This document shows positions 1-64,000 of a DNA stretch of 64,000 bases, piece after piece. The notes under the pieces are model-generated. The model saw nothing but the letters and a program-made list of their open reading frames with translations. It was not told where the DNA came from and ran no database searches. This stretch comes from Natronorubrum daqingense (lineage in GTDB: Archaea > Halobacteriota > Halobacteria > Halobacteriales > Natrialbaceae), in the NCBI RefSeq assembly GCF_001971705.1, contig NZ_CP019327.1, forward strand, positions 310,001 through 374,000, given 5' to 3'. The translations under genes were made by a program, and so were the position numbers. The number at the start of each line of letters is the position of its first letter. Position 1 is the first letter of the stretch.

Positions 1-2
1 CG

Positions 3-1430
3 ACGCCGTTCCTGTTCAGCCTCGGCGCGCTCGTCCTGTTCATCCTGGGCGGTATCACCGGCGTCTTCCTCGGTGCCGTCGTGTTGGACTACGAGTTCCG
101 TGGCACCTACTGGGTCGTCGCTCATTTCCACTACGTGATGGTTTCGGGCGTGACCGCGTTGGTCGGCGGCCTCTACTACTGGTGGCCCAAAATCACCGGG
201 AAAATGTACTCGGAGGCACTCGGGAAACTCAACTTCGCAGTGTACTTCGTCGGGTTCAACCTGCTCTACTTCCCGATGTTCCTCGCCTGGGAGACGCCCC
301 GACGCGTCTTCAACTTCGGCGAGGGGATGCAGATCTACCACCAGCTAGCGACCGTCGGCGCGTTCGTCCTCGGCGCATCGTTCCTGATCATGTTCTACAC
401 GTTCGCGAAAAGTTGGGTCTCGGGCCCCGTCGCACCCGACAACCCCTGGGAGTTCTCCCGGACTGCCGAGTGGGCTACGAGTTCGCCGCCGCCCCTCGAG
501 AACTGGGAGGGACGGCCGAGCTACGCCAGTGGTCGCCTCGAGTTCGTCGAGGACTCACAGGCGGCGACGGACGGCGGCGTCGCCGCCGAGGAGGCTGTCC
601 AAGAGGCCCACGTCGATCACGCGAGCATCTGGCCGTTTGGCATCGGGTTCGGGATATTCGTCTTCTTCCTCGGCGTCTCCGGTATCACACCGTACATGGT
701 TTCGTTCGCGGAGGGAACCGGAACGGCTCCTGAGGCACTCGACGGCACCGCCGCCGCCCCGAACATCGTCTATCCCGTGTTGACGATTTTGGGCGTCGCG
801 ATTCTGGGCTACACGCTTTTCCAGTACGGTCGCGAGGAGTTCGTCGCCCCCGAGATGGCGATCGCCGAACGGTGGCCCTTCCAGGGCATCGGAACGACGA
901 AAATGGGCGTCTGGGTGTTCCTCGCGTCGGACGTCGTCGTCTTCGGGGCCGTCATCGGCGCGTTCATCTTCATGCGCCTCCACATGGGCTGGGGCAACTG
1001 GGAGACCGTTCCGTTCGCCTCGTGGCCTGGCCTGCTCAACACCTACATCTTGCTCACCTCGAGTTTCACCGTCGTCCTCGCGCTGGCGTTCGCCGAACGC
1101 CAGAACAAACGCGGACTTCTCGGTGCGATGAGTGCCACCTTACTGCTGGGGCTGTCGTTCATGGGCGTCAAGGCCTACGAGTACAGCGTCAAATTCGCCG
1201 ACGGCGAGTACTGGTGGTACGGCCTCGAGTACTCGGTCTACTACGTCACCACCGGCCTGCACGCCTTACACGTGCTCTTTGGTCTCCTGATCGCGATCTT
1301 CATGATCTACCGAATCACCAGCATCGACGCCTACCTCGAGGACAGCCGACCGGTGGAGTTCTTCGGGCTCTACTGGCACTTCGTCGACATCGTCTGGGTG
1401 TTCCTGTTCCCGCTGTTCTACCTGATGTGA
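3..1430 (+). CDS. Cytochrome c oxidase subunit I-III fusion, 5' partial
   Basis: The frame is open to the window edge, so the N-terminal part lies upstream. The first visible part is the C-terminal portion of subunit I: the motif TYWVVAHFHYVM (bases about 108-140) contains the paired histidines that in heme-copper oxidases bind heme a and heme a3. After a soluble linker rich in Glu, Asp and Ala (about 430-620) and one or two helices, a subunit III-like domain starts near base 840 (KMGVWVFLASDVVVFGAVI) and runs to the end with YWHFVDIVWVFLFPLFYL, the usual CoxC terminus. The protein is an inner-membrane terminal oxidase subunit that reduces oxygen to water and contributes to proton motive force. 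Subunit I-III fusions are known in aerobic archaea and some bacteria. Whether subunit II sits upstream cannot be seen. Confidence 0.93.
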   Translation, partial: TPFLFSLGALVLFILGGITGVFLGAVVLDYEFRGTYWVVAHFHYVMVSGVTALVGGLYYWWPKITGKMYSEALGKLNFAVYFVGFNLLYFPMFLAWETPRRVFNFGEGMQIYHQLATVGAFVLGASFLIMFYTFAKSWVSGPVAPDNPWEFSRTAEWATSSPPPLENWEGRPSYASGRLEFVEDSQAATDGGVAAEEAVQEAHVDHASIWPFGIGFGIFVFFLGVSGITPYMVSFAEGTGTAPEALDGTAAAPNIVYPVLTILGVAILGYTLFQYGREEFVAPEMAIAERWPFQGIGTTKMGVWVFLASDVVVFGAVIGAFIFMRLHMGWGNWETVPFASWPGLLNTYILLTSSFTVVLALAFAERQNKRGLLGAMSATLLLGLSFMGVKAYEYSVKFADGEYWWYGLEYSVYYVTTGLHALHVLFGLLIAIFMIYRITSIDAYLEDSRPVEFFGLYWHFVDIVWVFLFPLFYLM

Positions 1431-1513
1431 GTCGGCGGACGCGGGACTTTCTCTCCTTCCTCCCGTCGTGATCGACAGCCGGATACAAGAGTCTCGCCGG
1501 GCAAGAGCCAGCT

Positions 1514-2281
1514 ATGGAACTCGCCGAATTCGTCGACCGACTCGACGAGGAACTCCGAACCGACGCGTACGCCGACCTCGACGCCAGCGCGAACGGCCTG
1601 CAGGTCGGCCCCGACAGCGCCGAGGTCGAACACGTCGCCGTCGCCGTCGACGGCGTGCAAGAGACGTTCGAACGGGCGGCCGACGCCGGTGCCGACGCGC
1701 TCCTCACTCACCACGGCATCTCCTGGGGCGGATTCGATCGCGTCACCGGTCGCACGTACGACCAGGTCGAGACGCTCCTCGAGAACGACCTCGCGCTGTA
1801 CGTCTCCCACCTGCCCCTCGACGGCCACCAGGAACTCGGCAACGCCGCGGGTGTCGCGGACGTGCTCGACCTCGAGGATCGCGCCCCCTTCGGCGAACTC
1901 GGCCCCGAGTACATCGGCCAGCGAGGCGTCGCACCAGAATCGTACACGACAGCCCAGGTCCGGGAACGACTGGAAACGTCGCTCGAGGGCCGCGAAACCC
2001 CCGTACAGGTGCTCGAGGGCGGCCCCGACGAACTCGAGGAAATCGCGATCATCACCGGCAGCGGCACCGACTGGCTCGCCGAAGCCGAAGCCGCCGGCGC
2101 GGACGCGCTCGTCACGGGCGAGGGGAAGCAGAAAGCCTACCACGAAGCTCGAGAGCGTGGCCTGACAGTCTTCCTTGCCGGCCACTACGCGACGGAGACG
2201 TTCGGCGTCCGCGCGATTCAGGAGCGACTCGAGGAGTGGGATCTCGAGACGACGTATATCGACATTCCAACGGGATTGTAA
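1514..2281 (+). CDS. NIF3-like dinuclear metal-centre protein
   Basis: 255 residues, the usual length of single-domain NIF3 (YbgI/YqfO-type) proteins. Visible family motifs are the early segment ANGLQVG, the double histidine in LLTHHG (about residues 65-70), HLPLDGH (about 99-105) and the C-terminal pair in AGHYATE (about 219-225); in characterised members these His and Glu side chains hold two metal ions in a toroidal hexamer. The biochemical role is unsettled in the family: metal-dependent hydrolase and GTP cyclohydrolase-like activities have been suggested. The ATG at 1514 follows a TATA-like GGATACAA centred about 28 bases upstream, which fits a leaderless transcript separate from the oxidase gene. 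Confidence 0.9.
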   Translation: MELAEFVDRLDEELRTDAYADLDASANGLQVGPDSAEVEHVAVAVDGVQETFERAADAGADALLTHHGISWGGFDRVTGRTYDQVETLLENDLALYVSHLPLDGHQELGNAAGVADVLDLEDRAPFGELGPEYIGQRGVAPESYTTAQVRERLETSLEGRETPVQVLEGGPDELEEIAIITGSGTDWLAEAEAAGADALVTGEGKQKAYHEARERGLTVFLAGHYATETFGVRAIQERLEEWDLETTYIDIPTGL

Positions 2282-2555
2282 TCACGTCGCTTCGCTTCTC
2301 GACCGTAATCGGCTCGTACGGGCCACGGGCTCGTGAGTCGACAGTCGGACTCGACGTCGAAAACGCTCGCACACCGGGCGCATTTTACGGCGACCAACTT
2401 TCGGTCGACGCGACTCGACCAAGGCGGTCCCTACCGTTCGGTGTTCGTGTGATACTCGATCGTACGACGTTTGCAACGGTAACAGTTTCCAGCTAACAAT
2501 ACTCGTCGATCTGCTCGATTCTCACACTCCAGAGGCACATCTCCGGAGTACGATC
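2282..2555. other. Intergenic region without recognisable gene
   Basis: Short frames exist on both strands, but their translations are Arg/Ser-rich and look like shadows of high-GC DNA. The right end must hold the promoter of the exported protein that starts at 2556; a weak TAACAATAC-like box lies near 2493-2501. Nothing else is recognised. Confidence 0.5.
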
Positions 2556-3545
2556 ATGACACGAGAGACTTACTCCAGACGCGAGCAGTTACAGGCACTC
2601 GGAGCCGTGGGCGCACTCGTCGGCGGCAGCGCGATCGGCCTCTCGAGCGTGAGCGCCGACGACGATACCGACGATACCGAAGAGACAGACGACACTAACG
2701 GCGATGACGACCCCGAGGGTGACGCGACGGGCGACGATCAACCCGAGGAAAACGGCGCGGCCGACCGACTGTCGCTGATTCCGAAGTGTATCGACGAAGC
2801 ACACGGCAGCGCTGCCTTCTGCGTCGTCAATCGCGGAAAACGCGACGCCGACCTCGAGTGGCGTCTCGAGACGCCGAAAGAAGACGAGAAGGAGCCCGAC
2901 GAGCCCGACGAGCCCGACGAGCCCGAGGCGGGAATCGAATACCTCGACTGCCAGACGATCCGCGTCGTCGGGGACTTCGCCGAGGTCTCGTTCGAGGCGC
3001 TGTTCGTAGAGAACGGCGAGATTGGAAACGTCATCGAGTTCGTCGGACCGGTCGAGGGCGAACAGACGATCGACATCACCGAGGTCGAGACCGTCCCGGA
3101 GGACGCTATCGTGGGCTACGCGGAGGCGTTTCACGACGACGGGGAGCCGGTCCCGGGTGACGGCGACGTGACGGCGATCAATCCCGAACTCGAGGCCTGT
3201 CAGGAGGCGTTCCTCGGCGAGGTCGTCGTCGAAGGGAGCGAGGACGACGGTGACGAAACGCCAGCAGACGACGAGGCCGCTGCGTCGGAAGAAGCGTCGA
3301 GTAGCGTCGAGTCGGCGGACGAGTCCGCCCTCGAGTGCGAACAGGGCGAACTCGTCGTGCCCGCGAAGTCGACCGCGTGCTTCCCGGTCCCGACGACGGA
3401 CGGGTCTGCGTCGGTCGTCGTGCTCGAGGACGGGCAGGAAGTCGACAGCGCGTCGATCGATGCGGAGACCGGCGAGGCGTGTCCGTGCCCCGTCTATCCC
3501 GATCCCGACGCCGAATTCCCGTTCGAGAATCCAGAAGAGGCGTAG
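2556..3545 (+). CDS. Exported acidic protein with Tat-like signal, unknown function
   Basis: 329 residues. The N-terminus SRREQLQALGAVGALVGGSA is a twin-arginine type signal (residues 7-26) ending near the SVSA site about residue 35, so the protein is probably exported folded. It is followed by an Asp/Glu/Thr linker (residues 36-70). The mature part has widely spaced cysteines, including CPCP near the C-terminus, and a short PDEPDEPDEP run near residue 115. A second acidic, Ser/Glu-rich spacer (about 230-258) separates two similar-sized segments that each contain Cys and a short hydrophobic strand pattern, perhaps two beta-sandwich domains. No transmembrane anchor or PGF-CTERM tail is seen, so it is either secreted or held by other means. 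No family was recognised. Confidence 0.8.
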   Translation: MTRETYSRREQLQALGAVGALVGGSAIGLSSVSADDDTDDTEETDDTNGDDDPEGDATGDDQPEENGAADRLSLIPKCIDEAHGSAAFCVVNRGKRDADLEWRLETPKEDEKEPDEPDEPDEPEAGIEYLDCQTIRVVGDFAEVSFEALFVENGEIGNVIEFVGPVEGEQTIDITEVETVPEDAIVGYAEAFHDDGEPVPGDGDVTAINPELEACQEAFLGEVVVEGSEDDGDETPADDEAAASEEASSSVESADESALECEQGELVVPAKSTACFPVPTTDGSASVVVLEDGQEVDSASIDAETGEACPCPVYPDPDAEFPFENPEEA

Positions 3546-3564
3546 GAAACGGCGAAACCGTCGA

Positions 3565-3617
3565 CGACAGCTGAGATGGAGGCGACGACGAAACTGTCGA
3601 TGATGGCTCAGCTGTCG
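3565..3617. repeat. 11-bp inverted repeat between genes
   Basis: CGACAGCTGAG at 3565-3575 is matched by its exact complement CTCAGCTGTCG at 3607-3617, leaving a 31-base loop. It lies just after the stop of the exported acidic protein and about 110 bases before deoxyhypusine synthase. It could be a 3' hairpin of the upstream mRNA or a protein-binding palindrome; nothing decides between these. Confidence 0.35.
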
Positions 3618-3730
3618 GAAACTGCCTTCCAGTGACTCGAGGCCGGGAAAACGACGAGGTCCGGCGCGCCCACGCGTTCGCCGTCGCGAAGACCGCGGCG
3701 TTCAAAGCGCTGGCGCGCCCACCACCGGAC

Positions 3731-4765
3731 ATGAGCGACGATCACGACTCGAGTCACGCGCCCGAACGAGAGACGTTTTCGCACGATCCGATCGGCCACG
3801 CCGAAGCCCGCGCTGGCATGACGGTCGGCGAACTCGCCGAGCAGTACGGGAATGCCGGCGTCGGTGCTGCAGACCTGCATACGGCCGTCGACGTGACCGA
3901 ATCGATGTTCGCCGACGACGTGACCGTCTTCTTCAGTCTCGCGGGTGCGATGGTGCCGACGGGTATGCGACGGATCGTCGCCGATCTGATCCGCGAGGGA
4001 CACATCGACGTGCTGGTGACCACCGGCGCGAACCTCACGCACGACTCGATCGAGGCTATCGGCGGAAAACACCACCACGGCGCGGCCCACGCCGAGGGGA
4101 AGACCGAACGCGAACACGACGAGACGCTTCGCGACGAGGGCGTCGACCGAATCTACAACGTCTACCTGCCCCAGGAGTTCTTCGCGGACTTCGAGTCCCA
4201 CCTTCGCGAGGAGGTCTTTCCTGTACTCGAGGCAGAAGCCGAGGAATCGGGCCCCGTCTCGATCCAGCGACTCACCGAGGAACTAGGTCGGGCCAACGGC
4301 GACGTGAACGAACGCGAAGCTATCGAGGAAGGCCCCGGTATCGCCGCCGCGGCGTACGAACACGACGTGCCGATCTACTGCCCCGCCGTTCAGGACTCCG
4401 TGCTCGGCCTGCAGGCGTGGATGTACTCCCAGACCTCGCCGTTCTCGCTCGACGCGCTGGCCGACATGTCGCCGCTCACGGACGTCGCCTTCGACGCCGA
4501 GAAAGCCGGCGCGTTCGTCGTCGGCGGCGGCGTCCCCAAGAACTTCACCCTCCAGACGATGCTCGTCACGCCCGGAGCCTACGACTACGGCGTCCAGTTG
4601 ACGATGGACCCCAAACAGACAGGGGGACTTTCGGGTGCGACCCTCGAGGAAGCCCGCTCGTGGGGCAAACTCGAGAAAGACGCCGAGAACGTCTCGGTCT
4701 ACGGCGACGCGACGATCAGTCTGCCGCTCGTGATTGCGGCCACGCTCGAGCGACTCGAGGCGTAG
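3731..4765 (+). CDS. Deoxyhypusine synthase
   Basis: 344 residues from the ATG at 3731. The enzyme transfers the aminobutyl group of spermidine to one lysine of archaeal aIF5A, the first step of hypusine formation, and uses NAD. Family signatures are clear: TTGANLTHD (about residue 97), the glycine-rich GGGVPKNFTLQ, and SWGKL near residue 311 with Lys313 at the position of the catalytic lysine that forms the enamine intermediate, followed by VYGDATISLPL. A GTG further upstream at 3632 is in frame, but the residues between are Arg/Ala-rich and unlike the family; the ATG at 3731 has a TTCAAAG box about 30 bases upstream, which fits a leaderless start. Confidence 0.93.
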   Translation: MSDDHDSSHAPERETFSHDPIGHAEARAGMTVGELAEQYGNAGVGAADLHTAVDVTESMFADDVTVFFSLAGAMVPTGMRRIVADLIREGHIDVLVTTGANLTHDSIEAIGGKHHHGAAHAEGKTEREHDETLRDEGVDRIYNVYLPQEFFADFESHLREEVFPVLEAEAEESGPVSIQRLTEELGRANGDVNEREAIEEGPGIAAAAYEHDVPIYCPAVQDSVLGLQAWMYSQTSPFSLDALADMSPLTDVAFDAEKAGAFVVGGGVPKNFTLQTMLVTPGAYDYGVQLTMDPKQTGGLSGATLEEARSWGKLEKDAENVSVYGDATISLPLVIAATLERLEA

Positions 4766-4780
4766 GCCGACTCGAGGCGT

Positions 4781-5317
4781 TCAGACAACGCCGAGCAGGG
4801 AGAATCCGAAGACGGAACCAGCTACTAACAGGACAGTCCACGCGGCGATGCCGACGGTCATCCAGCCCGCGACCAGTCGGTTCGACCCCCCCGCCAGCAA
4901 CGCCACGAGTGCGGCGATGTGTACACCCGTCAGGATCGGCCCGCCGACTGCGATACCAGGCAGTCCGTACCGTTCCCAGAGCCCTCGAGCACGGGCGTAT
5001 CGATCGCTTGCCGACTCCTCGTTGGGCGGTTCACTCAACTCGTCGCGTGTCCGCGTCTCGCGCCCGCGCCGGCTGTGCCACCACTCTCTGAGCTGTTTGT
5101 GGAAGCCGATGAGGACGTAAATCGAGGCGACGTTTCCGGCGAACGCGAAGACGCCCGAGAGCACCGGGTCGAGTCCGACGCCGATCGCGACGGGGATGAC
5201 CACCAGAATTTCGACGACCGGAATGGCCGCGAGCACGAACACCAGCAGGTACTGAAGAAATCCGCCCGCGTCCTCGAGCGTCGACCCGACATCGATGAGC
5301 AGCAGTGTACCCGTCAT
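4781..5317 (-). CDS. Small multidrug export-type membrane protein
   Basis: 178 residues with an N-terminal pair of helices (VLAAIPVVEILVVIPVAIGV followed by VFAFAGNVASIYVLIGF), a charged cytoplasmic loop (about residues 75-110) containing many Arg and Glu, and two more hydrophobic segments at the C-terminus. The conserved PVVEILVVIP segment near residue 33 is typical of the Sm_multidrug_ex family (PF06695). Despite the family name the substrate is unproven. It lies downstream of the UbiB-type gene in the same orientation (85-base gap) and may be co-transcribed with it; it converges with deoxyhypusine synthase. Confidence 0.8.
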   Translation of the reverse strand: MTGTLLLIDVGSTLEDAGGFLQYLLVFVLAAIPVVEILVVIPVAIGVGLDPVLSGVFAFAGNVASIYVLIGFHKQLREWWHSRRGRETRTRDELSEPPNEESASDRYARARGLWERYGLPGIAVGGPILTGVHIAALVALLAGGSNRLVAGWMTVGIAAWTVLLVAGSVFGFSLLGVV

Positions 5318-5402
5318 GACTCTCCATCAGTAATCGTCGGTCGGGAACGAAGCAGTAGCTTTCGATTCGACTCGAGTAGTCCCCGACGATATCCGGCCAC
5401 GA

Positions 5403-7130
5403 TCACTCCTCTTCGCGTCGCTGGCGCATGTTCTGGCGGGTGAACTGGGGCTTGACGCGCGTCGAACGCGGCTCGCGAAACGACCGGTAGAGTTGAATCG
5501 CGACGACGAACGAGAAGACCGCAGCGACGATGCTGGCCTCGGGTGCTTGCAGGGCGTAGAGGACGCCCATCGAGAACAGCGACATCGTAAGCAACATGCC
5601 GTAAATCAAGCGCTTGGCGAACGTATTGAAGACGTCCGCCTCGTCCTCGAGCCCGATGCGAACGAAGAGGTCGTCGCGCTCGAGTCGATCGAGCGTCCGT
5701 TCGGTCTTGGGAGCGAGTCGCGTCAACGATTCGCCGGTCTGTCGGAGTTGCTGGCCCGTCTCCGCGACGTACTGTCGGGCGGTTTCTTCGCGATAGCCTT
5801 CTTCGGTGAGGTAGTCCGTCGCGACGTCGATGAAGTCGAATTCGGGGTCGAGGGTCACGCAGACCCCTTCGACGACGGTTGCGACTCGAAGTACGAGCGC
5901 GAGGTTCTTGGGGAGACGAAACGGGAAGACGTAGATCGAGTCCTCGATCTGGCCGACGATTTGGTTGATCCGATACTGCTCGACGTCCTGCCCGCGGGCG
6001 TCCTGAATCGCAATCTCCATGACTTCGGCCATCACTCCTCTGTCGGCGTCCGGACTGAGCGTTCCGACCTCGATCAACGCGTCGAGAATGCCGTCAATAT
6101 CCTGGTTGGCCACCGCGACGTAGAAGTCGACGATCTTCTCCTGGACGAACGAATCGACCCGGCCGGACATCCCGAAGTCGTAGAAGACGATCCGGCCGTC
6201 GTCCGTCACCGCGAGGTTCCCCGGGTGCGGATCGGCGTGAAAGACGCCGTCGTCGATGATCATCTGCAAGTACGACCGCTCGAGGTTTTCGGCGATTTGG
6301 GTTCGGTCGATCCCCTTCTCATCGAGCGTCTCGACGTCGTTGATCTTCGTCCCCTCGATGTACTCCATCGTGAGCACGCGCTCACCGGAGTGACTCTCGA
6401 GGACGTCCGGGACGAGGAATCGGTCGTCGCCCTCGAAGTTCCCTCGGATCTCCTGAAGCATCTCGGCTTCGCGCTCGTAATCCATCTCCTCGCGGATCGT
6501 CTTGGCGAACTCGTCGGCGAGGTTCTCGAGCGAGAACGCCCGCGACTCGTCGACGAAGATGAGCAAGATGGGAAGCGACCACTTGATGACCCGGAGGTCG
6601 GCCGAGACGAGCGATTCGATTTCGGGACGGCGGACTTTGACGGCGACCTCGCGTTCGCGGGCGTCGCTTTCGGCCGTAGTGTCGGCGGCTCCGTCTCTTC
6701 CAGCGAGGTCGGACGCCGGGTCGACGCGTCCTCGGTACACCTGTCCCAGACTCGCGCCGCTGATCGCCTCGGTATCGAGTTCGCTGAAGTAGTCGTCGAC
6801 GGGCCCGAGTTCGTCCTCGAACACGGCTTTCGCGGCTTCCCACTCGGCGGGTGGCACCTCGTCTTGGAGCGCCGAGAGCACGTCGATGTAGGCGGGTGGC
6901 AACACGTCGGGGCGCGTCGAGAGCAGTTGGCCGAGTTTGATGAACGTCGGGCCCAGCGTCAACAGCGACTCGAGGAGCACCTCGGCGCGTTGGCGGTGGG
7001 TCTCCGAGTCAACCCGTCGCGAGCGCCCGAAGAGCAGAAATCGCCGTCGGTCACGGGCGAAGGCGACGAGCAGCGGGAGGAACTGCCAGGCGACGAGAAC
7101 GAATCGCTTGTACGCGCGGAGGGAGCCCAG
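5403..7130 (-). CDS. UbiB/ABC1 atypical kinase, probable CTG start
   Basis: 575 residues if translation begins at the CTG at 7130-7128. The atypical kinase signatures are all present: FIKLGQLLSTRPD (the KxGQ motif), the Ala-rich loop ASLGQVY, VAVKVRRP (ATP-binding lysine), the catalytic HADPHPGN and YDFGMSG. Two C-terminal hydrophobic segments suggest membrane attachment. In bacteria and mitochondria such proteins support quinone or lipid metabolism; the archaeal role is inferred only. The first ATG/GTG/TTG in the proper frame after the TGA at 7139-7137 is a GTG at 6980, but the 50 codons before it (with FVLVAWQFLPLLVAFARD) look coding and match the usual N-terminus of the family. A perfect GAGGTGA Shine-Dalgarno sits six bases before the CTG, directly after the hsp20 stop. 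Confidence 0.88.
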   Translation of the reverse strand: MGSLRAYKRFVLVAWQFLPLLVAFARDRRRFLLFGRSRRVDSETHRQRAEVLLESLLTLGPTFIKLGQLLSTRPDVLPPAYIDVLSALQDEVPPAEWEAAKAVFEDELGPVDDYFSELDTEAISGASLGQVYRGRVDPASDLAGRDGAADTTAESDAREREVAVKVRRPEIESLVSADLRVIKWSLPILLIFVDESRAFSLENLADEFAKTIREEMDYEREAEMLQEIRGNFEGDDRFLVPDVLESHSGERVLTMEYIEGTKINDVETLDEKGIDRTQIAENLERSYLQMIIDDGVFHADPHPGNLAVTDDGRIVFYDFGMSGRVDSFVQEKIVDFYVAVANQDIDGILDALIEVGTLSPDADRGVMAEVMEIAIQDARGQDVEQYRINQIVGQIEDSIYVFPFRLPKNLALVLRVATVVEGVCVTLDPEFDFIDVATDYLTEEGYREETARQYVAETGQQLRQTGESLTRLAPKTERTLDRLERDDLFVRIGLEDEADVFNTFAKRLIYGMLLTMSLFSMGVLYALQAPEASIVAAVFSFVVAIQLYRSFREPRSTRVKPQFTRQNMRQRREEE

Positions 7131-7136
7131 TCTCTG

Positions 7137-7143
7137 TCACCTC
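7137..7143 (-). promoter_or_regulatory. Shine-Dalgarno GAGGTGA for the UbiB gene
   Basis: GAGGTGA on the minus strand matches seven bases of the complement of the archaeal 16S rRNA 3' end. It lies three bases after the hsp20 stop and six bases before CTG at 7130. Its last three bases are also an in-frame TGA that rules out the ATG at 7145 as the start. It points to an operon-internal, leadered start at a non-standard codon. Confidence 0.6.
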
Positions 7144-7146
7144 ATG

Positions 7147-7521
7147 TTACTTGTCCTCGTCCTCGTCCTGGTCGACGACGTCGATCGTCGTCTCGCCGCC
7201 ACCCGAGCGTTTTGGCAGCGTCAGTTCGAGCACGCCCCGTTCGACCGTCGCCGTCGCCTCCGTTTCGAGTACGTCCTCGGGAACCGGAAGGTCGACGTCG
7301 AAAAAGAGCGAGCGGTTTTCCTCGAGGTAGTGGTAGTGGTCGTCGGTGGGTTTCTCGCGGTGTGCGTCGATGGAAATCCGCCCGTTTTCGACCGTGAGAT
7401 CGAGCAATTCGGCGGAGACGCCGGGAACGTCGAGAACGAGGAGGTAGTCGTCGTCGCTCTCGAGGAGATCGAAGAAGACGTCTTCGGAGAGATCGCCCAG
7501 TGCGTCACGAAGCGCTGGCAT
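7147..7521 (-). CDS. Hsp20/alpha-crystallin small heat-shock protein
   Basis: 124 residues, a short member of the family. The alpha-crystallin domain spans about residues 20-110 and shows the strand pattern DDDYLLVLDVPGVSAELLD, ISIDAHREK and the closing VERGVLELTLPKR, equivalent to the usual A-x-x-x-G-V-L-x-[IL]-x-[LVI] signature. The C-terminal tail is acidic (EDEDK) and lacks an obvious I-x-I oligomerisation motif. It is an ATP-independent chaperone that binds unfolding proteins. The start at 7521 was preferred to upstream frames because the preceding 40 codons are Arg/Ser-rich; a T-rich CTTTTTCG box lies about 27 bases upstream. It directly precedes the UbiB gene and is probably in one operon with it. 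Confidence 0.88.
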   Translation of the reverse strand: MPALRDALGDLSEDVFFDLLESDDDYLLVLDVPGVSAELLDLTVENGRISIDAHREKPTDDHYHYLEENRSLFFDVDLPVPEDVLETEATATVERGVLELTLPKRSGGGETTIDVVDQDEDEDK

Positions 7522-7637
7522 ACCTACTGGTTCGAACGCCGATACGAAAAAGCCCGCGGTAGCGGTTGGTTCGCGGCGTCGCGAACGCGACACCGACTCG
7601 GCGCTCACCACTCGGCACTCAGAACGCACTACGACAC

Positions 7638-8468
7638 TCAAAACGCCCAGAAGATGGCGATTCCTGCAGCGAGGAGACCGAGTGCGACGCTGAAGAGTCC
7701 GTACGCACCGGCGCGAAGGCCGAGTTGCCGTTCCGTGCTGTCGGAAATGATGAACGGACCACCGAACAGCGAGTGCCGGAGGCGGAGCCAGCGACTGTCG
7801 TCGTAGGCCGCCTCGTCGAGGCCGACTGCGGCGTTGACCTGTCCCGGCGCGCTCGAGACGGTCGTGTCGTAGCGGGCCGTCCCGAAGACGTGGACCGACC
7901 CGTCGGGAAGGAGAAGGCGTTCGGTGAAGCGTCGGTCAGTGTCCGTGAACCGATCGAGAAGTCCCCGGTCGTCTCCCGTGTTCTGTGCATCGACATCGTC
8001 GGTTTCCTCGATGAACTGCGCGACGGCCGACGGCGGTTCCGTCCCGGCGTCGACTTTGACCTGCGCGTCAGTCTCGAGGCGGAAGTCGGCTCCCGGCGGC
8101 TCGATCAGGACGTTCGCGTCGTCGTCCTCGAGTCTGAACGGGACGTACTCCTGATCGGTGTAGGCGGTCGACCAACTCGAGGAGTTCTGTGAGCCACTCG
8201 ATGAGAGGGTCTCGACTTCACACTCGTAGGCGAGACACGGTGTGGCGCTGATCGGCGAGCGACACAATCGATCGGCCTCGAGTGGCTGTGCCGTGCCGCG
8301 AAGTTCGACGTGGCCGCCGTCGGTGGTGTCGAGCACCGAATTTGGTTCCGAACGCAGGATTCGGTTCGCGAGTCGGAGTTCGCTGATGCCGTACCAGCAA
8401 AACGGGACCGCCACCACGAATCCCACGGCGAGTATCGTCAGCGTCACGGGCTCGAGTTGGAGGGTCAT
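7638..8468 (-). CDS. GIDE-like membrane protein
   Basis: 276 residues. One N-terminal helix (TILAVGFVVAVPFCWYGISEL) and one C-terminal helix (GLFSVALGLLAAGIAIFWAF) flank a soluble domain of about 220 residues with VELRGTAQPLE, PCLAYECEVE and LLLPDGSVHVFGTA. This layout resembles the archaeal and bacterial homologues of the GIDE domain of the MUL1/MAPL mitochondrial ubiquitin ligase, without the RING finger. Function in archaea is unknown. The minus-strand promoter holds CTTATATA at about 8502-8509; from its position the ATG at 8468 is the better start, although an ATG at 8486 is in frame and would add six residues. It is divergent from the first moeA. Confidence 0.65.
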   Translation of the reverse strand: MTLQLEPVTLTILAVGFVVAVPFCWYGISELRLANRILRSEPNSVLDTTDGGHVELRGTAQPLEADRLCRSPISATPCLAYECEVETLSSSGSQNSSSWSTAYTDQEYVPFRLEDDDANVLIEPPGADFRLETDAQVKVDAGTEPPSAVAQFIEETDDVDAQNTGDDRGLLDRFTDTDRRFTERLLLPDGSVHVFGTARYDTTVSSAPGQVNAAVGLDEAAYDDSRWLRLRHSLFGGPFIISDSTERQLGLRAGAYGLFSVALGLLAAGIAIFWAF

Positions 8469-8595
8469 CGGTAATCGTTCCAGCATTCTGATCAGTTGTA
8501 TATAAGTATAGTGTCGGTGTGGACGACTGCCGACTTGAATCGCGGTTCCGGTCGTGTCCCCTACGTTTTTGGCCCACGGCACCTCGAGTCAGGGT

Positions 8596-9894
8596 ATGAA
8601 CGGAGCCGACAGCGATCGGAAGCAATCTGGGTTCAAAGTACGGACGCCGGTGGACGAAGCGCGTCGGATACTTCGGGAGGCGGTTGTCGGGGAAGGGGCC
8701 GAACTCGAGCCCGAGACGGGCATCGAGACGATCGACGTCGAGCGTGCGGACGGCCGGATACTCGCCGCGCCGATTACGGCGGCGCGGAGCGTTCCCCACT
8801 ACCAACGGGCGGCGATGGACGGCTACGCCGTTCGCGCGGCCGACACGTTCGGCGCGAGCGACCGCTCGCCCGAAGTCCTCCGAATCGCCGACGGAACGGG
8901 CGGTGACGCGTCCGTCTCGCCGGACGTCGCCGCGCGAGTCCACACCGGCAGCGCCCTGCCCGAGGGTGCCGACGCGGTCGTCATGATCGAACACGTCGCC
9001 GAACGCGAGTCGGTCGGCGAACTCGAGGTCGAAGACGCCGTCGCGGAGGGCGAGAACGTCGCCCCCGTCGGAGAGGATATCGAGGCGGACCAACACCTCT
9101 ACGAGGCGGGTCATCGCCTTCGGCCGTCTGACCTCGGCCTCCTGCGGTCTGCGGGGTACGCGAAGGTGACCGTCGCGACGCCGCCGACGGTGGGCGTCGT
9201 GCCGACGGGCGAGGAACTCGTCGAGTGCGACCCGGACCCGGGGGAAGTCGTCGAGACGAACGGCCTCACCGTCTCCCGACTCGTCGAACGCTGGGGTGGC
9301 ACGGCGACGTACCGAGACGTCGTCACCGACGACCCCGACTCGTTGCGCGTGGCGATCCAGCGCGATCTGACGAAGGACGTCGTCGTCACCACGGGCGGCT
9401 CCTCGGTCGGCCAGCGAGACCTCCTCCCCGAAGTCATCGACGACCTCGGCGAGGTGCTCGTTCACGGCGTTGGGCTCAAACCCGGCCATCCCGTCTGCCT
9501 CGGTATCGTCGAGGATACGCCCGTGCTCGCCCTCCCCGGCTACCCCGTCGCCTGCATCGTCAACGCCGTCCAGTTCCTCCGGCCCGTCATGAACTGGCTC
9601 GAGGGCACGACGCCTAACCCCCACCCGACGACGACCGCTCGCCTCGAGCGCAAGATCCCGAGCGAACCCGGCACGCGAACGTTCGCACGCGTGCAACTCG
9701 AGGAACGCGAATCCGGGGACGGAGAGTTTGGGCCGAACGAGCCCCAATACCGGGCGATTCCGACCAGGGCGAGCGGATCGGGCGTGCTCTCGAGCGTCGC
9801 ACTCGCCGACGGCTGGGTGGTCGTCGACGACGAACGCGAGGGAATCCCTTCAGGGGAAACCGTCGCCGTCGAAAACTGGGAGCCGACCGTCTAG
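8596..9894 (+). CDS. moeA: Molybdopterin molybdenumtransferase MoeA
   Basis: 432 residues, the standard length of a four-domain MoeA. It inserts molybdate into adenylylated molybdopterin in Mo-cofactor synthesis. Visible signatures are YQRAAMDGYAV (domain III entry), HTGSALPEGADAVVMIE, DIGLL-like LGLLRSAGYAKV, VGVVPTGEELVE at the start of the MoCF-binding domain, VVTTGGSSVGQRD, GVGLKPGHPVCLG and LPGYPVACIV. The C-terminal domain IV is present. An ATG at 8596 is chosen because a T-rich box (CGTTTTTGG) precedes it by about 28 bases; the open frame extends 14 codons further up. A second, longer moeA lies 2 kb downstream, and two paralogs side by side are common in archaea, where one may serve tungsten. 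Confidence 0.92.
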   Translation: MNGADSDRKQSGFKVRTPVDEARRILREAVVGEGAELEPETGIETIDVERADGRILAAPITAARSVPHYQRAAMDGYAVRAADTFGASDRSPEVLRIADGTGGDASVSPDVAARVHTGSALPEGADAVVMIEHVAERESVGELEVEDAVAEGENVAPVGEDIEADQHLYEAGHRLRPSDLGLLRSAGYAKVTVATPPTVGVVPTGEELVECDPDPGEVVETNGLTVSRLVERWGGTATYRDVVTDDPDSLRVAIQRDLTKDVVVTTGGSSVGQRDLLPEVIDDLGEVLVHGVGLKPGHPVCLGIVEDTPVLALPGYPVACIVNAVQFLRPVMNWLEGTTPNPHPTTTARLERKIPSEPGTRTFARVQLEERESGDGEFGPNEPQYRAIPTRASGSGVLSSVALADGWVVVDDEREGIPSGETVAVENWEPTV

Positions 9895-9936
9895 GACCAC
9901 CATCGTTTAATACCACTGTCTCGCTAACCAGCAGGT

Positions 9937-10077
9937 ATGGACGTTAACGAATTCCTCGAAGGGAGTACGCTCACCGGCCGACAAGCAGCGCTCATCTTTA
10001 TCCTCTTCTTGCTGTTGATTATCGCGGCAGGTATCTTACTCATCCTGTTCAGTGACATCTTCCGGGCGTTCGCCTGA
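9937..10077 (+). CDS. 46-residue single-helix membrane protein
   Basis: A short frame starting MDVNEFLEGSTLTGRQ and continuing with a strongly hydrophobic helix (residues 19-38, rich in Leu and Ile) before the end FSDIFRAFA. It begins at an ATG with a TTTAATAC box 25-33 bases upstream, ideal for a leaderless haloarchaeal gene, and starts 42 bases after moeA. The combination of a good promoter, a sharply bounded helix and a charged N-terminus makes it a likely real gene. Function unknown; it could be a small subunit of a membrane complex. Confidence 0.6.
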   Translation: MDVNEFLEGSTLTGRQAALIFILFLLLIIAAGILLILFSDIFRAFA

Positions 10078-10148
10078 GCGCAAGCGACGACCGGACCAAC
10101 CACCGTCCTGACAGGCAGTTCGATCCCTGCCGTTCGGACTCGAGGCGC

Positions 10149-11282
10149 TCACCGAGTCGCGAGTGCGAGTCGGAGCGCGTCCGCGAGGGCGTTTACCCGC
10201 GCGGTGTGTTCGTAGGAGCCGTCACGGACGCCGTTCGTCACGTAGGAGAAGGCGACTCCTTCTTCGGGATCGGCCCACCCGACGCTACTGCCGAGTCCGG
10301 CGTGCCCGAAGACGCGCTTCGGTGAGAGCACGCCGTACGGTGCGGCCGTCGTCCCGCCTTTCCAGAAGCCAAGCGCGAAGCGCGCCTCGCGATCGAGCGT
10401 GCCGTCTGCCTCCGTCTCAGCCTCGAGGGCGATCATCGTCTCGACGGTTTCCTCCGAGAGGATGCGCGTGCCCTCGAGTTCGCCGCCGTTTGCGAGGCAG
10501 GCGTAGAAGCGGGCCATGTCGCTCGCCGTCCCGATGCCGGTCGCGGCGGGGATGACGGCTCGGTGGATCGCTTCGGTGTTGAACGGCGCGGCGACGGCGT
10601 TGTGATCGCCCATTCCTTCGCCGGGGTCCCGACAGCGGTCGAACTCGTCGAACGCGGTGAGGGTCGCGACGTCGTCGGTCTCGTGGTCTCGGAGTCCGAT
10701 TCCCGTGTTCGCCATCTCGAGGGGATCGAACACGCGTTCGGCGGCGGCTTCCTCGATGGGCGTCCCCGTGGTCCGGCGCACGAGTTCGCCGACGAGCCAG
10801 CCGAAGGTCAGGGGGTGGTACGCTGGAACCTCTCCGGGCGCGTAGACGAGTTCCATCTCCTCGAGTTGCTCGATGACGGCGTCCCAGTCGGGCCAGAGGT
10901 CCGGCCGTCGATCGATCTCGCCCCGTGGGAGGCCGGCCGTGTGGCTCAGCACCTGTCGGACCGTTATTTCGGACTTCTCGCTACCAGCGTCGGCGAATTC
11001 GGGCCAGTGATCGACGACGTGGTCGTCGTAAGAGAGCAGGCCCTCGTCGACGAGCGTGTGGAGCGTGACGGCCGCGTACGGTTTCGTCGACGAGAAGAGC
11101 ACGTGTCGCTGGGCGACCGTCTCCTCGTCACCGTTCGGCCCCGTCGTCCCGCCCGCGAGGTCGAGTACCTGCTCGCCGTCGAGAGAGACCGCCAACTGCG
11201 CGCCGTGGTGGAGTCCGACCTCGAGGTGTCGGTCGAACAACGAACTAATTCGCTCGCGATCAGATTCGCTAAGCCGTGACAT
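10149..11282 (-). CDS. Serine beta-lactamase-like hydrolase (class C/EstB type)
   Basis: 377 residues. It shows the serine active site LFSSTKPYAAV with the S-x-x-K tetrad (about residue 67-70), the second motif region around YHPLTFGWLVGEL where Tyr normally acts as base, and GHAGLGSS near the C-terminus in place of the K-T-G box, as in esterases and D-aminopeptidases of the family. It has no export signal, so it probably acts in the cytoplasm on esters or amides rather than on beta-lactams (archaea lack murein). The start at 11282 (MSRLSESDRERIS) fits the family; upstream codons are Arg/Pro/Ser-rich. It converges with the small membrane protein gene. Confidence 0.85.
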   Translation of the reverse strand: MSRLSESDRERISSLFDRHLEVGLHHGAQLAVSLDGEQVLDLAGGTTGPNGDEETVAQRHVLFSSTKPYAAVTLHTLVDEGLLSYDDHVVDHWPEFADAGSEKSEITVRQVLSHTAGLPRGEIDRRPDLWPDWDAVIEQLEEMELVYAPGEVPAYHPLTFGWLVGELVRRTTGTPIEEAAAERVFDPLEMANTGIGLRDHETDDVATLTAFDEFDRCRDPGEGMGDHNAVAAPFNTEAIHRAVIPAATGIGTASDMARFYACLANGGELEGTRILSEETVETMIALEAETEADGTLDREARFALGFWKGGTTAAPYGVLSPKRVFGHAGLGSSVGWADPEEGVAFSYVTNGVRDGSYEHTARVNALADALRLALATR

Positions 11283-11361
11283 ACCAACGAACTCAACTGG
11301 GAGCGTTGTAACCGTTCCCCTCGGTGTCACGACCGACGCATCTACGTCGCAGAATGGGCCG

Positions 11362-11685
11362 TTACTCGAGTCGCTGCCAGTTGGTTGCCGACTCGAGGCG
11401 GGGCAACGCCGTCTCGAGGTCCTGTTCGGCGGCGCCGTAGAATCGCTCTCGACCGACTGGCGTTCGGACGCGTAACGTGACGGTGTTGTTCGTGACGCGG
11501 AAGATGGACAGCACCCACGAGCGACCCGTCTGCGTCCACTCGCTGTGAAGCGACGCATCCTCGTCGCGGATGACCCGCGAGCCGAGCTCCCAACTCAATC
11601 GGGTGAGGTGAGAGAGGTCGAGTGGCACGGCGTCCGGAAGCGACACAGCCGTGTCCGTTACCTGCCGAGAGCCATGCATAGCCAT
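11362..11685 (-). CDS. Hypothetical 107-residue protein
   Basis: The sequence from MAMHGSRQVTDTAV to the end TNWQRLE has balanced composition, a predicted beta-rich core (RSWVLSIFRVTNNTVTLRV) and no signal peptide or helix. It resembles small haloarchaeal orphan families, but no named family was recognised. Two in-frame ATGs (11685 and 11679) are both possible starts. The gene ends 79 bases before the start of the hydrolase gene, both on the minus strand, so the two could be co-transcribed with the orphan first. Confidence 0.65.
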   Translation of the reverse strand: MAMHGSRQVTDTAVSLPDAVPLDLSHLTRLSWELGSRVIRDEDASLHSEWTQTGRSWVLSIFRVTNNTVTLRVRTPVGRERFYGAAEQDLETALPRLESATNWQRLE

Positions 11686-11981
11686 ACCACGCCATTTGAC
11701 GCTCGATCGGAAAAAGTCATCTATCCGTCCGTGAATATAAATGGCCCTCGAGGACGCCACCGTCGAGCGACGCTACTGGCGAATTACCACCCGAACCGGC
11801 GTCGGGCCACGTCGACTCGTCACGGATTTGGTTCGGTCCCGCGGGTTCACCGCACACCAGTTGTGTCGACTCGGTCTGGCGGGTCGCTTCGTCCCAATCG
11901 TGTCGACTCGAGCGACCCGAATCGCATCGCGACGGATACGAGTCGGTCGACGTTTTTACGCGTGGCCCGTCAACGCCAGGT

Positions 11982-13904
11982 ATGGAACGCAAGGAATTTC
12001 GAGATCTCGCGTCGCCGGCGGCCGCACGGGAGGCGATCGAGTCGCTCTCCCTCGAGGGCGGAATCGACCGCGTGCCACTCGAGGAGGCCAGCGGTCGCGT
12101 GCTCGTCGCGCGACTCGACGCCGAACTCGACGTGCCCGGATTCGACCGCGCGAGTCTGGACGGCTACGCGCTCGCGGCTCGAGAGACGTTCGGTGCCGAC
12201 GAGGCGGACCCGGCCGAACTCGAGGTCGTCGGCGAGGTCCACGCCGGCGAAGAACCGACGATCGACCTCGAGGCGGGCGAGGCCGTCGAGATTTCGACCG
12301 GTGCGGTGATGCCCTCGGGGGCCGACGCGATGGTGCCAGTCGAGCGAACCGATATCGACACCGAGACGGAGACCGTCCGGATTCGAACGTCGGTCGCACC
12401 CGGCGACAACGTCATGTTCGCCGGGGCCGACGTCGCGGCGGGCGAACGCGCGCTCGGACCGGGAACGCGGATTACGCCCCGCGATATCGGCTTGCTCTCC
12501 GCGCTCGGCGTCGACGAGGTCCCCGTCCGTGCCCGCCCGACGGTCGGTATCGTCTCGACCGGCGACGAACTCGTGCGACCTGGAGGCGACCTCGAGAGCG
12601 CGCGCGGGGAGATCTACGACGTCAACAGCTACACGATCGCCGCGGGCGTCGAAGACGCCGGCGGCGAGGCGGTGCTCTACCCGCACGCGGGCGACGAGCA
12701 AGCGGAGATGGAGGAAATCCTCAGACGAGCCGCCGACGAGTGCGACCTCGTCCTCTCCTCCGGATCGACCAGCGCGAGCGCGGTCGACGTCATCTACCGA
12801 GTGATCGAAGAGCAAGGCGAACTCCTCCTCCACGGCGTCAGCGTCAAACCGGGGAAGCCGATGCTCGTCGGCCGACTCGGGGGCTCGGACGGGTCGGATG
12901 GGCCGAACGGCGAGGATCGCTCGTCAGCTAGCGACTCCGCGTACGTCGGGTTGCCCGGCTACCCCGTCTCTGCGATGATGGTCTTTCGAACGTTCGTCGC
13001 GCCGGCGATTCGCGCGGCCGCCGGCGTCCCCGAACCCGACTCGGCGACGGTGTCGGGCGTCATGGCTCGAGAGGAACGCTACGGCGAAGGGCGACTCCGG
13101 CTCATGCCCGTGGGGGTCGTCGAACGCGAGGACGAGTCGCCACTCGTCTACCCCGTCGACAAGGGAAGCGGCGCGACGACGAGTCTCGCCGAGGCCGACG
13201 GCGTCGTCGAAGTGAGCCCGGAAACGGACTACCTCGAGGACGGTGAATCCGTCGCGGTCACGCTGTTCTCGCCGGACGTTCGGCCACCCACGCTGCTCGG
13301 CGTCGGCGAGGACGACCCGACGCTGAATCGGCTGCTCGACGGACTCGAGAACCCTCGGTACCTCTCGATTGGTACGAGACCCGGCCTCCGGCGACTCCGC
13401 GACGGCGTCCCCGATGTCGCCGTGGTGTCCGGTCCGCTCGAGCGCGACGTGGACGCAGTCGAACTCGGCCGCTGGCGCCGCGAGTGGGGTCTCGTCGTTA
13501 GGCCCGGCAACCCCGACGAACTCGAGGGACTGGCGGACCTGCTCGAGACGGATCTGCGATTCGTCAACCGGACGACCGACTCCGGGCTTCGCTCGAGTCT
13601 CGAGGCCGAACTGGACGCAATTGCTGCCGATCGAGACGAGCGTGCGGAGGACCTTCGCGACGCCATCGACGGCTTCGACCTGGCGCTTCGCGCCCACGAG
13701 AGTCCCGCCCGGAAGGTAATCGCCGGCGACGCGGACGCTGGACTCGGCCTTCGCGAAACGGCCGACCGACTCGACCTCGCGTTCGTTCCCGTCGATTCGG
13801 AACCCGTTCGCGTCCTCGCGAACCCGGATCGAGTCGACACGGAGAGCGTGCGCGAACTCGAGGCTGCACTCGACTCCGACCCGGAGATCGATATCGCCCG
13901 CTGA
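11982..13904 (+). CDS. MoeA fused to periplasmic-binding-protein-like domain
   Basis: 640 residues. Residues 1-415 are a complete MoeA: DGYALAARETFG, VEISTGAVMPSGADAMVPVE, VGIVSTGDELV, LVLSSGSTSASAVDVIYRV, VKPGKPMLVG and LPGYPVSAMM. The remaining 220 residues form a second domain (from about LFSPDVRPPTLLGVGEDD) of the PBP-like type often joined to archaeal MoeA, related to molybdate/tungstate binding folds and LysR effector domains. Inference: the extra domain may sense or deliver the metal oxyanion. A Gly/Ser/Asp-rich insert (about residues 302-318) interrupts the MoCF-binding domain. The start at 11982 has a GTTTTTACG box about 28 bases upstream. Confidence 0.9.
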   Translation: MERKEFRDLASPAAAREAIESLSLEGGIDRVPLEEASGRVLVARLDAELDVPGFDRASLDGYALAARETFGADEADPAELEVVGEVHAGEEPTIDLEAGEAVEISTGAVMPSGADAMVPVERTDIDTETETVRIRTSVAPGDNVMFAGADVAAGERALGPGTRITPRDIGLLSALGVDEVPVRARPTVGIVSTGDELVRPGGDLESARGEIYDVNSYTIAAGVEDAGGEAVLYPHAGDEQAEMEEILRRAADECDLVLSSGSTSASAVDVIYRVIEEQGELLLHGVSVKPGKPMLVGRLGGSDGSDGPNGEDRSSASDSAYVGLPGYPVSAMMVFRTFVAPAIRAAAGVPEPDSATVSGVMAREERYGEGRLRLMPVGVVEREDESPLVYPVDKGSGATTSLAEADGVVEVSPETDYLEDGESVAVTLFSPDVRPPTLLGVGEDDPTLNRLLDGLENPRYLSIGTRPGLRRLRDGVPDVAVVSGPLERDVDAVELGRWRREWGLVVRPGNPDELEGLADLLETDLRFVNRTTDSGLRSSLEAELDAIAADRDERAEDLRDAIDGFDLALRAHESPARKVIAGDADAGLGLRETADRLDLAFVPVDSEPVRVLANPDRVDTESVRELEAALDSDPEIDIAR

Positions 13905-14005
13905 CCGTCCTCGATACGTCACCGTTCGGGAGTCGATATCAACGAGGGCGATAGTCACTCTTGTCAGAACAGTGATTTTTAGGCGTGTGTGGTGTACAAG
14001 TGGTG

Positions 14006-14659
14006 ATGTCGACGATAGCCGAGTTCCGGCTCCCTGCAGCGGAGACGACGCTGGGGACAGCACTCGAACACGCATCCGAGGCCACGTTCGAACTCGAGTC
14101 CTCGGTATCCAAGACTAACCCTTCCCTGTGGGTCTCAGACGTCGACCGCGAGACCGTCGAACGGGCGTTCGAACTGGACGACTCAGTCGCGGCGTACGAA
14201 CTGCTCGTCGAGACGGACTCCCGACTGCTCTTCGACGTGAGTTTCGAGAACGGAACGAAACGACTCCGCGACGAATTGCTCGCCGACGGCGGCTCCGTCC
14301 TCGAGATGTGGGGTACCAACGGTTGGTGGCAGGTTCGCGTGCGATTCCCCGACAGAGACACCCTCGTCGACGCCTACGATAGACTCGAGGAGACGGGCAT
14401 CTCCGTCGACTTGCGACGAGTCAGCGACGTGAGCACGGTCTCCGGCACCGACACCAGACTGACCCCCCAACAACAGGAAGCGCTCGAGGCCGCACTCGAG
14501 CACGGCTACTTCGAAATCCCCCGCGGCATCTCGATGGAGGAACTTGCCGAGGAGTTAGGAATCTCACATCAGGCGCTCTCCGAACGGTTTCGTCGGGCGT
14601 ACGAGACGCTGGTCGACGACGAACTTCAGCCGGCGCGCGAGCAATCGAACGTCAGGTGA
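14006..14659 (+). CDS. Bat-type helix-turn-helix regulator
   Basis: 217 residues. The C-terminal 65 residues are an HTH of the bacterio-opsin activator class (HTH_10): LTPQQQEALEAALEHGYFEI followed by MEELAEELGISHQALSERFR, where the last segment is the recognition helix. The N-terminal 150 residues match the associated ligand/signal domain that precedes this HTH in many haloarchaeal proteins. It probably regulates transcription of neighbouring or distant genes; no target is apparent. A GATTTTTAG box lies 26-34 bases before the ATG at 14006, and another in-frame start 21 bases upstream is less likely. Confidence 0.88.
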   Translation: MSTIAEFRLPAAETTLGTALEHASEATFELESSVSKTNPSLWVSDVDRETVERAFELDDSVAAYELLVETDSRLLFDVSFENGTKRLRDELLADGGSVLEMWGTNGWWQVRVRFPDRDTLVDAYDRLEETGISVDLRRVSDVSTVSGTDTRLTPQQQEALEAALEHGYFEIPRGISMEELAEELGISHQALSERFRRAYETLVDDELQPAREQSNVR

Positions 14660-14729
14660 CCGCCGCGTTCACTCGAGTGGGAGCGTGCACGGGAAACTAT
14701 TACAGTCGTCGTCGAGGTCGTTGTCGTCG

Positions 14730-14993
14730 ATGCTCGAACTCTACCAGGCAGAGAGCTGTCCGCACAGCGGCGATGTTCGACAAACACTCACTGATATCGG
14801 CGTCTCGTACGTGATTCACAATCCGCGACGTCCAGGCAGTGAGGGTGGCGACGTGCTCAACGAACAGACGCACCAGATGATGACGAAACTGAGCAGCGAG
14901 GATTCGATTCCGTTCCTCGTCGACACCGATCGCGAGGAGACGCTCGCAGAGAGCGAGGCAATCGTGGACTACCTCGAGTCACACTACGCTTAA
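14730..14993 (+). CDS. Glutaredoxin/GST N-terminal-type thioredoxin-fold protein
   Basis: 87 residues starting MLELYQAESCPHSGDVRQTL. The CPHS motif (residues 10-13) stands at the redox or glutathione-binding position of glutaredoxin/GST N-terminal domains, and SIPFLVDTD with the cis-Pro and ESEAIVDYLESHYA complete the fold. With a single active cysteine it is a monothiol type. Haloarchaea use gamma-glutamylcysteine rather than glutathione, so that thiol is the likely partner (inference). An ACTATTAC box precedes the ATG by about 30 bases. Confidence 0.8.
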   Translation: MLELYQAESCPHSGDVRQTLTDIGVSYVIHNPRRPGSEGGDVLNEQTHQMMTKLSSEDSIPFLVDTDREETLAESEAIVDYLESHYA

Positions 14994-15108
14994 TTGGACT
15001 ATCCAACTGGGAACGGTTCGAACGGAACTCGATTCGTCCGAAGACGCACCACTCGGGAATGAGTGGTCCCGGAACGAATCGCACGATGACGGGCCGTCTC
15101 GGTCACGA

Positions 15109-15312
15109 TCAGTCGCTCGAGCGGGCGGGAAGGAGATCCCGAACGAACACTTCCTCGGGGAGGTCGGGCAACTGTGGGGGAACGATGCCGTTACTCGAGT
15201 CGATGGTGTGGCCTGTCTCGACGTGATGGTCAATGGCGTCTTTCGAGCGAGTGGCCTTGGAAGGCTCGTCTGCGGGGGTGGTGTACCAGTCGCAGGTAAG
15301 GCAGTATTTCAT
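15109..15312 (-). CDS. Small zinc-finger-like protein
   Basis: 67 residues. The start MKYCLTCDWYTTPAD carries C-x-x-C and is followed, about 25 residues later, by DHHVETGHTID, giving a possible C2H2-type zinc site (Cys4, Cys7, and two of the three histidines). Such short CxxC-H-H proteins are very common in haloarchaea and mostly uncharacterised; some affect biofilm or stress responses. The downstream half is PPQLPDLPEEVFVRDLLP without a known motif. Function is unknown. Confidence 0.7.
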   Translation of the reverse strand: MKYCLTCDWYTTPADEPSKATRSKDAIDHHVETGHTIDSSNGIVPPQLPDLPEEVFVRDLLPARSSD

Positions 15313-15412
15313 CGTGTCTCTGGCTGTCACTCAGAGTGAAGCACTGAATCTTTTTTGGTGCTGGCTGAGCGCCGTCTCGAGCGCTGAACAGTCAATATTT
15401 CTTCACTCTCAC

Positions 15413-16054
15413 TCAGAACAACTCGTCGAACGAATCGACGCGATAGTCGCCCCGAACACACAGCCCGCGTCGGTCGTGGCCGACCCGTTCGACGTGAATC
15501 GCATCGAGTCCGGCGTTCCAGGCTGCACCGACGTCGTTCGCCCCGTCGCCGGCGAGGACGCCGACGTGGCCGTTGTCACCGACGCCGAGGTCGTCCATCA
15601 CGGACTGCACTGGTTCCGGATCCGGTTTCCAGCCAGTCTGCTCGGTACAGCACAGTCGGGCGTCGAACCAGTCGTGAATGTCGAGGTGATCGAGCACCGG
15701 CTCGCAGAGAAACTTCTGGCAGTGGGTGACCAGGCCGACCGGCACGTCGAGGTCGGTGACGAACGCGGCGTCTTCGTGGAGGTAGGTCTGTTCGGCCCGA
15801 ACGAGCGGATCCTCCTCCTCGTGGAAGGCATCCCAGAACAGTGTAGGGTCGATCCCCCACTCCTCGAGTTGACGGTTTCTCGAGCCGGTGAGGCCGCTCC
15901 AGAGGATGTCCGCCTCCCGGTCGGTGAACTCGCGTCCGAGTTTCGTGCCGACCCGGTCGAATATCTCACGGGTGTAGGACCACTCGACGTCGATGAGCGT
16001 CCCGTCTAAATCGAGCAGCCAGAAGTCGTACTCGTCCTCGAGCGAAGCCGCCAT
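15413..16054 (-). CDS. HAD-superfamily phosphatase-like hydrolase
   Basis: 213 residues. Motif I is DLDGTLID (nucleophile Asp and general acid Asp, about residues 14-21), motif II the Thr in VGLVTHC, motif III the Lys in GWKPDPEP, and motif IV LAGDGANDV with the acidic pair. The all-helical cap inserted after motif I makes it subclass I, like phosphoglycolate phosphatase. It hydrolyses small phosphate esters; the substrate is not predictable. The ATG at 16054 is used because CTTTACTC lies about 27 bases upstream on the minus strand and the preceding in-frame codons look non-coding. Confidence 0.85.
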   Translation of the reverse strand: MAASLEDEYDFWLLDLDGTLIDVEWSYTREIFDRVGTKLGREFTDREADILWSGLTGSRNRQLEEWGIDPTLFWDAFHEEEDPLVRAEQTYLHEDAAFVTDLDVPVGLVTHCQKFLCEPVLDHLDIHDWFDARLCCTEQTGWKPDPEPVQSVMDDLGVGDNGHVGVLAGDGANDVGAAWNAGLDAIHVERVGHDRRGLCVRGDYRVDSFDELF

Positions 16055-16143
16055 TGGACGCAGAGATACGTCCCTCTCGAGTAAAGATGTATCGCCTGAG
16101 GACTCACTCACGCGGGCTGGGACTCGCGACGCGTTCGGCGGCC

Positions 16144-16560
16144 TCACTTGCTCGGAGAACGGTTCCCAGTGATCCACTGAAACGGGTCGTCGTAGTGTTC
16201 GCTCACGGCTAGCAGATAGATGACGACGGCCCCGTAGACGACGATCATCAGGAGTGGAAGCGAACCGACGGACATTCCGAGGAACAATCCGAGGGTGGCC
16301 GTTCCGCCGAAGTACGTGAGCGCGAGCAACCAGCCGATCGGATGCCCAGAGAGCAAACAGCCAACGACGAGAAGTGGAAGTATTACACCGGCAATTTCAG
16401 CTGTCGTAAGCGCCTCGCCCGCTGCAGCGGGATTGAGGTACGAGAAGACTCCCTCGAAGAAGAGAACTAACACGAGGACGTAGACGCCGGCCGGGAGCTG
16501 TCCGAAGTGGTCGACGAGTCGCTCTTGGATCCCGTCGGCGTCGTGCGGTGCTGTCGACAT
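16144..16560 (-). CDS. Four-helix membrane protein, unknown
   Basis: 138 residues with an N-terminal soluble stretch and about four hydrophobic segments: VYVLVLVLFFEGVFSYL, IAGVILPLLVVGCLLS, WLLALTYFGGTATLGLFLG and LPLLMIVVYGAVVIYLLAV. The ends are polar. No family was recognised. The minus-strand promoter has CTTTTATGAC about 30 bases before the ATG at 16560. The stop lies 90 bases before the HAD gene start, both in the same direction. Confidence 0.75.
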   Translation of the reverse strand: MSTAPHDADGIQERLVDHFGQLPAGVYVLVLVLFFEGVFSYLNPAAAGEALTTAEIAGVILPLLVVGCLLSGHPIGWLLALTYFGGTATLGLFLGMSVGSLPLLMIVVYGAVVIYLLAVSEHYDDPFQWITGNRSPSK

Positions 16561-16667
16561 TACTGAAAAATACGAATACTGTCATAAAAGTGTTCCTCTG
16601 GGGTTCCTCGGGTTCTCTATCGCGAAAACCCACACGTCCGGCAACGCACTCGCTCTCGAGGCCAGCC

Positions 16668-18641
16668 TTACTTTCCTTCGAATTCCGGCTCACCGTCTCC
16701 CATGAAGGCCGTGATGCCCTCCATGAGGTCGTCGGTCGCCATCAGGTGGCCAAAGGCGGAGGCCTCGTACTCGAGGCCGGCTTCGGTGTCGTGGCGGCCG
16801 GTGAGCATCGCGCGTTTGGTGAACTTCTGGGCGACTGGCGGGCCACCGGCGAGATCGGTCGCGAGGTCGAGGGCTTCGTCCTCGAGTTCGTTATTGGCGA
16901 CCACGTCGTTAACGAAGCCGTAGTCGGCCATCGTCTCGGCGTCGAAGCGCTCCGCGGTGAGGATGATCTCCTTCGCACGGCCCTCGCCGACGATGTGTTT
17001 GAGTCGCTGCGTGCCACCCCAACCGGGCAGCAAGCCGAGGTCGAGTTCCGGTTGGCCGAACTCCGAGCGCTCGCTCGCCACGCGGAGGTCGGCACACATC
17101 GAGAGTTCCATTCCGCCGCCGAGACAGAAGCCGTCGATACCGGCGACGATGGGCAGGTCACAGGCCTCGAGTTTGCCGAACGTCTGCTGTCCCAGTCGGG
17201 ACAGTTCCTGGCCCTCGAGGGGGTCCGCGCCGCCCGCGGCCATACTCTGGACGTCAGCACCGGCGGAGAAGGCCTTCTCGCCCTCGCCCGTGATCAGAAT
17301 CGAGCGAACCTCCTCGTCGTCCTCGAGCAAGTCGACGGCTGTGGCGAGTTCCTCGAGCAAGTCGTCGCTAATGGTGTTCATCCGGTGTGGTCGGTCGAGG
17401 ACGATGTGACCGACCATGTCGCCGGGGTACTCGACGCGGATGGCGTCGAATTCGACGCCGTCGTCGTCCTCCGCAGCGTCGTAGAAGCCGCCTTCGGACG
17501 CTCGCTCCTCGAGGTAGTCAGCGGGCTCGTAGCGTTCGTGGCCCGTCTGCTCGTAGGCGTCTTCGAGCGTCTCGAGGGCGTTCTCGATGCCGAACTTGTC
17601 GACAATCTTGACGGGCCCGTCGGGGAAGCCAGCGCCGAGTTTCGTCGCCTCGTCGATCGATTCAGGCGGCGCGACGTCGTTGCCGATCAACTTCGCGACT
17701 TCGTTGGCCATCGACGCGGTCAGCCGGGACTCGACGAGATCCGACTGCTCGTCGGTTGGAATGTCGGCGCCGTCGCCGTCCTCGTAGTCGTAGAATCCTT
17801 TTCCGGTTTTCTTGCCGAGTTCCTCGTTTTCGACCTTTCGCTCGAGGAGCGGACACGGCTCGTAGGGCTCGCCGAGCACGTCGTGCATGTACTCGAGGAC
17901 GTGGTAGCTGATGTCGTTGCCGACCTGGTCGCCGAGTTCGAAACTGCCCATCGGCAGACCCATGTCGTACTTCGTCGTCGAGTCGACTTCGGCGATGGTG
18001 GCCTCGTCGCTCTCGACGAGCCAGCAGGCTTCGTTCATCAGCGGGACGAGCACGCGGTTGACGATGAAGCCGGGGGAGTCCTTGTGGACGCGAACGGGCG
18101 ACTTGCCGATGTCGTCGGCCAGTTCCTCGATCACGTCGAGCGTCTCGTCGTTCGACTGCGCTCCCGAAATTACTTCGACGAGTTGCATCCGCACCGGCGG
18201 GTTGAAAAAGTGCATTCCGCAGAATTGCTCGGGACGCTCGGTGAACTCCGAGAGGTCCGTAATCGAGAGACTCGAGGTGTTCGTCGCGAAGATGGCTCGG
18301 TCGGGGGCGACCGACTCGAGTTCGGTGTAAACCTCTTCTTTGATCTCCATTTTTTCGGGGACGGCCTCGATGACGACGTCCGCGTCGCCACAGGCGTCCG
18401 CCATATCGACGAGAGGCGTCACGCGCTCGAGGGCGGCCTCGGCCTCGTCCTCGGAGAGTTGGTCGTTTTCGGCGAGTTTGTCGAGCGACCACTCGATCTG
18501 GTCGTAGCCGTTCTGGACGAACTCCTCGTTGATGTCGCGCATGTTCACGTCGTAGCCAGCCATCGCGACGACCTCCGCGATGCCGTGGCCCATGTTGCCT
18601 GCACCGAGAACTGCGACGGTGTTGATATCTTCGAGCTCCAT
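16668..18641 (-). CDS. 3-hydroxyacyl-CoA dehydrogenase/enoyl-CoA hydratase fusion
   Basis: 657 residues. Residues 1-290 are a 3-hydroxyacyl-CoA dehydrogenase: NAD-binding VAVLGAGNMGHGIAEV (about 10-25), ATNTSSLSIT, GMHFFNPPVRMQLVEVI with the catalytic His, and KDSPGFIVNRVL. A second short helical dehydrogenase domain follows. From about residue 405 there is an enoyl-CoA hydratase: FSAGADVQSM and CLGGGMELSMCADLR form the oxyanion hole, and GQPELDLGLLPGWGGTQ holds the active-site acids. The protein thus performs steps 2 and 3 of fatty acid beta-oxidation. The domain order is the reverse of bacterial FadB but usual in archaea. It is divergent from the acyl-CoA dehydrogenase, suggesting joint control. 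Confidence 0.93.
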   Translation of the reverse strand: MELEDINTVAVLGAGNMGHGIAEVVAMAGYDVNMRDINEEFVQNGYDQIEWSLDKLAENDQLSEDEAEAALERVTPLVDMADACGDADVVIEAVPEKMEIKEEVYTELESVAPDRAIFATNTSSLSITDLSEFTERPEQFCGMHFFNPPVRMQLVEVISGAQSNDETLDVIEELADDIGKSPVRVHKDSPGFIVNRVLVPLMNEACWLVESDEATIAEVDSTTKYDMGLPMGSFELGDQVGNDISYHVLEYMHDVLGEPYEPCPLLERKVENEELGKKTGKGFYDYEDGDGADIPTDEQSDLVESRLTASMANEVAKLIGNDVAPPESIDEATKLGAGFPDGPVKIVDKFGIENALETLEDAYEQTGHERYEPADYLEERASEGGFYDAAEDDDGVEFDAIRVEYPGDMVGHIVLDRPHRMNTISDDLLEELATAVDLLEDDEEVRSILITGEGEKAFSAGADVQSMAAGGADPLEGQELSRLGQQTFGKLEACDLPIVAGIDGFCLGGGMELSMCADLRVASERSEFGQPELDLGLLPGWGGTQRLKHIVGEGRAKEIILTAERFDAETMADYGFVNDVVANNELEDEALDLATDLAGGPPVAQKFTKRAMLTGRHDTEAGLEYEASAFGHLMATDDLMEGITAFMGDGEPEFEGK

Positions 18642-18724
18642 GGTCACACATGGAATCGGCACGTGTTTGAACGTTTCCCTCTCTCTGGAGGAAACTATAG
18701 TTCCGTTTATCACGGGTTACAAAG

Positions 18725-18733
18725 CTCTTTATC
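18725..18733 (+). promoter_or_regulatory. TATA-like box of acyl-CoA dehydrogenase gene
   Basis: CTCTTTATC is centred 27 bases before the ATG at 18756, the normal distance for a leaderless haloarchaeal gene. It lies in the 114-base divergent region shared with the hydroxyacyl-CoA dehydrogenase fusion, so a common regulator could act here. Confidence 0.5.
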
Positions 18734-18755
18734 GCTGGGGTAGAAAGTCGGTGAC

Positions 18756-19907
18756 ATGGAATTCGGTCTCACCGAAGAGCAGGAACAGATTCGCGAGGAA
18801 GTCGCTCGATTCGCCGAAAACGAAGTCGTCCCCGAAGCGGAGACGTTCGACGAGGAAGAGACGTTCCCCCACGAAATCGTCGATCAGGCCGCGGAGATGG
18901 GCCTCGTCGGCTCCTCGATCCCGGTCGAGTACGGCGGCGCGGGCTACTCGGTCATCGACACCGCAATCATCGCCGAAGAGCTGTTCTCCTACGATCCCGG
19001 TATCGCGCTCTCGATTCTGGCGTGCTCGTTCGGGACCGAGGCCATCGAAGCGTTCGGTACCGAAGCCCAGAAGGAGCGATTCCTGGAGCCCGTTGCGATG
19101 GGCGAGAAGATCTCCGGCGCAGCGATTTCCGAACCCGACACGGGATCGGACGTCTCCTCGGTCTCGACGCAGGCCGAGAAGGACGGCGACGAGTGGGTCG
19201 TCAACGGCAACAAGATGTGGATCACGAACGGGACCGTCGGCGACTTCTTCGTCGTCCTCTGTAAGACCAACCCCGACGCCGAGGGCCGCTACAACGGCTT
19301 CAGCCAGATCGTCGTTGAATCCGACCGCGACGGATTCAGCGCCGACAAAATCACCGGCAAGATGGGGATCCGTGCCTCCGACACTGCCGAACTCATCTTC
19401 GACGACGTGCGCGTCCCCGAAGAGAACCTCATCGGAACCAAAGACGCCGCGTTCATGCAGCAGATGCAGTTCTTCGACGCCACTCGTGTCGGCGTCGCCG
19501 CACAGGGCGTCGGGATCGCGAAGGGTGCGACTCGAGAGGCACTCGAGTACGCACAGGATCGCGAACAGTTCGGTCAGCCGATCAGCGAGTTCCAGGCGAT
19601 TCAGCACAAACTCGCCAATATGGCGACCGAAACCGAGGCCGCGCGTAACCTGACCTACAAGGCCGCCTGGCACGTCGACCAGGGCGAGGACGTCACCAAA
19701 CTCGCCTCGATGGCCAAGGAGTACGCCTCTCGCGTTGCCGTCGACGCTGCCAACGAAGCCGTCCAGATCCACGGCGGCTCGGGCTACGTCAACGACTTCC
19801 CCGTCGAGCGCTTCTACCGCGACTCGAAGATCACCCAGATCTACGAGGGAACGTCCGAGATTCAGAAGAACGTTATCGCCCGCGAACTACTCGGAAAAGG
19901 GTTCTAA
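18756..19907 (+). CDS. Acyl-CoA dehydrogenase
   Basis: 383 residues, the typical length. It begins [20 protein letters not shown] and shows the flavin-binding signatures [17 protein letters not shown] and [32 protein letters not shown], the acyl-binding segment around DREQFGQPI, and [20 protein letters not shown] with [18 protein letters not shown] at the end. The Glu of YEGTSE is the usual catalytic base. It oxidises acyl-CoA to trans-2-enoyl-CoA with FAD, the first step of beta-oxidation, passing electrons to electron-transfer flavoprotein. It pairs with the divergent hydratase/dehydrogenase gene. Confidence 0.95.
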
Positions 19908-20273
19908 GCACCCACCCACTCGATCACCACTTCGTTTCACAGACCACTTCGTTTCACACGCTCGTTCGTTCGGCTTCCGCATTCGTTTTCTCGATACTCC
20001 TGCAGACGAGTCCGGTTCGTGTCGAATAGGCATCCGAGCACTGCTCTCGAAGCGAACTCCCGTCATAATTGCTAACTGTTTGGATAAGCGAAACAGTTGT
20101 CGATCCATGTGGGGCCTCGACACGGCCAGTATCGTCCGATCCCGCGTGTGCGCGCCCGATCCAGTAATCGGGTTCGATTTACGCGAGTCCCGTGTTCGAT
20201 AACCAGTTTCGTACGTGAAACGGCGTTAGTCCGGAAATAGGTACACACGGTCCGTTGTAACCTGTTCGTATTC
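19908..20273. other. 366-base intergenic region
   Basis: It holds the 3' end of the acyl-CoA dehydrogenase transcript and the promoter of the propeller protein. A CCACTTCGTTTCACA segment occurs twice close together at about 19928-19959. No convincing coding frame or RNA fold was seen. Confidence 0.4.
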
Positions 20274-21953
20274 ATGGCAGACCACAGCAGGCGCGAAATT
20301 TTGGCGTCTACAGGCGCAACGGCTGCGGCAATTGGATTATTCTCGACCACAGGGTCGGCAATAAACGATGACGACGAGTCACCGATGGACAGCCCCGACG
20401 GCTGGTCGTCACTCGGTGGCGGACAAGGAAACACGGGCTTTCTCGAGGACGAAACCGGTCCCGAGGATCCCGTTGCCCCGGCCTGGGAGTACAACCAAAG
20501 CGGCATGCTCGCCGTCGTCGACGACGTCGTGTACCTCGCCGGCGACGACGAGGTTCACGCGCTCGACGCCGAAACCGGCTCTCGAGAGTGGGAAGCCGAC
20601 GTCGAGGGCGTCGAGGGGGCGCCGGCTGTCGCCTACGATTCCGTCTACCTCGGTGGTGAGCAGTTGACGGCCCTGGACGCTGCAGACGGTGACGTTCGCT
20701 GGGAACTCGACCTCGAGCCGGACGAGGTTATCGCGTCGCCTAACGTCGAAGCCGAACTCGTATTGGTCGTCGCCGACGGCGTCGTGTACGCCGTCGACGC
20801 ACTGGAGGGCGAGGTTGGCTGGGAGTACGAACCGGAGGACGAACAACTCCACGAGCAGGCGGTTGCAATCGTCGAGGATATCTGTATCGCCGCGAGCGAA
20901 ACGCAACTGTACGCACTCGACGTGCACAACGGCTCGGAGCTCTGGACGTACGAGTCGGACGACGATTCCCTCGACGGGCAGTTCGCCGGCCGACTCGCAG
21001 CGTATCCGATGGCGACCAAAGAGTACGTCGTCGCGATGCGAGCGAACGACGAACTGTCGATTCACGACCTGGAGGACGGCGAGGAAGCGGGCCGCGTTAG
21101 TAATTTCAGTAATCCGGAGGGGGCGATTACGGACGACCGAATTCTCAACACCACCGGAATGGACAGCTATCACGCCGCTGCACACGACCTGGAAACCGGT
21201 GAGTCGGAGTGGGAAGCCGAGGAATCCGGCCTCGGTGCGACACCACCGATCACCGACGGCGACCTCGTCTACTCCGGGCTCACGAGCGAGGACGAATTCA
21301 GCGACGGCGAAACGGGGGATCGCTTCTACGCGTTCGACATCGAGGATGGCTCAACTGCGTGGCAGATCGACACGGGTGCCAGCCTGTGGCCCCTCGCCGT
21401 CGTCGACGAAACGCTCTACGTCGGAACGCTCTCGAGCGACGGTTTGATCTTCGCCCTGCGGAGCAATTCGGAAACCGACGCCGACGAGGACGATATCGAC
21501 GAGGAACCGGAGGACGACGGTGACTCCCCGGAAGAAGAGGAAGTCGAGGGCGATTCCGAGGACACCGACGAGTCGGACGAAGCTGACGACGAAGCGCCAG
21601 ACGGGGACGCTGACGCGGATGGCGACTCCGACGACGATGGCGACGATGATACGGATGGCGATTCCGACGAGGATAGCGATGATGACGACGCTGCGGACGA
21701 TGGCGACGACGATGATGCGGACGATGACGCAGAGGATGACGAGTCAGACGCTGATGACGATGACGCGGACGACGCGGATGATGACGTAGACGATGGTGCG
21801 GACGATGACGCGGACGACGCTGCAGATGACGACGCGGACGGCGACGATAGCGTTCCCGGCTTCACCACCGGTGCAGGCCTCCTCGGCGGTGCCCTCTCAC
21901 TCGAGTGGCTCCGCCGTCGCGAAATGGAACCCGACGAGGAAGAGGAAGCGTAA
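20274..21953 (+). CDS. PQQ-like beta-propeller surface protein with PGF-CTERM
   Basis: 559 residues. The N-terminus SRREILASTGATAAAIGLFS is a Tat-type signal (residues 5-24). Residues about 75-395 contain repeated propeller blades with the pattern YALDxxxGxxxW: HALDAETGSREWE, TALDAADGDVRWE, YALDVHNGSELWTY and YAFDIEDGSTAWQ. A strongly acidic Asp/Glu/Ala spacer of about 120 residues follows, and the end SVPGFTTGAGLLGGALSLEW plus Arg-rich tail (PGF at residues 528-530) is a PGF-CTERM sorting signal, cleaved and lipid-anchored by archaeosortase in haloarchaea. It is therefore a cell-surface propeller held by a flexible acidic stalk. The propeller may bind a ligand or act as a scaffold; enzymatic PQQ binding is not shown. 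Confidence 0.88.
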   Translation: MADHSRREILASTGATAAAIGLFSTTGSAINDDDESPMDSPDGWSSLGGGQGNTGFLEDETGPEDPVAPAWEYNQSGMLAVVDDVVYLAGDDEVHALDAETGSREWEADVEGVEGAPAVAYDSVYLGGEQLTALDAADGDVRWELDLEPDEVIASPNVEAELVLVVADGVVYAVDALEGEVGWEYEPEDEQLHEQAVAIVEDICIAASETQLYALDVHNGSELWTYESDDDSLDGQFAGRLAAYPMATKEYVVAMRANDELSIHDLEDGEEAGRVSNFSNPEGAITDDRILNTTGMDSYHAAAHDLETGESEWEAEESGLGATPPITDGDLVYSGLTSEDEFSDGETGDRFYAFDIEDGSTAWQIDTGASLWPLAVVDETLYVGTLSSDGLIFALRSNSETDADEDDIDEEPEDDGDSPEEEEVEGDSEDTDESDEADDEAPDGDADADGDSDDDGDDDTDGDSDEDSDDDDAADDGDDDDADDDAEDDESDADDDDADDADDDVDDGADDDADDAADDDADGDDSVPGFTTGAGLLGGALSLEWLRRREMEPDEEEEA

Positions 21954-21989
21954 TCACTGCCTCGTAATCGGGTGAGTTCCCGGAACCAA

Positions 21990-22002
21990 TCGATTATTTT
22001 TT
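21990..22002 (+). terminator. T-rich stop region after the propeller gene
   Basis: CGATTATTTTTTG is the only T6 run in this vicinity and lies 40 bases after the stop, between two convergent genes. Oligo-T is the main archaeal termination signal. Confidence 0.4.
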
Positions 22003-22027
22003 GAGTGACTCGAGGCCGATCGACCCG

Positions 22028-22858
22028 TTAGCTATCGGAATCCGAGTCGGTATCAGTGCCATCTCGATCTGAATCGGTGTCCGTGCCCGGCGGGTCAGTG
22101 TCTGTGTCTGTGCCATCCCGGTCGGTGTCCGTGTCGGAACCTGGGGGGTCAGTATCCGTGTCGGTATCACCGTCGTCTCGGTCGAAGTCGGTGTCCATTC
22201 CGATCCCGTCGAAATCGGAGTCCGTGTCGCCGTCGTCCTGATCGGTATCAGTGTCTGTCCCGGGTAGATCAGTGTCTGTATCGGTGCCCGGCGGGTCAGA
22301 ATCGGTATCGGTGCCAGGTTGATCAGTGTCAGTTCCCGCGTGATCTCGGTCGCGACCGGTATCGGTACCGGAATGCTTTGCATCGTTATCTGCGTCCGTT
22401 CCCCGGCCATCGAACTCAGTGTCTGTCTCGTGATCCGTGACTGAGACGTTCGACACTCGCCTCGAGGGGCCTGCGTCCTCGGATTGAGCGGGCTTCGACG
22501 GCGACTCGAGGTCACGGTGGTTTGCTGAGGGTTCGTCCGCCGAGAGGGGGTCTCGGTCGCGTTCGGCCGATGGTTTCGGTTCGGATTCAGCACTGTGTTT
22601 GGGTTCGAACTCGGGTTCGACGGGGGTGACGATAGGCGAGTCGGGATAGAACACGTACAGGACGAGCGGTGGCAGGACGTAACAGGCGATCGCGACTGCG
22701 GCAAACCACGCGTCGAGAAAGATGAGCAAGCCGAACATCGCCAGCGCAGCGGTTGCGGCCGTGTGGATGGTCGTGTCCGTATAGCGACGGTAGAACAGCC
22801 AGAAGTCACGGATTCGGTTCTGGACTGCCGGGATCGTGACGAGCGACGGCGAAACCAT
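22028..22858 (-). CDS. Membrane protein with C-terminal DTD repeats
   Basis: 276 residues from the ATG at 22858. After a polar start come two hydrophobic segments (AATAALAMFGLLIFLDAWFA and AVAIACYVLPPLVLYVFY, about residues 36-75). A Glu/Pro/Ser-rich stretch follows, and the last 100 residues are made of repeats such as PGTDTDSD, PGTDTDTD and RDGTDTDS. The spacing of Asp residues resembles calcium-binding D-x-D-x-D-G loops of thrombospondin type 3, though the loops lack their cysteines. In haloarchaea it could bind cations or form an acidic brush. No enzyme domain is seen. The gene is convergent with the propeller gene. Confidence 0.75.
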   Translation of the reverse strand: MVSPSLVTIPAVQNRIRDFWLFYRRYTDTTIHTAATAALAMFGLLIFLDAWFAAVAIACYVLPPLVLYVFYPDSPIVTPVEPEFEPKHSAESEPKPSAERDRDPLSADEPSANHRDLESPSKPAQSEDAGPSRRVSNVSVTDHETDTEFDGRGTDADNDAKHSGTDTGRDRDHAGTDTDQPGTDTDSDPPGTDTDTDLPGTDTDTDQDDGDTDSDFDGIGMDTDFDRDDGDTDTDTDPPGSDTDTDRDGTDTDTDPPGTDTDSDRDGTDTDSDSDS

Positions 22859-22918
22859 CGTGAGTACTACGCGGTCTATCGAGAAACCATTTGTCGCGTG
22901 AGCCCCTATTGAGACGCA

Positions 22919-23668
22919 ATGAGAGAATTCGTCTTCGCCCTCGAGTACGAATCGGGGACGAACCCCGTCGCCGACGTGCTCGCCGACTACCAGGAGGCGT
23001 CGATTCGCTCGCTGTCCTGTCACGTCACCGCGGACAGCCTCTGGCGCGTCGACCACGCCGAAGGTTCAGCCGAGGCGCTCGCGGCACTCGAGGACGCCTA
23101 CACGACGAGTGACTTCTTCGCGGACTGCCTCGTCAAGGACGACTGCGGTGCGGAGTGTGAAGTTCAGGTACTCGATCGCTCGAGCGACACGCTCGTGGTC
23201 TACACCTACTGGGACCGCACCGAGGTCTGTACGTCGGTTCCTCACGTCGCCCTCGAGCACCTCGGCGAGGGGCTCCTCTTCGAGACCTATCGCGAGGGGC
23301 GGCGCTACCGCTGGCGGATCGTCCTCGGCAGCGACGCGGCGATTCACGACTTCTTCGACGCGCTGGACGAAGAGGTAGACGAGTGCACCGGGATCGAAAT
23401 GCTTCGCTTGACGGAACTCGATCCGGACCACGGCAGCGATCCGACGCCCGAAACCGACCTTCCTCGAGCCCAACGCGAGGCCCTTCGGGCGGCCGTCGAA
23501 CGCGGCTATTACGAGACGCCCCGCCGCATCGAACTGGGCGAACTCGCCGAGGATCTCGAGGTACCGCGATCGACGCTCTCCTACCGGCTCAGAAGAGCAG
23601 AAGCGAGCCTCGCATCGGAGTTCGTCGCGACGGACGACTCGCACGAGGCGCTGCTCGGTCGGCCCTGA
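22919..23668 (+). CDS. Bat-type HTH regulator, probably metal-responsive
   Basis: 249 residues. The C-terminus is a bacterio-opsin-activator type HTH (LPRAQREALRAAVERGYYET, then LGELAEDLEVPRSTLSYRLR). The N-terminal 160 residues carry six cysteines (34, 70, 76, 80, 104, 156) and several histidines, including the cluster ADCLVKDDCGAECEV, which could bind a thiophilic metal. It lies 52 bases upstream of the heavy-metal ATPase in the same direction, and its probable role is to control that gene (inference from position and Cys content). The ATG at 22919 is preceded by weak A/T boxes only. Confidence 0.85.
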   Translation: MREFVFALEYESGTNPVADVLADYQEASIRSLSCHVTADSLWRVDHAEGSAEALAALEDAYTTSDFFADCLVKDDCGAECEVQVLDRSSDTLVVYTYWDRTEVCTSVPHVALEHLGEGLLFETYREGRRYRWRIVLGSDAAIHDFFDALDEEVDECTGIEMLRLTELDPDHGSDPTPETDLPRAQREALRAAVERGYYETPRRIELGELAEDLEVPRSTLSYRLRRAEASLASEFVATDDSHEALLGRP

Positions 23669-23720
23669 GTTGGCGTGCGCCAAATAAGCGGTAAGGTCGG
23701 CGACCGATTACTCTCCAGTA

Positions 23721-26303
<2,583 letters not shown>

Positions 26304-26322
26304 CGAGTGCGCTTCGTTCGGG

Positions 26323-26481
26323 TTACTCGCTGCTCGGTTCGGTCTGGGAGTGGATCCACTCGCGCGTTCGTTCGGAAAACGTGCCGATGCCGAGTCCTGC
26401 GATGAACGTTAGCAGGCTGGGAACGAGAACCCAGACGAGATTGGGGTGTTCGTGTCCGGCGTGAAGTACGAGTTCTTGCAT
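26323..26481 (-). CDS. 52-residue His-rich single-helix membrane protein
   Basis: The sequence MQELVLHAGHEHPNLVWVLV continues into a helix (PSLLTFIAGLGIGTF) and a polar tail WIHSQTEPSSE. The N-terminal H-x-x-H-x-H arrangement just before the helix could bind metal, notable beside the metal ATPase. The gene is convergent with the ATPase, stopping 20 bases from it. The start is uncertain: an ATG at 26493 and a GTG at 26508 are also in frame, and GAGGTGA lies 12 bases before the former. Function unknown. Confidence 0.55.
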   Translation of the reverse strand: MQELVLHAGHEHPNLVWVLVPSLLTFIAGLGIGTFSERTREWIHSQTEPSSE

Positions 26482-26577
26482 ACGCGAGCACATTCGCGCA
26501 TGAGTCACCTCAATCTATCGCTGCGACAGGACTTCAGAAAGGCAAATTATTGACACCTCTCTCGCTCGGCGAGGCTT

Positions 26578-27102
26578 TCAATCGCGGCGAAGCGCACCGA
26601 GTCCGGGACGCCCGTCGACCCACCAAAGAGCCACGCCTGCAACCAGAATCACGGCCTCGAGCCAGAGCGTCGTCACCTCGGCCTTGAGTCCGGGGATGGT
26701 CCCTAACGGCTTGACGCCGGTGTAGGGTGGCATCGGCGTGAGCGGCCAGAAGAGAAAGCCGAGTTCGTGGAAATCCCCCGACAGCACGTGCCAGGGAACG
26801 TCCGTCGCGATGTGCGAGAGGTAGCCGATTGCGAAGGCAACGCCGAGGTCGCGACGCTCTCGTCGAATCGCCAGCACCCAGACGAGGAGGAGCAGCGGAA
26901 CGACGAACACCAGCGAGTGACCGACGGTCCGCCCGACGGGTGCGATGTCTGCGGCCGCGAGTGGCTTGTCGATGAAATCCGCGAGGCCGGCCGCGAAGAC
27001 GGCGACGAGGACCGGCACGTCGTTCGGAGGCCCCCCGTCTCGATACCGAACGAACTCCCGATAGCAGATGTAGCCGACGACGAGGTGAACGATCGGTTGC
27101 AT
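26578..27102 (-). CDS. YdjM-type membrane-bound metal-dependent hydrolase-like protein
   Basis: 174 residues. It starts MQPIVHLVVGYICYREF and contains FAAGLADFIDKPL, VGRTVGHSLVFVVPLLLLVW, FAIGYLSHIATDVPWH and ELGFLFWPL: four hydrophobic helices with His/Asp pairs at the positions conserved in the YdjM/DUF457 family (PF04307), whose members are annotated as membrane metal-dependent hydrolases. The activity is unproven. An ATTTACTT box about 30 bases upstream supports the ATG at 27102 over earlier in-frame starts. Confidence 0.8.
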   Translation of the reverse strand: MQPIVHLVVGYICYREFVRYRDGGPPNDVPVLVAVFAAGLADFIDKPLAAADIAPVGRTVGHSLVFVVPLLLLVWVLAIRRERRDLGVAFAIGYLSHIATDVPWHVLSGDFHELGFLFWPLTPMPPYTGVKPLGTIPGLKAEVTTLWLEAVILVAGVALWWVDGRPGLGALRRD

Positions 27103-27248
27103 CCTTCTCGGTCTCTGTTGTGTGCGAAGTAAATTCAGCGTTGTCCCGACCTCGATTCGTGTTGTCATCTGATCGGTTCCGTGTCGTCCCGAGTCCTCAC
27201 CCACCGAGACGCCTATGAATCTTCGACGCCATCGTTTTTGCAACGAGA

Positions 27249-27842
27249 ATGTTAGCGGAGGCCGAACCCGTGCTCCGAGGGGACCCCGTGATGGCGTCAC
27301 TCGTCGAGAAGCACGACCCCTACGTCGAGCCGAACTGGACCGAATACGAGCGACTGTGCATCTCGATCATCAACCAGCAGCTTTCGACCGCGAGCGCTGC
27401 GGCGGTCCGGGGGCGCGTCTTCGACGTGCTCTCGGACGATGTCACACCCGAATCCGTGCTCGAGGCCGACGACGAGGCCCTTCGGGACGCCGGACTTTCG
27501 CGAAGCAAGGTCGAATACATCCGAAACGCCGCGCGAGCGTTTCGAGAACGCGACTACTCGAGGTCGGGGTTGGCCGACCACACGAACGAGGAGGTCGTCG
27601 ACGCGCTCACCGAAATCAAAGGCGTCGGCGAGTGGACGGCGCGTATGTACCTCCTGTTCGTCCTCGAGCGCCCGGACGTGCTTCCGCTGGGCGACCTCGC
27701 CGTTCGCCGCGGAATCGAGCAGTTGTACGCCAACGGCGAGGAAGAACTGACTCGAGGTGAGATGCGCGAGATCGCCGAGGCGTGGCGCCCCTATCGAAGC
27801 GTCGCGACCCGCTACATCTGGGCGGAGTACGAGTCCGAGTAA
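27249..27842 (+). CDS. AlkA-type DNA-3-methyladenine glycosylase (HhH-GPD)
   Basis: 197 residues, near the minimum for the HhH-GPD fold. ERLCISIINQQLSTASAAAV is the start of the core, EIKGVGEWTARMYLLF (about residues 120-135) is the helix-hairpin-helix, and LPLGDLAVRRG holds the catalytic aspartate (GD, about residue 151). There is no iron-sulfur loop, which separates it from EndoIII/MutY. It excises alkylated purines from DNA in base excision repair. It is divergent from the YdjM-type gene with 146 bases between the starts. Confidence 0.92.
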   Translation: MLAEAEPVLRGDPVMASLVEKHDPYVEPNWTEYERLCISIINQQLSTASAAAVRGRVFDVLSDDVTPESVLEADDEALRDAGLSRSKVEYIRNAARAFRERDYSRSGLADHTNEEVVDALTEIKGVGEWTARMYLLFVLERPDVLPLGDLAVRRGIEQLYANGEEELTRGEMREIAEAWRPYRSVATRYIWAEYESE

Positions 27843-28095
27843 CTGCCAGCTCTGCTGCAATCGGCGTTCGTTCGCCGTTTAACGGGGCAACGGGAGTCGA
27901 GCGTCAGCCTCGAGGATCGGAGTAACGCAGGACTTCCGTCAGTCGTCGTCGACTCGCGCACACTGTTTGGACTGGCCAATCATCGATTACGCGCGCGAGT
28001 ATGCAAGCCGGTCGTCCGGATGCGAGAAATCTCATACTGCGTTGTCGAGACGGCCACACCGACTCAAGTGTTCGCTGGCCGGGGTCGGAATCGAG
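27843..28095. other. Intergenic region of 253 bases
   Basis: Contains the promoter of the next gene. The frame is open upstream of the chosen ATG at 28096, but the translation (Arg/Ser/Cys mixed) does not look like protein. No repeat or RNA noted. Confidence 0.4.
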
Positions 28096-29532
28096 ATGGC
28101 AAACGAGAGACCAACCGACGACGGGGACGGGCAACGGCGAATGACGACCGACCCCGAACGAATTCGCGAGTGGGCCGAATCGCGCGAGGCGGTTCCCGTT
28201 TCGACTCACGGCGGCGAGGGGCACGGCCACTCCTTCGCACGGCAGGGTGCGATCGAGGAGGACCACGAAGAGCACACCTGGGACGACTTCATGGAGACGT
28301 TCCGAGACGAGGACCTCGTGTTCGTCTATCACGACGAACCGGCCGCCGGGGACGAACTCGGCCACTTCGAACTGGTCGAGCGCGAAATGGCGTTCGATCG
28401 GGCCTCGATCGGTCGCAGCGAACTCGAGGATCAGCTTCGACAGGGCGAGACGGTGACGACCGAAATCGTCGAGACGCAGGTCGTCGAGACCGAAGTCGTC
28501 GAGCGCGACACGATCGAGAGTTCGGTCGTCGACACCGAACTCACGGAACGACGCGTCGTCGACAGCGAACTGTTGAACCGAGACATCGTGAACACAGAGT
28601 TCGTGAGCGCCGACGTCATCGAGGTGACCACCGACGAATCCCGACTCGAGACCATCGAGGAAATCGAACGCTACATCGTCGAGAGCCGAGTGGTCGACGT
28701 CGACATCGAACAACACGACGAGGTCGAGCGCGACGAGATCCAGACCGACGTCGAACTCGAGAGCGTTCAGCGCTCGATCCTCGAGAGCGACGTGGTTCGC
28801 TCCGACGTCGCCGCCGACGAGGTCGTCGATCGAGAGGTCATCGAGAGCAAGCGCGGCGAAGGCGACACCGTCCAGAGCGAACTGCTCGAACGCCGAACCG
28901 TCGAGGATCAGATCGACGAGCGCTCGATGATGCGCTTTACGCTCGAGGAGACCGAGTTGCTCGAGTCCGAGGTGATCGGCAGCGACCTGCTCGAGGGGGA
29001 GATCATCGACGTCGAGGAGTACGAGTCGATGGAGGCGATAGACGCTCCGGCGACTGGCGGCGTGGCTGGCGGCGAGTCGCTAGCTGGCGGTGATCCGATG
29101 AATGCGGACGAGACGATGGCCGGAGACGAACCGATGGCGGACGACGACGCGACGGCCGACGCGGGTTCCGAGCAACTCGGCGAAGACGAAGCGATGGCCG
29201 AGGTCCCCGCCGAAACGGGAGCCGACGCGGAGCGGGCTGACGAAGCGGGCCCACCCGGAACGGAAGCAACGGGAGCCGCCGGGCCGACCGAACTCTCGGC
29301 GGACGAACAGGGGAAGGCAGTCGTCGACGAGACGGGCGAGCAGGTCGGGATCGTGACGGAAATCGACGCACAGACGGCCTACATCGACCCCGAACCCGGA
29401 CTGACGGATCGACTCAAGGCCCGACTCAACTGGGGTGGCCACGGCGACGACGAATATCCGGTCGACGCCTCGGAAATCACCGAGATCACCGACGAAGAAG
29501 TGATCCTCGAGAGCAGACGCGACGCCGAGTAG
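28096..29532 (+). CDS. Pentapeptide-like repeat protein with PRC-barrel end
   Basis: 478 residues from MANERPTDDGDGQRRM. A N-terminal acidic part contains EEHTWDDFMETFRDEDLVFV. Residues about 117-310 are a long run of five-residue units of the form [TSR][ED][VIL][VI][ED], for example TEIVE TQVVE TEVVE RDTIE and SSVVD TELTE RRVVD; this period of five with a buried centre suggests a right-handed beta-solenoid like pentapeptide repeat proteins, but with acidic edges. A low-complexity Ala/Asp/Glu/Met linker follows (about 320-400), and the last 75 residues (GKAVVDETGEQVGIVTEI to TDEEVILES) look like a PRC-barrel. The function is not known; PRC-barrels bind RNA, cell-division or photosystem partners. 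Confidence 0.75.
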   Translation: MANERPTDDGDGQRRMTTDPERIREWAESREAVPVSTHGGEGHGHSFARQGAIEEDHEEHTWDDFMETFRDEDLVFVYHDEPAAGDELGHFELVEREMAFDRASIGRSELEDQLRQGETVTTEIVETQVVETEVVERDTIESSVVDTELTERRVVDSELLNRDIVNTEFVSADVIEVTTDESRLETIEEIERYIVESRVVDVDIEQHDEVERDEIQTDVELESVQRSILESDVVRSDVAADEVVDREVIESKRGEGDTVQSELLERRTVEDQIDERSMMRFTLEETELLESEVIGSDLLEGEIIDVEEYESMEAIDAPATGGVAGGESLAGGDPMNADETMAGDEPMADDDATADAGSEQLGEDEAMAEVPAETGADAERADEAGPPGTEATGAAGPTELSADEQGKAVVDETGEQVGIVTEIDAQTAYIDPEPGLTDRLKARLNWGGHGDDEYPVDASEITEITDEEVILESRRDAE

Positions 29533-29575
29533 GACTCGGGTGAGACGACACCCCAATTCGGCGACAGCCCTCGAG

Positions 29576-32500
29576 CTACCGGCCATTCTGGCTACGCTGG
29601 CCATTCTGGGCGTCGTCGTTCTCTCCGCCATCAGCGACGTAGCGCGCCCAGAGGAGCAACAGCGTCGGCAGGACGAGGATGCTCGAAAGAAATGCGTACG
29701 CGATCGTCAGCGCCGTCACGAAGCCGAACTGGCGAACGGCGGGGAGGAACGCGAGCGCGAGCGTGGTGAAGCCGAGCGTTGTCGTCGCGACGCTTCCGAA
29801 CAGCGCGCCACCCGTGCCGGCCATCGTTCGCGAGAGCGCGTCGGCGTCGTCCTCCCCTCTCCGACGCTCGAGGACGAAGCGCGAACTCACGTGGATGTTG
29901 TAGGCGACGCCGAGTCCGATCGTGAGGCTCGTGACGGTGCCCGTCAGGACGTTGAACGGGATTCCCAGCAGCGACATCGTGCCGACGATCCAGCAGACAG
30001 CGAGGGCGACCGGGAGCACCGTCACGATGCCGAGGGAGGCACTGTGGCCGGTGAGGTAGTAGGCGGCCGTCAGAAACCCGAAAACAGCGACGAGGGTGAC
30101 CACCAGGCTCTCGAAGATTCCGTCCAACAGACTCTCCTCGACGGTGTGCTCGACGATCTGCGGGCCGGTCGCGCTCGCGTTCCAGCGCTCGTCCGCGCCA
30201 CCGTCGTCGACCGTCGCCGCAGCCGATTGCACGTCGCTCGTCACCGTTTCGGCCGGCGCGTCTCCGCGAACAGAGACGAGCAGGCGAACCGACTCGTACT
30301 CGCCGTCGCTCGTGCGGTGGATCACTTCGCTCGCAGCCTCGGGATCGCTTTCGAATAGCTGGTCGTACAGCCCTTCGAGGTTCTGGTTTGGAACCCCGTC
30401 ACCCGTCCGATCGGCGAGGTGGAACGACGCGTTGAACGACTCGTCGTCGGCGGCGACGGACTCCATCACCGTCAGCGGATCCTGGTCGTCCGCGCCGGCC
30501 GAGTGCGCCGCGTCGGTCGACTCGCTCTCGCTCACCTGCGTCCGTGCCGAATCGACTCGCTCGAGCGTGTCGCCGTCCGTCACGTCGCCCGCGACGACGA
30601 TTTGGGCCTGTGCGTCCCGGTACTCGAAGCCGTCCTCGAGTGCTTCGTAACCGGCCGTCGCCTGATAGTCTCGGTCGGTCGGCGAAACGTGTTCGGTCCA
30701 CGACGGATTCTCGGCGAGAAGGTCGTCCTCCTCGAAGTTAGTGTCGACCGAACTCGCCGCGTAGAGGCCGCCCGCGGTCACCGCGAGGACGAGGACGAGG
30801 ACGACGAGCGGCGCGACGCGAGCCGCGTTCGCGCCGACCGACAACCCGCTGCGAACGGGGCCGTCTTCGATTCCGAGAGCGGGTCGCCGTCGCTCGAGGC
30901 CGCGTCGCTCGAGGGACTCGTCGAGTTCGATCTTGACCGCCGGCATCAGGCCGCCGAAGACGAGCAGTGCCGCGACGATGCCGACCGTGCTCACGAGGCC
31001 GAACTCGCGAAGCGGTGCGATCGGGCTCACGAGATTCGACAGAAAGCCGATCGCCGTCGTCGCGGTGACCCAGAGGAGGGCGACGCCGACACCGGTAAGC
31101 GCGAGCGCCATCGCCGGTCGAACGGCCGTGGCCGCCGTCTCGCGTGACTCGCGATGGCGCATGAAGACGTGGATTGCGTAGTCGATCGAGAGCCCGATCA
31201 AGAGGACGGGAATCGCCACGAAGAGTTGATTGAACGCGATCCCGGCCCAGCCCATGAATCCGAGCGTCCAGACGAGCACCGTTCCGATGCCGGCGACGCC
31301 GAGTGCGACCTCGATCGGATCGCGGTAGGCGACGGCCAGCGAGACGAGGACGACGCCGAGTGCGAGCGGGCCGACGAAAATCAGGCTGTCGACGATCGCC
31401 CGGTCGATCTCGTCCGAGACGATTCCGGGGCCAAAGACGACGTATTCACCGCCGCTCGCGTCGCCGTGATCCGCTGCCAGTTGCTGTACGGCGAGTTCGC
31501 TCTCGACGAGTCGGTCGCCGGTCGAATCCGTATTCGTATCCGCGTTCACGTCCCCGTTCACCTCTCCGTCCACTCCCGCCTGTGCGTGCCTGAGAACGGT
31601 CAGTCGCTTCTCTGCCTGTGTGTCTCCAACCTCGTACGACGAGGGGAGCAACGTCGTCGCGAACTCGTCGACGGCCGCCGACTCTTCGTCGACGAGTTCC
31701 TCGAGGTGGCGTTCGTAGGCCGACTCGTCTATCGACTCGAGCGCCGCGATCTGTTCTTCGAGCGGAGGCTGGTCGAGAGATTCGAGGTCGTCTCGTCGCT
31801 CCTCGAGTTCCCGCTGTTCCGCCCACAACTCGTCGTACTCGTCGCCGAGCACGCCGACCGTGCCGTCGGTGTACGCCGTCTCGAGGTCGACCTCGAATCG
31901 ATCCATTCGTTCGTCGTACGCCTCCGTCTCGATCTCGCCGTCCGCGTACGCCCGCTCGGTGGCGTTGATCTCCGATTGGACGGCTCGAACGCTCCCCGTC
32001 GCCCGATCGAACGACTGCGTCTGGTCGTCCTCGAGGTCGGCCGTCGTCTCCTCGCGAACCGACTCGAGTTCGGCGTCGAGTTCGTCCGCGCGGGTCTGAT
32101 ACGTGCTCGAGTCGATCTCGTCGTTCTCGTAAGAGGCGTTTAGCTCCGCGTAGTCGGCTTCGAGATCACGAACCGTCTCGAGGGCCCGTCGCAGATCGGT
32201 TTCGGTTTCGTCGAGTTGATCCGCACGTTCCTCGAGGTCGTCTCTGCGCTCGACGAGCGCGTCGACGTCGTCCTCGCGGAGTATGCTCGTCGCGACGACG
32301 TTTTCGACGCCGATCGTCGGCGAGTCTGCTGCCAGCGTCTCGTTGACGGTCTCGTTTTCGTGCAGTGCCCGTTGGAACTCGAGCGACTCGAGCAGCGACT
32401 CCTTCGCGAGCGCGTCGTCCTCGCTGACGATCACCGCAGTAACCGTCGTGTTCGCGTCCTCTTGGGCCGCGAAGTTCTCGGTCGCGTACTCGAGCGTCTT

Positions 32501-32680
32501 CGTTTCGTCCGTCTCGCTCTCGAATTGCTCGAGCGAGCTATCGTACTCGAGAAACGCGATTCCGACGCCGAAGACGGCCGTGAGGAGAAGAATCGACGCG
32601 ATCACGACCGTCGTGTGCGTCGTAATCGCGTCGACGAGCCGGCTGAACCGCGTCGGCTCGTCCCGTCTCCCCCCGTTCAT
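29576..32680 (-). CDS. RND-superfamily (MMPL-type) exporter with coiled-coil insertion
   Basis: 1034 residues. An N-terminal helix (TTVVIASILLLTAVFGVGIA) is followed by a large extracytoplasmic domain, then six helices around FVGPLALGVVLVSLAVAYR and LLIGLSIDYAIHVFMRHRES (the G-x-x-x-D-Y motif), and a second half with the same layout ending in SLTIGLGVAYNIHVSSRF and LALAFLPAVRQFGFVTAL. This is the two-fold repeat of the HAE3/MMPL branch of RND pumps, which use proton motive force to move lipids or hydrophobic compounds. Residues about 135-330 of the first outer domain are charged heptad-like sequence (long coiled coil). The ATG at 32680 has AGTATACG 30 bases upstream. The gene ends the minus-strand pair that starts with the 34750 protein. 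Confidence 0.88.
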   Translation of the reverse strand: MNGGRRDEPTRFSRLVDAITTHTTVVIASILLLTAVFGVGIAFLEYDSSLEQFESETDETKTLEYATENFAAQEDANTTVTAVIVSEDDALAKESLLESLEFQRALHENETVNETLAADSPTIGVENVVATSILREDDVDALVERRDDLEERADQLDETETDLRRALETVRDLEADYAELNASYENDEIDSSTYQTRADELDAELESVREETTADLEDDQTQSFDRATGSVRAVQSEINATERAYADGEIETEAYDERMDRFEVDLETAYTDGTVGVLGDEYDELWAEQRELEERRDDLESLDQPPLEEQIAALESIDESAYERHLEELVDEESAAVDEFATTLLPSSYEVGDTQAEKRLTVLRHAQAGVDGEVNGDVNADTNTDSTGDRLVESELAVQQLAADHGDASGGEYVVFGPGIVSDEIDRAIVDSLIFVGPLALGVVLVSLAVAYRDPIEVALGVAGIGTVLVWTLGFMGWAGIAFNQLFVAIPVLLIGLSIDYAIHVFMRHRESRETAATAVRPAMALALTGVGVALLWVTATTAIGFLSNLVSPIAPLREFGLVSTVGIVAALLVFGGLMPAVKIELDESLERRGLERRRPALGIEDGPVRSGLSVGANAARVAPLVVLVLVLAVTAGGLYAASSVDTNFEEDDLLAENPSWTEHVSPTDRDYQATAGYEALEDGFEYRDAQAQIVVAGDVTDGDTLERVDSARTQVSESESTDAAHSAGADDQDPLTVMESVAADDESFNASFHLADRTGDGVPNQNLEGLYDQLFESDPEAASEVIHRTSDGEYESVRLLVSVRGDAPAETVTSDVQSAAATVDDGGADERWNASATGPQIVEHTVEESLLDGIFESLVVTLVAVFGFLTAAYYLTGHSASLGIVTVLPVALAVCWIVGTMSLLGIPFNVLTGTVTSLTIGLGVAYNIHVSSRFVLERRRGEDDADALSRTMAGTGGALFGSVATTTLGFTTLALAFLPAVRQFGFVTALTIAYAFLSSILVLPTLLLLWARYVADGGENDDAQNGQRSQNGR

Positions 32681-32731
32681 CAGTCGTGACAACTGTTCGG
32701 AACGCGTATACTTCTTTCAGTTTCTTGTGCG

Positions 32732-34750
32732 TCACGCACGAACCGAGGGGCGGGCAGCGTAGAATCCGAGCGTAACTGCGGCGAGGCTGCCTAACACGAC
32801 GATCACCGCGCCGACGCCGTGCCAGTTGAGTTCGAACGCCTCGCCGCGGTCCAGTTCGGTCTCGAGCAGCGTCTCGACGCGGTCGTAGTCGATTTCGGGC
32901 ACGTCGGCATCTGCTTCGCCGGACGTGGAGACGGTCGTCTCCGACCCGACCTGCTCGCGGTCTCGGATCTCGGCTTCGGTGGGATCTGCGCCCGTGAACC
33001 CGTCGGCGACGACGTAGACGGTACTCGAGCCACCCGTCGTCTCGACGTGGAGTTCGGACGCCGTCAGTTCGTCTTCACCCCCGATCGGGACCGACTCGAT
33101 CGTCGCGTCCGGATCGGCCGCCGCGCCCTCGAGTTCGTACGTCCCGTCGTCGATCGTGAGGTCAGTTTTCGCGAGTTCGGCCGTCTGCACCAGCTCGTCG
33201 ACGCTCGACATCGGGACCACGTCGTCAGTGTCGACTCCCACGTCCCCGAGGCAGAGTTCGACGCCCAACACCGTCCCAACGTCGCCGAGGCCGTCGGGCG
33301 ACCACTCGAGTATCCCGTTCTCCCGGGCCTCAGAGTCGTAGACCACGTCGAGACCGTCTTCGGTCGACTCCGCGTCGAACGTCGCCGTGCGATCGGGCGT
33401 GAGCGCCTCGAGCTCGCGTTCCTCGAGCGCGCTCGCGTGGCGTTCCCAGTTTTCGCTGTCGCTCTCCCAGGTCGCGTCGACCGTCGTCAGGTCGTCCGGT
33501 CGCTCGGCCGTGACGTCCCACGACGTCGTCCGCTTCAGGTCCGTTTCCGCGCGCACCTCGAGCGTCTCCCTGACGTCGTCGAAGCGATCCGCGAGGTCGT
33601 CGTCGACCGACTCGATCGAGTCGGCGAGTTCGACCGTTCCGAGGACGACCTCGTCGTGGGCGTCGGCCTCGAGATCCCACTCGATGTCGGTCTCTTCGCC
33701 GTCCCGGTCGACGGTGAAATGGAGTTCCTCGACGTGCGCCTCGGCGAGTCGGTCCGCCATCGCCTGCGCTTCCGTCTCGTCTAAGTCGGTCTCGGCCTGT
33801 TGCTGGACCAGCGAGACGGCGGCCGCCGCCACCTCGTCCGTGACGCCCGCGTACTCGACGTGGTACTCGTACTCGACGATATTTTGGTCGCCGTCGGCGT
33901 TCTGCTCGCCATCCACGTAGTCGTAAGACTCGATTTCACCGTCGGCCGTCCCGCCCAATCCGACGGCAATACTCGAGTACCGATTCTCGAGGGACTCTCC
34001 GGCGTCCTCGCGCGTCTCCCATCGATCCGTCTCCCAGTCTTCGATGACCCGTCGTTCGCTCACCTCGAGGGAGTAGCCGTCGTCTCGCTCGACGACGGTC
34101 GCCTCGAGCGAATCCGTGCCGGCCGGCACGCCGTCGATCTCGGCCTCGACGAGCGAGAGCGTTCCCGAACTGGTGATCGACTCCGAGGTCGCCTCTAGCT
34201 CTCCGGTCGTCTCGAGTGCGTCGTAATCAGGGTCGTGCTCGGCGACAGTCGCCCGGACGTCACCGCTCGAGGTCGACTCGGCGTCGGTTTGTTCCACGTT
34301 GATGGCCGCCTCGAGGTCCGTAATCGGTGCCGGATCTTCGATCAGTACGTCACCGGTGCTCGAGACGTGCTCGTGGTCTGAGTGCACCGACAGGTCACCG
34401 CTCACGCCGCGTTCGTCCTCGTCGACGGCACCAGTGTAGTGCGTGTACGCGACTCCAGGATCCGTGTCGAGACCGAACTGCCCCTCGAGTGTCGTTCCAG
34501 TCTGGGACGCGTCGTGTGGATAGTCGTACGTGAGCACCGCGTCGCCATCGTCGGACACGTATACCGCTTCGACGTCTTCCGTCGCGTCGATCTCCTCGAG
34601 GATTTCCTCAGGGACCGGTTCGTCCGAGTCAGCGTGTGCGCCAGTGACCCCGATGGCCCCCAGGCTCGTCACGAGGAGTATCCCGACGAGTAGCGCGCTC
34701 GAACGTCCGAAACTGGCCATTCGTGCTGTCGGTTCTAACCCGATCTTCAT
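32732..34750 (-). CDS. Surface protein with signal peptide and C-terminal anchor (paralog A)
   Basis: 672 residues. Signal peptide around SALLVGILLVTSLGAIGVTG (residues about 19-38), then a very acidic, beta-rich ectodomain and one C-terminal helix (WHGVGAVIVVLGSLAAVTLG) with a short Arg-containing tail, so it is anchored by its C-terminus. Segments such as AVYVSDDGDAVLTYDY, EGQFGLDTDPGVAYT and TTSWDVTAERPDDL match the divergent gene at 34841, so the two are paralogs; this copy lacks the PGF motif. It is 51 bases upstream of the RND-type exporter and probably co-transcribed with it. The ATG at 34720 (MASFGRSS) is an alternative start. Confidence 0.78.
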   Translation of the reverse strand: MKIGLEPTARMASFGRSSALLVGILLVTSLGAIGVTGAHADSDEPVPEEILEEIDATEDVEAVYVSDDGDAVLTYDYPHDASQTGTTLEGQFGLDTDPGVAYTHYTGAVDEDERGVSGDLSVHSDHEHVSSTGDVLIEDPAPITDLEAAINVEQTDAESTSSGDVRATVAEHDPDYDALETTGELEATSESITSSGTLSLVEAEIDGVPAGTDSLEATVVERDDGYSLEVSERRVIEDWETDRWETREDAGESLENRYSSIAVGLGGTADGEIESYDYVDGEQNADGDQNIVEYEYHVEYAGVTDEVAAAAVSLVQQQAETDLDETEAQAMADRLAEAHVEELHFTVDRDGEETDIEWDLEADAHDEVVLGTVELADSIESVDDDLADRFDDVRETLEVRAETDLKRTTSWDVTAERPDDLTTVDATWESDSENWERHASALEERELEALTPDRTATFDAESTEDGLDVVYDSEARENGILEWSPDGLGDVGTVLGVELCLGDVGVDTDDVVPMSSVDELVQTAELAKTDLTIDDGTYELEGAAADPDATIESVPIGGEDELTASELHVETTGGSSTVYVVADGFTGADPTEAEIRDREQVGSETTVSTSGEADADVPEIDYDRVETLLETELDRGEAFELNWHGVGAVIVVLGSLAAVTLGFYAARPSVRA

Positions 34751-34840
34751 ACGTGTTTGGACGTTCGTATCACGACTGCGTTGTCACTTACTATCAATAT
34801 ATTCGAAAGTAACATATAGGTGAATGACAATTATCCAATA
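34751..34840. promoter_or_regulatory. AT-rich divergent promoter of the surface-protein pair
   Basis: The region is clearly AT-richer than its surroundings (ACTATCAATATATTCG and ACATATAGG). ACATATAGG at 34811-34819 lies about 26 bases before the ATG at 34841, and CGTGATACG (minus strand) about 20 bases before 34750. A shared controller of both paralogs is plausible. Confidence 0.5.
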
Positions 34841-36736
34841 ATGGGAAGGGACTTTGTTAGTGGTGCAACGGTTAGCCGTATAGGTGCAGTCATGATGGCT
34901 CTCATCATGATCACGTCGGTCGCAGCAGGCACTGCTGTGGCAGACACAGGGATGGAGGAAGCCGAGCCTGCAGACGAGGTGTTCGTCGACGACGACGGTG
35001 GGGCCGTTCTGGTCTACGACGAAGACGACGGGATCGACGACGAAGCGAGCGGTGAGTTCGGCGTCGATATCTCCGAGTCGGTGGCGTACGCGCTTGTCTC
35101 CGACGAGATCGAAGACGACGTCTCCGCTGCGTTCTCAATGGTCCTCGACAACGATGGCCTCGAGTCCTCAGGCTCGCTCGCCGCCGACCGACCGGCTGAC
35201 GTCGAAGACTTCTCGATGGACGTCACTGGCGAGCAAACGGAGTCGACGAACGACTTCGACGCGAACCTCGAGTTAGCACTCGCCGCCGCCGACTCCCCGC
35301 CGGAAGCGACCGCCGACGAGTCCGGCTCGACCAGTGGCTCTGTCGTCATGGGTGCTGATGATCTCGCCACGCAGGGCGAGTTCGACGTCTCACACAACGC
35401 ACCCCCTGATTCACCCGAGATCGGTCTCGACATGGAGATCACGGAGACGGGTGACGATTACACGCTCGAGATGGCTCAACAAAACGAAATCGTCGAGTTC
35501 GAAACCGACGACTGGGACACCGAGGACGCCGCACAGGCGACGCTCGAGGACGAGTTCGAAGTCGTCGCACAGGACCTCGGTAGCGACGTCACGGTCACCA
35601 TCCACGACTACGACTTCGAGGATGACGTCAACGCGATGGGCGACGGTCACCTCGATATCGAGTACACGATCGAACTCGAGAACGCCAAAGACGGCCTCGA
35701 GCAACTCGTCGCGGAGGATCTCGCGACCGATCCGACGCTCGACGTAACGCAGAGCGAGGCCGACGAGATCGCCGCGGATATCCTCGACGCCGAACTCGAG
35801 ACGTTCGAACTCGCGTTCGCCGAGGACGACACGACCGTCGACGGTCACTGGGACGTCGCGTTCAGTGGCTTCGAATCGTCCGCCTACGCGGTGATGGATC
35901 TCGCCGAAGCGAGCGACGAGATGGACGACGACGCGGCCGACGAGTTCGACGACTACGAGGAGATGTACGAGGCCCAGGCAGCGGCCGACCTCACCGAGAC
36001 GACCGAGTGGGACGTGACGTTCGACGCAGCCGGCGGATCGCAAGAATTCGTCGTCGACGTCACCTCCGAGGCGGACAACTGGGACGCCTACACCGACGAA
36101 CTCGCGGACCGCGATATCGATTCGCCCGAGTTCGTGATCGACGCCCACGCGGAAACGGTCGGCGACGAAATCGATCTCGAGATGGGCCTCGAGGTCGGAC
36201 AGGAGGCGATCATCGAAACGGCGATCACGACGATGGCTGACGACCTCCAGAACGACCCGACCGTCGATGACGACGCCCTCGAACTCGTCTCCGCCTTCGA
36301 CGAGGCCGACCTCGAACTCATGCAGTTCGATCTCGACATGGACGACGGAACGGTTACCTTCGAAACCGGTGCCTCCTTCGACGACCTCGGTGCGTTCGAG
36401 GCCCACCTCGAGGACGGCTACCACGGCCTGACGGTCGAACACATCTACGGCGACGACGACGCCGGCTACGTCTACGTCACCGACATGGCCGACGACGATG
36501 ACGACGAAGACGATATCCGCGAGCACTCGATCGTCGCGGACGACACCGAGATTCACATGCCGGGCGACTGGGACGAAGATCACCCGCGACTCGACATGGA
36601 GGAAGTCGACAACTACCTCGAGACCGACGTAGGCGACGACGAGTCGGACGATGACGACTCGATCCCCGGCTTCGGCGCAGTCGCCGCCCTCGTTGCCCTC
36701 CTCTCGATAGCGATGTGGGCGCGTTTCGATCGGTAA
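34841..36736 (+). CDS. Secreted PGF-CTERM surface protein (paralog B)
   Basis: 631 residues. The start at ATG 34841 (MGRDFVSGATVSR) gives a signal peptide with core GAVMMALIMITSVAAGTAVA; a GTG at 34820 would be an extension of seven residues. The mature protein is very acidic and beta-rich, with internal segments similar to paralog A (VFVDDDGGAVLVYD, EGEFGVDISE-type, TTEWDVTFDAA). It ends SIPGFGAVAALVALLSIAMW followed by Arg, a PGF-CTERM signal (PGF at 609-611), so it is probably processed by archaeosortase and lipid-anchored. The lack of any catalytic motif suggests a structural or partner role for the exporter of the same locus. Confidence 0.8.
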   Translation: MGRDFVSGATVSRIGAVMMALIMITSVAAGTAVADTGMEEAEPADEVFVDDDGGAVLVYDEDDGIDDEASGEFGVDISESVAYALVSDEIEDDVSAAFSMVLDNDGLESSGSLAADRPADVEDFSMDVTGEQTESTNDFDANLELALAAADSPPEATADESGSTSGSVVMGADDLATQGEFDVSHNAPPDSPEIGLDMEITETGDDYTLEMAQQNEIVEFETDDWDTEDAAQATLEDEFEVVAQDLGSDVTVTIHDYDFEDDVNAMGDGHLDIEYTIELENAKDGLEQLVAEDLATDPTLDVTQSEADEIAADILDAELETFELAFAEDDTTVDGHWDVAFSGFESSAYAVMDLAEASDEMDDDAADEFDDYEEMYEAQAAADLTETTEWDVTFDAAGGSQEFVVDVTSEADNWDAYTDELADRDIDSPEFVIDAHAETVGDEIDLEMGLEVGQEAIIETAITTMADDLQNDPTVDDDALELVSAFDEADLELMQFDLDMDDGTVTFETGASFDDLGAFEAHLEDGYHGLTVEHIYGDDDAGYVYVTDMADDDDDEDDIREHSIVADDTEIHMPGDWDEDHPRLDMEEVDNYLETDVGDDESDDDDSIPGFGAVAALVALLSIAMWARFDR

Positions 36737-37143
36737 CCTCCCGTTTCGGTTGCTGAACGGATTGCGTACGCAACTCGCGGTAATTTTTCGACTCCCGGTC
36801 ACTCGCTGACGCAGTGTCGACTCCCGGTATGTTGGCCGCAGACGAGGTGTCGGGACGGAGGACGACTGGCGCGTGCCGTCCGCGAGCGACCGCTCACGGT
36901 ACGTCCGTTCGTCGGTCTCCGAAGCGGATGTACCAGTTGAACTGCACCGGTGTAGGCGACGGTCCCTCGCAGTCGTCCGTCAACGAGCCTGAGCCGACGA
37001 CGTCATTTTCGAGACGCGTGGGTGTCCGTCAGCGTGGACTTATTTCAGTCACTGGCAGGTGCCGGGTACGTCGAAAGAAAATCCGCGGTCGAAACACGGC
37101 GGACCGAACAGCTCGACTCTCGAGGCCGAAGCGCCGAGAGCGA
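36737..37143. other. 407-base region without gene
   Basis: It separates paralog B from the convergent katG stop. A frame open from 36814 on the plus strand runs into the katG antisense and its product is Arg-rich, so it was not accepted. TCGACTCCCGGT occurs twice, at 36788-36799 and 36817-36828. Nothing else is recognised; it may hold transcript ends and decayed sequence. Confidence 0.4.
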
Positions 37144-39560
<2,417 letters not shown>

Positions 39561-40919
39561 TCACTCCTCTTCGGGCGTATCGGGGGTGTCGCCGTCGACA
39601 CGACGACTCACGTCGACCTGGTAATTCCCGAGGATGTCGCGACCCAGGATGACGGGATAGTCCATGTGACTGCGATCCTCGACGCTCGCCGTGACGGTGT
39701 GTTGGTTGCCCCCGACGCCGACGACGACGTCGACGACGGGTCGGCTTTTGGCCGTCTTGGAACTGCCGGAGCGAATCCGCGTGATCGACTTGATCGGCCC
39801 CGCTCCGATCTCCGCGGCGAGAGCCGTATCGATGCTCGTTCTGGTCGCCCCGGTATCGGACTTGGCGTAGACGGACGTCGAGCCGCTGGTCCCCGAGAGC
39901 ACGATTTCTTCGGTGTAGCCGATGACGCTCGGTTCGGGTTCATTCTGTGGCGTTTGAACCGGCTGTGCCGCGGGCTGGGAATCGTCGAGGACCGCCGAGA
40001 GTTCCTCGACGCGTTCGTCGTCGACGTCGCCGCCGGCCCGTTCGATGGCGAGTTTGGCGATGTAGGGTGCCGGGCTCACGTGCGTGGCCGAAAAGAGTCC
40101 CTTGAAGCCAGCCGTCGGATTTACCTCGAGAACGAACCACCCTTCGTCGCCTTCGACGAGGTCGACGCCGGCGTAGTCGAGTCCGATCGCGTTAGCCGCC
40201 CGTCGAGCCATCTCTCGAGCCTCCGCTGGGAGGTCGTCGGTCGCGTCTTCGACGTCGCCGCCGAGCGCAACGTTCGTCCGCCAGTCGTTATCGGGGGCGT
40301 ATCGATACATTGCTGCGATAATCTCACCGTCGACGACGTAGATACGGACGTCCCGGTGGCGGGCGTCGTCTCGATCGATAAGTTGCTGTAAAAACGCGTA
40401 TCGGTTGCCGACTTTGGCGTTGATCGGATCGTCGCCACTGACCTTCCAGGTCCCGCCGCCGTGGGTTCCGATTGCCGTCTTGTAAACCGCTTCTTCCCCG
40501 TACCTGTCTCGAACGGCGTTCAACTGCTCGCTGTTCAACGCGAGCGTGACGTCTGGCGTCCGGACGTCGTTCGCCGCGAGCGTCGTCGCCGTCGAGAGCT
40601 TGTGGATCGCCGTGAGAACCGTCGACGGTTCGTTGAGCGTCGGGACGAGCTGTGCGAACGTGTTCACGATGCCGAGTTCCTCCGCGGGCTGTTCGGTCTT
40701 CGAGAGTAACACTCTGTTCGCGATGATGTCGACGTGTGGCTCGAGGACGACGCTGCCGTCGGTGACACTGATCGAGGTGTTTTCCGTTCGGAGCCACTCG
40801 GTCTCGTGGCCCAGTCTGTCGACGGCGTTCAGAATCGCCTTCGTCTCCTTGCTCGTGTGGAGGCTCAACACCCCGACGGTAACGGGATCGTCCACAGGAT
40901 GAGTATCGGTCGCAGCCAT
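39561..40919 (-). CDS. RimK-type ATP-grasp ligase fused to RimB-like retropepsin domain
   Basis: 452 residues from MAATDTHPVDDPVTVGVLSL. Residues 1-290 are a RimK-type ATP-grasp enzyme: VYKTAIGTHGGGTWKV (glycine-rich lid with Lys147), DVRIYVVDGEIIAAMYR, and the metal-binding end GVDLVEGDEGWFVLEVNPTAGF. Such enzymes ligate amino acids or peptides to an acceptor with ATP. After a Pro/Gln-rich linker (about 312-330), residues 331-440 form a retropepsin-like domain of the DUF785/RimB type, with the catalytic-site motif SDTGATRTS (Asp355) and PVILGRDIL. Separate RimK and RimB genes are common in bacteria; here ligase and putative protease are on one chain. AstE-like and GNAT genes lie close by. 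Confidence 0.85.
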   Translation of the reverse strand: MAATDTHPVDDPVTVGVLSLHTSKETKAILNAVDRLGHETEWLRTENTSISVTDGSVVLEPHVDIIANRVLLSKTEQPAEELGIVNTFAQLVPTLNEPSTVLTAIHKLSTATTLAANDVRTPDVTLALNSEQLNAVRDRYGEEAVYKTAIGTHGGGTWKVSGDDPINAKVGNRYAFLQQLIDRDDARHRDVRIYVVDGEIIAAMYRYAPDNDWRTNVALGGDVEDATDDLPAEAREMARRAANAIGLDYAGVDLVEGDEGWFVLEVNPTAGFKGLFSATHVSPAPYIAKLAIERAGGDVDDERVEELSAVLDDSQPAAQPVQTPQNEPEPSVIGYTEEIVLSGTSGSTSVYAKSDTGATRTSIDTALAAEIGAGPIKSITRIRSGSSKTAKSRPVVDVVVGVGGNQHTVTASVEDRSHMDYPVILGRDILGNYQVDVSRRVDGDTPDTPEEE

Positions 40920-41012
40920 ATCACGTCCACGACGAGGCAACGGAAAAGTATGCGGTCGTCAAACGTCGGTACGTGGTTGCTCAGTGATGATATCGTCGAT
41001 TTTGATACGTCG

Positions 41013-42482
41013 TTAGCTAATCGCCGCACGAACCTCTCGTGGATCGACCAACCCACTCGCGACGGCGAGGATTGCCCACGTGGACGCGCCGAGTGCGATA
41101 GCGCCAAAGAGCATCACGACGCTCGAGACCATCGGCGTGACGAGCATCACGGCGACGGCCATGACGCCGGTGATGAGACAGACTACCCCAATCGACCGCC
41201 CCAGACGGAGCAATCGGAGGTCGAGTTCCAGATGGACGATGTAGAGGTTGACGGCGACGTAGACGGTGTGCGTTGCGACCGTCGCGGCCGCCGCGCCGAC
41301 GACGCCAATGGTCGGAATGAGAACGATGTTGAGTCCGAGATTCGCGACGGAGGTCGCTCCCTTCGCGATGGCCCGATGTCTGGCACGTCCCAGATAGTCC
41401 AGACTGTCGCTCGTTAAGTTCGTGATCGCTTGCAAAACGATGAAGCCCGACAGAATCTGGAGTACCGGTACTGCACCAGCGTAGTCGGCACCGAACGTCA
41501 TCGTCACGAACGGCTCCGCGACGATGGCGAGGCCGACGGCTGCTGGAATGTACAACAACAGCGTGTTCGACAGCGCCGTCTCGTAGATTCGACGCGCCTG
41601 CTCGAGTTGGCCCGAGGCCTTCTGCTCGCCGAAGTTCGGAGAGATGGTGAAGCCCAGCGACTCCGCTGGCGCGAGCACAAAGTCCGAAATCTGTTTGCCG
41701 AGCGTGTAGAACGCGACCGCCGTCGGCGTCAGAAACACCCCGACGAGAACCGTGTCGATCTGTTTGTCGATGACGTTCGCGCTTCGCGTCGCCGTCAGCG
41801 GAATACTGTATTCGAGCAACCGCCTCGAGAGTCCCTCCTCGTACTCTTCGGCCGGTTCGTGGCGACGATAAAACTTGTAGTAGAGCACGAGGAGCCCGGC
41901 GACGGCAGAGAGTGCATAGCCGACGATGTAGCCGAGTAAGGCCCCGAGCGCCCCGAGTCCCAACAGCACGAACGCGACGGCGAAAATGAGCCGCGCGAAG
42001 CCGCTGAACGCCTGCACGGCGGCGCTGTAGACGAGTTGGTTGTACCCCTGAAAGACGATTTGCGTGAAGGTGGAAAACGACATCGCGACGACGTAGAGGA
42101 TGCCGACCGCGAGAAACGGCGCGGCCGAAGGGTCGCCCAACGCGATCGCGAGGTGTTCGTGAAAGACGAACAGCAGGTAGCCCACGACCGAGATGATGAC
42201 GAGTTTGAACGTGATCGTCGAGGTGAGCAAGTGCGGAATCTGCCCGGGATCTTTCTCGCTGTACTCGGAGACGTAGCGCGCGACCGACTTGCCGATTCCG
42301 AGGTCTGCGACCAACTGGACCACGGCGAGAATGCCGATGACCCAGTACAACGTGCCGTAGCCGTCCGGGTCGAGCAGATACCGAGCCAGCAAGAACATCA
42401 ACAGCGCGCTCGAGATCATGTAGACTGCTCGAGCGACGAGCGTTGCTTTGAATCCGTGGACGATGTGCTCCTGTCTACTCAT
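41013..42482 (-). CDS. Oligosaccharide flippase/O-antigen transporter-type (MOP)
   Basis: 489 residues with about 12-14 hydrophobic helices spread over the length and a short polar N-terminus (MSRQEHIVHGFKATLV). GYGTLYWVIGILAVVQLVADLG and SVARYVSEYS are typical of the polysaccharide flippase group of the MOP (MATE-like) superfamily. Such proteins move lipid-linked sugars across the membrane, for example for S-layer glycan or exopolysaccharide. No glycosyltransferase is adjacent. It precedes the RimK-type gene in the same direction by 93 bases. Confidence 0.85.
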   Translation of the reverse strand: MSRQEHIVHGFKATLVARAVYMISSALLMFLLARYLLDPDGYGTLYWVIGILAVVQLVADLGIGKSVARYVSEYSEKDPGQIPHLLTSTITFKLVIISVVGYLLFVFHEHLAIALGDPSAAPFLAVGILYVVAMSFSTFTQIVFQGYNQLVYSAAVQAFSGFARLIFAVAFVLLGLGALGALLGYIVGYALSAVAGLLVLYYKFYRRHEPAEEYEEGLSRRLLEYSIPLTATRSANVIDKQIDTVLVGVFLTPTAVAFYTLGKQISDFVLAPAESLGFTISPNFGEQKASGQLEQARRIYETALSNTLLLYIPAAVGLAIVAEPFVTMTFGADYAGAVPVLQILSGFIVLQAITNLTSDSLDYLGRARHRAIAKGATSVANLGLNIVLIPTIGVVGAAAATVATHTVYVAVNLYIVHLELDLRLLRLGRSIGVVCLITGVMAVAVMLVTPMVSSVVMLFGAIALGASTWAILAVASGLVDPREVRAAIS

Positions 42483-42855
42483 TCGAAATGTGTGGGTGAG
42501 CGTTTGACTGTCGAAACGGCGAGTGAGACCGACGTGGTTGATCGGTTAACGATCCGCTCAATTGTAATGCAGTGACAACTGTGCGTGTCGTTGGCCTGCT
42601 TTGACTGAGGCGCTTGCCCGACTCGATCAGCATCCGGTTCCGACAGACGGCTTCGAGAACCAGTCCAGACAGAGAATTTGGGTGGTAACGAGGCTCAAAC
42701 CTGTCGGTAACCGTCGTCTACACTGGGCTATTCCGGGTCGAACCGAACAACTCGTTGAAGGAGACAATCACACATCACGGGCATTCGCGTTTAACTGATC
42801 GTCGTCGAGCACCGAACGACCGAAAGACCATCGTCTCGAGTCGGCTTCGAAGCTC
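42483..42855. other. Intergenic region of 373 bases
   Basis: Lies between the flippase promoter and the end of the GNAT gene. Small frames on either strand have no codon structure or motif. No repeat, tRNA or hairpin was identified. Confidence 0.4.
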
Positions 42856-43605
42856 TTAGAGGTAGGACGCGTCCCACCGGGTCGCTTTCCGACGGTTGCC
42901 ACAGACGTTACACTCGATGCGACCCATGGTGTCCATCGTGTTATCGATCGAGTCGCAGTTGCCACAGAACCAGGCGTAGAGTTCCTCCCGGTCCTCGGTT
43001 TCGTAGGTCCGGTAGAACGGTGCCTCCGCGCCGCGAGCGGCCTCGCCGTAGCTGACGTAGATCTGCTCGCCGTCGACCTCGAGTTCGTCGACGGCACCCC
43101 AGCCCTCGTCACCGATCTCGCTCTCGACGTAGACGTTTTCCGTGAAGGTCTCCTCGCCGATGTCGACCTCGCGCTGTCCGGCCTGCTCGAACCCGTGGCT
43201 CGTGTAGAACTCGTTGCCGCCCTCGTTGTCCGCGAGGACGAGACACTGAATCTGTTCTGCGCCCTCCTCGAGGAGGAGTTCCCGCGTGCGAACGAGCAGT
43301 CGGACGCCCGTTCCGCTCCCTCGAGTGTCGGGGTCGATGTGGAGCCAGAGGATTCGCCCGGTTCGGTAGCGTTGACCGATCAGATCGTTCTGGGAGAAGC
43401 CGATCACGTCGCCGTCGCGCTCGATGACCAACACGAGCGAGTGGTCGTCGTCGATCTGGTCGCTAAAGGAGTCGCCGTACCACTGCTCGACTGCGTCGTC
43501 GACGGTATCTTGCTCGAGAAAGTCCGTGTACGTCGATTTCAGCGAACGTTGTGCGATCGACCGGATGGCCTCGATGTCGTCGTCGGTCGCTTCACGAATT
43601 TCCAT
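42856..43605 (-). CDS. GNAT-type acetyltransferase with C-terminal zinc ribbon
   Basis: 249 residues from MEIREATDDDIEAIRS. The first 150 residues form a GNAT fold, with the acetyl-CoA signature IDPDTRGSGTGVRLLVRTRE (the R-G-x-G-x-G/A loop) and NEGGNEFYTSHGFEQAG. An additional region (155-205) is followed by a terminal zinc ribbon: WFCGNC and ECNVCGNRR, two C-x-x-C pairs about 18 residues apart. This pairing is seen in haloarchaeal proteins of unknown target; the ribbon could bind nucleic acid or a protein partner. A start 15 bases earlier is preceded too closely by AGGAGG, so the ATG at 43605 with TTTAGTA about 30 bases upstream is used. Confidence 0.82.
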   Translation of the reverse strand: MEIREATDDDIEAIRSIAQRSLKSTYTDFLEQDTVDDAVEQWYGDSFSDQIDDDHSLVLVIERDGDVIGFSQNDLIGQRYRTGRILWLHIDPDTRGSGTGVRLLVRTRELLLEEGAEQIQCLVLADNEGGNEFYTSHGFEQAGQREVDIGEETFTENVYVESEIGDEGWGAVDELEVDGEQIYVSYGEAARGAEAPFYRTYETEDREELYAWFCGNCDSIDNTMDTMGRIECNVCGNRRKATRWDASYL

Positions 43606-43799
43606 AGCGGGTGCTACCATGCCCTCCTACTAAACGTATGCCCACGTGGTTAGTTTTTCCAGTTGCTGAATTACATCGACGGTAACGGGTTCGAAGGAGA
43701 GCGTTCCGCGGGGCGTCGACCGTAGGCCACCCCTTCCGAAGAGGGTATCCGCGTCTGTCGAGGCGAAGATTCAACAGTGACACCATCGGAGTCACTCTC

Positions 43800-44912
43800 A
43801 TGAGCGACGAGCAGGCCGGGTCAACTCGGGACGACTCCGACCCCTTAGCCGAAGCGTTTACCTACGACGGCGGACGGATCGATCCCGGCGAGACGGCAAA
43901 CATCCGCTACGGGATCAGCGAGACCTACCTCGGCGACCCGGTCAGAATTCCCGTCACGGTCATCAACGGCGAACAGCCCGGTCCGACGGTCTTCCTCTCG
44001 GCGGCGGCCCACGGCGACGAACTCAACGGAATCGAGGTCGTTCGGGAGGTCGCTCACGACTGGGACCACTCGGAGCTTCACGGTACGCTGGTCTGTCTCC
44101 CCGTGATGAACGTTCCTGGTTTCCTCGCACAGGAACGCTACCTGCCGATTTACGATCGCGATTTGAACCGCTCGTTTCCGGGCCGGGAGGGCTCGACCAG
44201 CGCCCGTCGAATGGCTCATCGTATCTTCACGAACTTCATCGAGCCGTGCGATCTCGGCATTGACTTCCACACGTCAACGCGCGGCCGGACGAACATGCTC
44301 CACGTCAGGGCGAAGGTCGACGACCGTCTGGTCAATCGCCTCGCGAGGGCGTTTAGCTCCAACGTGATCATCGCCGGCGAAGGTCCCTCGGGTACGCTCA
44401 GGCGCGAGGCCACCGCGGCCGGCGTGCCGACGATCACCGTCGAGATGGGCAAAGCCCACCGCTTCCAGCGTCGACTCATCGACCGCGCACTCACCGGCGT
44501 CGCGAGCGTCCTCGCCGAGTTCGGCCTCCACAGAGAATCGTCGGTGCACTGGCCCGGGTGGCGAACCGTCATCGACGACGAGAACGAGAAGACGTGGCTC
44601 CGCGCGGACGCCGGCGGCATCGTCGACATGAAACACGGCCGCGGCGCGTTCGTTCGAGCGGGAGAGGTTATCTGTTCGATCACCAACCCGTTCAAAGAAG
44701 AAGACGACATCGTCTCCGTCGAAGCTCCATTCACCGGCCTCATCGTCGGCGTTCTCGAGAACCCGGTCGTCTATCCGGGTAATCCGCTGTGTCACCTCGT
44801 CGGCCTCTCGGAGGTCACTCGAACTGCACTCGAGCGCGAGCGAACGGAGACGAGTTCCCGATCGGAACTCCACTCGACCGGCGAGGACTTCGACGACGAT
44901 TCCGCCGACTAA
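43800..44912 (+). CDS. AstE/AspA-type succinylglutamate desuccinylase/aspartoacylase
   Basis: 370 residues. The metal-binding H-x-x-E is in SAAAHGDELNGIEV (about residues 71-74), the third ligand histidine in GIDFHTSTRG, the arginine cluster in YDRDLNRSFPGR, and the general base glutamate in TITVEMGKAH: the M14-like zinc deacylase fold. The C-terminal 90 residues (RADAGGIVDMKHGRGAFVRA and PFTGLIVGV) form a barrel-sandwich domain as in aspartoacylase. It cleaves N-acyl amino acids or related amides. Homologues are reported beside RimK-type ligase genes, and here the fused RimK-RimB gene is 3 kb away. It is divergent from the GNAT gene. Confidence 0.88.
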   Translation: MSDEQAGSTRDDSDPLAEAFTYDGGRIDPGETANIRYGISETYLGDPVRIPVTVINGEQPGPTVFLSAAAHGDELNGIEVVREVAHDWDHSELHGTLVCLPVMNVPGFLAQERYLPIYDRDLNRSFPGREGSTSARRMAHRIFTNFIEPCDLGIDFHTSTRGRTNMLHVRAKVDDRLVNRLARAFSSNVIIAGEGPSGTLRREATAAGVPTITVEMGKAHRFQRRLIDRALTGVASVLAEFGLHRESSVHWPGWRTVIDDENEKTWLRADAGGIVDMKHGRGAFVRAGEVICSITNPFKEEDDIVSVEAPFTGLIVGVLENPVVYPGNPLCHLVGLSEVTRTALERERTETSSRSELHSTGEDFDDDSAD

Positions 44913-45054
44913 CTCCCCCTAGGATAGTGTGTCTGGTCTTCGCGAGGGCCGTAGTAACACGCGTTCCAGTCTCGTACACTACGGATTCGCCGATAACCGA
45001 GTTCGTCGTCGGCAAACTGGCTCGGAGCGGACAGCCTCAGAGCGACAAAAGTAA

Positions 45055-45096
45055 CTTCTATACCCCCGCGGTCTAACGGACAACATGAGCGTATGA
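45055..45096 (+). promoter_or_regulatory. sdh promoter with three-codon upstream frame
   Basis: CTTCTATAC at 45055-45063 is a TATA-like box whose expected transcription start falls at about 45085, exactly on an ATG. That ATG opens a frame Met-Ser-Val-stop (45085-45096) whose TGA overlaps the sdhC ATG at 45093 as ATGA. The transcript may therefore begin with a leaderless mini-frame coupled to sdhC. Confidence 0.45.
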
Positions 45097-45488
45097 GTCA
45101 GTCTTACAATCGCGGTCTCATCGAGGACTTCGGTCGCTGGAAGGAGTTCTCAGCCGGCATGTGGGCGTGGATCTTCCACAAGTTCACCGGGTGGATGCTG
45201 ATCGGCTACCTGTTCACCCACATCGCCGTGTTGAGTAGTGCGTTAACCAGTCCTGAGGCGTATACGAACACCATTCAGGGCCTCGAGTCGCTGTTCATCA
45301 TCCGCGTCCTCGAGGTCGGCCTGCTCGCCGTCGCGGTGTTCCACATCCTGAACGGGCTTCGCCTGCTGATGGTCGACCTCGGTGTCGGTCTCGACGCACA
45401 GGACAAGAGTTTCTACGCCTCGCTGGTGTTGACGGCGATCATTACCATCGCGAGCGTTCCAACCTTCATGGACGGGGTGACGATCTGA
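45093..45488 (+). CDS. sdhC: Succinate dehydrogenase cytochrome b-type subunit SdhC
   Basis: 131 residues with three helices ([55 protein letters not shown]). [18 protein letters not shown] and [12 protein letters not shown] hold histidines suited to bind heme b. It anchors the catalytic dimer of succinate dehydrogenase (complex II) in the membrane and takes part in quinone reduction. The stop overlaps the sdhD start by one base (TGATG), which suggests translational coupling. Confidence 0.92.
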
Positions 45489-45850
45489 TGGCGGAACGGT
45501 ACTCCTCGTTCGCCCCTGGTGGGACTGCGTGGCTCCTCCAGCGCGTTACGGCGGCATTCTTAGTCATCGTTCTCGCGTTTCACTTCTTCCTCTTGCACTT
45601 CGTAAACCACGCGGCGGACGTGACGTTCGCAGGAACGCAAGCGCGTATGGAGAACGTGGGCTACTTCCTGACGATGGTCCTGTTCCTCATCGCCGGGACC
45701 TTCCACGGCGTCAACGGCGTCTACAACGCCCTGGTCAACCAAGGACTCGCCGGAACCCAGAAGAAAGTCGTCCTCGCAGTGCTTGTCATTGCGAGTGTGG
45801 CACTCATCGCACAGGGAACCTACGTTGCAGTCGAGATGGCGGGGTGGTAA
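45488..45850 (+). CDS. sdhD: Succinate dehydrogenase membrane anchor SdhD
   Basis: 120 residues. Three hydrophobic helices: VTAAFLVIVLAFHFFLLHFV, FLTMVLFLIAGTFHGVNGVY and VVLAVLVIASVALIAQGTYV. The histidines in HFFLLHFVNHAAD and FHGVNG could form the second heme or quinone site. It is the small hydrophobic partner of SdhC. The start ATG shares its A with the sdhC stop, and the stop comes two bases before the sdhB start. Confidence 0.9.
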   Translation: MAERYSSFAPGGTAWLLQRVTAAFLVIVLAFHFFLLHFVNHAADVTFAGTQARMENVGYFLTMVLFLIAGTFHGVNGVYNALVNQGLAGTQKKVVLAVLVIASVALIAQGTYVAVEMAGW

Positions 45851-45852
45851 GT

Positions 45853-46728
45853 ATGAGTACGCAACAACCCGAACAACCCGAGAGTCAAGAAGCACCGAAA
45901 GACCCCGAAATGCGGGGGGCCGAATCGGCGGTCGACGAGAAGGAAAAAGAAGACGGCGAGATCGACCAGACGACGGCTGACAAGTCGGAACTCGAGGGCG
46001 AGACCGTCCTCATCAAAGTGTTCCGATACGATCCCGAAGTCGAAGGCAAGCAGGAGCCGCGCTTCGACGACTTCCACGTCCCCTTCGAGAAGGGGATGAC
46101 CGTCCTCGACGCGGTCATGTACGCCCGAGACCACTACGACTCCTCGCTGACCTTCCGACACTCCTGTCGACAGGCCGTCTGTGGGTCGGACGCGTTCTTC
46201 GTCAACGGCAAGCAACGACTGGGCTGTAAGACCCAGATGGCCGACCTTGAGCACCCGGTTCGGATCGAGCCGCTGCCCCACCAGGAGGTCGTCAAGGACC
46301 TGGTCGTCGACATGGATCACTTCTACGACCAGATGCACACCGTCGAGCCGTACTTCCAAAACGAGGAGACGCCGGACTCGAGCGACCTCGAAGAACAGCG
46401 CCAGACGCGGGAGAACCGCGAGAAGGTCAAGATGTCCACCCGGTGTATCTGGTGTGGTGCGTGTGCGTCCTCGTGTAACATCGCAGCCGGGGACAACGAG
46501 TACCTCGGCCCGGCCGCGATCAACAAGGCCTACCGGTTCGCGATGGACAACCGCGAACCCGAGGATGTCAAGGAACACCGACTCCGGATCATCGAGCAAG
46601 AACACGGCGTCTGGCGCTGTCAGACGCAGTTCTCCTGTACGGAAGTGTGTCCGAAAGATATCCCGCTCACCGAGCACATTCAGGAGCTCAAGCGGGAAGC
46701 AGTCAAGAAAAACCTGAAATTCTGGTAA
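45853..46728 (+). CDS. sdhB: Succinate dehydrogenase iron-sulfur subunit
   Basis: 291 residues. A 45-residue acidic Gln/Glu/Asp-rich leader precedes the ferredoxin domain. HSCRQAVCGSDAFFVNG with a later GC holds the [2Fe-2S] site, CIWCGACASSC the second cluster and CTEVCPKDIP the last cluster, an arrangement close to [4Fe-4S]/[3Fe-4S] of complex II. It passes electrons from the FAD of SdhA to the quinone. The long acidic leader exceeds the usual length and is a halophilic feature. The next gene begins one base after the stop. Confidence 0.94.
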   Translation: MSTQQPEQPESQEAPKDPEMRGAESAVDEKEKEDGEIDQTTADKSELEGETVLIKVFRYDPEVEGKQEPRFDDFHVPFEKGMTVLDAVMYARDHYDSSLTFRHSCRQAVCGSDAFFVNGKQRLGCKTQMADLEHPVRIEPLPHQEVVKDLVVDMDHFYDQMHTVEPYFQNEETPDSSDLEEQRQTRENREKVKMSTRCIWCGACASSCNIAAGDNEYLGPAAINKAYRFAMDNREPEDVKEHRLRIIEQEHGVWRCQTQFSCTEVCPKDIPLTEHIQELKREAVKKNLKFW

Positions 46729-46729
46729 T

Positions 46730-48619
46730 ATGTACGAACACGACGTTATCGTGGTCGGCGCAGGCGGTGCCGGCCTCCGTGCTGCGGTCGCAGCGGACGA
46801 GGCGGGTGCGGACGTCGCACTGGTCTCGAAACTCCACCCGGTTCGCAGCCATACGGGTGCAGCGGAAGGGGGGATCAACGCCGCTCTGCAGGAAGGCGAC
46901 GACTGGGAACTCCACGCCTACGACACGATGAAGGGCTCGGACTACCTCGGCGACGCGCCGGCAGTCGAGACCCTCGCACAGGACGCCCCAGAAGACACGA
47001 TCAAACTCGAGCACTGGGGCATGCCGTTTTCACGTGAAGAGGACGGGCGCGTCTCCCAGCGTCCCTTCGGTGGGCTTTCGTACCCGCGGACGACCTACGC
47101 GGGTGCCGAAACCGGCCACCACCTCCTGCACGTTATGTACGAGCAGGTCGTCAAACGCGGCATTCAGGTCTACGACGAGTGGTACGTCATGGACCTCGCC
47201 GTCAGCGACGAAGACGATCCGAACGAACGCGACTGCCACGGCATCGTCGCCTACGACGTGCAGACGGGCAACATTGAGGGCTTCAAGGCGAACGACGGTG
47301 TCGTCCTCGCAACCGGCGGTCCCGGACAGGCCTTCGATCACACCACCAACGCGGTCTCCTGTACCGGCGACGGTCACGCGATGGCCTACCGTGCGGGCGC
47401 GCCACTCGAGGACATGGAGTTCATCCAGTTCCACCCGACCTCGCTGCCATCGACCGGCGTCCTCATCAGCGAGGGTGTCCGTGGCGAAGGTGGCATCCTC
47501 TACAATAACGACGGCGAGCGATTCATGTTCGAGCACGGATACGCGAACAACTCCGGCGAACTCGCTTCCCGTGACGTCGTCGCGCGTGCGGAACTCACCG
47601 AAGTGCAGGAGGGCCGCGGCGTCGAGGACGAGTACGTCCACCTCGACATGCGCCACCTCGGCGAAGAGCGTATTCTCGACCGCCTCGAGAACATCCTGCA
47701 CCTGGCAGAGGACTTCGAAGGCGTCGACGGCCTCATCGAGCCGATGCCAGTCAAGCCCGGCCAACACTACGCGATGGGCGGCATCGAGGTCGACGAGAAC
47801 GGCCAGACCTGTATCGACGGCCTCTACGCAGCGGGGGAATGTGCCTGCGTCTCCGTCCACGGCGGGAACCGACTCGGTGGCAATGCGCTGCCGGAACTCA
47901 TCGTCTTCGGCAAGCGCGCGGGCTACCACGCTGCTGGCAAGGATCTCGGCGAACCGGAGATCCGGACCGGTTACGGCGACGACGTCGAAGACGAGACCGA
48001 CACCGAACTCCCAGTCCAGCCCGGTGCTGCCGGCCTCGGGACCACGGACGACGTCGCTGCCGACGGCGGTGAGCGAACCGACGGTTCGCGATCCTCGTCG
48101 GAGGCCCGCTCCGACGGTGGCGTCGTGGCGGACGCAGACGGCGTCCTCGAGCAGACGGTCGAAGACGCTCGAGGACACGTCGACTCGCTGATGGACAAGG
48201 ATACGGGCGTCCAACACGCCGAAATCCGCCAGAAGCTCCAAAACGCGATGACCGACTACGTCAACGTTTTCCGAACCGAGGAGGGCGTCAAGAAAGCGCT
48301 CACACTCATTCGGGAGTGTCGCGAAGAGTACCAGGACGTCTACGTCGATGATCCGTCCACGACGTTCAATACCGACCTCCAGCAGACCATCGAGACGCGA
48401 AACCTGATCGACGTCGCCGAAACGATCGCACTCGGCGCACTCGTTCGAAACGAGTTCCGCGGTGCACACTGGCGACAGGAGAACCAGACGCGTGACGACG
48501 AAAACTGGCTCAAACACACGCTCATCTCCTGGGAGGATGGCGAACCGAACATCTTCTATCGCCCGGTGATCCTCGAGGGCGAGGAGAAGACCTACGAGCC
48601 GAAAGTGCGTAGCTACTAA
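46730..48619 (+). CDS. sdhA: Succinate dehydrogenase flavoprotein subunit
   Basis: 629 residues. The Rossmann start VIVVGAGGAGLRAAVAADEA, the covalent FAD site RSHTGAAEGGINAAL (His near residue 42), the substrate region QFHPTSLPSTGVL with ISEGVRGEGG, CACVSVHGGNRLGGNALPE and GQHYAMGGIEVDENG are typical. It oxidises succinate to fumarate in the citric acid cycle. A low-complexity Gly/Ser/Asp-rich insert (about residues 425-470) sits between the FAD domain and the helical C-terminus; bacterial enzymes lack it. It is the last gene of sdhCDBA, with no ATP-grasp or assembly gene following. Confidence 0.95.
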   Translation: MYEHDVIVVGAGGAGLRAAVAADEAGADVALVSKLHPVRSHTGAAEGGINAALQEGDDWELHAYDTMKGSDYLGDAPAVETLAQDAPEDTIKLEHWGMPFSREEDGRVSQRPFGGLSYPRTTYAGAETGHHLLHVMYEQVVKRGIQVYDEWYVMDLAVSDEDDPNERDCHGIVAYDVQTGNIEGFKANDGVVLATGGPGQAFDHTTNAVSCTGDGHAMAYRAGAPLEDMEFIQFHPTSLPSTGVLISEGVRGEGGILYNNDGERFMFEHGYANNSGELASRDVVARAELTEVQEGRGVEDEYVHLDMRHLGEERILDRLENILHLAEDFEGVDGLIEPMPVKPGQHYAMGGIEVDENGQTCIDGLYAAGECACVSVHGGNRLGGNALPELIVFGKRAGYHAAGKDLGEPEIRTGYGDDVEDETDTELPVQPGAAGLGTTDDVAADGGERTDGSRSSSEARSDGGVVADADGVLEQTVEDARGHVDSLMDKDTGVQHAEIRQKLQNAMTDYVNVFRTEEGVKKALTLIRECREEYQDVYVDDPSTTFNTDLQQTIETRNLIDVAETIALGALVRNEFRGAHWRQENQTRDDENWLKHTLISWEDGEPNIFYRPVILEGEEKTYEPKVRSY

Positions 48620-48715
48620 CGCCAATTACCGCCCTCGGTTCGATTCTCGACTGCAATGTGGCGCCCCACTCGAGATCAGCAAAGCTTTGTGTTTTCTGCC
48701 GATTGTAGGAGGTAG

Positions 48716-48904
48716 ATGGGTCTCGAGCGATTCGTCCGAATAAATCTCGTCTTGATTCCAGTACTCCTCGTCGCTGGATACCTCTTCGCCGATTATCTGC
48801 CGTTGCTATTCCTCCCACTCGGCGTCGGCTACATCACGTTCGCGTCCCTGATCTGTCTCGCGTGGGGACTATCGAAGGCGTCGCTGTCGGTCCGCTCGTC
48901 CTGA
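48716..48904 (+). CDS. 62-residue two-helix membrane protein
   Basis: MGLERFVRINLVLIPVLLVA continues to GYLFADYLPLLFLPLGVGYI and SLICLAWGLS: two to three short hydrophobic segments with a polar Ser/Arg end. A strong Shine-Dalgarno (AGGAGGT) lies very close (2 bases) to the ATG, and TTTGTGTTTT occurs about 30 bases before it. Lone small membrane proteins are frequent in haloarchaea; function unknown. Confidence 0.55.
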   Translation: MGLERFVRINLVLIPVLLVAGYLFADYLPLLFLPLGVGYITFASLICLAWGLSKASLSVRSS

Positions 48905-48947
48905 GATCCACAGAGCTAAGCGGCGCGACTGGTTATCCTCTTTCGAT

Positions 48948-50252
48948 ATGTTGTTGTCGGGAACGGTTATCGTCGACGCTGACACCGTACTCCACGACGG
49001 CGCGATCGTCGTCGAGGACGACAGAATCGTCGCCGTCGACGATCGAACGACCTGTCTCGAGTCTTATCCCGAGCACGAACACCACGCACTCGACCTCGTC
49101 GCGCCGGGAACGGTGGGCGCGCACGTCCACTCCGTCCAGAGTCTCGGTCGCGGGATTGCCGACGACACCGCGTTGCTCGAGTGGCTCTTCGAGTACGTCT
49201 TGCCGATGGAGGCGTCGCTCTCGGCCGAGGAGATGCGCGCCGCGGCGGAACTGGGCTACCTCGAGATGATCGAGAGCGGCACGACGACGTGCGTCGACCA
49301 CCTGTCGGTCTCTCACGCCGGGGAGGCCTTCGAGGCGGCCCGTGAACTCGGCATCCGCGGGCGACTCGGGAAGGTGATGATGGACAAGGATTCGCCGCCG
49401 GGCTTGCTCGAGGAGACCGACGAGGCGCTCGCGGAGAGCGAACGGCTCATCCGCCGCTATCACGGCGTCGAGGACGGCCGAATTCGATACGCGCTGACGC
49501 CGCGATTCGCCGTTAGCTGTACCGAGACGTGCCTTCGAGAGACGAGAGAACTTGCAGACGCCTACGACGGCGTGACGATTCACACCCACGCGAGCGAGAA
49601 CCGCGACGAGGTCGCGACGGTCGAGGACGAAACGGGCAAACGAAACATCCACTGGCTCGACGAGGTCGGGTTGACCGGGGAGGACGTCGTTTTGGCACAC
49701 TGCGTCTGGACCGACGACAGCGAGCGCGAGGTGCTCGCCGAGACGGGGACGCACGTGACTTACTGTCCGTCGTCGAACATGAAGCTCGCGAGCGGCGTCG
49801 CACCCGTCGACGACTACCTCGAGCGCGGAATCAACGTCGCGCTGGGTAACGACGGCCCGCCGTGTAACAACACGCTCGATCCGTTCACGGAGATGCGCCA
49901 GGCCTCGCTCCTCCAGAAGGTTGACCGTCTCGAGCCTCAGGCCCTTCCCGCGAAGACGGTGTTCGAGATGGCGACGATAAACGGCGCGAAGGCGGCCGGC
50001 TTCGAGCGCGTCGGTGCGCTTCGCGAAGGGTGGAAGGCAGACATCATCGGCCTCGAGACCGACGTGACGCGCGGAACGCCGATTCACGACGTACATTCCC
50101 ACCTCGTCTTCGCGGCTCGCGGCGATGACGTGCAGTTTACGATGGTCGACGGTGACGTGCTCGTGCGAGACGGCGACGTGTTGGTCGCAGACGCCGAATC
50201 GATCCGCGAGCGGGCCCGCGAGTTCGCAGCCGATCTCGACATCGACCCTTGA
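48948..50252 (+). CDS. Amidohydrolase (AtzA/TrzN-SAH deaminase type)
   Basis: 434 residues. GTVGAHVHSVQSLGRGI has the first metal ligands (His59, His61), HTHASENRDEV the next histidine, LAHCVWTDDSE a further histidine, and GNDGPPCNN the aspartate. Such a mononuclear site with Cys-free LHD-like motifs is typical of the chlorohydrolase/S-adenosylhomocysteine-adenosine deaminase branch. Likely reactions are deamination of purine-type nucleosides such as 5-deoxyadenosine or methylthioadenosine, relevant to recycling of S-adenosylmethionine; the substrate is not settled by sequence. The C-terminus carries the small beta-sandwich (VRDGDVLVADAES). The ATG at 48948 is used. Confidence 0.86.
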   Translation: MLLSGTVIVDADTVLHDGAIVVEDDRIVAVDDRTTCLESYPEHEHHALDLVAPGTVGAHVHSVQSLGRGIADDTALLEWLFEYVLPMEASLSAEEMRAAAELGYLEMIESGTTTCVDHLSVSHAGEAFEAARELGIRGRLGKVMMDKDSPPGLLEETDEALAESERLIRRYHGVEDGRIRYALTPRFAVSCTETCLRETRELADAYDGVTIHTHASENRDEVATVEDETGKRNIHWLDEVGLTGEDVVLAHCVWTDDSEREVLAETGTHVTYCPSSNMKLASGVAPVDDYLERGINVALGNDGPPCNNTLDPFTEMRQASLLQKVDRLEPQALPAKTVFEMATINGAKAAGFERVGALREGWKADIIGLETDVTRGTPIHDVHSHLVFAARGDDVQFTMVDGDVLVRDGDVLVADAESIRERAREFAADLDIDP

Positions 50253-50291
50253 CGACCCCAACTTCGTCAACCGACGAACCGTCGCAACTGT

Positions 50292-50486
50292 TTAGAGTCC
50301 AAGCCAGCCAGCGATATCCGTGCTCACGTCCGTGGCCTCGACGAGTTTGTACCCGAGATAGATCCCAACGATACCCATCAATCCGGGCAATTCTGGTGGT
50401 GCAGGGATCGGCACATCGACGAGGGCGAAAAACGCACCGGTGATCGCTCCTGTAAGGAGACCTACCAAGACGAGTTCGTAATTCAT
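50292..50486 (-). CDS. XapX-domain membrane protein
   Basis: 64 residues: VLVGLLTGAITGAFFALVDV followed by PIPAPPELPGLMGIVGIYLG. Two helices joined by the P-I-P-A-P-P loop are exactly the XapX (DUF1427, PF07235) pattern, named after an E. coli xanthosine-region gene; the function is unknown. The gene is convergent with the amidohydrolase. Confidence 0.85.
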   Translation of the reverse strand: MNYELVLVGLLTGAITGAFFALVDVPIPAPPELPGLMGIVGIYLGYKLVEATDVSTDIAGWLGL

Positions 50487-50642
50487 ATCGAGACACGGGA
50501 TGGGAGGAAGGAAAATCTGCTGACTTCCGACGGAATAGTATCAATATCTGTCACGTGTGCCCGAACAACCCGAAGCCGTCTCTGATATTTCGACTATCGT
50601 CGACACGTAGATTTATTATTGTCGAAACCGAGCCAGTTTCGT

Positions 50643-50867
50643 ATGCAACGACACGACAAATCCCGACACAGCGTCGCGGTGCCCGACGACCTCGAGTCAC
50701 CTCGAGCGAAACTGATCTATCTGTACATCGGTGCTGTCGGTGGGACGACGACCGAAGCGCTCTGTGCGGATCTCGAACTCAAGAAAGGAACGGCGCTCTC
50801 GATTATCGGCACCCTTCGAAACCGAGGTCACCTCGAGCGGACGGAATCCGGATACCAACTCACCTAA
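50643..50867 (+). CDS. Small winged-helix regulator
   Basis: 74 residues starting MQRHDKSRHSVAVPDDL. SPRAKLIYLYIGAVGGTTTE, then LCADLELKKGTALSIIGTLR and GHLERTESGYQLT form a winged helix: helix, turn, recognition helix and wing. It is likely a DNA-binding protein without a sensor domain. ATTTATTATT precedes the ATG by about 28 bases, so it is leaderless. The target is unknown. Confidence 0.75.
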   Translation: MQRHDKSRHSVAVPDDLESPRAKLIYLYIGAVGGTTTEALCADLELKKGTALSIIGTLRNRGHLERTESGYQLT

Positions 50868-50891
50868 TCGGTGAGGGTGACCGCTGGAGCG

Positions 50892-51707
50892 TTACAGTTC
50901 GATTCGCTCGACTAACTGCTCGCGATTTTCGTTCGTGTTGACGGCGACGATCCGAATCTGTTCCTCGAGGCCGGAGCCCTCTAGCTTCGCCTTGAGGAGA
51001 TTATCGACCTGGTAGACGCCGGCGGCGTTCGTCATGGCGATTTCGACCATTACCGGGCTGCTATCGCCCTCCTGTAAGGTGACTTGATTGATCGCCTGAC
51101 TCGAGAGGGTGTTGATGCCGCGCCCGCCGTGTTCGTAGGGGATGCGCGAGCGTCCGCGTTCCATGTCGAGGGCGTCGGCGACGCGGATGACGCCCGCCTC
51201 CGTCGTCAGCGGCGTCTCGGTTCGATGGTGACAGAGGATGGCGTGGAGGATTTCGCCCTTCATCCGGACCGTCTCGGCGACGTCGTAGAACTCGGGGAGG
51301 ACTCGATCGAGGACGTCGGCAGCCAGCGGAATCGAGTAAAACGCGTGCTCGTCGCGGTGGACGACGTGTCCGATGTCGTGGAGGGTCGCGGCGAGTGCGA
51401 TGATGACCGACTCGTCTTCCTCGGCCAATCCCTGCTGGCGCGCGCCGTTGAAATCGACGGTGCCTGCTTTGAGCAGATCGTAGAGACACAGCGCCCGATT
51501 ACGGACGATCTCGATGTGTTTCGTGCCGTGGTCGTTGTAGCGCATTCGATCGACCGCGTTGACGTTCTGGGCCTCGAGGTAGGCTTCAATCTCTTCGTCG
51601 TCGTCGAGGAACTCGAGGACGGTGTTCAACTTCTCGTCGGGAAAGTGATGGTCCACATCAGGACGGTAGACACGACGCGATGCGTCGTCGCCAGCAGAAT
51701 CGCTCAT
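50892..51707 (-). CDS. HD-domain phosphohydrolase
   Basis: 271 residues. The HD motif is ATLHDIGHVVHRDEHAFYS (about residues 108-126) with a preceding histidine around DHGTKHIEIVRNRAL (about 59-73) and HHRTETPL later, giving the usual H...HD...D pattern. It should hydrolyse phosphate esters in nucleotides or signalling molecules. The C-terminal third (VTLQEGDSSPVMVEIAMTNA) resembles a small accessory domain. It overlaps no neighbour and converges with the HTH gene. Confidence 0.86.
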   Translation of the reverse strand: MSDSAGDDASRRVYRPDVDHHFPDEKLNTVLEFLDDDEEIEAYLEAQNVNAVDRMRYNDHGTKHIEIVRNRALCLYDLLKAGTVDFNGARQQGLAEEDESVIIALAATLHDIGHVVHRDEHAFYSIPLAADVLDRVLPEFYDVAETVRMKGEILHAILCHHRTETPLTTEAGVIRVADALDMERGRSRIPYEHGGRGINTLSSQAINQVTLQEGDSSPVMVEIAMTNAAGVYQVDNLLKAKLEGSGLEEQIRIVAVNTNENREQLVERIEL

Positions 51708-51792
51708 ACGGGAACGTCGATAGCCGACTAAAAAAGCCCTACGGCAATCGGGTCGTGCAGTCGATCGCCAGTCCCTCTCGCGTTAGTGGCCC

Positions 51793-52272
51793 TTACGCAG
51801 CGTCTTCGACGGCGGCTTCGACTTCGTCGTAGTCGGGTTCGACGCCGGGGTCGTCGCTGACCCACGAGTAGGCGATTTCGCCGTCGGCGTCGACGACGAA
51901 GACCGAGCGCTTTGCGACGCCGTAGACGCCGAGGTCGGCGAAGTCCATCGCGATTCCGTAGTCGTCGATGATCTCCTGGTTGAAGTCACTGATCAGGCCG
52001 AACTCGAGGCCGTTTTGCTCGCGGAACTCGTTGAGCGCGAACGGCGAGTCTCGGCTGACGCCGTAGACGCTCGCGTCGAGGTCGTTGAACGACGCGAGAC
52101 GGTCTTGGAACGTACACATCTCGGTCGTACAGACGCCGGTGAACGCGCCCGGGAAGAACGCGAGTACGATCGGCGCGCCGTCCTCGAGGCGCTCTGAGAG
52201 CGTGATGGACTCGACGTCGCCAGTTGCGAGCGGTGCGGTAAAGTCTGGTGCTGTGTCTCCGATTTCAGGCAT
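51793..52272 (-). CDS. Peroxiredoxin (AhpC/TSA-Bcp-type)
   Basis: 159 residues. MPEIGDTAPDFTAPLATGDV is the usual start; AFFPGAFTGVCTTEMCTFQD carries the peroxidatic cysteine (Cys about 47) and a second cysteine five residues later, which could form the resolving disulfide. SVFVVDADGEIAYSWVSDDP follows. It reduces hydrogen and organic peroxides with thiol donors. The ATG at 52272 is used since no convincing coding sequence lies before it. Confidence 0.93.
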   Translation of the reverse strand: MPEIGDTAPDFTAPLATGDVESITLSERLEDGAPIVLAFFPGAFTGVCTTEMCTFQDRLASFNDLDASVYGVSRDSPFALNEFREQNGLEFGLISDFNQEIIDDYGIAMDFADLGVYGVAKRSVFVVDADGEIAYSWVSDDPGVEPDYDEVEAAVEDAA

Positions 52273-52577
52273 CAGTGGGTAGTTGCGGATAACTGGGAAA
52301 GACAGTTTCGTTCGCGGAACCACTACCCCACCGAGATCGTCTCCTCGGACGCTCCGATCGCAGGGAGTGATCGGGAGACACGCACATACTAGAGCGGACA
52401 CGTATCACCATTACAGCGAGTTACTCCCTCGTCGATCACACGGATGCGATAATACATTCTCGAGTGACGCAGGTGTAATTAGCTCGGAGGTCCCGCTGAA
52501 ACGGACGTTCGTGGAGTCCCGTTTTACTGTGCGGTCCAAAAAGGTTATAATTGCCAGCGGATAAGCCACGCATAGAG
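52273..52577. other. 305-base divergent intergenic region
   Basis: Between the peroxiredoxin and tatA starts. AAAAAGGTTATAATTGCC at 52537-52554 supplies the TATA-like box of tatA about 32 bases before its ATG. No gene, repeat or RNA fold was noted. Confidence 0.45.
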
Positions 52578-52895
52578 ATGGTAGTCGAAATCGCACCGCT
52601 GTTCGCCCCTATCCCAGGGGGTCCGGAACTCCTGATCATCCTTTTCATCGCCATTTTGCTCTTCGGGGCAAACAAGATCCCGAAGCTCGCCCGCTCGACG
52701 GGGGAGGCGATGGGCGAATTCCAGAAAGGGCGTGAAAAGGTCGAATCGGAACTCGAGGAAATGCGAGAGGAGTTCGACGGCACCGACGAGGAGTTCGAAG
52801 AGGAGTACAGCGAGGAAATCAACGAGGCAGAAGAGGACTTCGTCGACACAGAGCCCGTCACCGAAGAAACCGAGACGGAAGCCGAATCCAGCTAA
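52578..52895 (+). CDS. tatA: TatA-type twin-arginine translocation protein
   Basis: 105 residues. A single N-terminal helix (GGPELLIILFIAILLFGANK) followed by IPKLARSTGEAMGEFQKG is the exact TatA hinge and amphipathic helix pattern; the C-terminus is acidic and disordered (from about residue 55), as in halophiles. It forms the translocation pore for folded proteins, consistent with the Tat signals on several proteins in the window. No TatC gene lies adjacent. The stop is only 18 bases before the tRNA gene. Confidence 0.9.
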   Translation: MVVEIAPLFAPIPGGPELLIILFIAILLFGANKIPKLARSTGEAMGEFQKGREKVESELEEMREEFDGTDEEFEEEYSEEINEAEEDFVDTEPVTEETETEAESS

Positions 52896-52913
52896 CCGAT
52901 TTCTTTTCTCGAG

Positions 52914-52986
52914 GGGCGTGTGGCCTAGCGGAGAGGGCAGGAGGTTCCTAACCTTCTGATCGTGGGTTCGAATCCCGCCACGCCCG
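52914..52986 (+). tRNA. tRNA-Arg (anticodon CCT)
   Basis: Acceptor arms GGGCGTG and CACGCCC pair completely. The D arm (GCCTAGCGGAGAGGGC), anticodon stem GGAGG/CCTTC with loop TTCCTAA (anticodon CCT, decoding AGG), five-base variable loop and T arm (GTGGGTTCGAATCCCGC) are all regular; the 3' CCA is not encoded and the discriminator is G. It is the source of the 3'-end copies that follow. Confidence 0.95.
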
Positions 52987-53019
52987 TCCGCGACGAACGA
53001 ACGTGAGAAGCGGACGGGC
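52982..53019 (+). terminator. Hairpin directly after the tRNA
   Basis: GCCCGTCCGC pairs with GCGGACGGGC across an 18-base loop; the left arm starts inside the 3' acceptor strand of the tRNA. It could compete with acceptor-stem formation, mark the 3' end for processing, or end transcription. Confidence 0.5.
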
Positions 53020-53035
53020 ACGGATTCGAACCCTA

Positions 53036-53075
53036 CCAGTCGCGCACAGCGAACGAAGTGAGCGAGCACGTCTGG
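53036..53075 (+). repeat. Imperfect hairpin around GAACGAAGTGAGC
   Basis: CCAG at 53036-53039 pairs with CTGG at 53072-53075, and inside it further partial pairs (CG, GC) flank AGCGAACGAAGTGAGCGAGC. It shares the loop motif with the three main hairpins of the array but lacks an intact tRNA tail before it. Confidence 0.4.
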
Positions 53076-53202
53076 TTTCGGTTCGAATCCCGCCACGTCC
53101 GTTCACCTGCGAACGACAGTGAGCAATGTGAACGACACTGCGGGGTTCGAATCAGGGAGTGAAGCATCGCGAAACGACCGTGGTTCGAATCCCGCCACGC
53201 CC

Positions 53203-53237
53203 GTCATCTACTGCGAGCATAGGCGAGCAGTGATGAC
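53203..53237 (+). repeat. Hairpin after the third tRNA tail
   Basis: GTCATC pairs with GATGAC and an inner ACTGC with GCAGT, enclosing GAGCATAGGCGA. The stem starts at the discriminator base of the tRNA-tail copy, just as in the first unit. Confidence 0.55.
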
Positions 53238-53316
53238 CGCACTGCGGGATTCTTGAACGACGGAACGAGCGAGCAACAGCGAACGAAGGCTGGTAATTTG
53301 AATCCCGCCACGCCCG

Positions 53317-53857
53317 CCGCGGTCGCGAGCCGACGTTCGTCTCTCTTGCCCGTACACCTCACAACCCACGGGAACGGGAAGTCGATCCCTCGAGTACCCC
53401 TACTCGAGCAACGAGCCAACGTCTTCCGAGCGGTCGGTGGCACGATTGGCTAGATACCCCGCTCGTGGTGAATGGGGCTCCTCCACACTGGACCGCCACG
53501 CGTTGGTGTGATTGGTACCACTGGGAACGTTCAGCAATGTGTACGTTGACAAAACGCCGTCTGTGAACGGTTACGAGTTCGTGTTCTCGCTACCGCGTCG
53601 CTCTCACTCGTCGTGACCCAGCGACGGTTGCAGTCGTTGTGACGGAGTCTATCCAAGCAGATCGATAGATATTATGACACGTCCGTAGAGAGTTGGTCGT
53701 GACCACATATCGTCCCATCCCTGTTATCTCTCACAGAACGCTACGATTACGGACCTACAGAAATCGAGAATACAGAAACTCGGGGCTGTCTGTGTAATTA
53801 TCAGATATGGTACTGTGTGGATGAATTTTTTGAAGGGTGAGAGTTTGGATGAAGCTA
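53317..53857. other. 541-base region before the pilus operon
   Basis: No gene is supported. ATTTTTTGAA at 53824-53833 is the T-rich box about 30 bases before the pilB-like ATG at 53858. The segment 53640-53800 is AT-richer than average, with AGATATTATGACACG and AGATATGGTACT. It may hold regulatory sites of the pilus genes or decayed sequence. Confidence 0.4.
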
Positions 53858-56800
53858 ATGGCTATTGACGACGCCGACCAATCGGATTCCGGGGACTTTT
53901 CTGAGAGAGAGGAATCCGATCTCGAGTCGGGTGCTGATGCAGACGCGAATCCCAGTGCTCGCGTCGGCGAGTACACGTGGGAGGATTTCATGATCGAATA
54001 CGGGTACGGGACTGAGGTATCGACACTGTACCCCGACGAACCCACGGGTGACGAGCAACTCGGACTCGACACCGACGAATCGCAGACGGTTCCGACCGGC
54101 GCGGACTGGGATCGCGTCGACTTCGACCCCACAGCGTATCTCGGAATCCACCCGGACGACCTCCGCTCGGAAACGATGCCCGTCGCCGGCGACAACGCCG
54201 ACGTCCTCCAGGACATTTTTCTCGAGTACGTCGACCCGGAGACGACGCCGGTCACCAAAGACGTCTGGACGTGGGAACACTACAAGTGGGAGTACTACTA
54301 CGACGACGATGGTTCCCGCCCGCGCGACGGCGACGGCGAGATCGTCCGCCACGATAAAGAGGAGGCACTCGGCTTCGATCCCGAGACACTCGAGCAGCGG
54401 TTGTTCGCTGGTGACGAGGCCGCGATGGAACTCGACGAACTCGTCGAGGAACGGACGGTCAACATCCAAGACGAAATCGACGAGGACGACTTCTTCTCGA
54501 GCGTCGACGGGCATACGACCGTTTCGAATCGCTACGACCTCGAGAAGGCCGTCCCGATGGACAAGAAGACCCACTTCCGGGAGGTCGAACGTTACTGGGT
54601 CAACAAGCCCTACGCTTACGTCGTCATCTTCCACTCCGAGAAGGAAAACGAGAAGAAATACTACATGGTCGAGCCGTATCTGAACGAGATCGAGTTGGAA
54701 CTACAGGAGTTCCTCTCGGGTAAACTCAGAACGGCAATCAAGTACTCTGACGACGGGATCAAAGAGAAAGCGACCGAAGACGGTCGCCGAGTCGTCATCG
54801 AAGACGAGGCGCGTCGCCTGTTGAAACGATACGACCTCTTCGAGAAGACGGGAGGTGGCACACAACAGAGCATTCTCGAGACGTTCCAGAGTTTGGGGGA
54901 CCTACAGAATATCCAGAATCTCCAGAACATCCTCGACGACGAGTCCAACGAGTCCGACGAGTCCGACGAATCCGACGAATCCGACGGGGACGGTTCTGCC
55001 GAGGTCGGCACGGACGAATCGGCGTCCGAAGGGGAACTGGAGCCGATGAGCGACCCCGAAACGACGCAACTCGAGGGCATCGAGGTTCGCCCCGAACCGG
55101 CGATTCTCGCTGACGATCCGGATACGCTCAACGAGTATCAAGTCGAGAAGTTACTCTATCAACTCAAGCGAAACTTCATCGGATACGAGCGTATCGACGG
55201 CATCAAACACGACATCAACGTGGAGGACGTTTCGTGTGACGGGTACAACTCCCCCGTCTTCGTTTACCACTCCGAGTACGAACAGATCATTTCGAACATC
55301 TACCACGGCGACGACGAACTCGACGATTTCGTCGTCAAACTCGCTCAACGCTCGGGCAAAGGGATCAGTAAACGGCTGCCACAGGTCGACGCAACACTGC
55401 CCGACGGCTCTCGTGCCCAGCTCACGCTCGGCCAAGAAGTGTCGGATCACGGGACGAATTACACGATCCGTCAGTTCAAGGACGTGCCGTTCACCCCGAT
55501 CGACTTGATCAACTGGAACACCTTCTCGCTCGACGAGATGGCGTTCCTCTGGCTCGCCATCGAGAACCACAAGAGTCTGATCTTCGCCGGTGGTACGGCA
55601 TCGGGGAAGACGACCTCCCTGAACGCCGTCTCGCTGTTCATTCCGAGCAGCGCGAAAATCGTCTCCATCGAGGACACCCGCGAGGTCGAACTGCCACAGC
55701 GAAACTGGATCGCGAGCGTTACGCGTCCCTCGTTCTCCGACGACGAACAGGGTGACGTCGACGAGTTCGACTTGCTGGAAGCCGCGCTCCGACAGCGTCC
55801 CGATTACATCGTGATGGGTGAGATCCGTGGTGAGGAAGGACGGACGCTCTTCCAGGTCATGTCGACGGGCCACACCACCTACACCACGTTCCACGCGGAC
55901 TCCGTCGACGAGGTCCTGAAGCGTTTCACGACGGACCCGATCAACGTCTCGAAGACGATGTTCACCGCGTTGGATCTGGTTTCGATTCAGACCCAGACGC
56001 GGGTACAGGGTCGGAAAGTTCGCCGGAACAAGTCGCTGACGGAGATCAACCACTACGAGGCCGAACACGACGAGATCAACGTTCAGGACGTCTACCAGTG
56101 GCAAGCGGAGACGGACGAGTACCTCAAGATGGGTGACTCGAACACCCTCGACGAGATCCAGTTCGATCGCGGGTGGAGCAACGAGAAACTCCAGGAAGAA
56201 CTGTTCAAGCGCGAAGTTATCCTCGCCTATCTCATCAAAAACGGTCTCAACACGTACGCGGAGGTGGCGGCGACCGCACAGGCGTTCATCAACGACCCCG
56301 ATACGATTCTCACGCTCATCGCAAACGGGCAACTCGAGGAGAGTCTCACCGACCTGCGAGAGATGGAGAGCGTCCTGATCGACGTCGACCAGGAGAAAGA
56401 AGAACTCGTTCCGCGACCGGATGCGAGCAGCGAAACGTACAACCTCTCGATGGACATCCTCGAGCGCGCCGAAGAATCGCTGTTCGAAGAGTATCGCGGG
56501 AAAGTACCGAGCGGTCTCGCGAGTGCACTCGGCAACATCGAGGACGAAGAACCAATCGATGTCGAACAGGGCGATGGTGACGCCTTCGACTTCGAGGAGA
56601 GCGCCGACGGTGCCGTCGACGAAAACGAGTGGGAACTCGACGACGGCTCGAGCGCGTTCGGTGTCGAGACAGCGGATGGCGAACGCGAACCGGCCTGGCT
56701 CAGCGATGACACCGGGTTCGAAATCGGCGCTTCCGGCGAAGTCGATACGACAGCCGACGGGTCTGCTTCCTCGAGTCGGGAGGCCCCGAGCGATTCCAAC

Positions 56801-58150
56801 CAACGACAGAGTACAGCCCAAACGACAGCCGATTCACCGTCCGCAGGAACTGCTTCGGAGCAACCGTCGGCGGAGGCTGGTGAGTCGGCGTCGACCCCAA
56901 CGGTGTCGGATCAAAACGAATCGGCGACGATATTCCCGTCGGACGATCCCGACGAAGACGATCTCGGCGGCCTGTTCGACGATATGGGAGAGACGATCGA
57001 TCAACTCGAGTCGACCGATTCACCGCCCGAATCGAACTCGCTCGAGGCCGAACCGTCGGCGGACGATCTCGACACCGAGTCACTGTTTCCCGACGGGGAT
57101 TTCGAGTCGATTTTCGATCCCGACGGGAACGACTCAGCGATGAGCACCGACGCAGGCAGTTCAACGACTGACGTCGAGACGGCTATTTCGAACGCGCAAT
57201 CTGAAGACTCGGCGGGCGTCGAGTCACCATCGACGACGAGTGGACCGTCGGCAACTGAATCGGACGAATCGGTGAGCGTTGACTCCCCAACGACCGAGGC
57301 CGACGAGTCCGATTTAGGCGAGGCGGCGAATGCCGATCCACCAACGATCGAACTGGACGACTCGGAGACAGACGAAACGGAACGTGCGGACCCTCCAACG
57401 ATCGAATTAGGTGATTCGGGGACGGACGAGACCGAGAGTGTGGAACCACCGACGATCGAACTAGGCGACGCGTCGGATGATGACCAAGACGAGGCGACGG
57501 AAAACGACGAGGATGACCCGTCGTCTTCGCCTGAACCGACGGCTGGCGGTCCCACAGAGGCCGCGTCGTCAGGCGAGACCAGTGGCGACGAAGCGATACC
57601 CGCTGCACCGCCAGACTCGAGTGAAGAAGACGATGTTGGGGATGGAGAATCGACGACTGCTCTCGAAGATAGGGACGCTGACGATAACACGGCCAGCCAG
57701 TCAGAGGGGAACGTCGACGAAGCGGACACTGACGAGGGTTCACCGCTCGAGGAGACAGCCAACGCCGAAGCTGTCGATACTGGGGGGAACGAGTCGGCGG
57801 CGAAGACGGAGGATACGCACCGTCTCGCTGGCTCAGGTGACGAGTCGGCGGCAACTATCGCGACGGACGAAGACACCGCTGAATCCGAGTCGCTCTTCGA
57901 AGACGAAACTGACTCGATCTTCTCCGAGACCGACGAGACGGCAGACGACGACGGTTCACTCTTCGACTCGACCGATCAGGTGCAGACGGACGATTCGATT
58001 TTCTCTCACGATAAGACGGTCGACGATGACGAGACGGCCGACGACAATGAGTCGGCTGTTGATGACGACACGCCCGACCACGAGACGACTGACGACCGGA
58101 CGACTGACGGCGAATCAACGCCAGACGACAGCGAGGAGACGGACTCATGA
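53858..58150 (+). CDS. Type IV pilus/secretion ATPase PilB-like with long acidic tail
   Basis: 1430 residues. The ATPase core spans about residues 440-780: Walker A GGTASGKTT (Gly578-Thr586, Lys584), SIEDTREVELPQ, YIVMGEIRGEEGR (Walker B with Glu655), STGHTTYTTFHADS. It powers assembly of pili. The N-terminal 300 residues have two similar motifs, YTWEDFMIEYGY and WTWEHYKWEYYY, and an Asp/Ser/Glu short repeat (SDESDESDESD, about residue 366). The C-terminal 500 residues are disordered, acidic, and contain PPTIELDDS-type repeats three times. The start ATG at 53858 is favoured by promoter distance; ATG 53849 is in frame. Stop and next start overlap as ATGA. Confidence 0.88.
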   Translation: MAIDDADQSDSGDFSEREESDLESGADADANPSARVGEYTWEDFMIEYGYGTEVSTLYPDEPTGDEQLGLDTDESQTVPTGADWDRVDFDPTAYLGIHPDDLRSETMPVAGDNADVLQDIFLEYVDPETTPVTKDVWTWEHYKWEYYYDDDGSRPRDGDGEIVRHDKEEALGFDPETLEQRLFAGDEAAMELDELVEERTVNIQDEIDEDDFFSSVDGHTTVSNRYDLEKAVPMDKKTHFREVERYWVNKPYAYVVIFHSEKENEKKYYMVEPYLNEIELELQEFLSGKLRTAIKYSDDGIKEKATEDGRRVVIEDEARRLLKRYDLFEKTGGGTQQSILETFQSLGDLQNIQNLQNILDDESNESDESDESDESDGDGSAEVGTDESASEGELEPMSDPETTQLEGIEVRPEPAILADDPDTLNEYQVEKLLYQLKRNFIGYERIDGIKHDINVEDVSCDGYNSPVFVYHSEYEQIISNIYHGDDELDDFVVKLAQRSGKGISKRLPQVDATLPDGSRAQLTLGQEVSDHGTNYTIRQFKDVPFTPIDLINWNTFSLDEMAFLWLAIENHKSLIFAGGTASGKTTSLNAVSLFIPSSAKIVSIEDTREVELPQRNWIASVTRPSFSDDEQGDVDEFDLLEAALRQRPDYIVMGEIRGEEGRTLFQVMSTGHTTYTTFHADSVDEVLKRFTTDPINVSKTMFTALDLVSIQTQTRVQGRKVRRNKSLTEINHYEAEHDEINVQDVYQWQAETDEYLKMGDSNTLDEIQFDRGWSNEKLQEELFKREVILAYLIKNGLNTYAEVAATAQAFINDPDTILTLIANGQLEESLTDLREMESVLIDVDQEKEELVPRPDASSETYNLSMDILERAEESLFEEYRGKVPSGLASALGNIEDEEPIDVEQGDGDAFDFEESADGAVDENEWELDDGSSAFGVETADGEREPAWLSDDTGFEIGASGEVDTTADGSASSSREAPSDSNQRQSTAQTTADSPSAGTASEQPSAEAGESASTPTVSDQNESATIFPSDDPDEDDLGGLFDDMGETIDQLESTDSPPESNSLEAEPSADDLDTESLFPDGDFESIFDPDGNDSAMSTDAGSSTTDVETAISNAQSEDSAGVESPSTTSGPSATESDESVSVDSPTTEADESDLGEAANADPPTIELDDSETDETERADPPTIELGDSGTDETESVEPPTIELGDASDDDQDEATENDEDDPSSSPEPTAGGPTEAASSGETSGDEAIPAAPPDSSEEDDVGDGESTTALEDRDADDNTASQSEGNVDEADTDEGSPLEETANAEAVDTGGNESAAKTEDTHRLAGSGDESAATIATDEDTAESESLFEDETDSIFSETDETADDDGSLFDSTDQVQTDDSIFSHDKTVDDDETADDNESAVDDDTPDHETTDDRTTDGESTPDDSEETDS

Positions 58151-60213
58151 GCCTCCAAACCGGTGGCAACCGCGACTCGGGTAGTCTTTCGGGTGGAACC
58201 GATCTCCTCGGAGAGGCGTTCTATCCGCTCTACGAGCGCCTCTTCGACGAAGACAGCACGTTCGTCAAAGACGTCGAGACAAAACTCGCGCAGTCCCGGA
58301 TGACCGATACGGTCGAGTTGTACCTGTCTCGCTCGCTCGGGATCGGATTCATCAGCGGCCTCGCGTTGTGGATCCTCGGACTCGTTCTCGGCTACGGACT
58401 CTTCGCAACCGGTCTCATTCAAATCGACGAGTTACTCGGTATTCCGGTCGGGAGCGAAACGGTTCTCAACCTCATCGAAACGCTTCGGGTCCCCGCGCTC
58501 GTCTTCGTAACCGGTCTCGTTTTCGGGTCGATCGGGTTCGCACTCGGGTTCGGTTCGCTGGTCGCAATTCCGTACTCTCGAGCGTCCACTCGTAAGCGCG
58601 AGATCAACATGTTGCTGACCGACTCCGTCTCGTTCATGTACGCCCTGTCGGTCGGCGGACTCAACCAACTCGAGATCATCGAGGCGATGGCGGAAGCAGA
58701 CGACACCTACGGAGAGGTCGCAAAGGAGTTCCAGAGCATCGTCAAGGAGACCGAGTACTTCGACGTCGACTATCGAACGGCGATCCGGACACAGGCACTC
58801 GAGACGCCGAGTGACGAACTCTCGCAGTTTCTGACGGATATGCTCTCGATCGTCAACAGCGGCGGTGACATGGAGAGCTTCCTCGAGGACAAGAAAGAAA
58901 AGCACCTGCGGACCTCCAAACAAGAACAGGAGATCACCCTCGAGACGCTCGAGTTGTTCGGCGAGATGTACATGACGCTGTCGCTGTTTCCGCTGTTGTT
59001 GATCATCATCATGGTCACGATGCAGATGATCCCGGATGCAAACGTCGAGGACTCGATGATCTTCATGACCGTTTACGGGCTGATCCCGATGACTGGAATT
59101 GGGTTCCTGGTAATGGTTTCGACGGTCAAACAGGACGAACCTGGCGATGGATACCTCGAGATGGACGGCGGCAGTCAGCGAGTCGAGACTGCTCGCGATG
59201 ACGGACTGTTGGACCTCGGGCTCGTCGAGCAGTTCACCGGCGAACACAGCGTCTTCAGTCGCATCAAGAAACGCGAGGGGACCCACGAGACGAAGAAGAT
59301 CCTCCAGCGGCCACACATTTTCTTCCGAGATAACCCGCTCTACACGCTCGGGTTGACGGCCCCCCTCACGCTGGTGATCGTCACCGGCGCGATGATGACT
59401 GGTTCGGCACCGCTTTCCTGGCAGGGAATGCTCGACAACCCGATCTGGGGGACGTTCATCTACATCTACGCCCCGCTGTACGTCATGGGGATTCCACTCG
59501 CCATCTTCCGTGAGTGGAACTTCCGTCACCGAAACTCGGTCATGAGCCAACTCTCGGAAGACCTTCGAAAACTCTCGAGTTCGAACGACACCGGATTGAC
59601 CTTACTCGAGTCGCTCAAAGCGGTTTCCGATACGACGAGCGGGAAGTTAGCTCGCGAGTTCGAGATGATGCACACGAAAGTCAACTACGGAACGGGACTC
59701 AAACAGGCGCTCATCGAGTTCAACAACAAGTACCACATTCCGCGGTTGGCCCGGATTACGCGATTAATCACCGAGGCACAGGAAGCGTCGAATCAGATCT
59801 CCGACGTGCTTCGAACGGCAGCACAGGCGAGTGAGAATCAAGACGATATCGAACGCGAACGAAAGTCCCGGACACGGATGCAGGTCGTGATTATCGTCAT
59901 GACGTTCCTAACCGTCCTCGCCGTCATGGCGATTCTCCAGACGCAGTTCATCGAGACGATGGCCGGTCTCGAGGGCGGCGAAGCCGATGCTGATGCGGGT
60001 GGCGGCGGCGGTGGTGACATGGAGGGCATGGACATGACCGAAGCGATCGACATCCAGATGCTGTCGCTGGTGTTCTTCCACGCCGTCACGCTGCAGGCGA
60101 TCATGTCCGGATTCATCTGTGGATACATGCGAGACGCTGACCTGCTGAGCGGGATCAAGTACGCCGTCTCGCTGGCAACGGTCGCACTGATCGCGTGGAC
60201 GATGGTGGCCTGA
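58147..60213 (+). CDS. PilC/TadC-type membrane platform protein
   Basis: 688 residues with two copies of the type II secretion F domain. Hydrophobic helices lie at LGIGFISGLALWILGLVLG, ALVFVTGLVFGSIGFALGF and, in the second half, MTLSLFPLLLIIIMVTMQMI, GLTAPLTLVIVTGAMMT and MQVVIIVMTFLTVLAVMAIL. A Gly-rich loop (about residue 617) precedes the last helices. It anchors the ATPase and assembles pilins. Start codon overlaps the ATPase stop (ATGA), so the two are coupled. Each repeat's cytoplasmic domain carries charged helices (EAMAEADDTYGEVAKEFQ). Confidence 0.9.
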   Translation: MSLQTGGNRDSGSLSGGTDLLGEAFYPLYERLFDEDSTFVKDVETKLAQSRMTDTVELYLSRSLGIGFISGLALWILGLVLGYGLFATGLIQIDELLGIPVGSETVLNLIETLRVPALVFVTGLVFGSIGFALGFGSLVAIPYSRASTRKREINMLLTDSVSFMYALSVGGLNQLEIIEAMAEADDTYGEVAKEFQSIVKETEYFDVDYRTAIRTQALETPSDELSQFLTDMLSIVNSGGDMESFLEDKKEKHLRTSKQEQEITLETLELFGEMYMTLSLFPLLLIIIMVTMQMIPDANVEDSMIFMTVYGLIPMTGIGFLVMVSTVKQDEPGDGYLEMDGGSQRVETARDDGLLDLGLVEQFTGEHSVFSRIKKREGTHETKKILQRPHIFFRDNPLYTLGLTAPLTLVIVTGAMMTGSAPLSWQGMLDNPIWGTFIYIYAPLYVMGIPLAIFREWNFRHRNSVMSQLSEDLRKLSSSNDTGLTLLESLKAVSDTTSGKLAREFEMMHTKVNYGTGLKQALIEFNNKYHIPRLARITRLITEAQEASNQISDVLRTAAQASENQDDIERERKSRTRMQVVIIVMTFLTVLAVMAILQTQFIETMAGLEGGEADADAGGGGGGDMEGMDMTEAIDIQMLSLVFFHAVTLQAIMSGFICGYMRDADLLSGIKYAVSLATVALIAWTMVA

Positions 60214-60214
60214 G

Positions 60215-60721
60215 ATGAGACGAGATCGAACAGGAACTGAACGGAATGGCTCGAGAACCCGCCGACAGCGGACGGTTTCGATTTCGTTGCAAAATCGCGG
60301 CCAGACCACGCAGGATTTCGCGATCGGAATCGGCGTGTTCATTCTGGCCATCGCGTTCGTCTTCTCGTTCCTACCGACGATCCTGACGCCGTTCGACTCC
60401 TCGGCCAGCGGCGGTCAGACGGCACAGGCAGATCGAATTGCGGATCACATCGTGAACGACTCGGAGGACGGTAACGAACTCGATTGGGAGGAGGATGTCC
60501 CGGACGAAGAGGATTTCGCCGGAGAATTTGGCCTCCGTGAGAGCGACGACATCGTCTACGACCGAGTTAACGTGACTCTCGAAGAATTCGAAACGGACCA
60601 GGAAACCATCGCCGACTCCGGGAACGATTACGACGATCAGTCGGCAGCCAGTTCGTCTCGAACCGTGTCGGAAACCGATAAAGACTGTGACCCGTGTCGA
60701 CTCGTCGTGAGGGTGTGGTAA
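60215..60721 (+). CDS. Pilin-like protein 1
   Basis: 168 residues. The N-terminal leader is basic; Arg28-Gly29 before QTTQDFAIGIGVFILAIAFV fits a type III/IV prepilin cleavage site for PibD-type peptidase, with an acidic residue at position +5 (Asp). A 22-residue hydrophobic helix and an acidic C-terminal domain follow, ending with a pair of cysteines (CDPCRLVV). Starts one base after the PilC stop. Confidence 0.78.
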   Translation: MRRDRTGTERNGSRTRRQRTVSISLQNRGQTTQDFAIGIGVFILAIAFVFSFLPTILTPFDSSASGGQTAQADRIADHIVNDSEDGNELDWEEDVPDEEDFAGEFGLRESDDIVYDRVNVTLEEFETDQETIADSGNDYDDQSAASSSRTVSETDKDCDPCRLVVRVW

Positions 60722-60722
60722 C

Positions 60723-61346
60723 GTGAAACGAAAATCGAACGCAACGGAGCGCGGGCAGGCCTACACGCTCGAGGGGTTCATCAGCGCGATGGTCGTCCTC
60801 GTCGCGATTTTACTGGCTCTCCAGTCGGTCGTTATCACGCCGACGACCGGCGGTGCAGCAGACCGGACGGTTCAGTCACAGATGCAACAGGAAGCACAGG
60901 ACGCGTTGGTTGTCGCTGCGGAGGATACGGATGAAAACTCCCTCTCGCAGATGGTGCGATACTGGGACGAAGACGGTGGTTTCGAGGGAACTGACGACAG
61001 CTTCGTCGACCCGCACGGAAATAACGTGTACAGTCCGGGTAATTTCAGTGACGAGTCTGAACTCGGTGAGATTCTCTACGATAGATTCGACGAACGCGGG
61101 CAAAACTACAACGTTGAACTCCACTACAGTAACGAGTCTGATGAAACAGAAAATCGGTCGTTAGTCTATCAAGGTTCTCCGTCATCGAACGCTGTCTCGG
61201 CCAGTTATACTGTTTCGTTGTACAACAACCAGTCAGTGACTGCTAATAACGGTAATTTAGATGAAGAGGAAGATGCACCAATTGAAAACCAGGATAAGGA
61301 CGAATCACTTTACAACGTCGTCGAGGTGCGGGTGATCGTATGGTAA
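60723..61346 (+). CDS. Pilin-like protein 2 (GTG start)
   Basis: 207 residues. GTG at 60723 is one base after the preceding stop. Arg10-Gly11 is followed by QAYTLEGFISAMVVLVAILL, with Glu at +6, then a polar beta-rich ectodomain with Asn/Ser-rich sequence (NVELHYSNESDETEN). It overlaps the next gene by seven bases. Confidence 0.75.
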   Translation: MKRKSNATERGQAYTLEGFISAMVVLVAILLALQSVVITPTTGGAADRTVQSQMQQEAQDALVVAAEDTDENSLSQMVRYWDEDGGFEGTDDSFVDPHGNNVYSPGNFSDESELGEILYDRFDERGQNYNVELHYSNESDETENRSLVYQGSPSSNAVSASYTVSLYNNQSVTANNGNLDEEEDAPIENQDKDESLYNVVEVRVIVW

Positions 61347-61741
61347 CCGAATCGAATGATCGCGGACAGGTCATCCTCATCGGGGCCATTACGCTCGCGT
61401 TCATCATTCTGGGCATCGTCATCGTCTTCAACGGCGTCCTCTTCACAGAGACGATTTCTGCCGGTGACACGAGCCAGAGTGCAGCGACTGCGGATAAGGT
61501 TGAGCAAGAGGTTGTGAACGGTGTCGCCTGTTCGATTGTATATGATAGTGATCCTGATTCATTCGCCAGTTCATATCAAAACTCGACTGCTGAATCGAAT
61601 TCGGCAGTAGTGAATGTCGATGTGATAAATTCCGATGAGTCATCTGCAAACGTTACGATAACCTACGACTCTGCGGATCTAAGTTACAGCCAGACTCGAA
61701 ATATCACAGACACGGCTGATCAGTGTCCGGAGGAATCATGA
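61340..61741 (+). CDS. Pilin-like protein 3
   Basis: 133 residues. Arg8-Gly9 precedes QVILIGAITLAFIILGIVIV. The ectodomain has many Ser/Asp/Asn, a cysteine at residue 57 and another near the end. The start lies seven bases inside the previous frame, and the stop overlaps the next start (ATGA). Local GC is lower than the window mean. Confidence 0.72.
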   Translation: MVTESNDRGQVILIGAITLAFIILGIVIVFNGVLFTETISAGDTSQSAATADKVEQEVVNGVACSIVYDSDPDSFASSYQNSTAESNSAVVNVDVINSDESSANVTITYDSADLSYSQTRNITDTADQCPEES

Positions 61742-62232
61742 TCGGCCCCAATCACGAGCGTGATCGTGGGCTCACGGCCGCACTGACGCACGTGCTAACG
61801 ATCGGAATTACGACGATCCTCATCGCGATGTTGATGATGGGTGCGAGTGCGATGCTCGAGGCGGAAACCGAACGGTCGACGGAAACCTCACTCGAGACCG
61901 TCGGCGAACGACTTGCCGGCGAAATCGACAACGTCGATCAAATCGCGTCGGAAGATGATGATTCAGCGACGATCGTTGCCGATCATCCATCCAGCGTCTC
62001 GAATTCGCAGTACACGGTCGAGTTATACGACGACTGTGAATCCACAGACGCGCCGCTCATCGACGATGGAGCATGCCTCGAGTTAGCAGCCCACGAGGTG
62101 GACGTGACGGTTCACGTTCCGGTTGCCGCTGATGAAGATGCAATCGATGACAGCGACCGGGTTGCCGGTGGATCGATCGAGATCAGCACCGACAGTAATG
62201 GTGAGATTTCGATTACGGAGGCTGACCGATGA
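61738..62232 (+). CDS. Pilin-like protein 4
   Basis: 164 residues. A GGAGGA Shine-Dalgarno lies just before the ATG that overlaps the preceding stop. Arg10-Gly11 is followed by LTAALTHVLTIGITTILIAM and a hydrophilic domain with two cysteines (YDDCEST, DGACLEL). It also overlaps the next start by four bases (ATGA). Confidence 0.72.
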   Translation: MIGPNHERDRGLTAALTHVLTIGITTILIAMLMMGASAMLEAETERSTETSLETVGERLAGEIDNVDQIASEDDDSATIVADHPSSVSNSQYTVELYDDCESTDAPLIDDGACLELAAHEVDVTVHVPVAADEDAIDDSDRVAGGSIEISTDSNGEISITEADR

Positions 62233-63035
62233 TCGATTGTTCTCGAACGCACCGTTCGGACTCGAGTCCCACTGATACTGACCGAGGTGTGTCGGAAGTG
62301 CTCGGATTCATCCTCGTCTTCTCGATTATCTTCCTCTCCGTCGGCCTGTTGTACACGGTGGGGTTCCAGGCGATGAACGACTATCAGGAGACCGAACAGC
62401 TCAACAACGCCGAGCGAGCGATGGAGTCGCTGACCGATAACTTCAACGACGTGCTCCGATACGGCGGTGTCAGCGACCGCTACGGTGAACTCACGATGCG
62501 TGAGGGGACTATTGCCGTCGATGAGGGTGGGACGGCAGTAACTATTGATATCGTAGACGAGGATGAGGACAGTCCGTTTGACAACTACAGTGACAGCGAT
62601 GACACGACGATCGACCTGGGTGAGTTCTCCTACACCGCACACGGTGACACCATCGCCTATGAAGGGGGTGCACTCGTCCGAGCCGACGAAGATAGATCAG
62701 AGTGGAGTACAGACCTCAAGCAGCCACAGATGCGATGTAGTGACTCAGGTGCATCGATTACACTCGCATCAGTCACTGCAGACGACCAATCGATCAACCC
62801 AAGTGACAGCACAGGCGTGACGATAACCGAAATCAATCGTGATACGAAGGTCTACGACGAGGAAAACGTCAAGATATCCGTATCTGAGGACGATACCGCG
62901 TACAGTGGGGCATGGGAGAGTTTCCTCGACTCGAACGATTTCAGTGGTAACGAAGAAAATGGCGAACTCACTGGAACCTGCTCAGAGGTCGACCATGTCG
63001 TCATCACTCTCGTCGAAGTCGGCTTCGAGTACTAA
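62229..63035 (+). CDS. Pilin-like protein 5
   Basis: 268 residues. Arg19-Gly20 is followed by VSEVLGFILVFSIIFLSVGL, very close to the classic haloarchaeal pilin/flagellin-like start with Glu at +3. The mature domain is acidic, Ser/Thr-rich and beta-like with three cysteines. It may be the largest minor pilin or adhesin. It is the last gene of the operon; 28 bases after its stop ends the convergent neighbour. Confidence 0.75.
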   Translation: MIDCSRTHRSDSSPTDTDRGVSEVLGFILVFSIIFLSVGLLYTVGFQAMNDYQETEQLNNAERAMESLTDNFNDVLRYGGVSDRYGELTMREGTIAVDEGGTAVTIDIVDEDEDSPFDNYSDSDDTTIDLGEFSYTAHGDTIAYEGGALVRADEDRSEWSTDLKQPQMRCSDSGASITLASVTADDQSINPSDSTGVTITEINRDTKVYDEENVKISVSEDDTAYSGAWESFLDSNDFSGNEENGELTGTCSEVDHVVITLVEVGFEY

Positions 63036-63062
63036 ACGCGTCTCAAACTCTCTTTTGAGCGC

Positions 63063-64000
63063 TCACTCTCGAGTCCACTCGCCGCTCAACATCACCCGTA
63101 ATCCTGCTCGAGAAACTAACTCTTCGATCCGTGTCGCCTGCGTTTCTTCGTCGCCACTCGCCTCGAGGTAGAGGCCGTTCGAAAGCTGGTGTGGGGTTTC
63201 CATCGGCGTGCCGTCGGGGTGGACCGCGTTTGCGTTCAACACGGCCTTGTCGGCGTCGTCGTCTGGATGCCAGGGAACGGTGACGCCGGAGAGACCGCGT
63301 TCGAAGAGGTACTCCGTGGTTCCGACGAGGGCCGTTTCGGGACTCGAGTGACCGATCGCTCCGATCGAGCCCCGTTCGTTGAAGAAACGGACGACGTACG
63401 ACGACTCCTGGCTTTCATCCTGGTCCCGGTCGGTGGAGGGATGATCGTTTTCGCTACCGGCCGGATCGGATTCCGGCCTCGAGTCCGTGTCCACGTCTTC
63501 GGATGTCGACGCACTAGCTTCGTCTGTAGACGTACCGCCGATAACCGATCCCTCGGAGAACTCCATCGAGACGTCGCGCGAGATGTCCTCGTGTTCCGCC
63601 TCGGCGCTCGTGTCGTCTGAAAACGAGGTGATAAGCTGGTCGAGAAACCGTTCCGTTGCAGCTTCGAACTCTGCTGTGTGGTCCGCAGCGTTTCCCGTGA
63701 CCGCCGCGAGTTCGTCGGAAAACGTCTCGAGAAGTGTCGCTCGCTCGATGGCGAGTCGTTTCGAGACGTGTTCGCGCGTGTCTGTCTCGAGACGTTCCTC
63801 GAGTTGGACTCGCGTGTAGTGCTCGAGCGCTGACTCGTAGGCCGTCAGTTCCGAATAGTCACACACCAATCGGTCGATTTCGGTAGTGCCAGCGAGAAGG
63901 AGCAGATCCCGACCGTTAGTATAGATCGTTCGGTCGATGCCCGTCCACGCCATCGTCTCGACGAGCGACGCGGCGCGTGACTTCTCGAGTGTGTCGTCGA
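63063..64000 (-). CDS. Hypothetical protein, 5' end outside the window
   Basis: At least 312 codons; the frame stays open through the right edge, so the N-terminus is unseen (an internal ATG at 63953 is one candidate start). The visible part has TIYTNGRDLLLLAGTTEIDR, a helical segment (EHVSKRLAIERATLLETFSD), a 50-residue acidic Ser/Asp/Glu linker and a C-terminal domain (SYVVRFFNERGSIGAIGHSS to MLSGEWTRE). It is convergent with the pilus operon. No family was recognised; it may be a regulator or partner of the pilus. Confidence 0.7.
   Translation of the reverse strand, partial: DDTLEKSRAASLVETMAWTGIDRTIYTNGRDLLLLAGTTEIDRLVCDYSELTAYESALEHYTRVQLEERLETDTREHVSKRLAIERATLLETFSDELAAVTGNAADHTAEFEAATERFLDQLITSFSDDTSAEAEHEDISRDVSMEFSEGSVIGGTSTDEASASTSEDVDTDSRPESDPAGSENDHPSTDRDQDESQESSYVVRFFNERGSIGAIGHSSPETALVGTTEYLFERGLSGVTVPWHPDDDADKAVLNANAVHPDGTPMETPHQLSNGLYLEASGDEETQATRIEELVSRAGLRVMLSGEWTRE

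Follow-up and report, generated by a model that had tools for sequence, protein, structure and literature searches.

Mycobacterial MmpL proteins are RND pumps that work with an extracytoplasmic lipid-binding protein, LppX or LprG; both of these are lipoproteins with a closed pocket, unlike the surface proteins A and B described below. In Methylococcus, sterol transport relies on BstA, BstB and BstC, an RND pump with separate binding proteins (PMC10942540). BstABC and the hopanoid transporter HpnN are like the present locus in being MMPL-type RND systems with separate binding proteins, and unlike it in being bacterial, in having an outer-membrane part, in using other binding-protein families and in having a known substrate. 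The haloarchaeal counterpart is HVO_A0467 of Haloferax volcanii, an RND permease with a secreted glycoprotein, HVO_A0466, encoded immediately upstream in the same operon; according to the published study, HVO_A0466/A0467 includes the most induced protein under iron starvation and was proposed to be a siderophore exporter, the partner is glycosylated and has four Ig folds by AlphaFold, and the association of RND genes with HVO_A0466-type partners is widespread in 21 genomes (PMC11349517). An RND pump with an upstream surface partner is already known in haloarchaea, and an earlier note on the present locus, which knew of no such named system, needs correcting on this point, though the H. volcanii partner belongs to a family apparently unrelated to A and B.

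We analysed 64,000 nucleotides of Natronorubrum daqingense (contig NZ_CP019327.1, positions 310,001 to 374,000; hereafter the window), in which three open reading frames lie where the earlier note had placed an RND pump, surface protein A with a C-terminal helix and surface protein B with a PGF-CTERM tail (Table 1). The occurrence of these three genes together at one locus is called the trio. Like HVO_A0466/A0467, it has a haloarchaeal RND pump with a secreted and C-terminally membrane-anchored partner upstream (five of seven trio loci; the pump comes first in two); unlike it, the trio includes a PGF-CTERM paralog, which the H. volcanii system does not have. Comparison of the A/B profile with that of HVO_A0466-type partners, represented by nine upstream genes taken as that type and not by HVO_A0466 itself, gave an hhalign probability of 0.6 and an E-value of 0.092 over 28 columns, by which membership of A in that family was rejected. 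The A/B profile also had no match at E 10 among the genes of 22 loci of 850-890-aa and mostly 800-840-aa pumps, no Ig-type Pfam domain was found among 31 A/B-family members, and A and B match neither CARDB nor NEW3. As there is no profile relation, the trio would work in the same style as HVO_A0466/A0467 with unrelated partners, adding to haloarchaeal RND pumps a second partner family, of which we found no description in the open-access literature searched.

Table 1. Features of the pump and surface protein locus (positions in the window)
Feature	Position	Strand	Basis or remark
MMPL/HAE3-type RND pump, 1038 aa	29576..32692	-	open frame; TTG start as listed, inner ATG at 32680 possible
TM10 position, GLGVAYNIH, residue 930	29903..29905	-	Ala where TM4 half has Asp
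TM4 Asp, GLSIDYAIH, residue 504	31181..31183	-	Asp in 31/31 aligned relatives
Surface protein A	32732..34750	-	open frame; likely true start 34720 (Met11)
C-terminal hydrophobic helix of A, residues 641-667	32750..32830	-	hydropathy and C-terminal alignment; no PGF motif
Divergent promoter region, between inner starts of A and B	34721..34840		low GC centre; partly conserved in five loci
BRE/TATA-like motif CGAAAGTAACATATA	34804..34818	+	37-23 bp before inner B start
Surface protein B, paralog of A	34820..36736	+	open frame; likely true start 34841 (Met8)
PGF-CTERM sorting signal of B, residues 612-632	36653..36715	+	TIGR04126 30.8 bits, cut-off 24.5

The pump matches the MMPL family (PF03176) at E 5e-31, with 108 bits against a curated cut-off of 20.5, in two stretches, and has two long loops by hydropathy. 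Its best NCBIfam model is HAE3 (TIGR00921), in which it cannot be included as it scores 192 bits against a cut-off of 351.9; the HpnN and BstA models match weakly (112 and 37 bits), far under their cut-offs. The TM4 aspartate, presumably the proton relay from what is generally known of MmpL and HpnN, is invariant in the alignment, and the corresponding TM10 position holds alanine in 30 of the 31 relatives and aspartate in one. Judged from this alignment, the putative relay is one-sided, with the TM4 aspartate kept and the TM10 aspartate lost, in the whole pump clade, and the TM10 alanine was discarded as a hallmark of trio pumps. The genome encodes three MMPL proteins, and the two beyond the trio pump have no surface partner.

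Proteins A and B are 29% identical across 628 alignment positions, nearly their whole length, and the E-value of 7e-34 over such an alignment puts the paralogy already proposed for them far beyond chance. Among the segments first offered as shared, TSWDVT of one and TEWDVT of the other do align, but the pairing that involved AVLVYDEDDG was shifted by one strand, since AVYVSDDGDAVL of A pairs with EVFVDDDGGAVL of B. A whole-genome search with A as query returned A and B as the only family copies. Beyond the PGF-CTERM signal of B, neither protein has a Pfam domain, and A has no Pfam or NCBIfam match of any kind, PGF-CTERM included; the motif is also missing from the other trio copies of A, which in the window has one N-terminal and one C-terminal hydrophobic stretch by hydropathy. 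The tail of B additionally exceeds the cut-off of PF18204 (23.1 bits), and archaeosortase A is encoded in the genome (ArtA; TIGR04125, 328 bits), so that B is a predicted ArtA substrate. PGF-CTERM is the only recurrent Pfam match in the family, occurring in 13 of 31 members. In the record of a trio carried on a 357-kb plasmid, A is annotated as 'hypothetical protein', B as 'PGF-CTERM sorting domain-containing protein' and the pump as 'MMPL family transporter'.

The gap of 69 bp between A and B is AT-rich, as first described, with 38% GC against 62% in the window, and only 0.18% of the 69-mers in the window are as low in GC. In an alignment of the five divergent loci, two of them near-identical, CGAAA and ACAT columns upstream of B are invariant; we take this block to be a BRE/TATA element, and its distance to the inner ATG of B (34841) suggests a BRE/TATA box with a leaderless start. 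The annotated ATG of A coincides with the position of that gene's AT-rich box in the other loci, making Met11 (34720) the likelier start, and the same five-sequence alignment suggests that the true starts of both genes are the inner ATGs. The A and pump genes are 39 bp apart in the window, A being upstream, and the two genes overlap by 4 bp, from the pump start to the A stop, in Natronorubrum aibiense, which together with N. thiooxidans is a relative from the same genus.

The A/B family was found in 24 of 61 relatives by a blast-type search with A; a profile search recovered it from 74 of the 125 genomes of the window's family and, in a sample of 293 genomes from the order, from 72. In a sample of 196 genomes from the phylum, no full match fell outside that order, and the remaining matches are weak, covering only a PGF-CTERM end or short C-terminal stretches. 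The trio occurs in seven of the 125 genomes, in four genera and two gene orders, thus bearing out the conserved three-gene neighbourhood that the earlier note had expected: four of the ten genomes of the window's genus (G000, G001, G003 and G008; genus g1), Halostagnicola sp. A56 (G073), G036 and Natronolimnohabitans sp. A-GB9 (G139). In the five Natronorubrum and Halostagnicola trios, B is divergent from A followed by the pump; in G036 the pump is followed by A and then B on a single strand, and G139, whose trio is split by a contig break, is consistent with this order from its two contig ends and from the gene downstream, which is the same. In all seven, the pump gene adjoins A. We read 104 A/B-family loci from 97 genomes, mostly about 8 kb to each side (17, 66 and 345 bp on one side of L033, L099 and L210), with genes called by a home-made caller that places starts roughly; each of the 74 family-bearing genomes is represented by at least one locus, and a few second copies in genus g26 and one main copy (G095) lie outside the set. 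An RND gene lies within the stretch read at seven loci, all of them trios, and at none of the other 97, which include L099, the B gene that G139's trio carries at the end of a contig. A constant tie of the A/B pair to a pump was therefore ruled out. The earlier note had counted paralogs lying mostly apart from RND genes as evidence against its proposal; that is the case for the family as a whole but not for the A sub-clade of the trios, all seven of which abut the pump. In short, the A/B family is mostly pump-free, and one sub-clade of it is joined to one pump clade.

The seven trio pumps group together to the exclusion of 24 others (support 99/98; recovered in 98% of bootstrap trees). The seven trio A proteins likewise form a clade (100/99), nested among a broader set of pump-free relatives, and the clade of the seven B proteins also takes in two Natrialba B proteins that occur singly, with neither A nor pump. 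Judged by eye, the branching order is alike in the pump, A and B trees, with G036 and G139 together, then G000 and G003, then G073, G008 and G001. The Halostagnicola genome G073, from another genus, falls among the window's genus in the pump (97/93) and B (100/99) trees, and the A tree leaves this fork open. This placement, the patchy occurrence in the genus and the plasmid copy indicate that the three genes were transferred or lost together, and they seem to move as a unit.

The pump, which is of a proton-driven type, and the two secreted paralogs have thus stayed linked in four genera and despite a rearranged gene order. Linkage, paralogy, the anchors as far as motifs indicate them and a common history are established. 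Our preferred reading, held tentatively and at slightly less than an even chance, is that the locus is a three-gene export unit of pump, docked partner A and lipid-fixed acceptor B. We infer transport, cargo class, contacts and order of handover as follows. By analogy with MmpL, HpnN and BstA, the pump would carry some hydrophobic or amphiphilic compound outward from the membrane; A, expressed from the pump's transcript and tethered in the membrane through its C-terminal helix, would dock on the outer domains of the pump as a dedicated partner; and B, after cleavage by archaeosortase A and attachment to lipid, would take over or present the cargo under the S-layer. Both partners would derive from a pump-free haloarchaeal surface-protein family recruited once to the trio pump clade. 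Of the original idea of a pump with a membrane partner and a lipid-anchored partner, the linkage, the predicted ArtA tail of B and the PGF-less helix of A hold, but the partners come from a family that mostly lives without a pump; lipid or surface polymer export as the role of the trio is a guess. Carriers and cargo in the space under the archaeal S-layer are hardly known, and the trio offers a well-defined set of genes that can be deleted, so that the pump, the membrane-held partner and the lipid-anchored one can each be tested separately.

The layout of the locus would also be expected if A were the counterpart of HVO_A0466, serving structurally as a stalk or scaffold to hold or align the pump in the pseudo-periplasm and binding no cargo, with B as a free, S-layer-associated paralog. 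A shares with HVO_A0466 the signal peptide, the C-terminal helix and a position directly upstream of the RND gene with overlapping or short gaps; an HVO_A0466-style upstream gene abuts the pump at nine of 12 loci of shorter RNDs (mostly 800-840 aa), the four such genes scanned matching NEW3 and mostly CARDB too; and the predicted sheets of A and B are polar and acidic outside. The partner families are nevertheless unrelated, and this explanation leaves the retention of B unaccounted for; we regard it as possible but on the unlikely side. No A/B-family gene was found beside the pump at these 12 loci, at ten loci of 850-890-aa pumps or at 20 loci of the closest non-trio pumps, which mostly lie beside genes for a TrmB-like regulator and an MBL-fold protein (named by eye).

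Linkage could also be regulatory or historical, resulting from a shared promoter and a mobile block while the products are not physical partners. The conserved divergent promoter could mean co-regulation only, and the plasmid copy and the patchy spread agree with a mobile block; against this, the three genes stay together despite differing gene order in two groups, their trees are congruent and A abuts the pump without exception, and we regard such an origin of the linkage as unlikely. No conserved substrate-making gene was found among the trio neighbourhoods.

For the export unit, the predicted structures of A and B offer a lead on how cargo might be carried. AlphaFold2 models built from 20 sequences are of middling quality (pLDDT 70 and pTM 0.63 for A; 73.5 and 0.64 for B) and each contain some 25 strands, most of which belong to a meander of twelve long strands and to the hairpins, with helix pairs, that come after it. 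The strands have one apolar and one polar face, the mean difference over the family being 2.66 against 1.25 in shuffled sequences, a value reached in none of 1000 shuffles. A long one-sided beta-sheet of this kind would suit the wrapping of hydrophobic cargo, but one-sided strands are also consistent with any beta-sheet that packs against a core. The best PDB match of both models, by fold only, is the pigment-wrapping Fenna-Matthews-Olson (FMO) protein, which fills the first nine Foldseek rows for A and the first ten for B (E 2e-5 to 1e-3). With a second aligner (VIA), the eleven best rows for A are all FMO (Z 4.7-5.2, 196-218 residues, rmsd 5.9-6.9; next row 3.5), and for B the FMO rows (Z 4.1-5.3) are level and mixed with unrelated chains; all of these lie below the tool's yardstick of Z 8, under which a match may reflect a common arrangement. 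Global TM-scores to FMO are 0.2 or less. A profile search of PDB sequences returned no FMO chain at E 10, only weak matches in helical segments, to gp41 and to a designed protein; the FMO Pfam family, which we take to be PF02327, had no match at E 1 among 31 A/B-family members, and a viral fold library gave none for the models at E 0.001. We treat the FMO likeness as a lead towards a cargo-wrapping sheet, too weak to claim. That A and B are the first haloarchaeal FMO-like beta-wrap carriers, enclosing a lipid, isoprenoid, quinone or carotenoid that the pump loads onto A and A passes to B, is quite improbable; if true, it would be an archaeal counterpart of the MmpL/LppX or NPC1/NPC2 handover built from unrelated parts.

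With most family members lacking a pump nearby, A and B have an older function, which need not be transport. A role as cell-surface sensors or decoys (for example phage or bacteriocin-like receptors), with the pump for self-protection, would suit fast-diverging surface proteins (family mean identity 37-40%) but seems far-fetched, as no defence or toxin gene was found among the neighbours read. Loss of the PGF motif does not go with the pump, as the pump-free loci L037, L038, L042 and L043 also lack it; the membrane anchor of A is therefore not a mark of the pump link. Nor does a second family copy indicate a pump: pump-free genomes with two copies are G061 and G065 (in tandem), G034 and G091-G096 (a distant copy), and G098, G103 and G104. 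The three distant second copies read in G034 and G091-G096 all lie beside cytochrome oxidase genes.

In Natrialba species, a lone B-type gene is present with neither A nor the pump (loci L107-L112), and phylogenetically these genes place within the clade of trio B proteins. The lone gene represents either the source of the trio B or a leftover once A and the pump had been lost. Three Natrialba genomes (G095, G091 and G034) encode a second, distant and strongly diverged copy of the A/B family, which has no PGF tail and is adjoined by cytochrome oxidase genes (L090, L091 and L092, respectively).

Many pump-free family genes are oriented divergently from a tRNA methylthiotransferase-like gene (MARYHIETYGCTSNRGES...; L037, L116-L120, L122, L124, L125 and others), which is an old conserved neighbourhood of these genes and may hint at the original setting of the A/B family. 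Pump-free tandem duplications were identified at L088 (G061) and L089 (G065), the C-terminal signal being altered in one copy of the pair. Scattered copies at L095-L098 (G103, G104) have short repeated genes and ABC-2-like genes as neighbours, a setting that would fit transport with mobile DNA.

A valine/glutamate-rich repeat frame adjoins the pump in the window and in G003, a trio genome of the same genus, and is not kept at the remaining trio loci read.

Repeat-rich frame beside the pump
Feature	Position in the window	Description
521-aa frame	27967-29532	Many short valine/glutamate-rich repeats (VESRVVDVDIE...); PRC-barrel-like end

CARDB/NEW3-type surface protein genes precede other RND genes with gaps of 0-8 bp (L183-L191), most of these loci also having a divergent TetR- or TrmB-like regulator. 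Their layout is that of the Haloferax volcanii RND permease and its upstream secreted Ig-type partner (HVO_A0467 and HVO_A0466), here found in further genera.

Follow-up and report, generated by a model that had tools for sequence, protein, structure and literature searches.

Tandem copies of tRNA 3' ends with paired hairpins downstream of tRNA genes in Halobacteria

Units of the tRNA-Arg(CCT) array

Why should an intact tRNA gene be followed by three more copies of its own 3' end? The question is raised by the single tRNA gene in the window, that is, the whole stretch of 64,000 nucleotides of Natronorubrum daqingense DNA analysed here, where tRNA-Arg(CCT) occupies positions 52914-52986 (ARAGORN; Rfam tRNA model, 62 bits) on the forward strand, as do all the features of its array. 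The repeated tail corresponds to nucleotides 54-73 of the tRNA (52967-52986), and its further copies lie at 53082-53101 with one mismatch, at 53184-53203 in perfect form, and at 53297-53316 with a degraded T-loop (TTTGAATCC), the copy starts being 115, 102 and 113 bases apart. The intact gene with three additional 3' ends, as claimed in the first-pass annotation, is confirmed, and so is its claim that a hairpin with arms unrelated in sequence directly follows each of the first three tails: the first hairpin of unit 1 (52983-53018, arms CCCGTCCGC and GCGGACGGG) has an orthologue in N. texcoconense that is 0.92 identical, and those of units 2 and 3 lie at 53100-53134 (CGTTCAC and GTGAACG) and 53203-53237 (GTCATC and GATGAC). 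Folding gave z values of -5.3, -4.3 and -4.8 for the three as RNA, and of -2.9 to -4.4 as DNA. The loop core GAACGA..GTGAG, which had been ascribed to all of them, holds for the first hairpins of units 1 and 2 and is replaced by GAGCAT..GCGAG in unit 3.

The earlier description of the unit was right for the tail and this hairpin 1, but it overlooked the second half, which in unit 1 covers 53022-53081 and consists of an inverted copy of the tRNA T-arm (53022-53032, GGATTCGAACC) and a hairpin 2 (53033-53081) of the family CCTACCAGTCGCGC..GCGAGCACGTCTGG, a family also found at tRNA-Asp of the same genome (0.86). Unit 2 has its inverted T-arm at 53142-53151 (GGGGTTCGAA) and its hairpin 2 at 53152-53183, of the family TCAGGGAG..CGACCGTGG that recurs at many tRNA genes, while in unit 3 the inverted T-arm (53244-53257, GCGGGATTCTTGAA) is decayed and the hairpin 2 region (53258-53296) folds weakly (z -1.4 as DNA and -1.6 as RNA with the arms included). 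The plan between successive tails is constant, with hairpin 1 starting at the tail, then the inverted T-arm of the tRNA concerned, then hairpin 2 reaching up to the next tail. These are not chance matches to the T-arm, since the window contains two matches to the signature of T-arm, inverted T-arm and T-arm, whereas 100 shuffles yielded none. In an Rfam scan of the window, nothing beyond the tRNA itself reaches the gathering score.

Spread, anatomy and turnover in Halobacteria

The tRNA-Arg array is one instance of a class-wide feature of Halobacteria. In this genome, which belongs to the Natrialbaceae, 28 of the 43 tRNA genes carry at least one downstream copy of their own 3' 21-22 nucleotides and 15 have no array; upstream copies are limited to a tandem tRNA-Asp pair. 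This tandem duplication (G000:C1:2500151-2501146) has an array of its own after each tRNA copy, with units near-identical between the two arrays. Used as a query against its own genome, the array matched tRNA-Asp, Val, Gln, Ser and His loci, and the strict signature was found at 14 genome sites, compared with none for a reversed control pattern. Copies accompany 28 tRNA genes in the congener G116 and 26 in G033, a member of another family, both numbers being approximate as a few tRNAs were counted twice. Across the class, the signature is present in 184 of 194 genomes, representing 62 of 65 genera, and the control pattern in none, while in the phylum sample outside Halobacteria about one of 236 genomes has one match, which is below the reversed control on those genomes. 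The core motif CGARC..GYGAGCG also occurs outside the arrays, with 345 instances genome-wide against 191 in the reversed control.

For the anatomy, 98 tRNA loci with a total of 138 units were analysed. Successive tails are separated by a median of 92 bp (5-95% range 75-137 bp), the median lengths being 38 for hairpin 1, 14 for the inverted copy and 41 for hairpin 2. The direct repeat, nucleotides 54-73, starts sharply at the G53/T54 boundary: upstream of it, identity with the tRNA is seen in 107/138 units at position -1, where G is common anyway, and in 32/138 at position -2. It ends with the discriminator base, nucleotide 73, and T comes next in 115/138. The inverted copy ends at T54 too (coverage 0.92 there and 0.35 at G53), and its coverage declines in the direction of the acceptor end. 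Moreover, it is specific to the tRNA it accompanies, with a mean score of 10.55 for its own tRNA against 8.27 +/- 0.21 when the tails are permuted (maximum 9.16 of 5000). Pairing between the inverted copy and the following tail copy was considered as a selected structure and rejected, because the inverted copy tracks the tail of the tRNA (41 v 8); tail copies drift without compensation in the inverted copy.

Some tail copies have an extra C or T exactly between nucleotides 57 and 58 (TTCA-Y-AATC), as observed at tRNA-Lys, Arg-TCT, Thr-CGT, Phe, Ser-TGA and Val-GAC in G000 (this genome), G116 and G033. This extra pyrimidine is confined to tRNAs with A57 (13/83, against 0/24 for G57). Apparent deletions of nucleotide 57 were rejected as true indels, as they represent a second class of units starting at TCCC. 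In this class the tail copy starts at the 3' strand of the T-stem (GCTCA-CTCCC...) and not at T54; examples are located downstream of tRNA-Arg (L079, L083, L120), at this genome's own tRNA-Ala-CGC and tRNA-Arg-GCG, and at L364.

Compared with shuffles, the units fold with a mean z of -4.3, and the tRNA-sense strand folds better than the other in 34 of 44 units (p 4e-4). Tandem GA/GA internal loops are conserved on the sense strand, with 55 of them in 43 units. G.U pairs make up 4.3% on this strand and 8.9% on the opposite one, so that selection on an RNA helix looks unlikely. The compensating stem changes noticed from the window itself were borne out by comparison of species: in the main helix at the orthologous tRNA-Arg locus, both partners of 8 out of 14 pairs have changed among the 10 species compared. 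For this hairpin-1 family in the 10 species, 17 doubly changed cells were counted against 4.8 +/- 1.6 after shuffling (0/500), and 93% of the cells are paired; a second hairpin family shows weaker covariation, with 3 doubly changed cells (17/500 shuffles). Intermediate U.G states hardly occur in the variable helix of that first family, and the stems may be kept by selection or by copying from arm to arm.

The hairpins turn over fast. When this genome is compared with G116, clear orthology of a first hairpin at a given tRNA is confined to a few cases (Met 0.97, His 0.95, Arg-CCT 0.92); for most others the best match scores close to background or comes from a different tRNA. Similarity of hairpin 1 still follows the tRNA (0.634 v 0.527, permutation sd 0.018), whereas that of hairpin 2 hardly does (0.598 v 0.561, sd 0.022). 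Within genomes, 17 pairs of different tRNA loci have hairpin 2 in common (at least 0.85) but differ in hairpin 1, a single pair shares hairpin 1 with different hairpin 2, and no pair shares both. For example, hairpin 2 is 98% identical between tRNA-Ile and tRNA-Phe, and 100% between tRNA-Arg-CCT and Val-CAC of G116. The arrays also have a polarity: among those with at least two units, divergence is greater in the farthest tail than in the nearest in 25 arrays, smaller in 3 and the same in 18 (p 7.5e-5). The number of units varies between close species, the extra unit being mostly on the tRNA side, and some interspecies indels span from inverted copy to inverted copy, not from tail to tail. Exact tandem duplications of units are found at tRNA-Lys-TTT. 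In the second units of tRNA-His (L408) and tRNA-Lys-CTT (L381) of G116, extra hairpins are nested in the apex of hairpin 1 or 2 relative to this genome.

Candidate origins of the units

The tyrosine-recombinase domain has 8 matches in the genome, 7 of them above the cut-off, and the only integrase found beside an array lies at tRNA-Thr(CGT). There a ~28-kb element with a tyrosine recombinase and a 15-bp core is integrated (G000:C1:1918998-1946927; L317 13901-14018; L021), and the tRNA-Thr(CGT) tail (core TCCCTCCACCGGCTT) together with a normal array lies 28 kb away, adjoining the recombinase, with no array beside the tRNA itself. Since the array is adjacent to tRNA-Thr in G116 and 28 kb off here, the element integrated at the tRNA-Thr end and displaced an older array. 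On the tRNA side the element does not end in a hairpin 1, and the units are therefore not its att arms. The earlier suggestion to look for integrases near other copies did yield one, but it belongs to a separate element; between the repeats there are no integrase or cargo genes of their own, the other integrases lie elsewhere in the genome, and integrase neighbourhoods were rejected as a source of the units.

BLAST of the array returned no match in phage records and two in plasmids, each at a plasmid-borne tRNA gene. Viral-contig matches to a loose pattern or to hairpin 2 were discarded as seemingly chance or as a phage region without the architecture, and an exact hairpin-2 search of viral contigs found none. 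On plasmid NZ_CP119561.1 of Haloarcula halophila, a cluster of 23 tRNA genes at ~236-244 kb comes with a B-family DNA polymerase, Orc1/Cdc6 and a TROVE (Ro60-like) protein; a tRNA-Cys-like gene on this plasmid is split by a hairpin-2 element ahead of the T-arm.

Our tentative preference, which we consider quite possible and would not yet call probable, is that the units arose as tiny hairpin cassettes without genes were inserted one after another, in a site-specific manner, at the T-loop of tRNA genes. In archaea tRNA 3' ends are the usual attB, and integration targeted to them keeps the tRNA gene whole (PMC8371274). The tRNA-Arg array would then be a stack of three non-coding cassettes of ~100-115 bp, each inserted between G53 and T54, the 5' edge of the T-loop, and running in the order tail, hairpin 1, inverted tail, hairpin 2. 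The newcomer would supply its own copy of the last 20 nucleotides, leaving the tRNA intact, and the former 3' end, displaced downstream, would become a tail copy. Hairpin 2, lying between two inverted copies of the T-loop, would additionally be swapped between tRNA loci. Both insertion and swapping may be site-specific recombination at G|TTCRAAY, with a trans-acting tyrosine recombinase as the candidate enzyme and a folded single strand as the putative substrate. Recombination at the T-loop is suggested by the common G53|T54 boundary of direct and inverted copies, the young tRNA-proximal end and the exchange of hairpin 2. Insertion of cassettes in particular is suggested by the copies being solely downstream with the nearest tails least diverged (25 v 3), the independent movement of hairpin 2, the fast turnover between congeners, the copy-number differences mostly on the tRNA side, the inverted copy matched to its own tRNA, the folding bias of the sense strand and the conserved tandem GA mismatches. 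Several points tell against cassettes: a double-stranded circle of 100 bp is hard to make, and recombination of a single strand is an assumption; a tRNA-specific inverted copy is unusual for an integrase site and would require a further step; the polarity could also stem from gene conversion fading with distance; and some indels join inverted copies instead of tails.

Among the alternatives, a somewhat unlikely one does without any enzyme. In replication or repair, a switch of template at the tRNA 3' end would produce the succession of tail, inverted tail and tail, the arms would be kept complementary by copying one from the other, and unequal exchange and gene conversion between polyploid chromosomes would multiply and shuffle the hairpins of such a satellite. 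The tRNA-specific inverted copy is the fact it explains best, as local switching yields it for free; the main helix, where pairs have changed on both sides and U.G intermediates hardly occur, suits arm-to-arm copying, and exact duplications (tRNA-Lys-TTT) and nested hairpins do exist. However, a G53/T54 boundary fixed for direct and inverted copies at many tRNAs, and the recurrence of hairpin-2 families, with their conserved and non-complementary features, across unrelated tRNAs and genera, are what it explains worst, and the signature is practically confined to one class. An origin by reverse transcription of tRNA or pre-tRNA 3' ends is hardly credible. It would account for copies starting at nucleotide 54 and for an extra pyrimidine at 57/58 solely in A57 tRNAs, A57 being m1I57 in H. 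volcanii (PMC2584109), but the reverse transcriptase domain PF00078 was found in 1/97 Halobacteria genomes and not in this one, the copies have no CCA end, and the inserted base is common to orthologous loci, so that the independent events are fewer than the counts.

The remaining two accounts go back to the first-pass annotation. We think it improbable that the array is a 3' trailer or a putative processed RNA (a decoy for RNase Z or the CCA enzyme, a terminator or a regulator) with hairpins under RNA selection. Strong covariation, good RNA folding, the better folding of the tRNA-sense strand and the presence in nearly all Halobacteria would fit such an RNA; yet 15 of the 43 tRNA genes go without it, the hairpins turn over within a genus, G.U pairs are depleted on the sense strand and not enriched, the inverted copy matches the tRNA and not the drifting tail copy expected as its partner, one array stands 28 kb from its own tRNA behind an integrated element, and the window matches no described RNA family except tRNA. 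More doubtful still is that the tail copies are attR sites left by ordinary viruses or plasmids that had integrated and later lost their genes. The usual archaeal attB, the repeat of nucleotides 54-73, the lack of upstream copies and the polarity all agree with repeated integration at an attachment site, and partial tRNAs are reported to adjoin full copies in Haloferax gibbonsii (PMC7921747). But the inserts are gene-free, narrow in length and always hairpin, inverted tail and hairpin; the real element at tRNA-Thr(CGT) has a core of 15 bp, carries no such hairpin at its tRNA side and was inserted upstream of an existing array; and phage records gave no match. A multiplying REP-like element, also proposed earlier, came near the mark, except that each unit is tied to the tail of its own tRNA.

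If cassettes are indeed inserted, a rapidly changing element has gone unnoticed at the most constrained end of about two thirds of the tRNA genes in a well-studied archaeal class. Such an element would offer a natural model for how tRNA genes became targets of integration and would serve to type strains, and it might reveal a new chemistry by which a recombinase acts on hairpins in molar salt. A rather unlikely extension is a class-wide haloarchaeal system in which the tRNA T-loop would be a universal docking site and folded single-stranded hairpins the cassettes, integron-like, independent of IntI and rewriting tRNA 3' ends. If template switching is at work instead, it is a striking mutational process making inverted copies at tRNA genes. 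Under either reading, annotated 'tRNA remnants' would need to be reinterpreted.

Comparison with known systems

Integrons recombine at a core box G|TTRRRY with the inverted partner RYYYAAC, and the newest unit of a cassette array lies at the platform end. By analogy, the tRNA arrays, which are not integrons, may work like an integron cassette array, or like a pile-up of tRNA-targeted islands reduced to docking sites. As in integrons and CALINs, including archaeal integrons (PMC9668308), growth takes place at a fixed platform end, each unit terminates in an imperfect hairpin whose ends are conserved and whose middle varies, the boundary falls within a G|TT box and one strand folds better; that the newest unit is at the platform is suggested here by tail divergence growing away from the tRNA (25:3), an indirect measure. 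Unlike in integrons, the box is GTTCRAAY, with C where GTTRRRY needs R; the units are gene-free and at 75-137 bp too short for a gene, the platform is a tRNA gene, and there is a direct repeat of 20 nucleotides. No IntI was found in the genome, the best match to the IntI integrase model (TIGR02249) scoring 34.6 bits against a cut-off of 265, and halobacteria are not mentioned in PMC9668308.

Elements targeted to tRNA genes and their remnants, such as islands and CIME-like elements, share with the arrays the 3' target, the rebuilt tRNA, the displaced 3' fragment downstream and the stacking, and a direct repeat of the tRNA 3' part (here nucleotides 54-73) flanks the insert; the present units differ in being ~100 bp long, in lacking integrase and cargo, in their uniform succession of hairpin, inverted tail and hairpin, and in occurring at most tRNA genes. 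The SMRs (~110 bp) and PATEs of Haloquadratum (PMC3119063) are likewise small, non-coding, palindromic and haloarchaeal, with no transposase of their own, but those target IS605-type palindromes or scatter genome-wide, whereas the arrays lie only behind tRNA genes and copy the tail of their own tRNA in both orientations.

No earlier description of the arrays was found in the literature searched, which left subscription papers mostly outside. The nearest is a sentence on Haloferax gibbonsii LR2-5 in the available part of PMC7921747, according to which several of 11 partial tRNAs adjoin a full copy. These are probably the same objects seen as annotation items; that part of the report gives no structure, hairpins, inverted copy, generality or mechanism. 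The arrays may accordingly be a variant of tRNA-targeted small insertion elements that is not described in the literature searched, and an earlier description is possible.

Downstream of the array in the window, positions 53837-58150 hold an open reading frame of 1437 amino acids that resembles a secretion or pilus ATPase (GGTASGKTT) and has a very long acidic C-terminal tail of low complexity.
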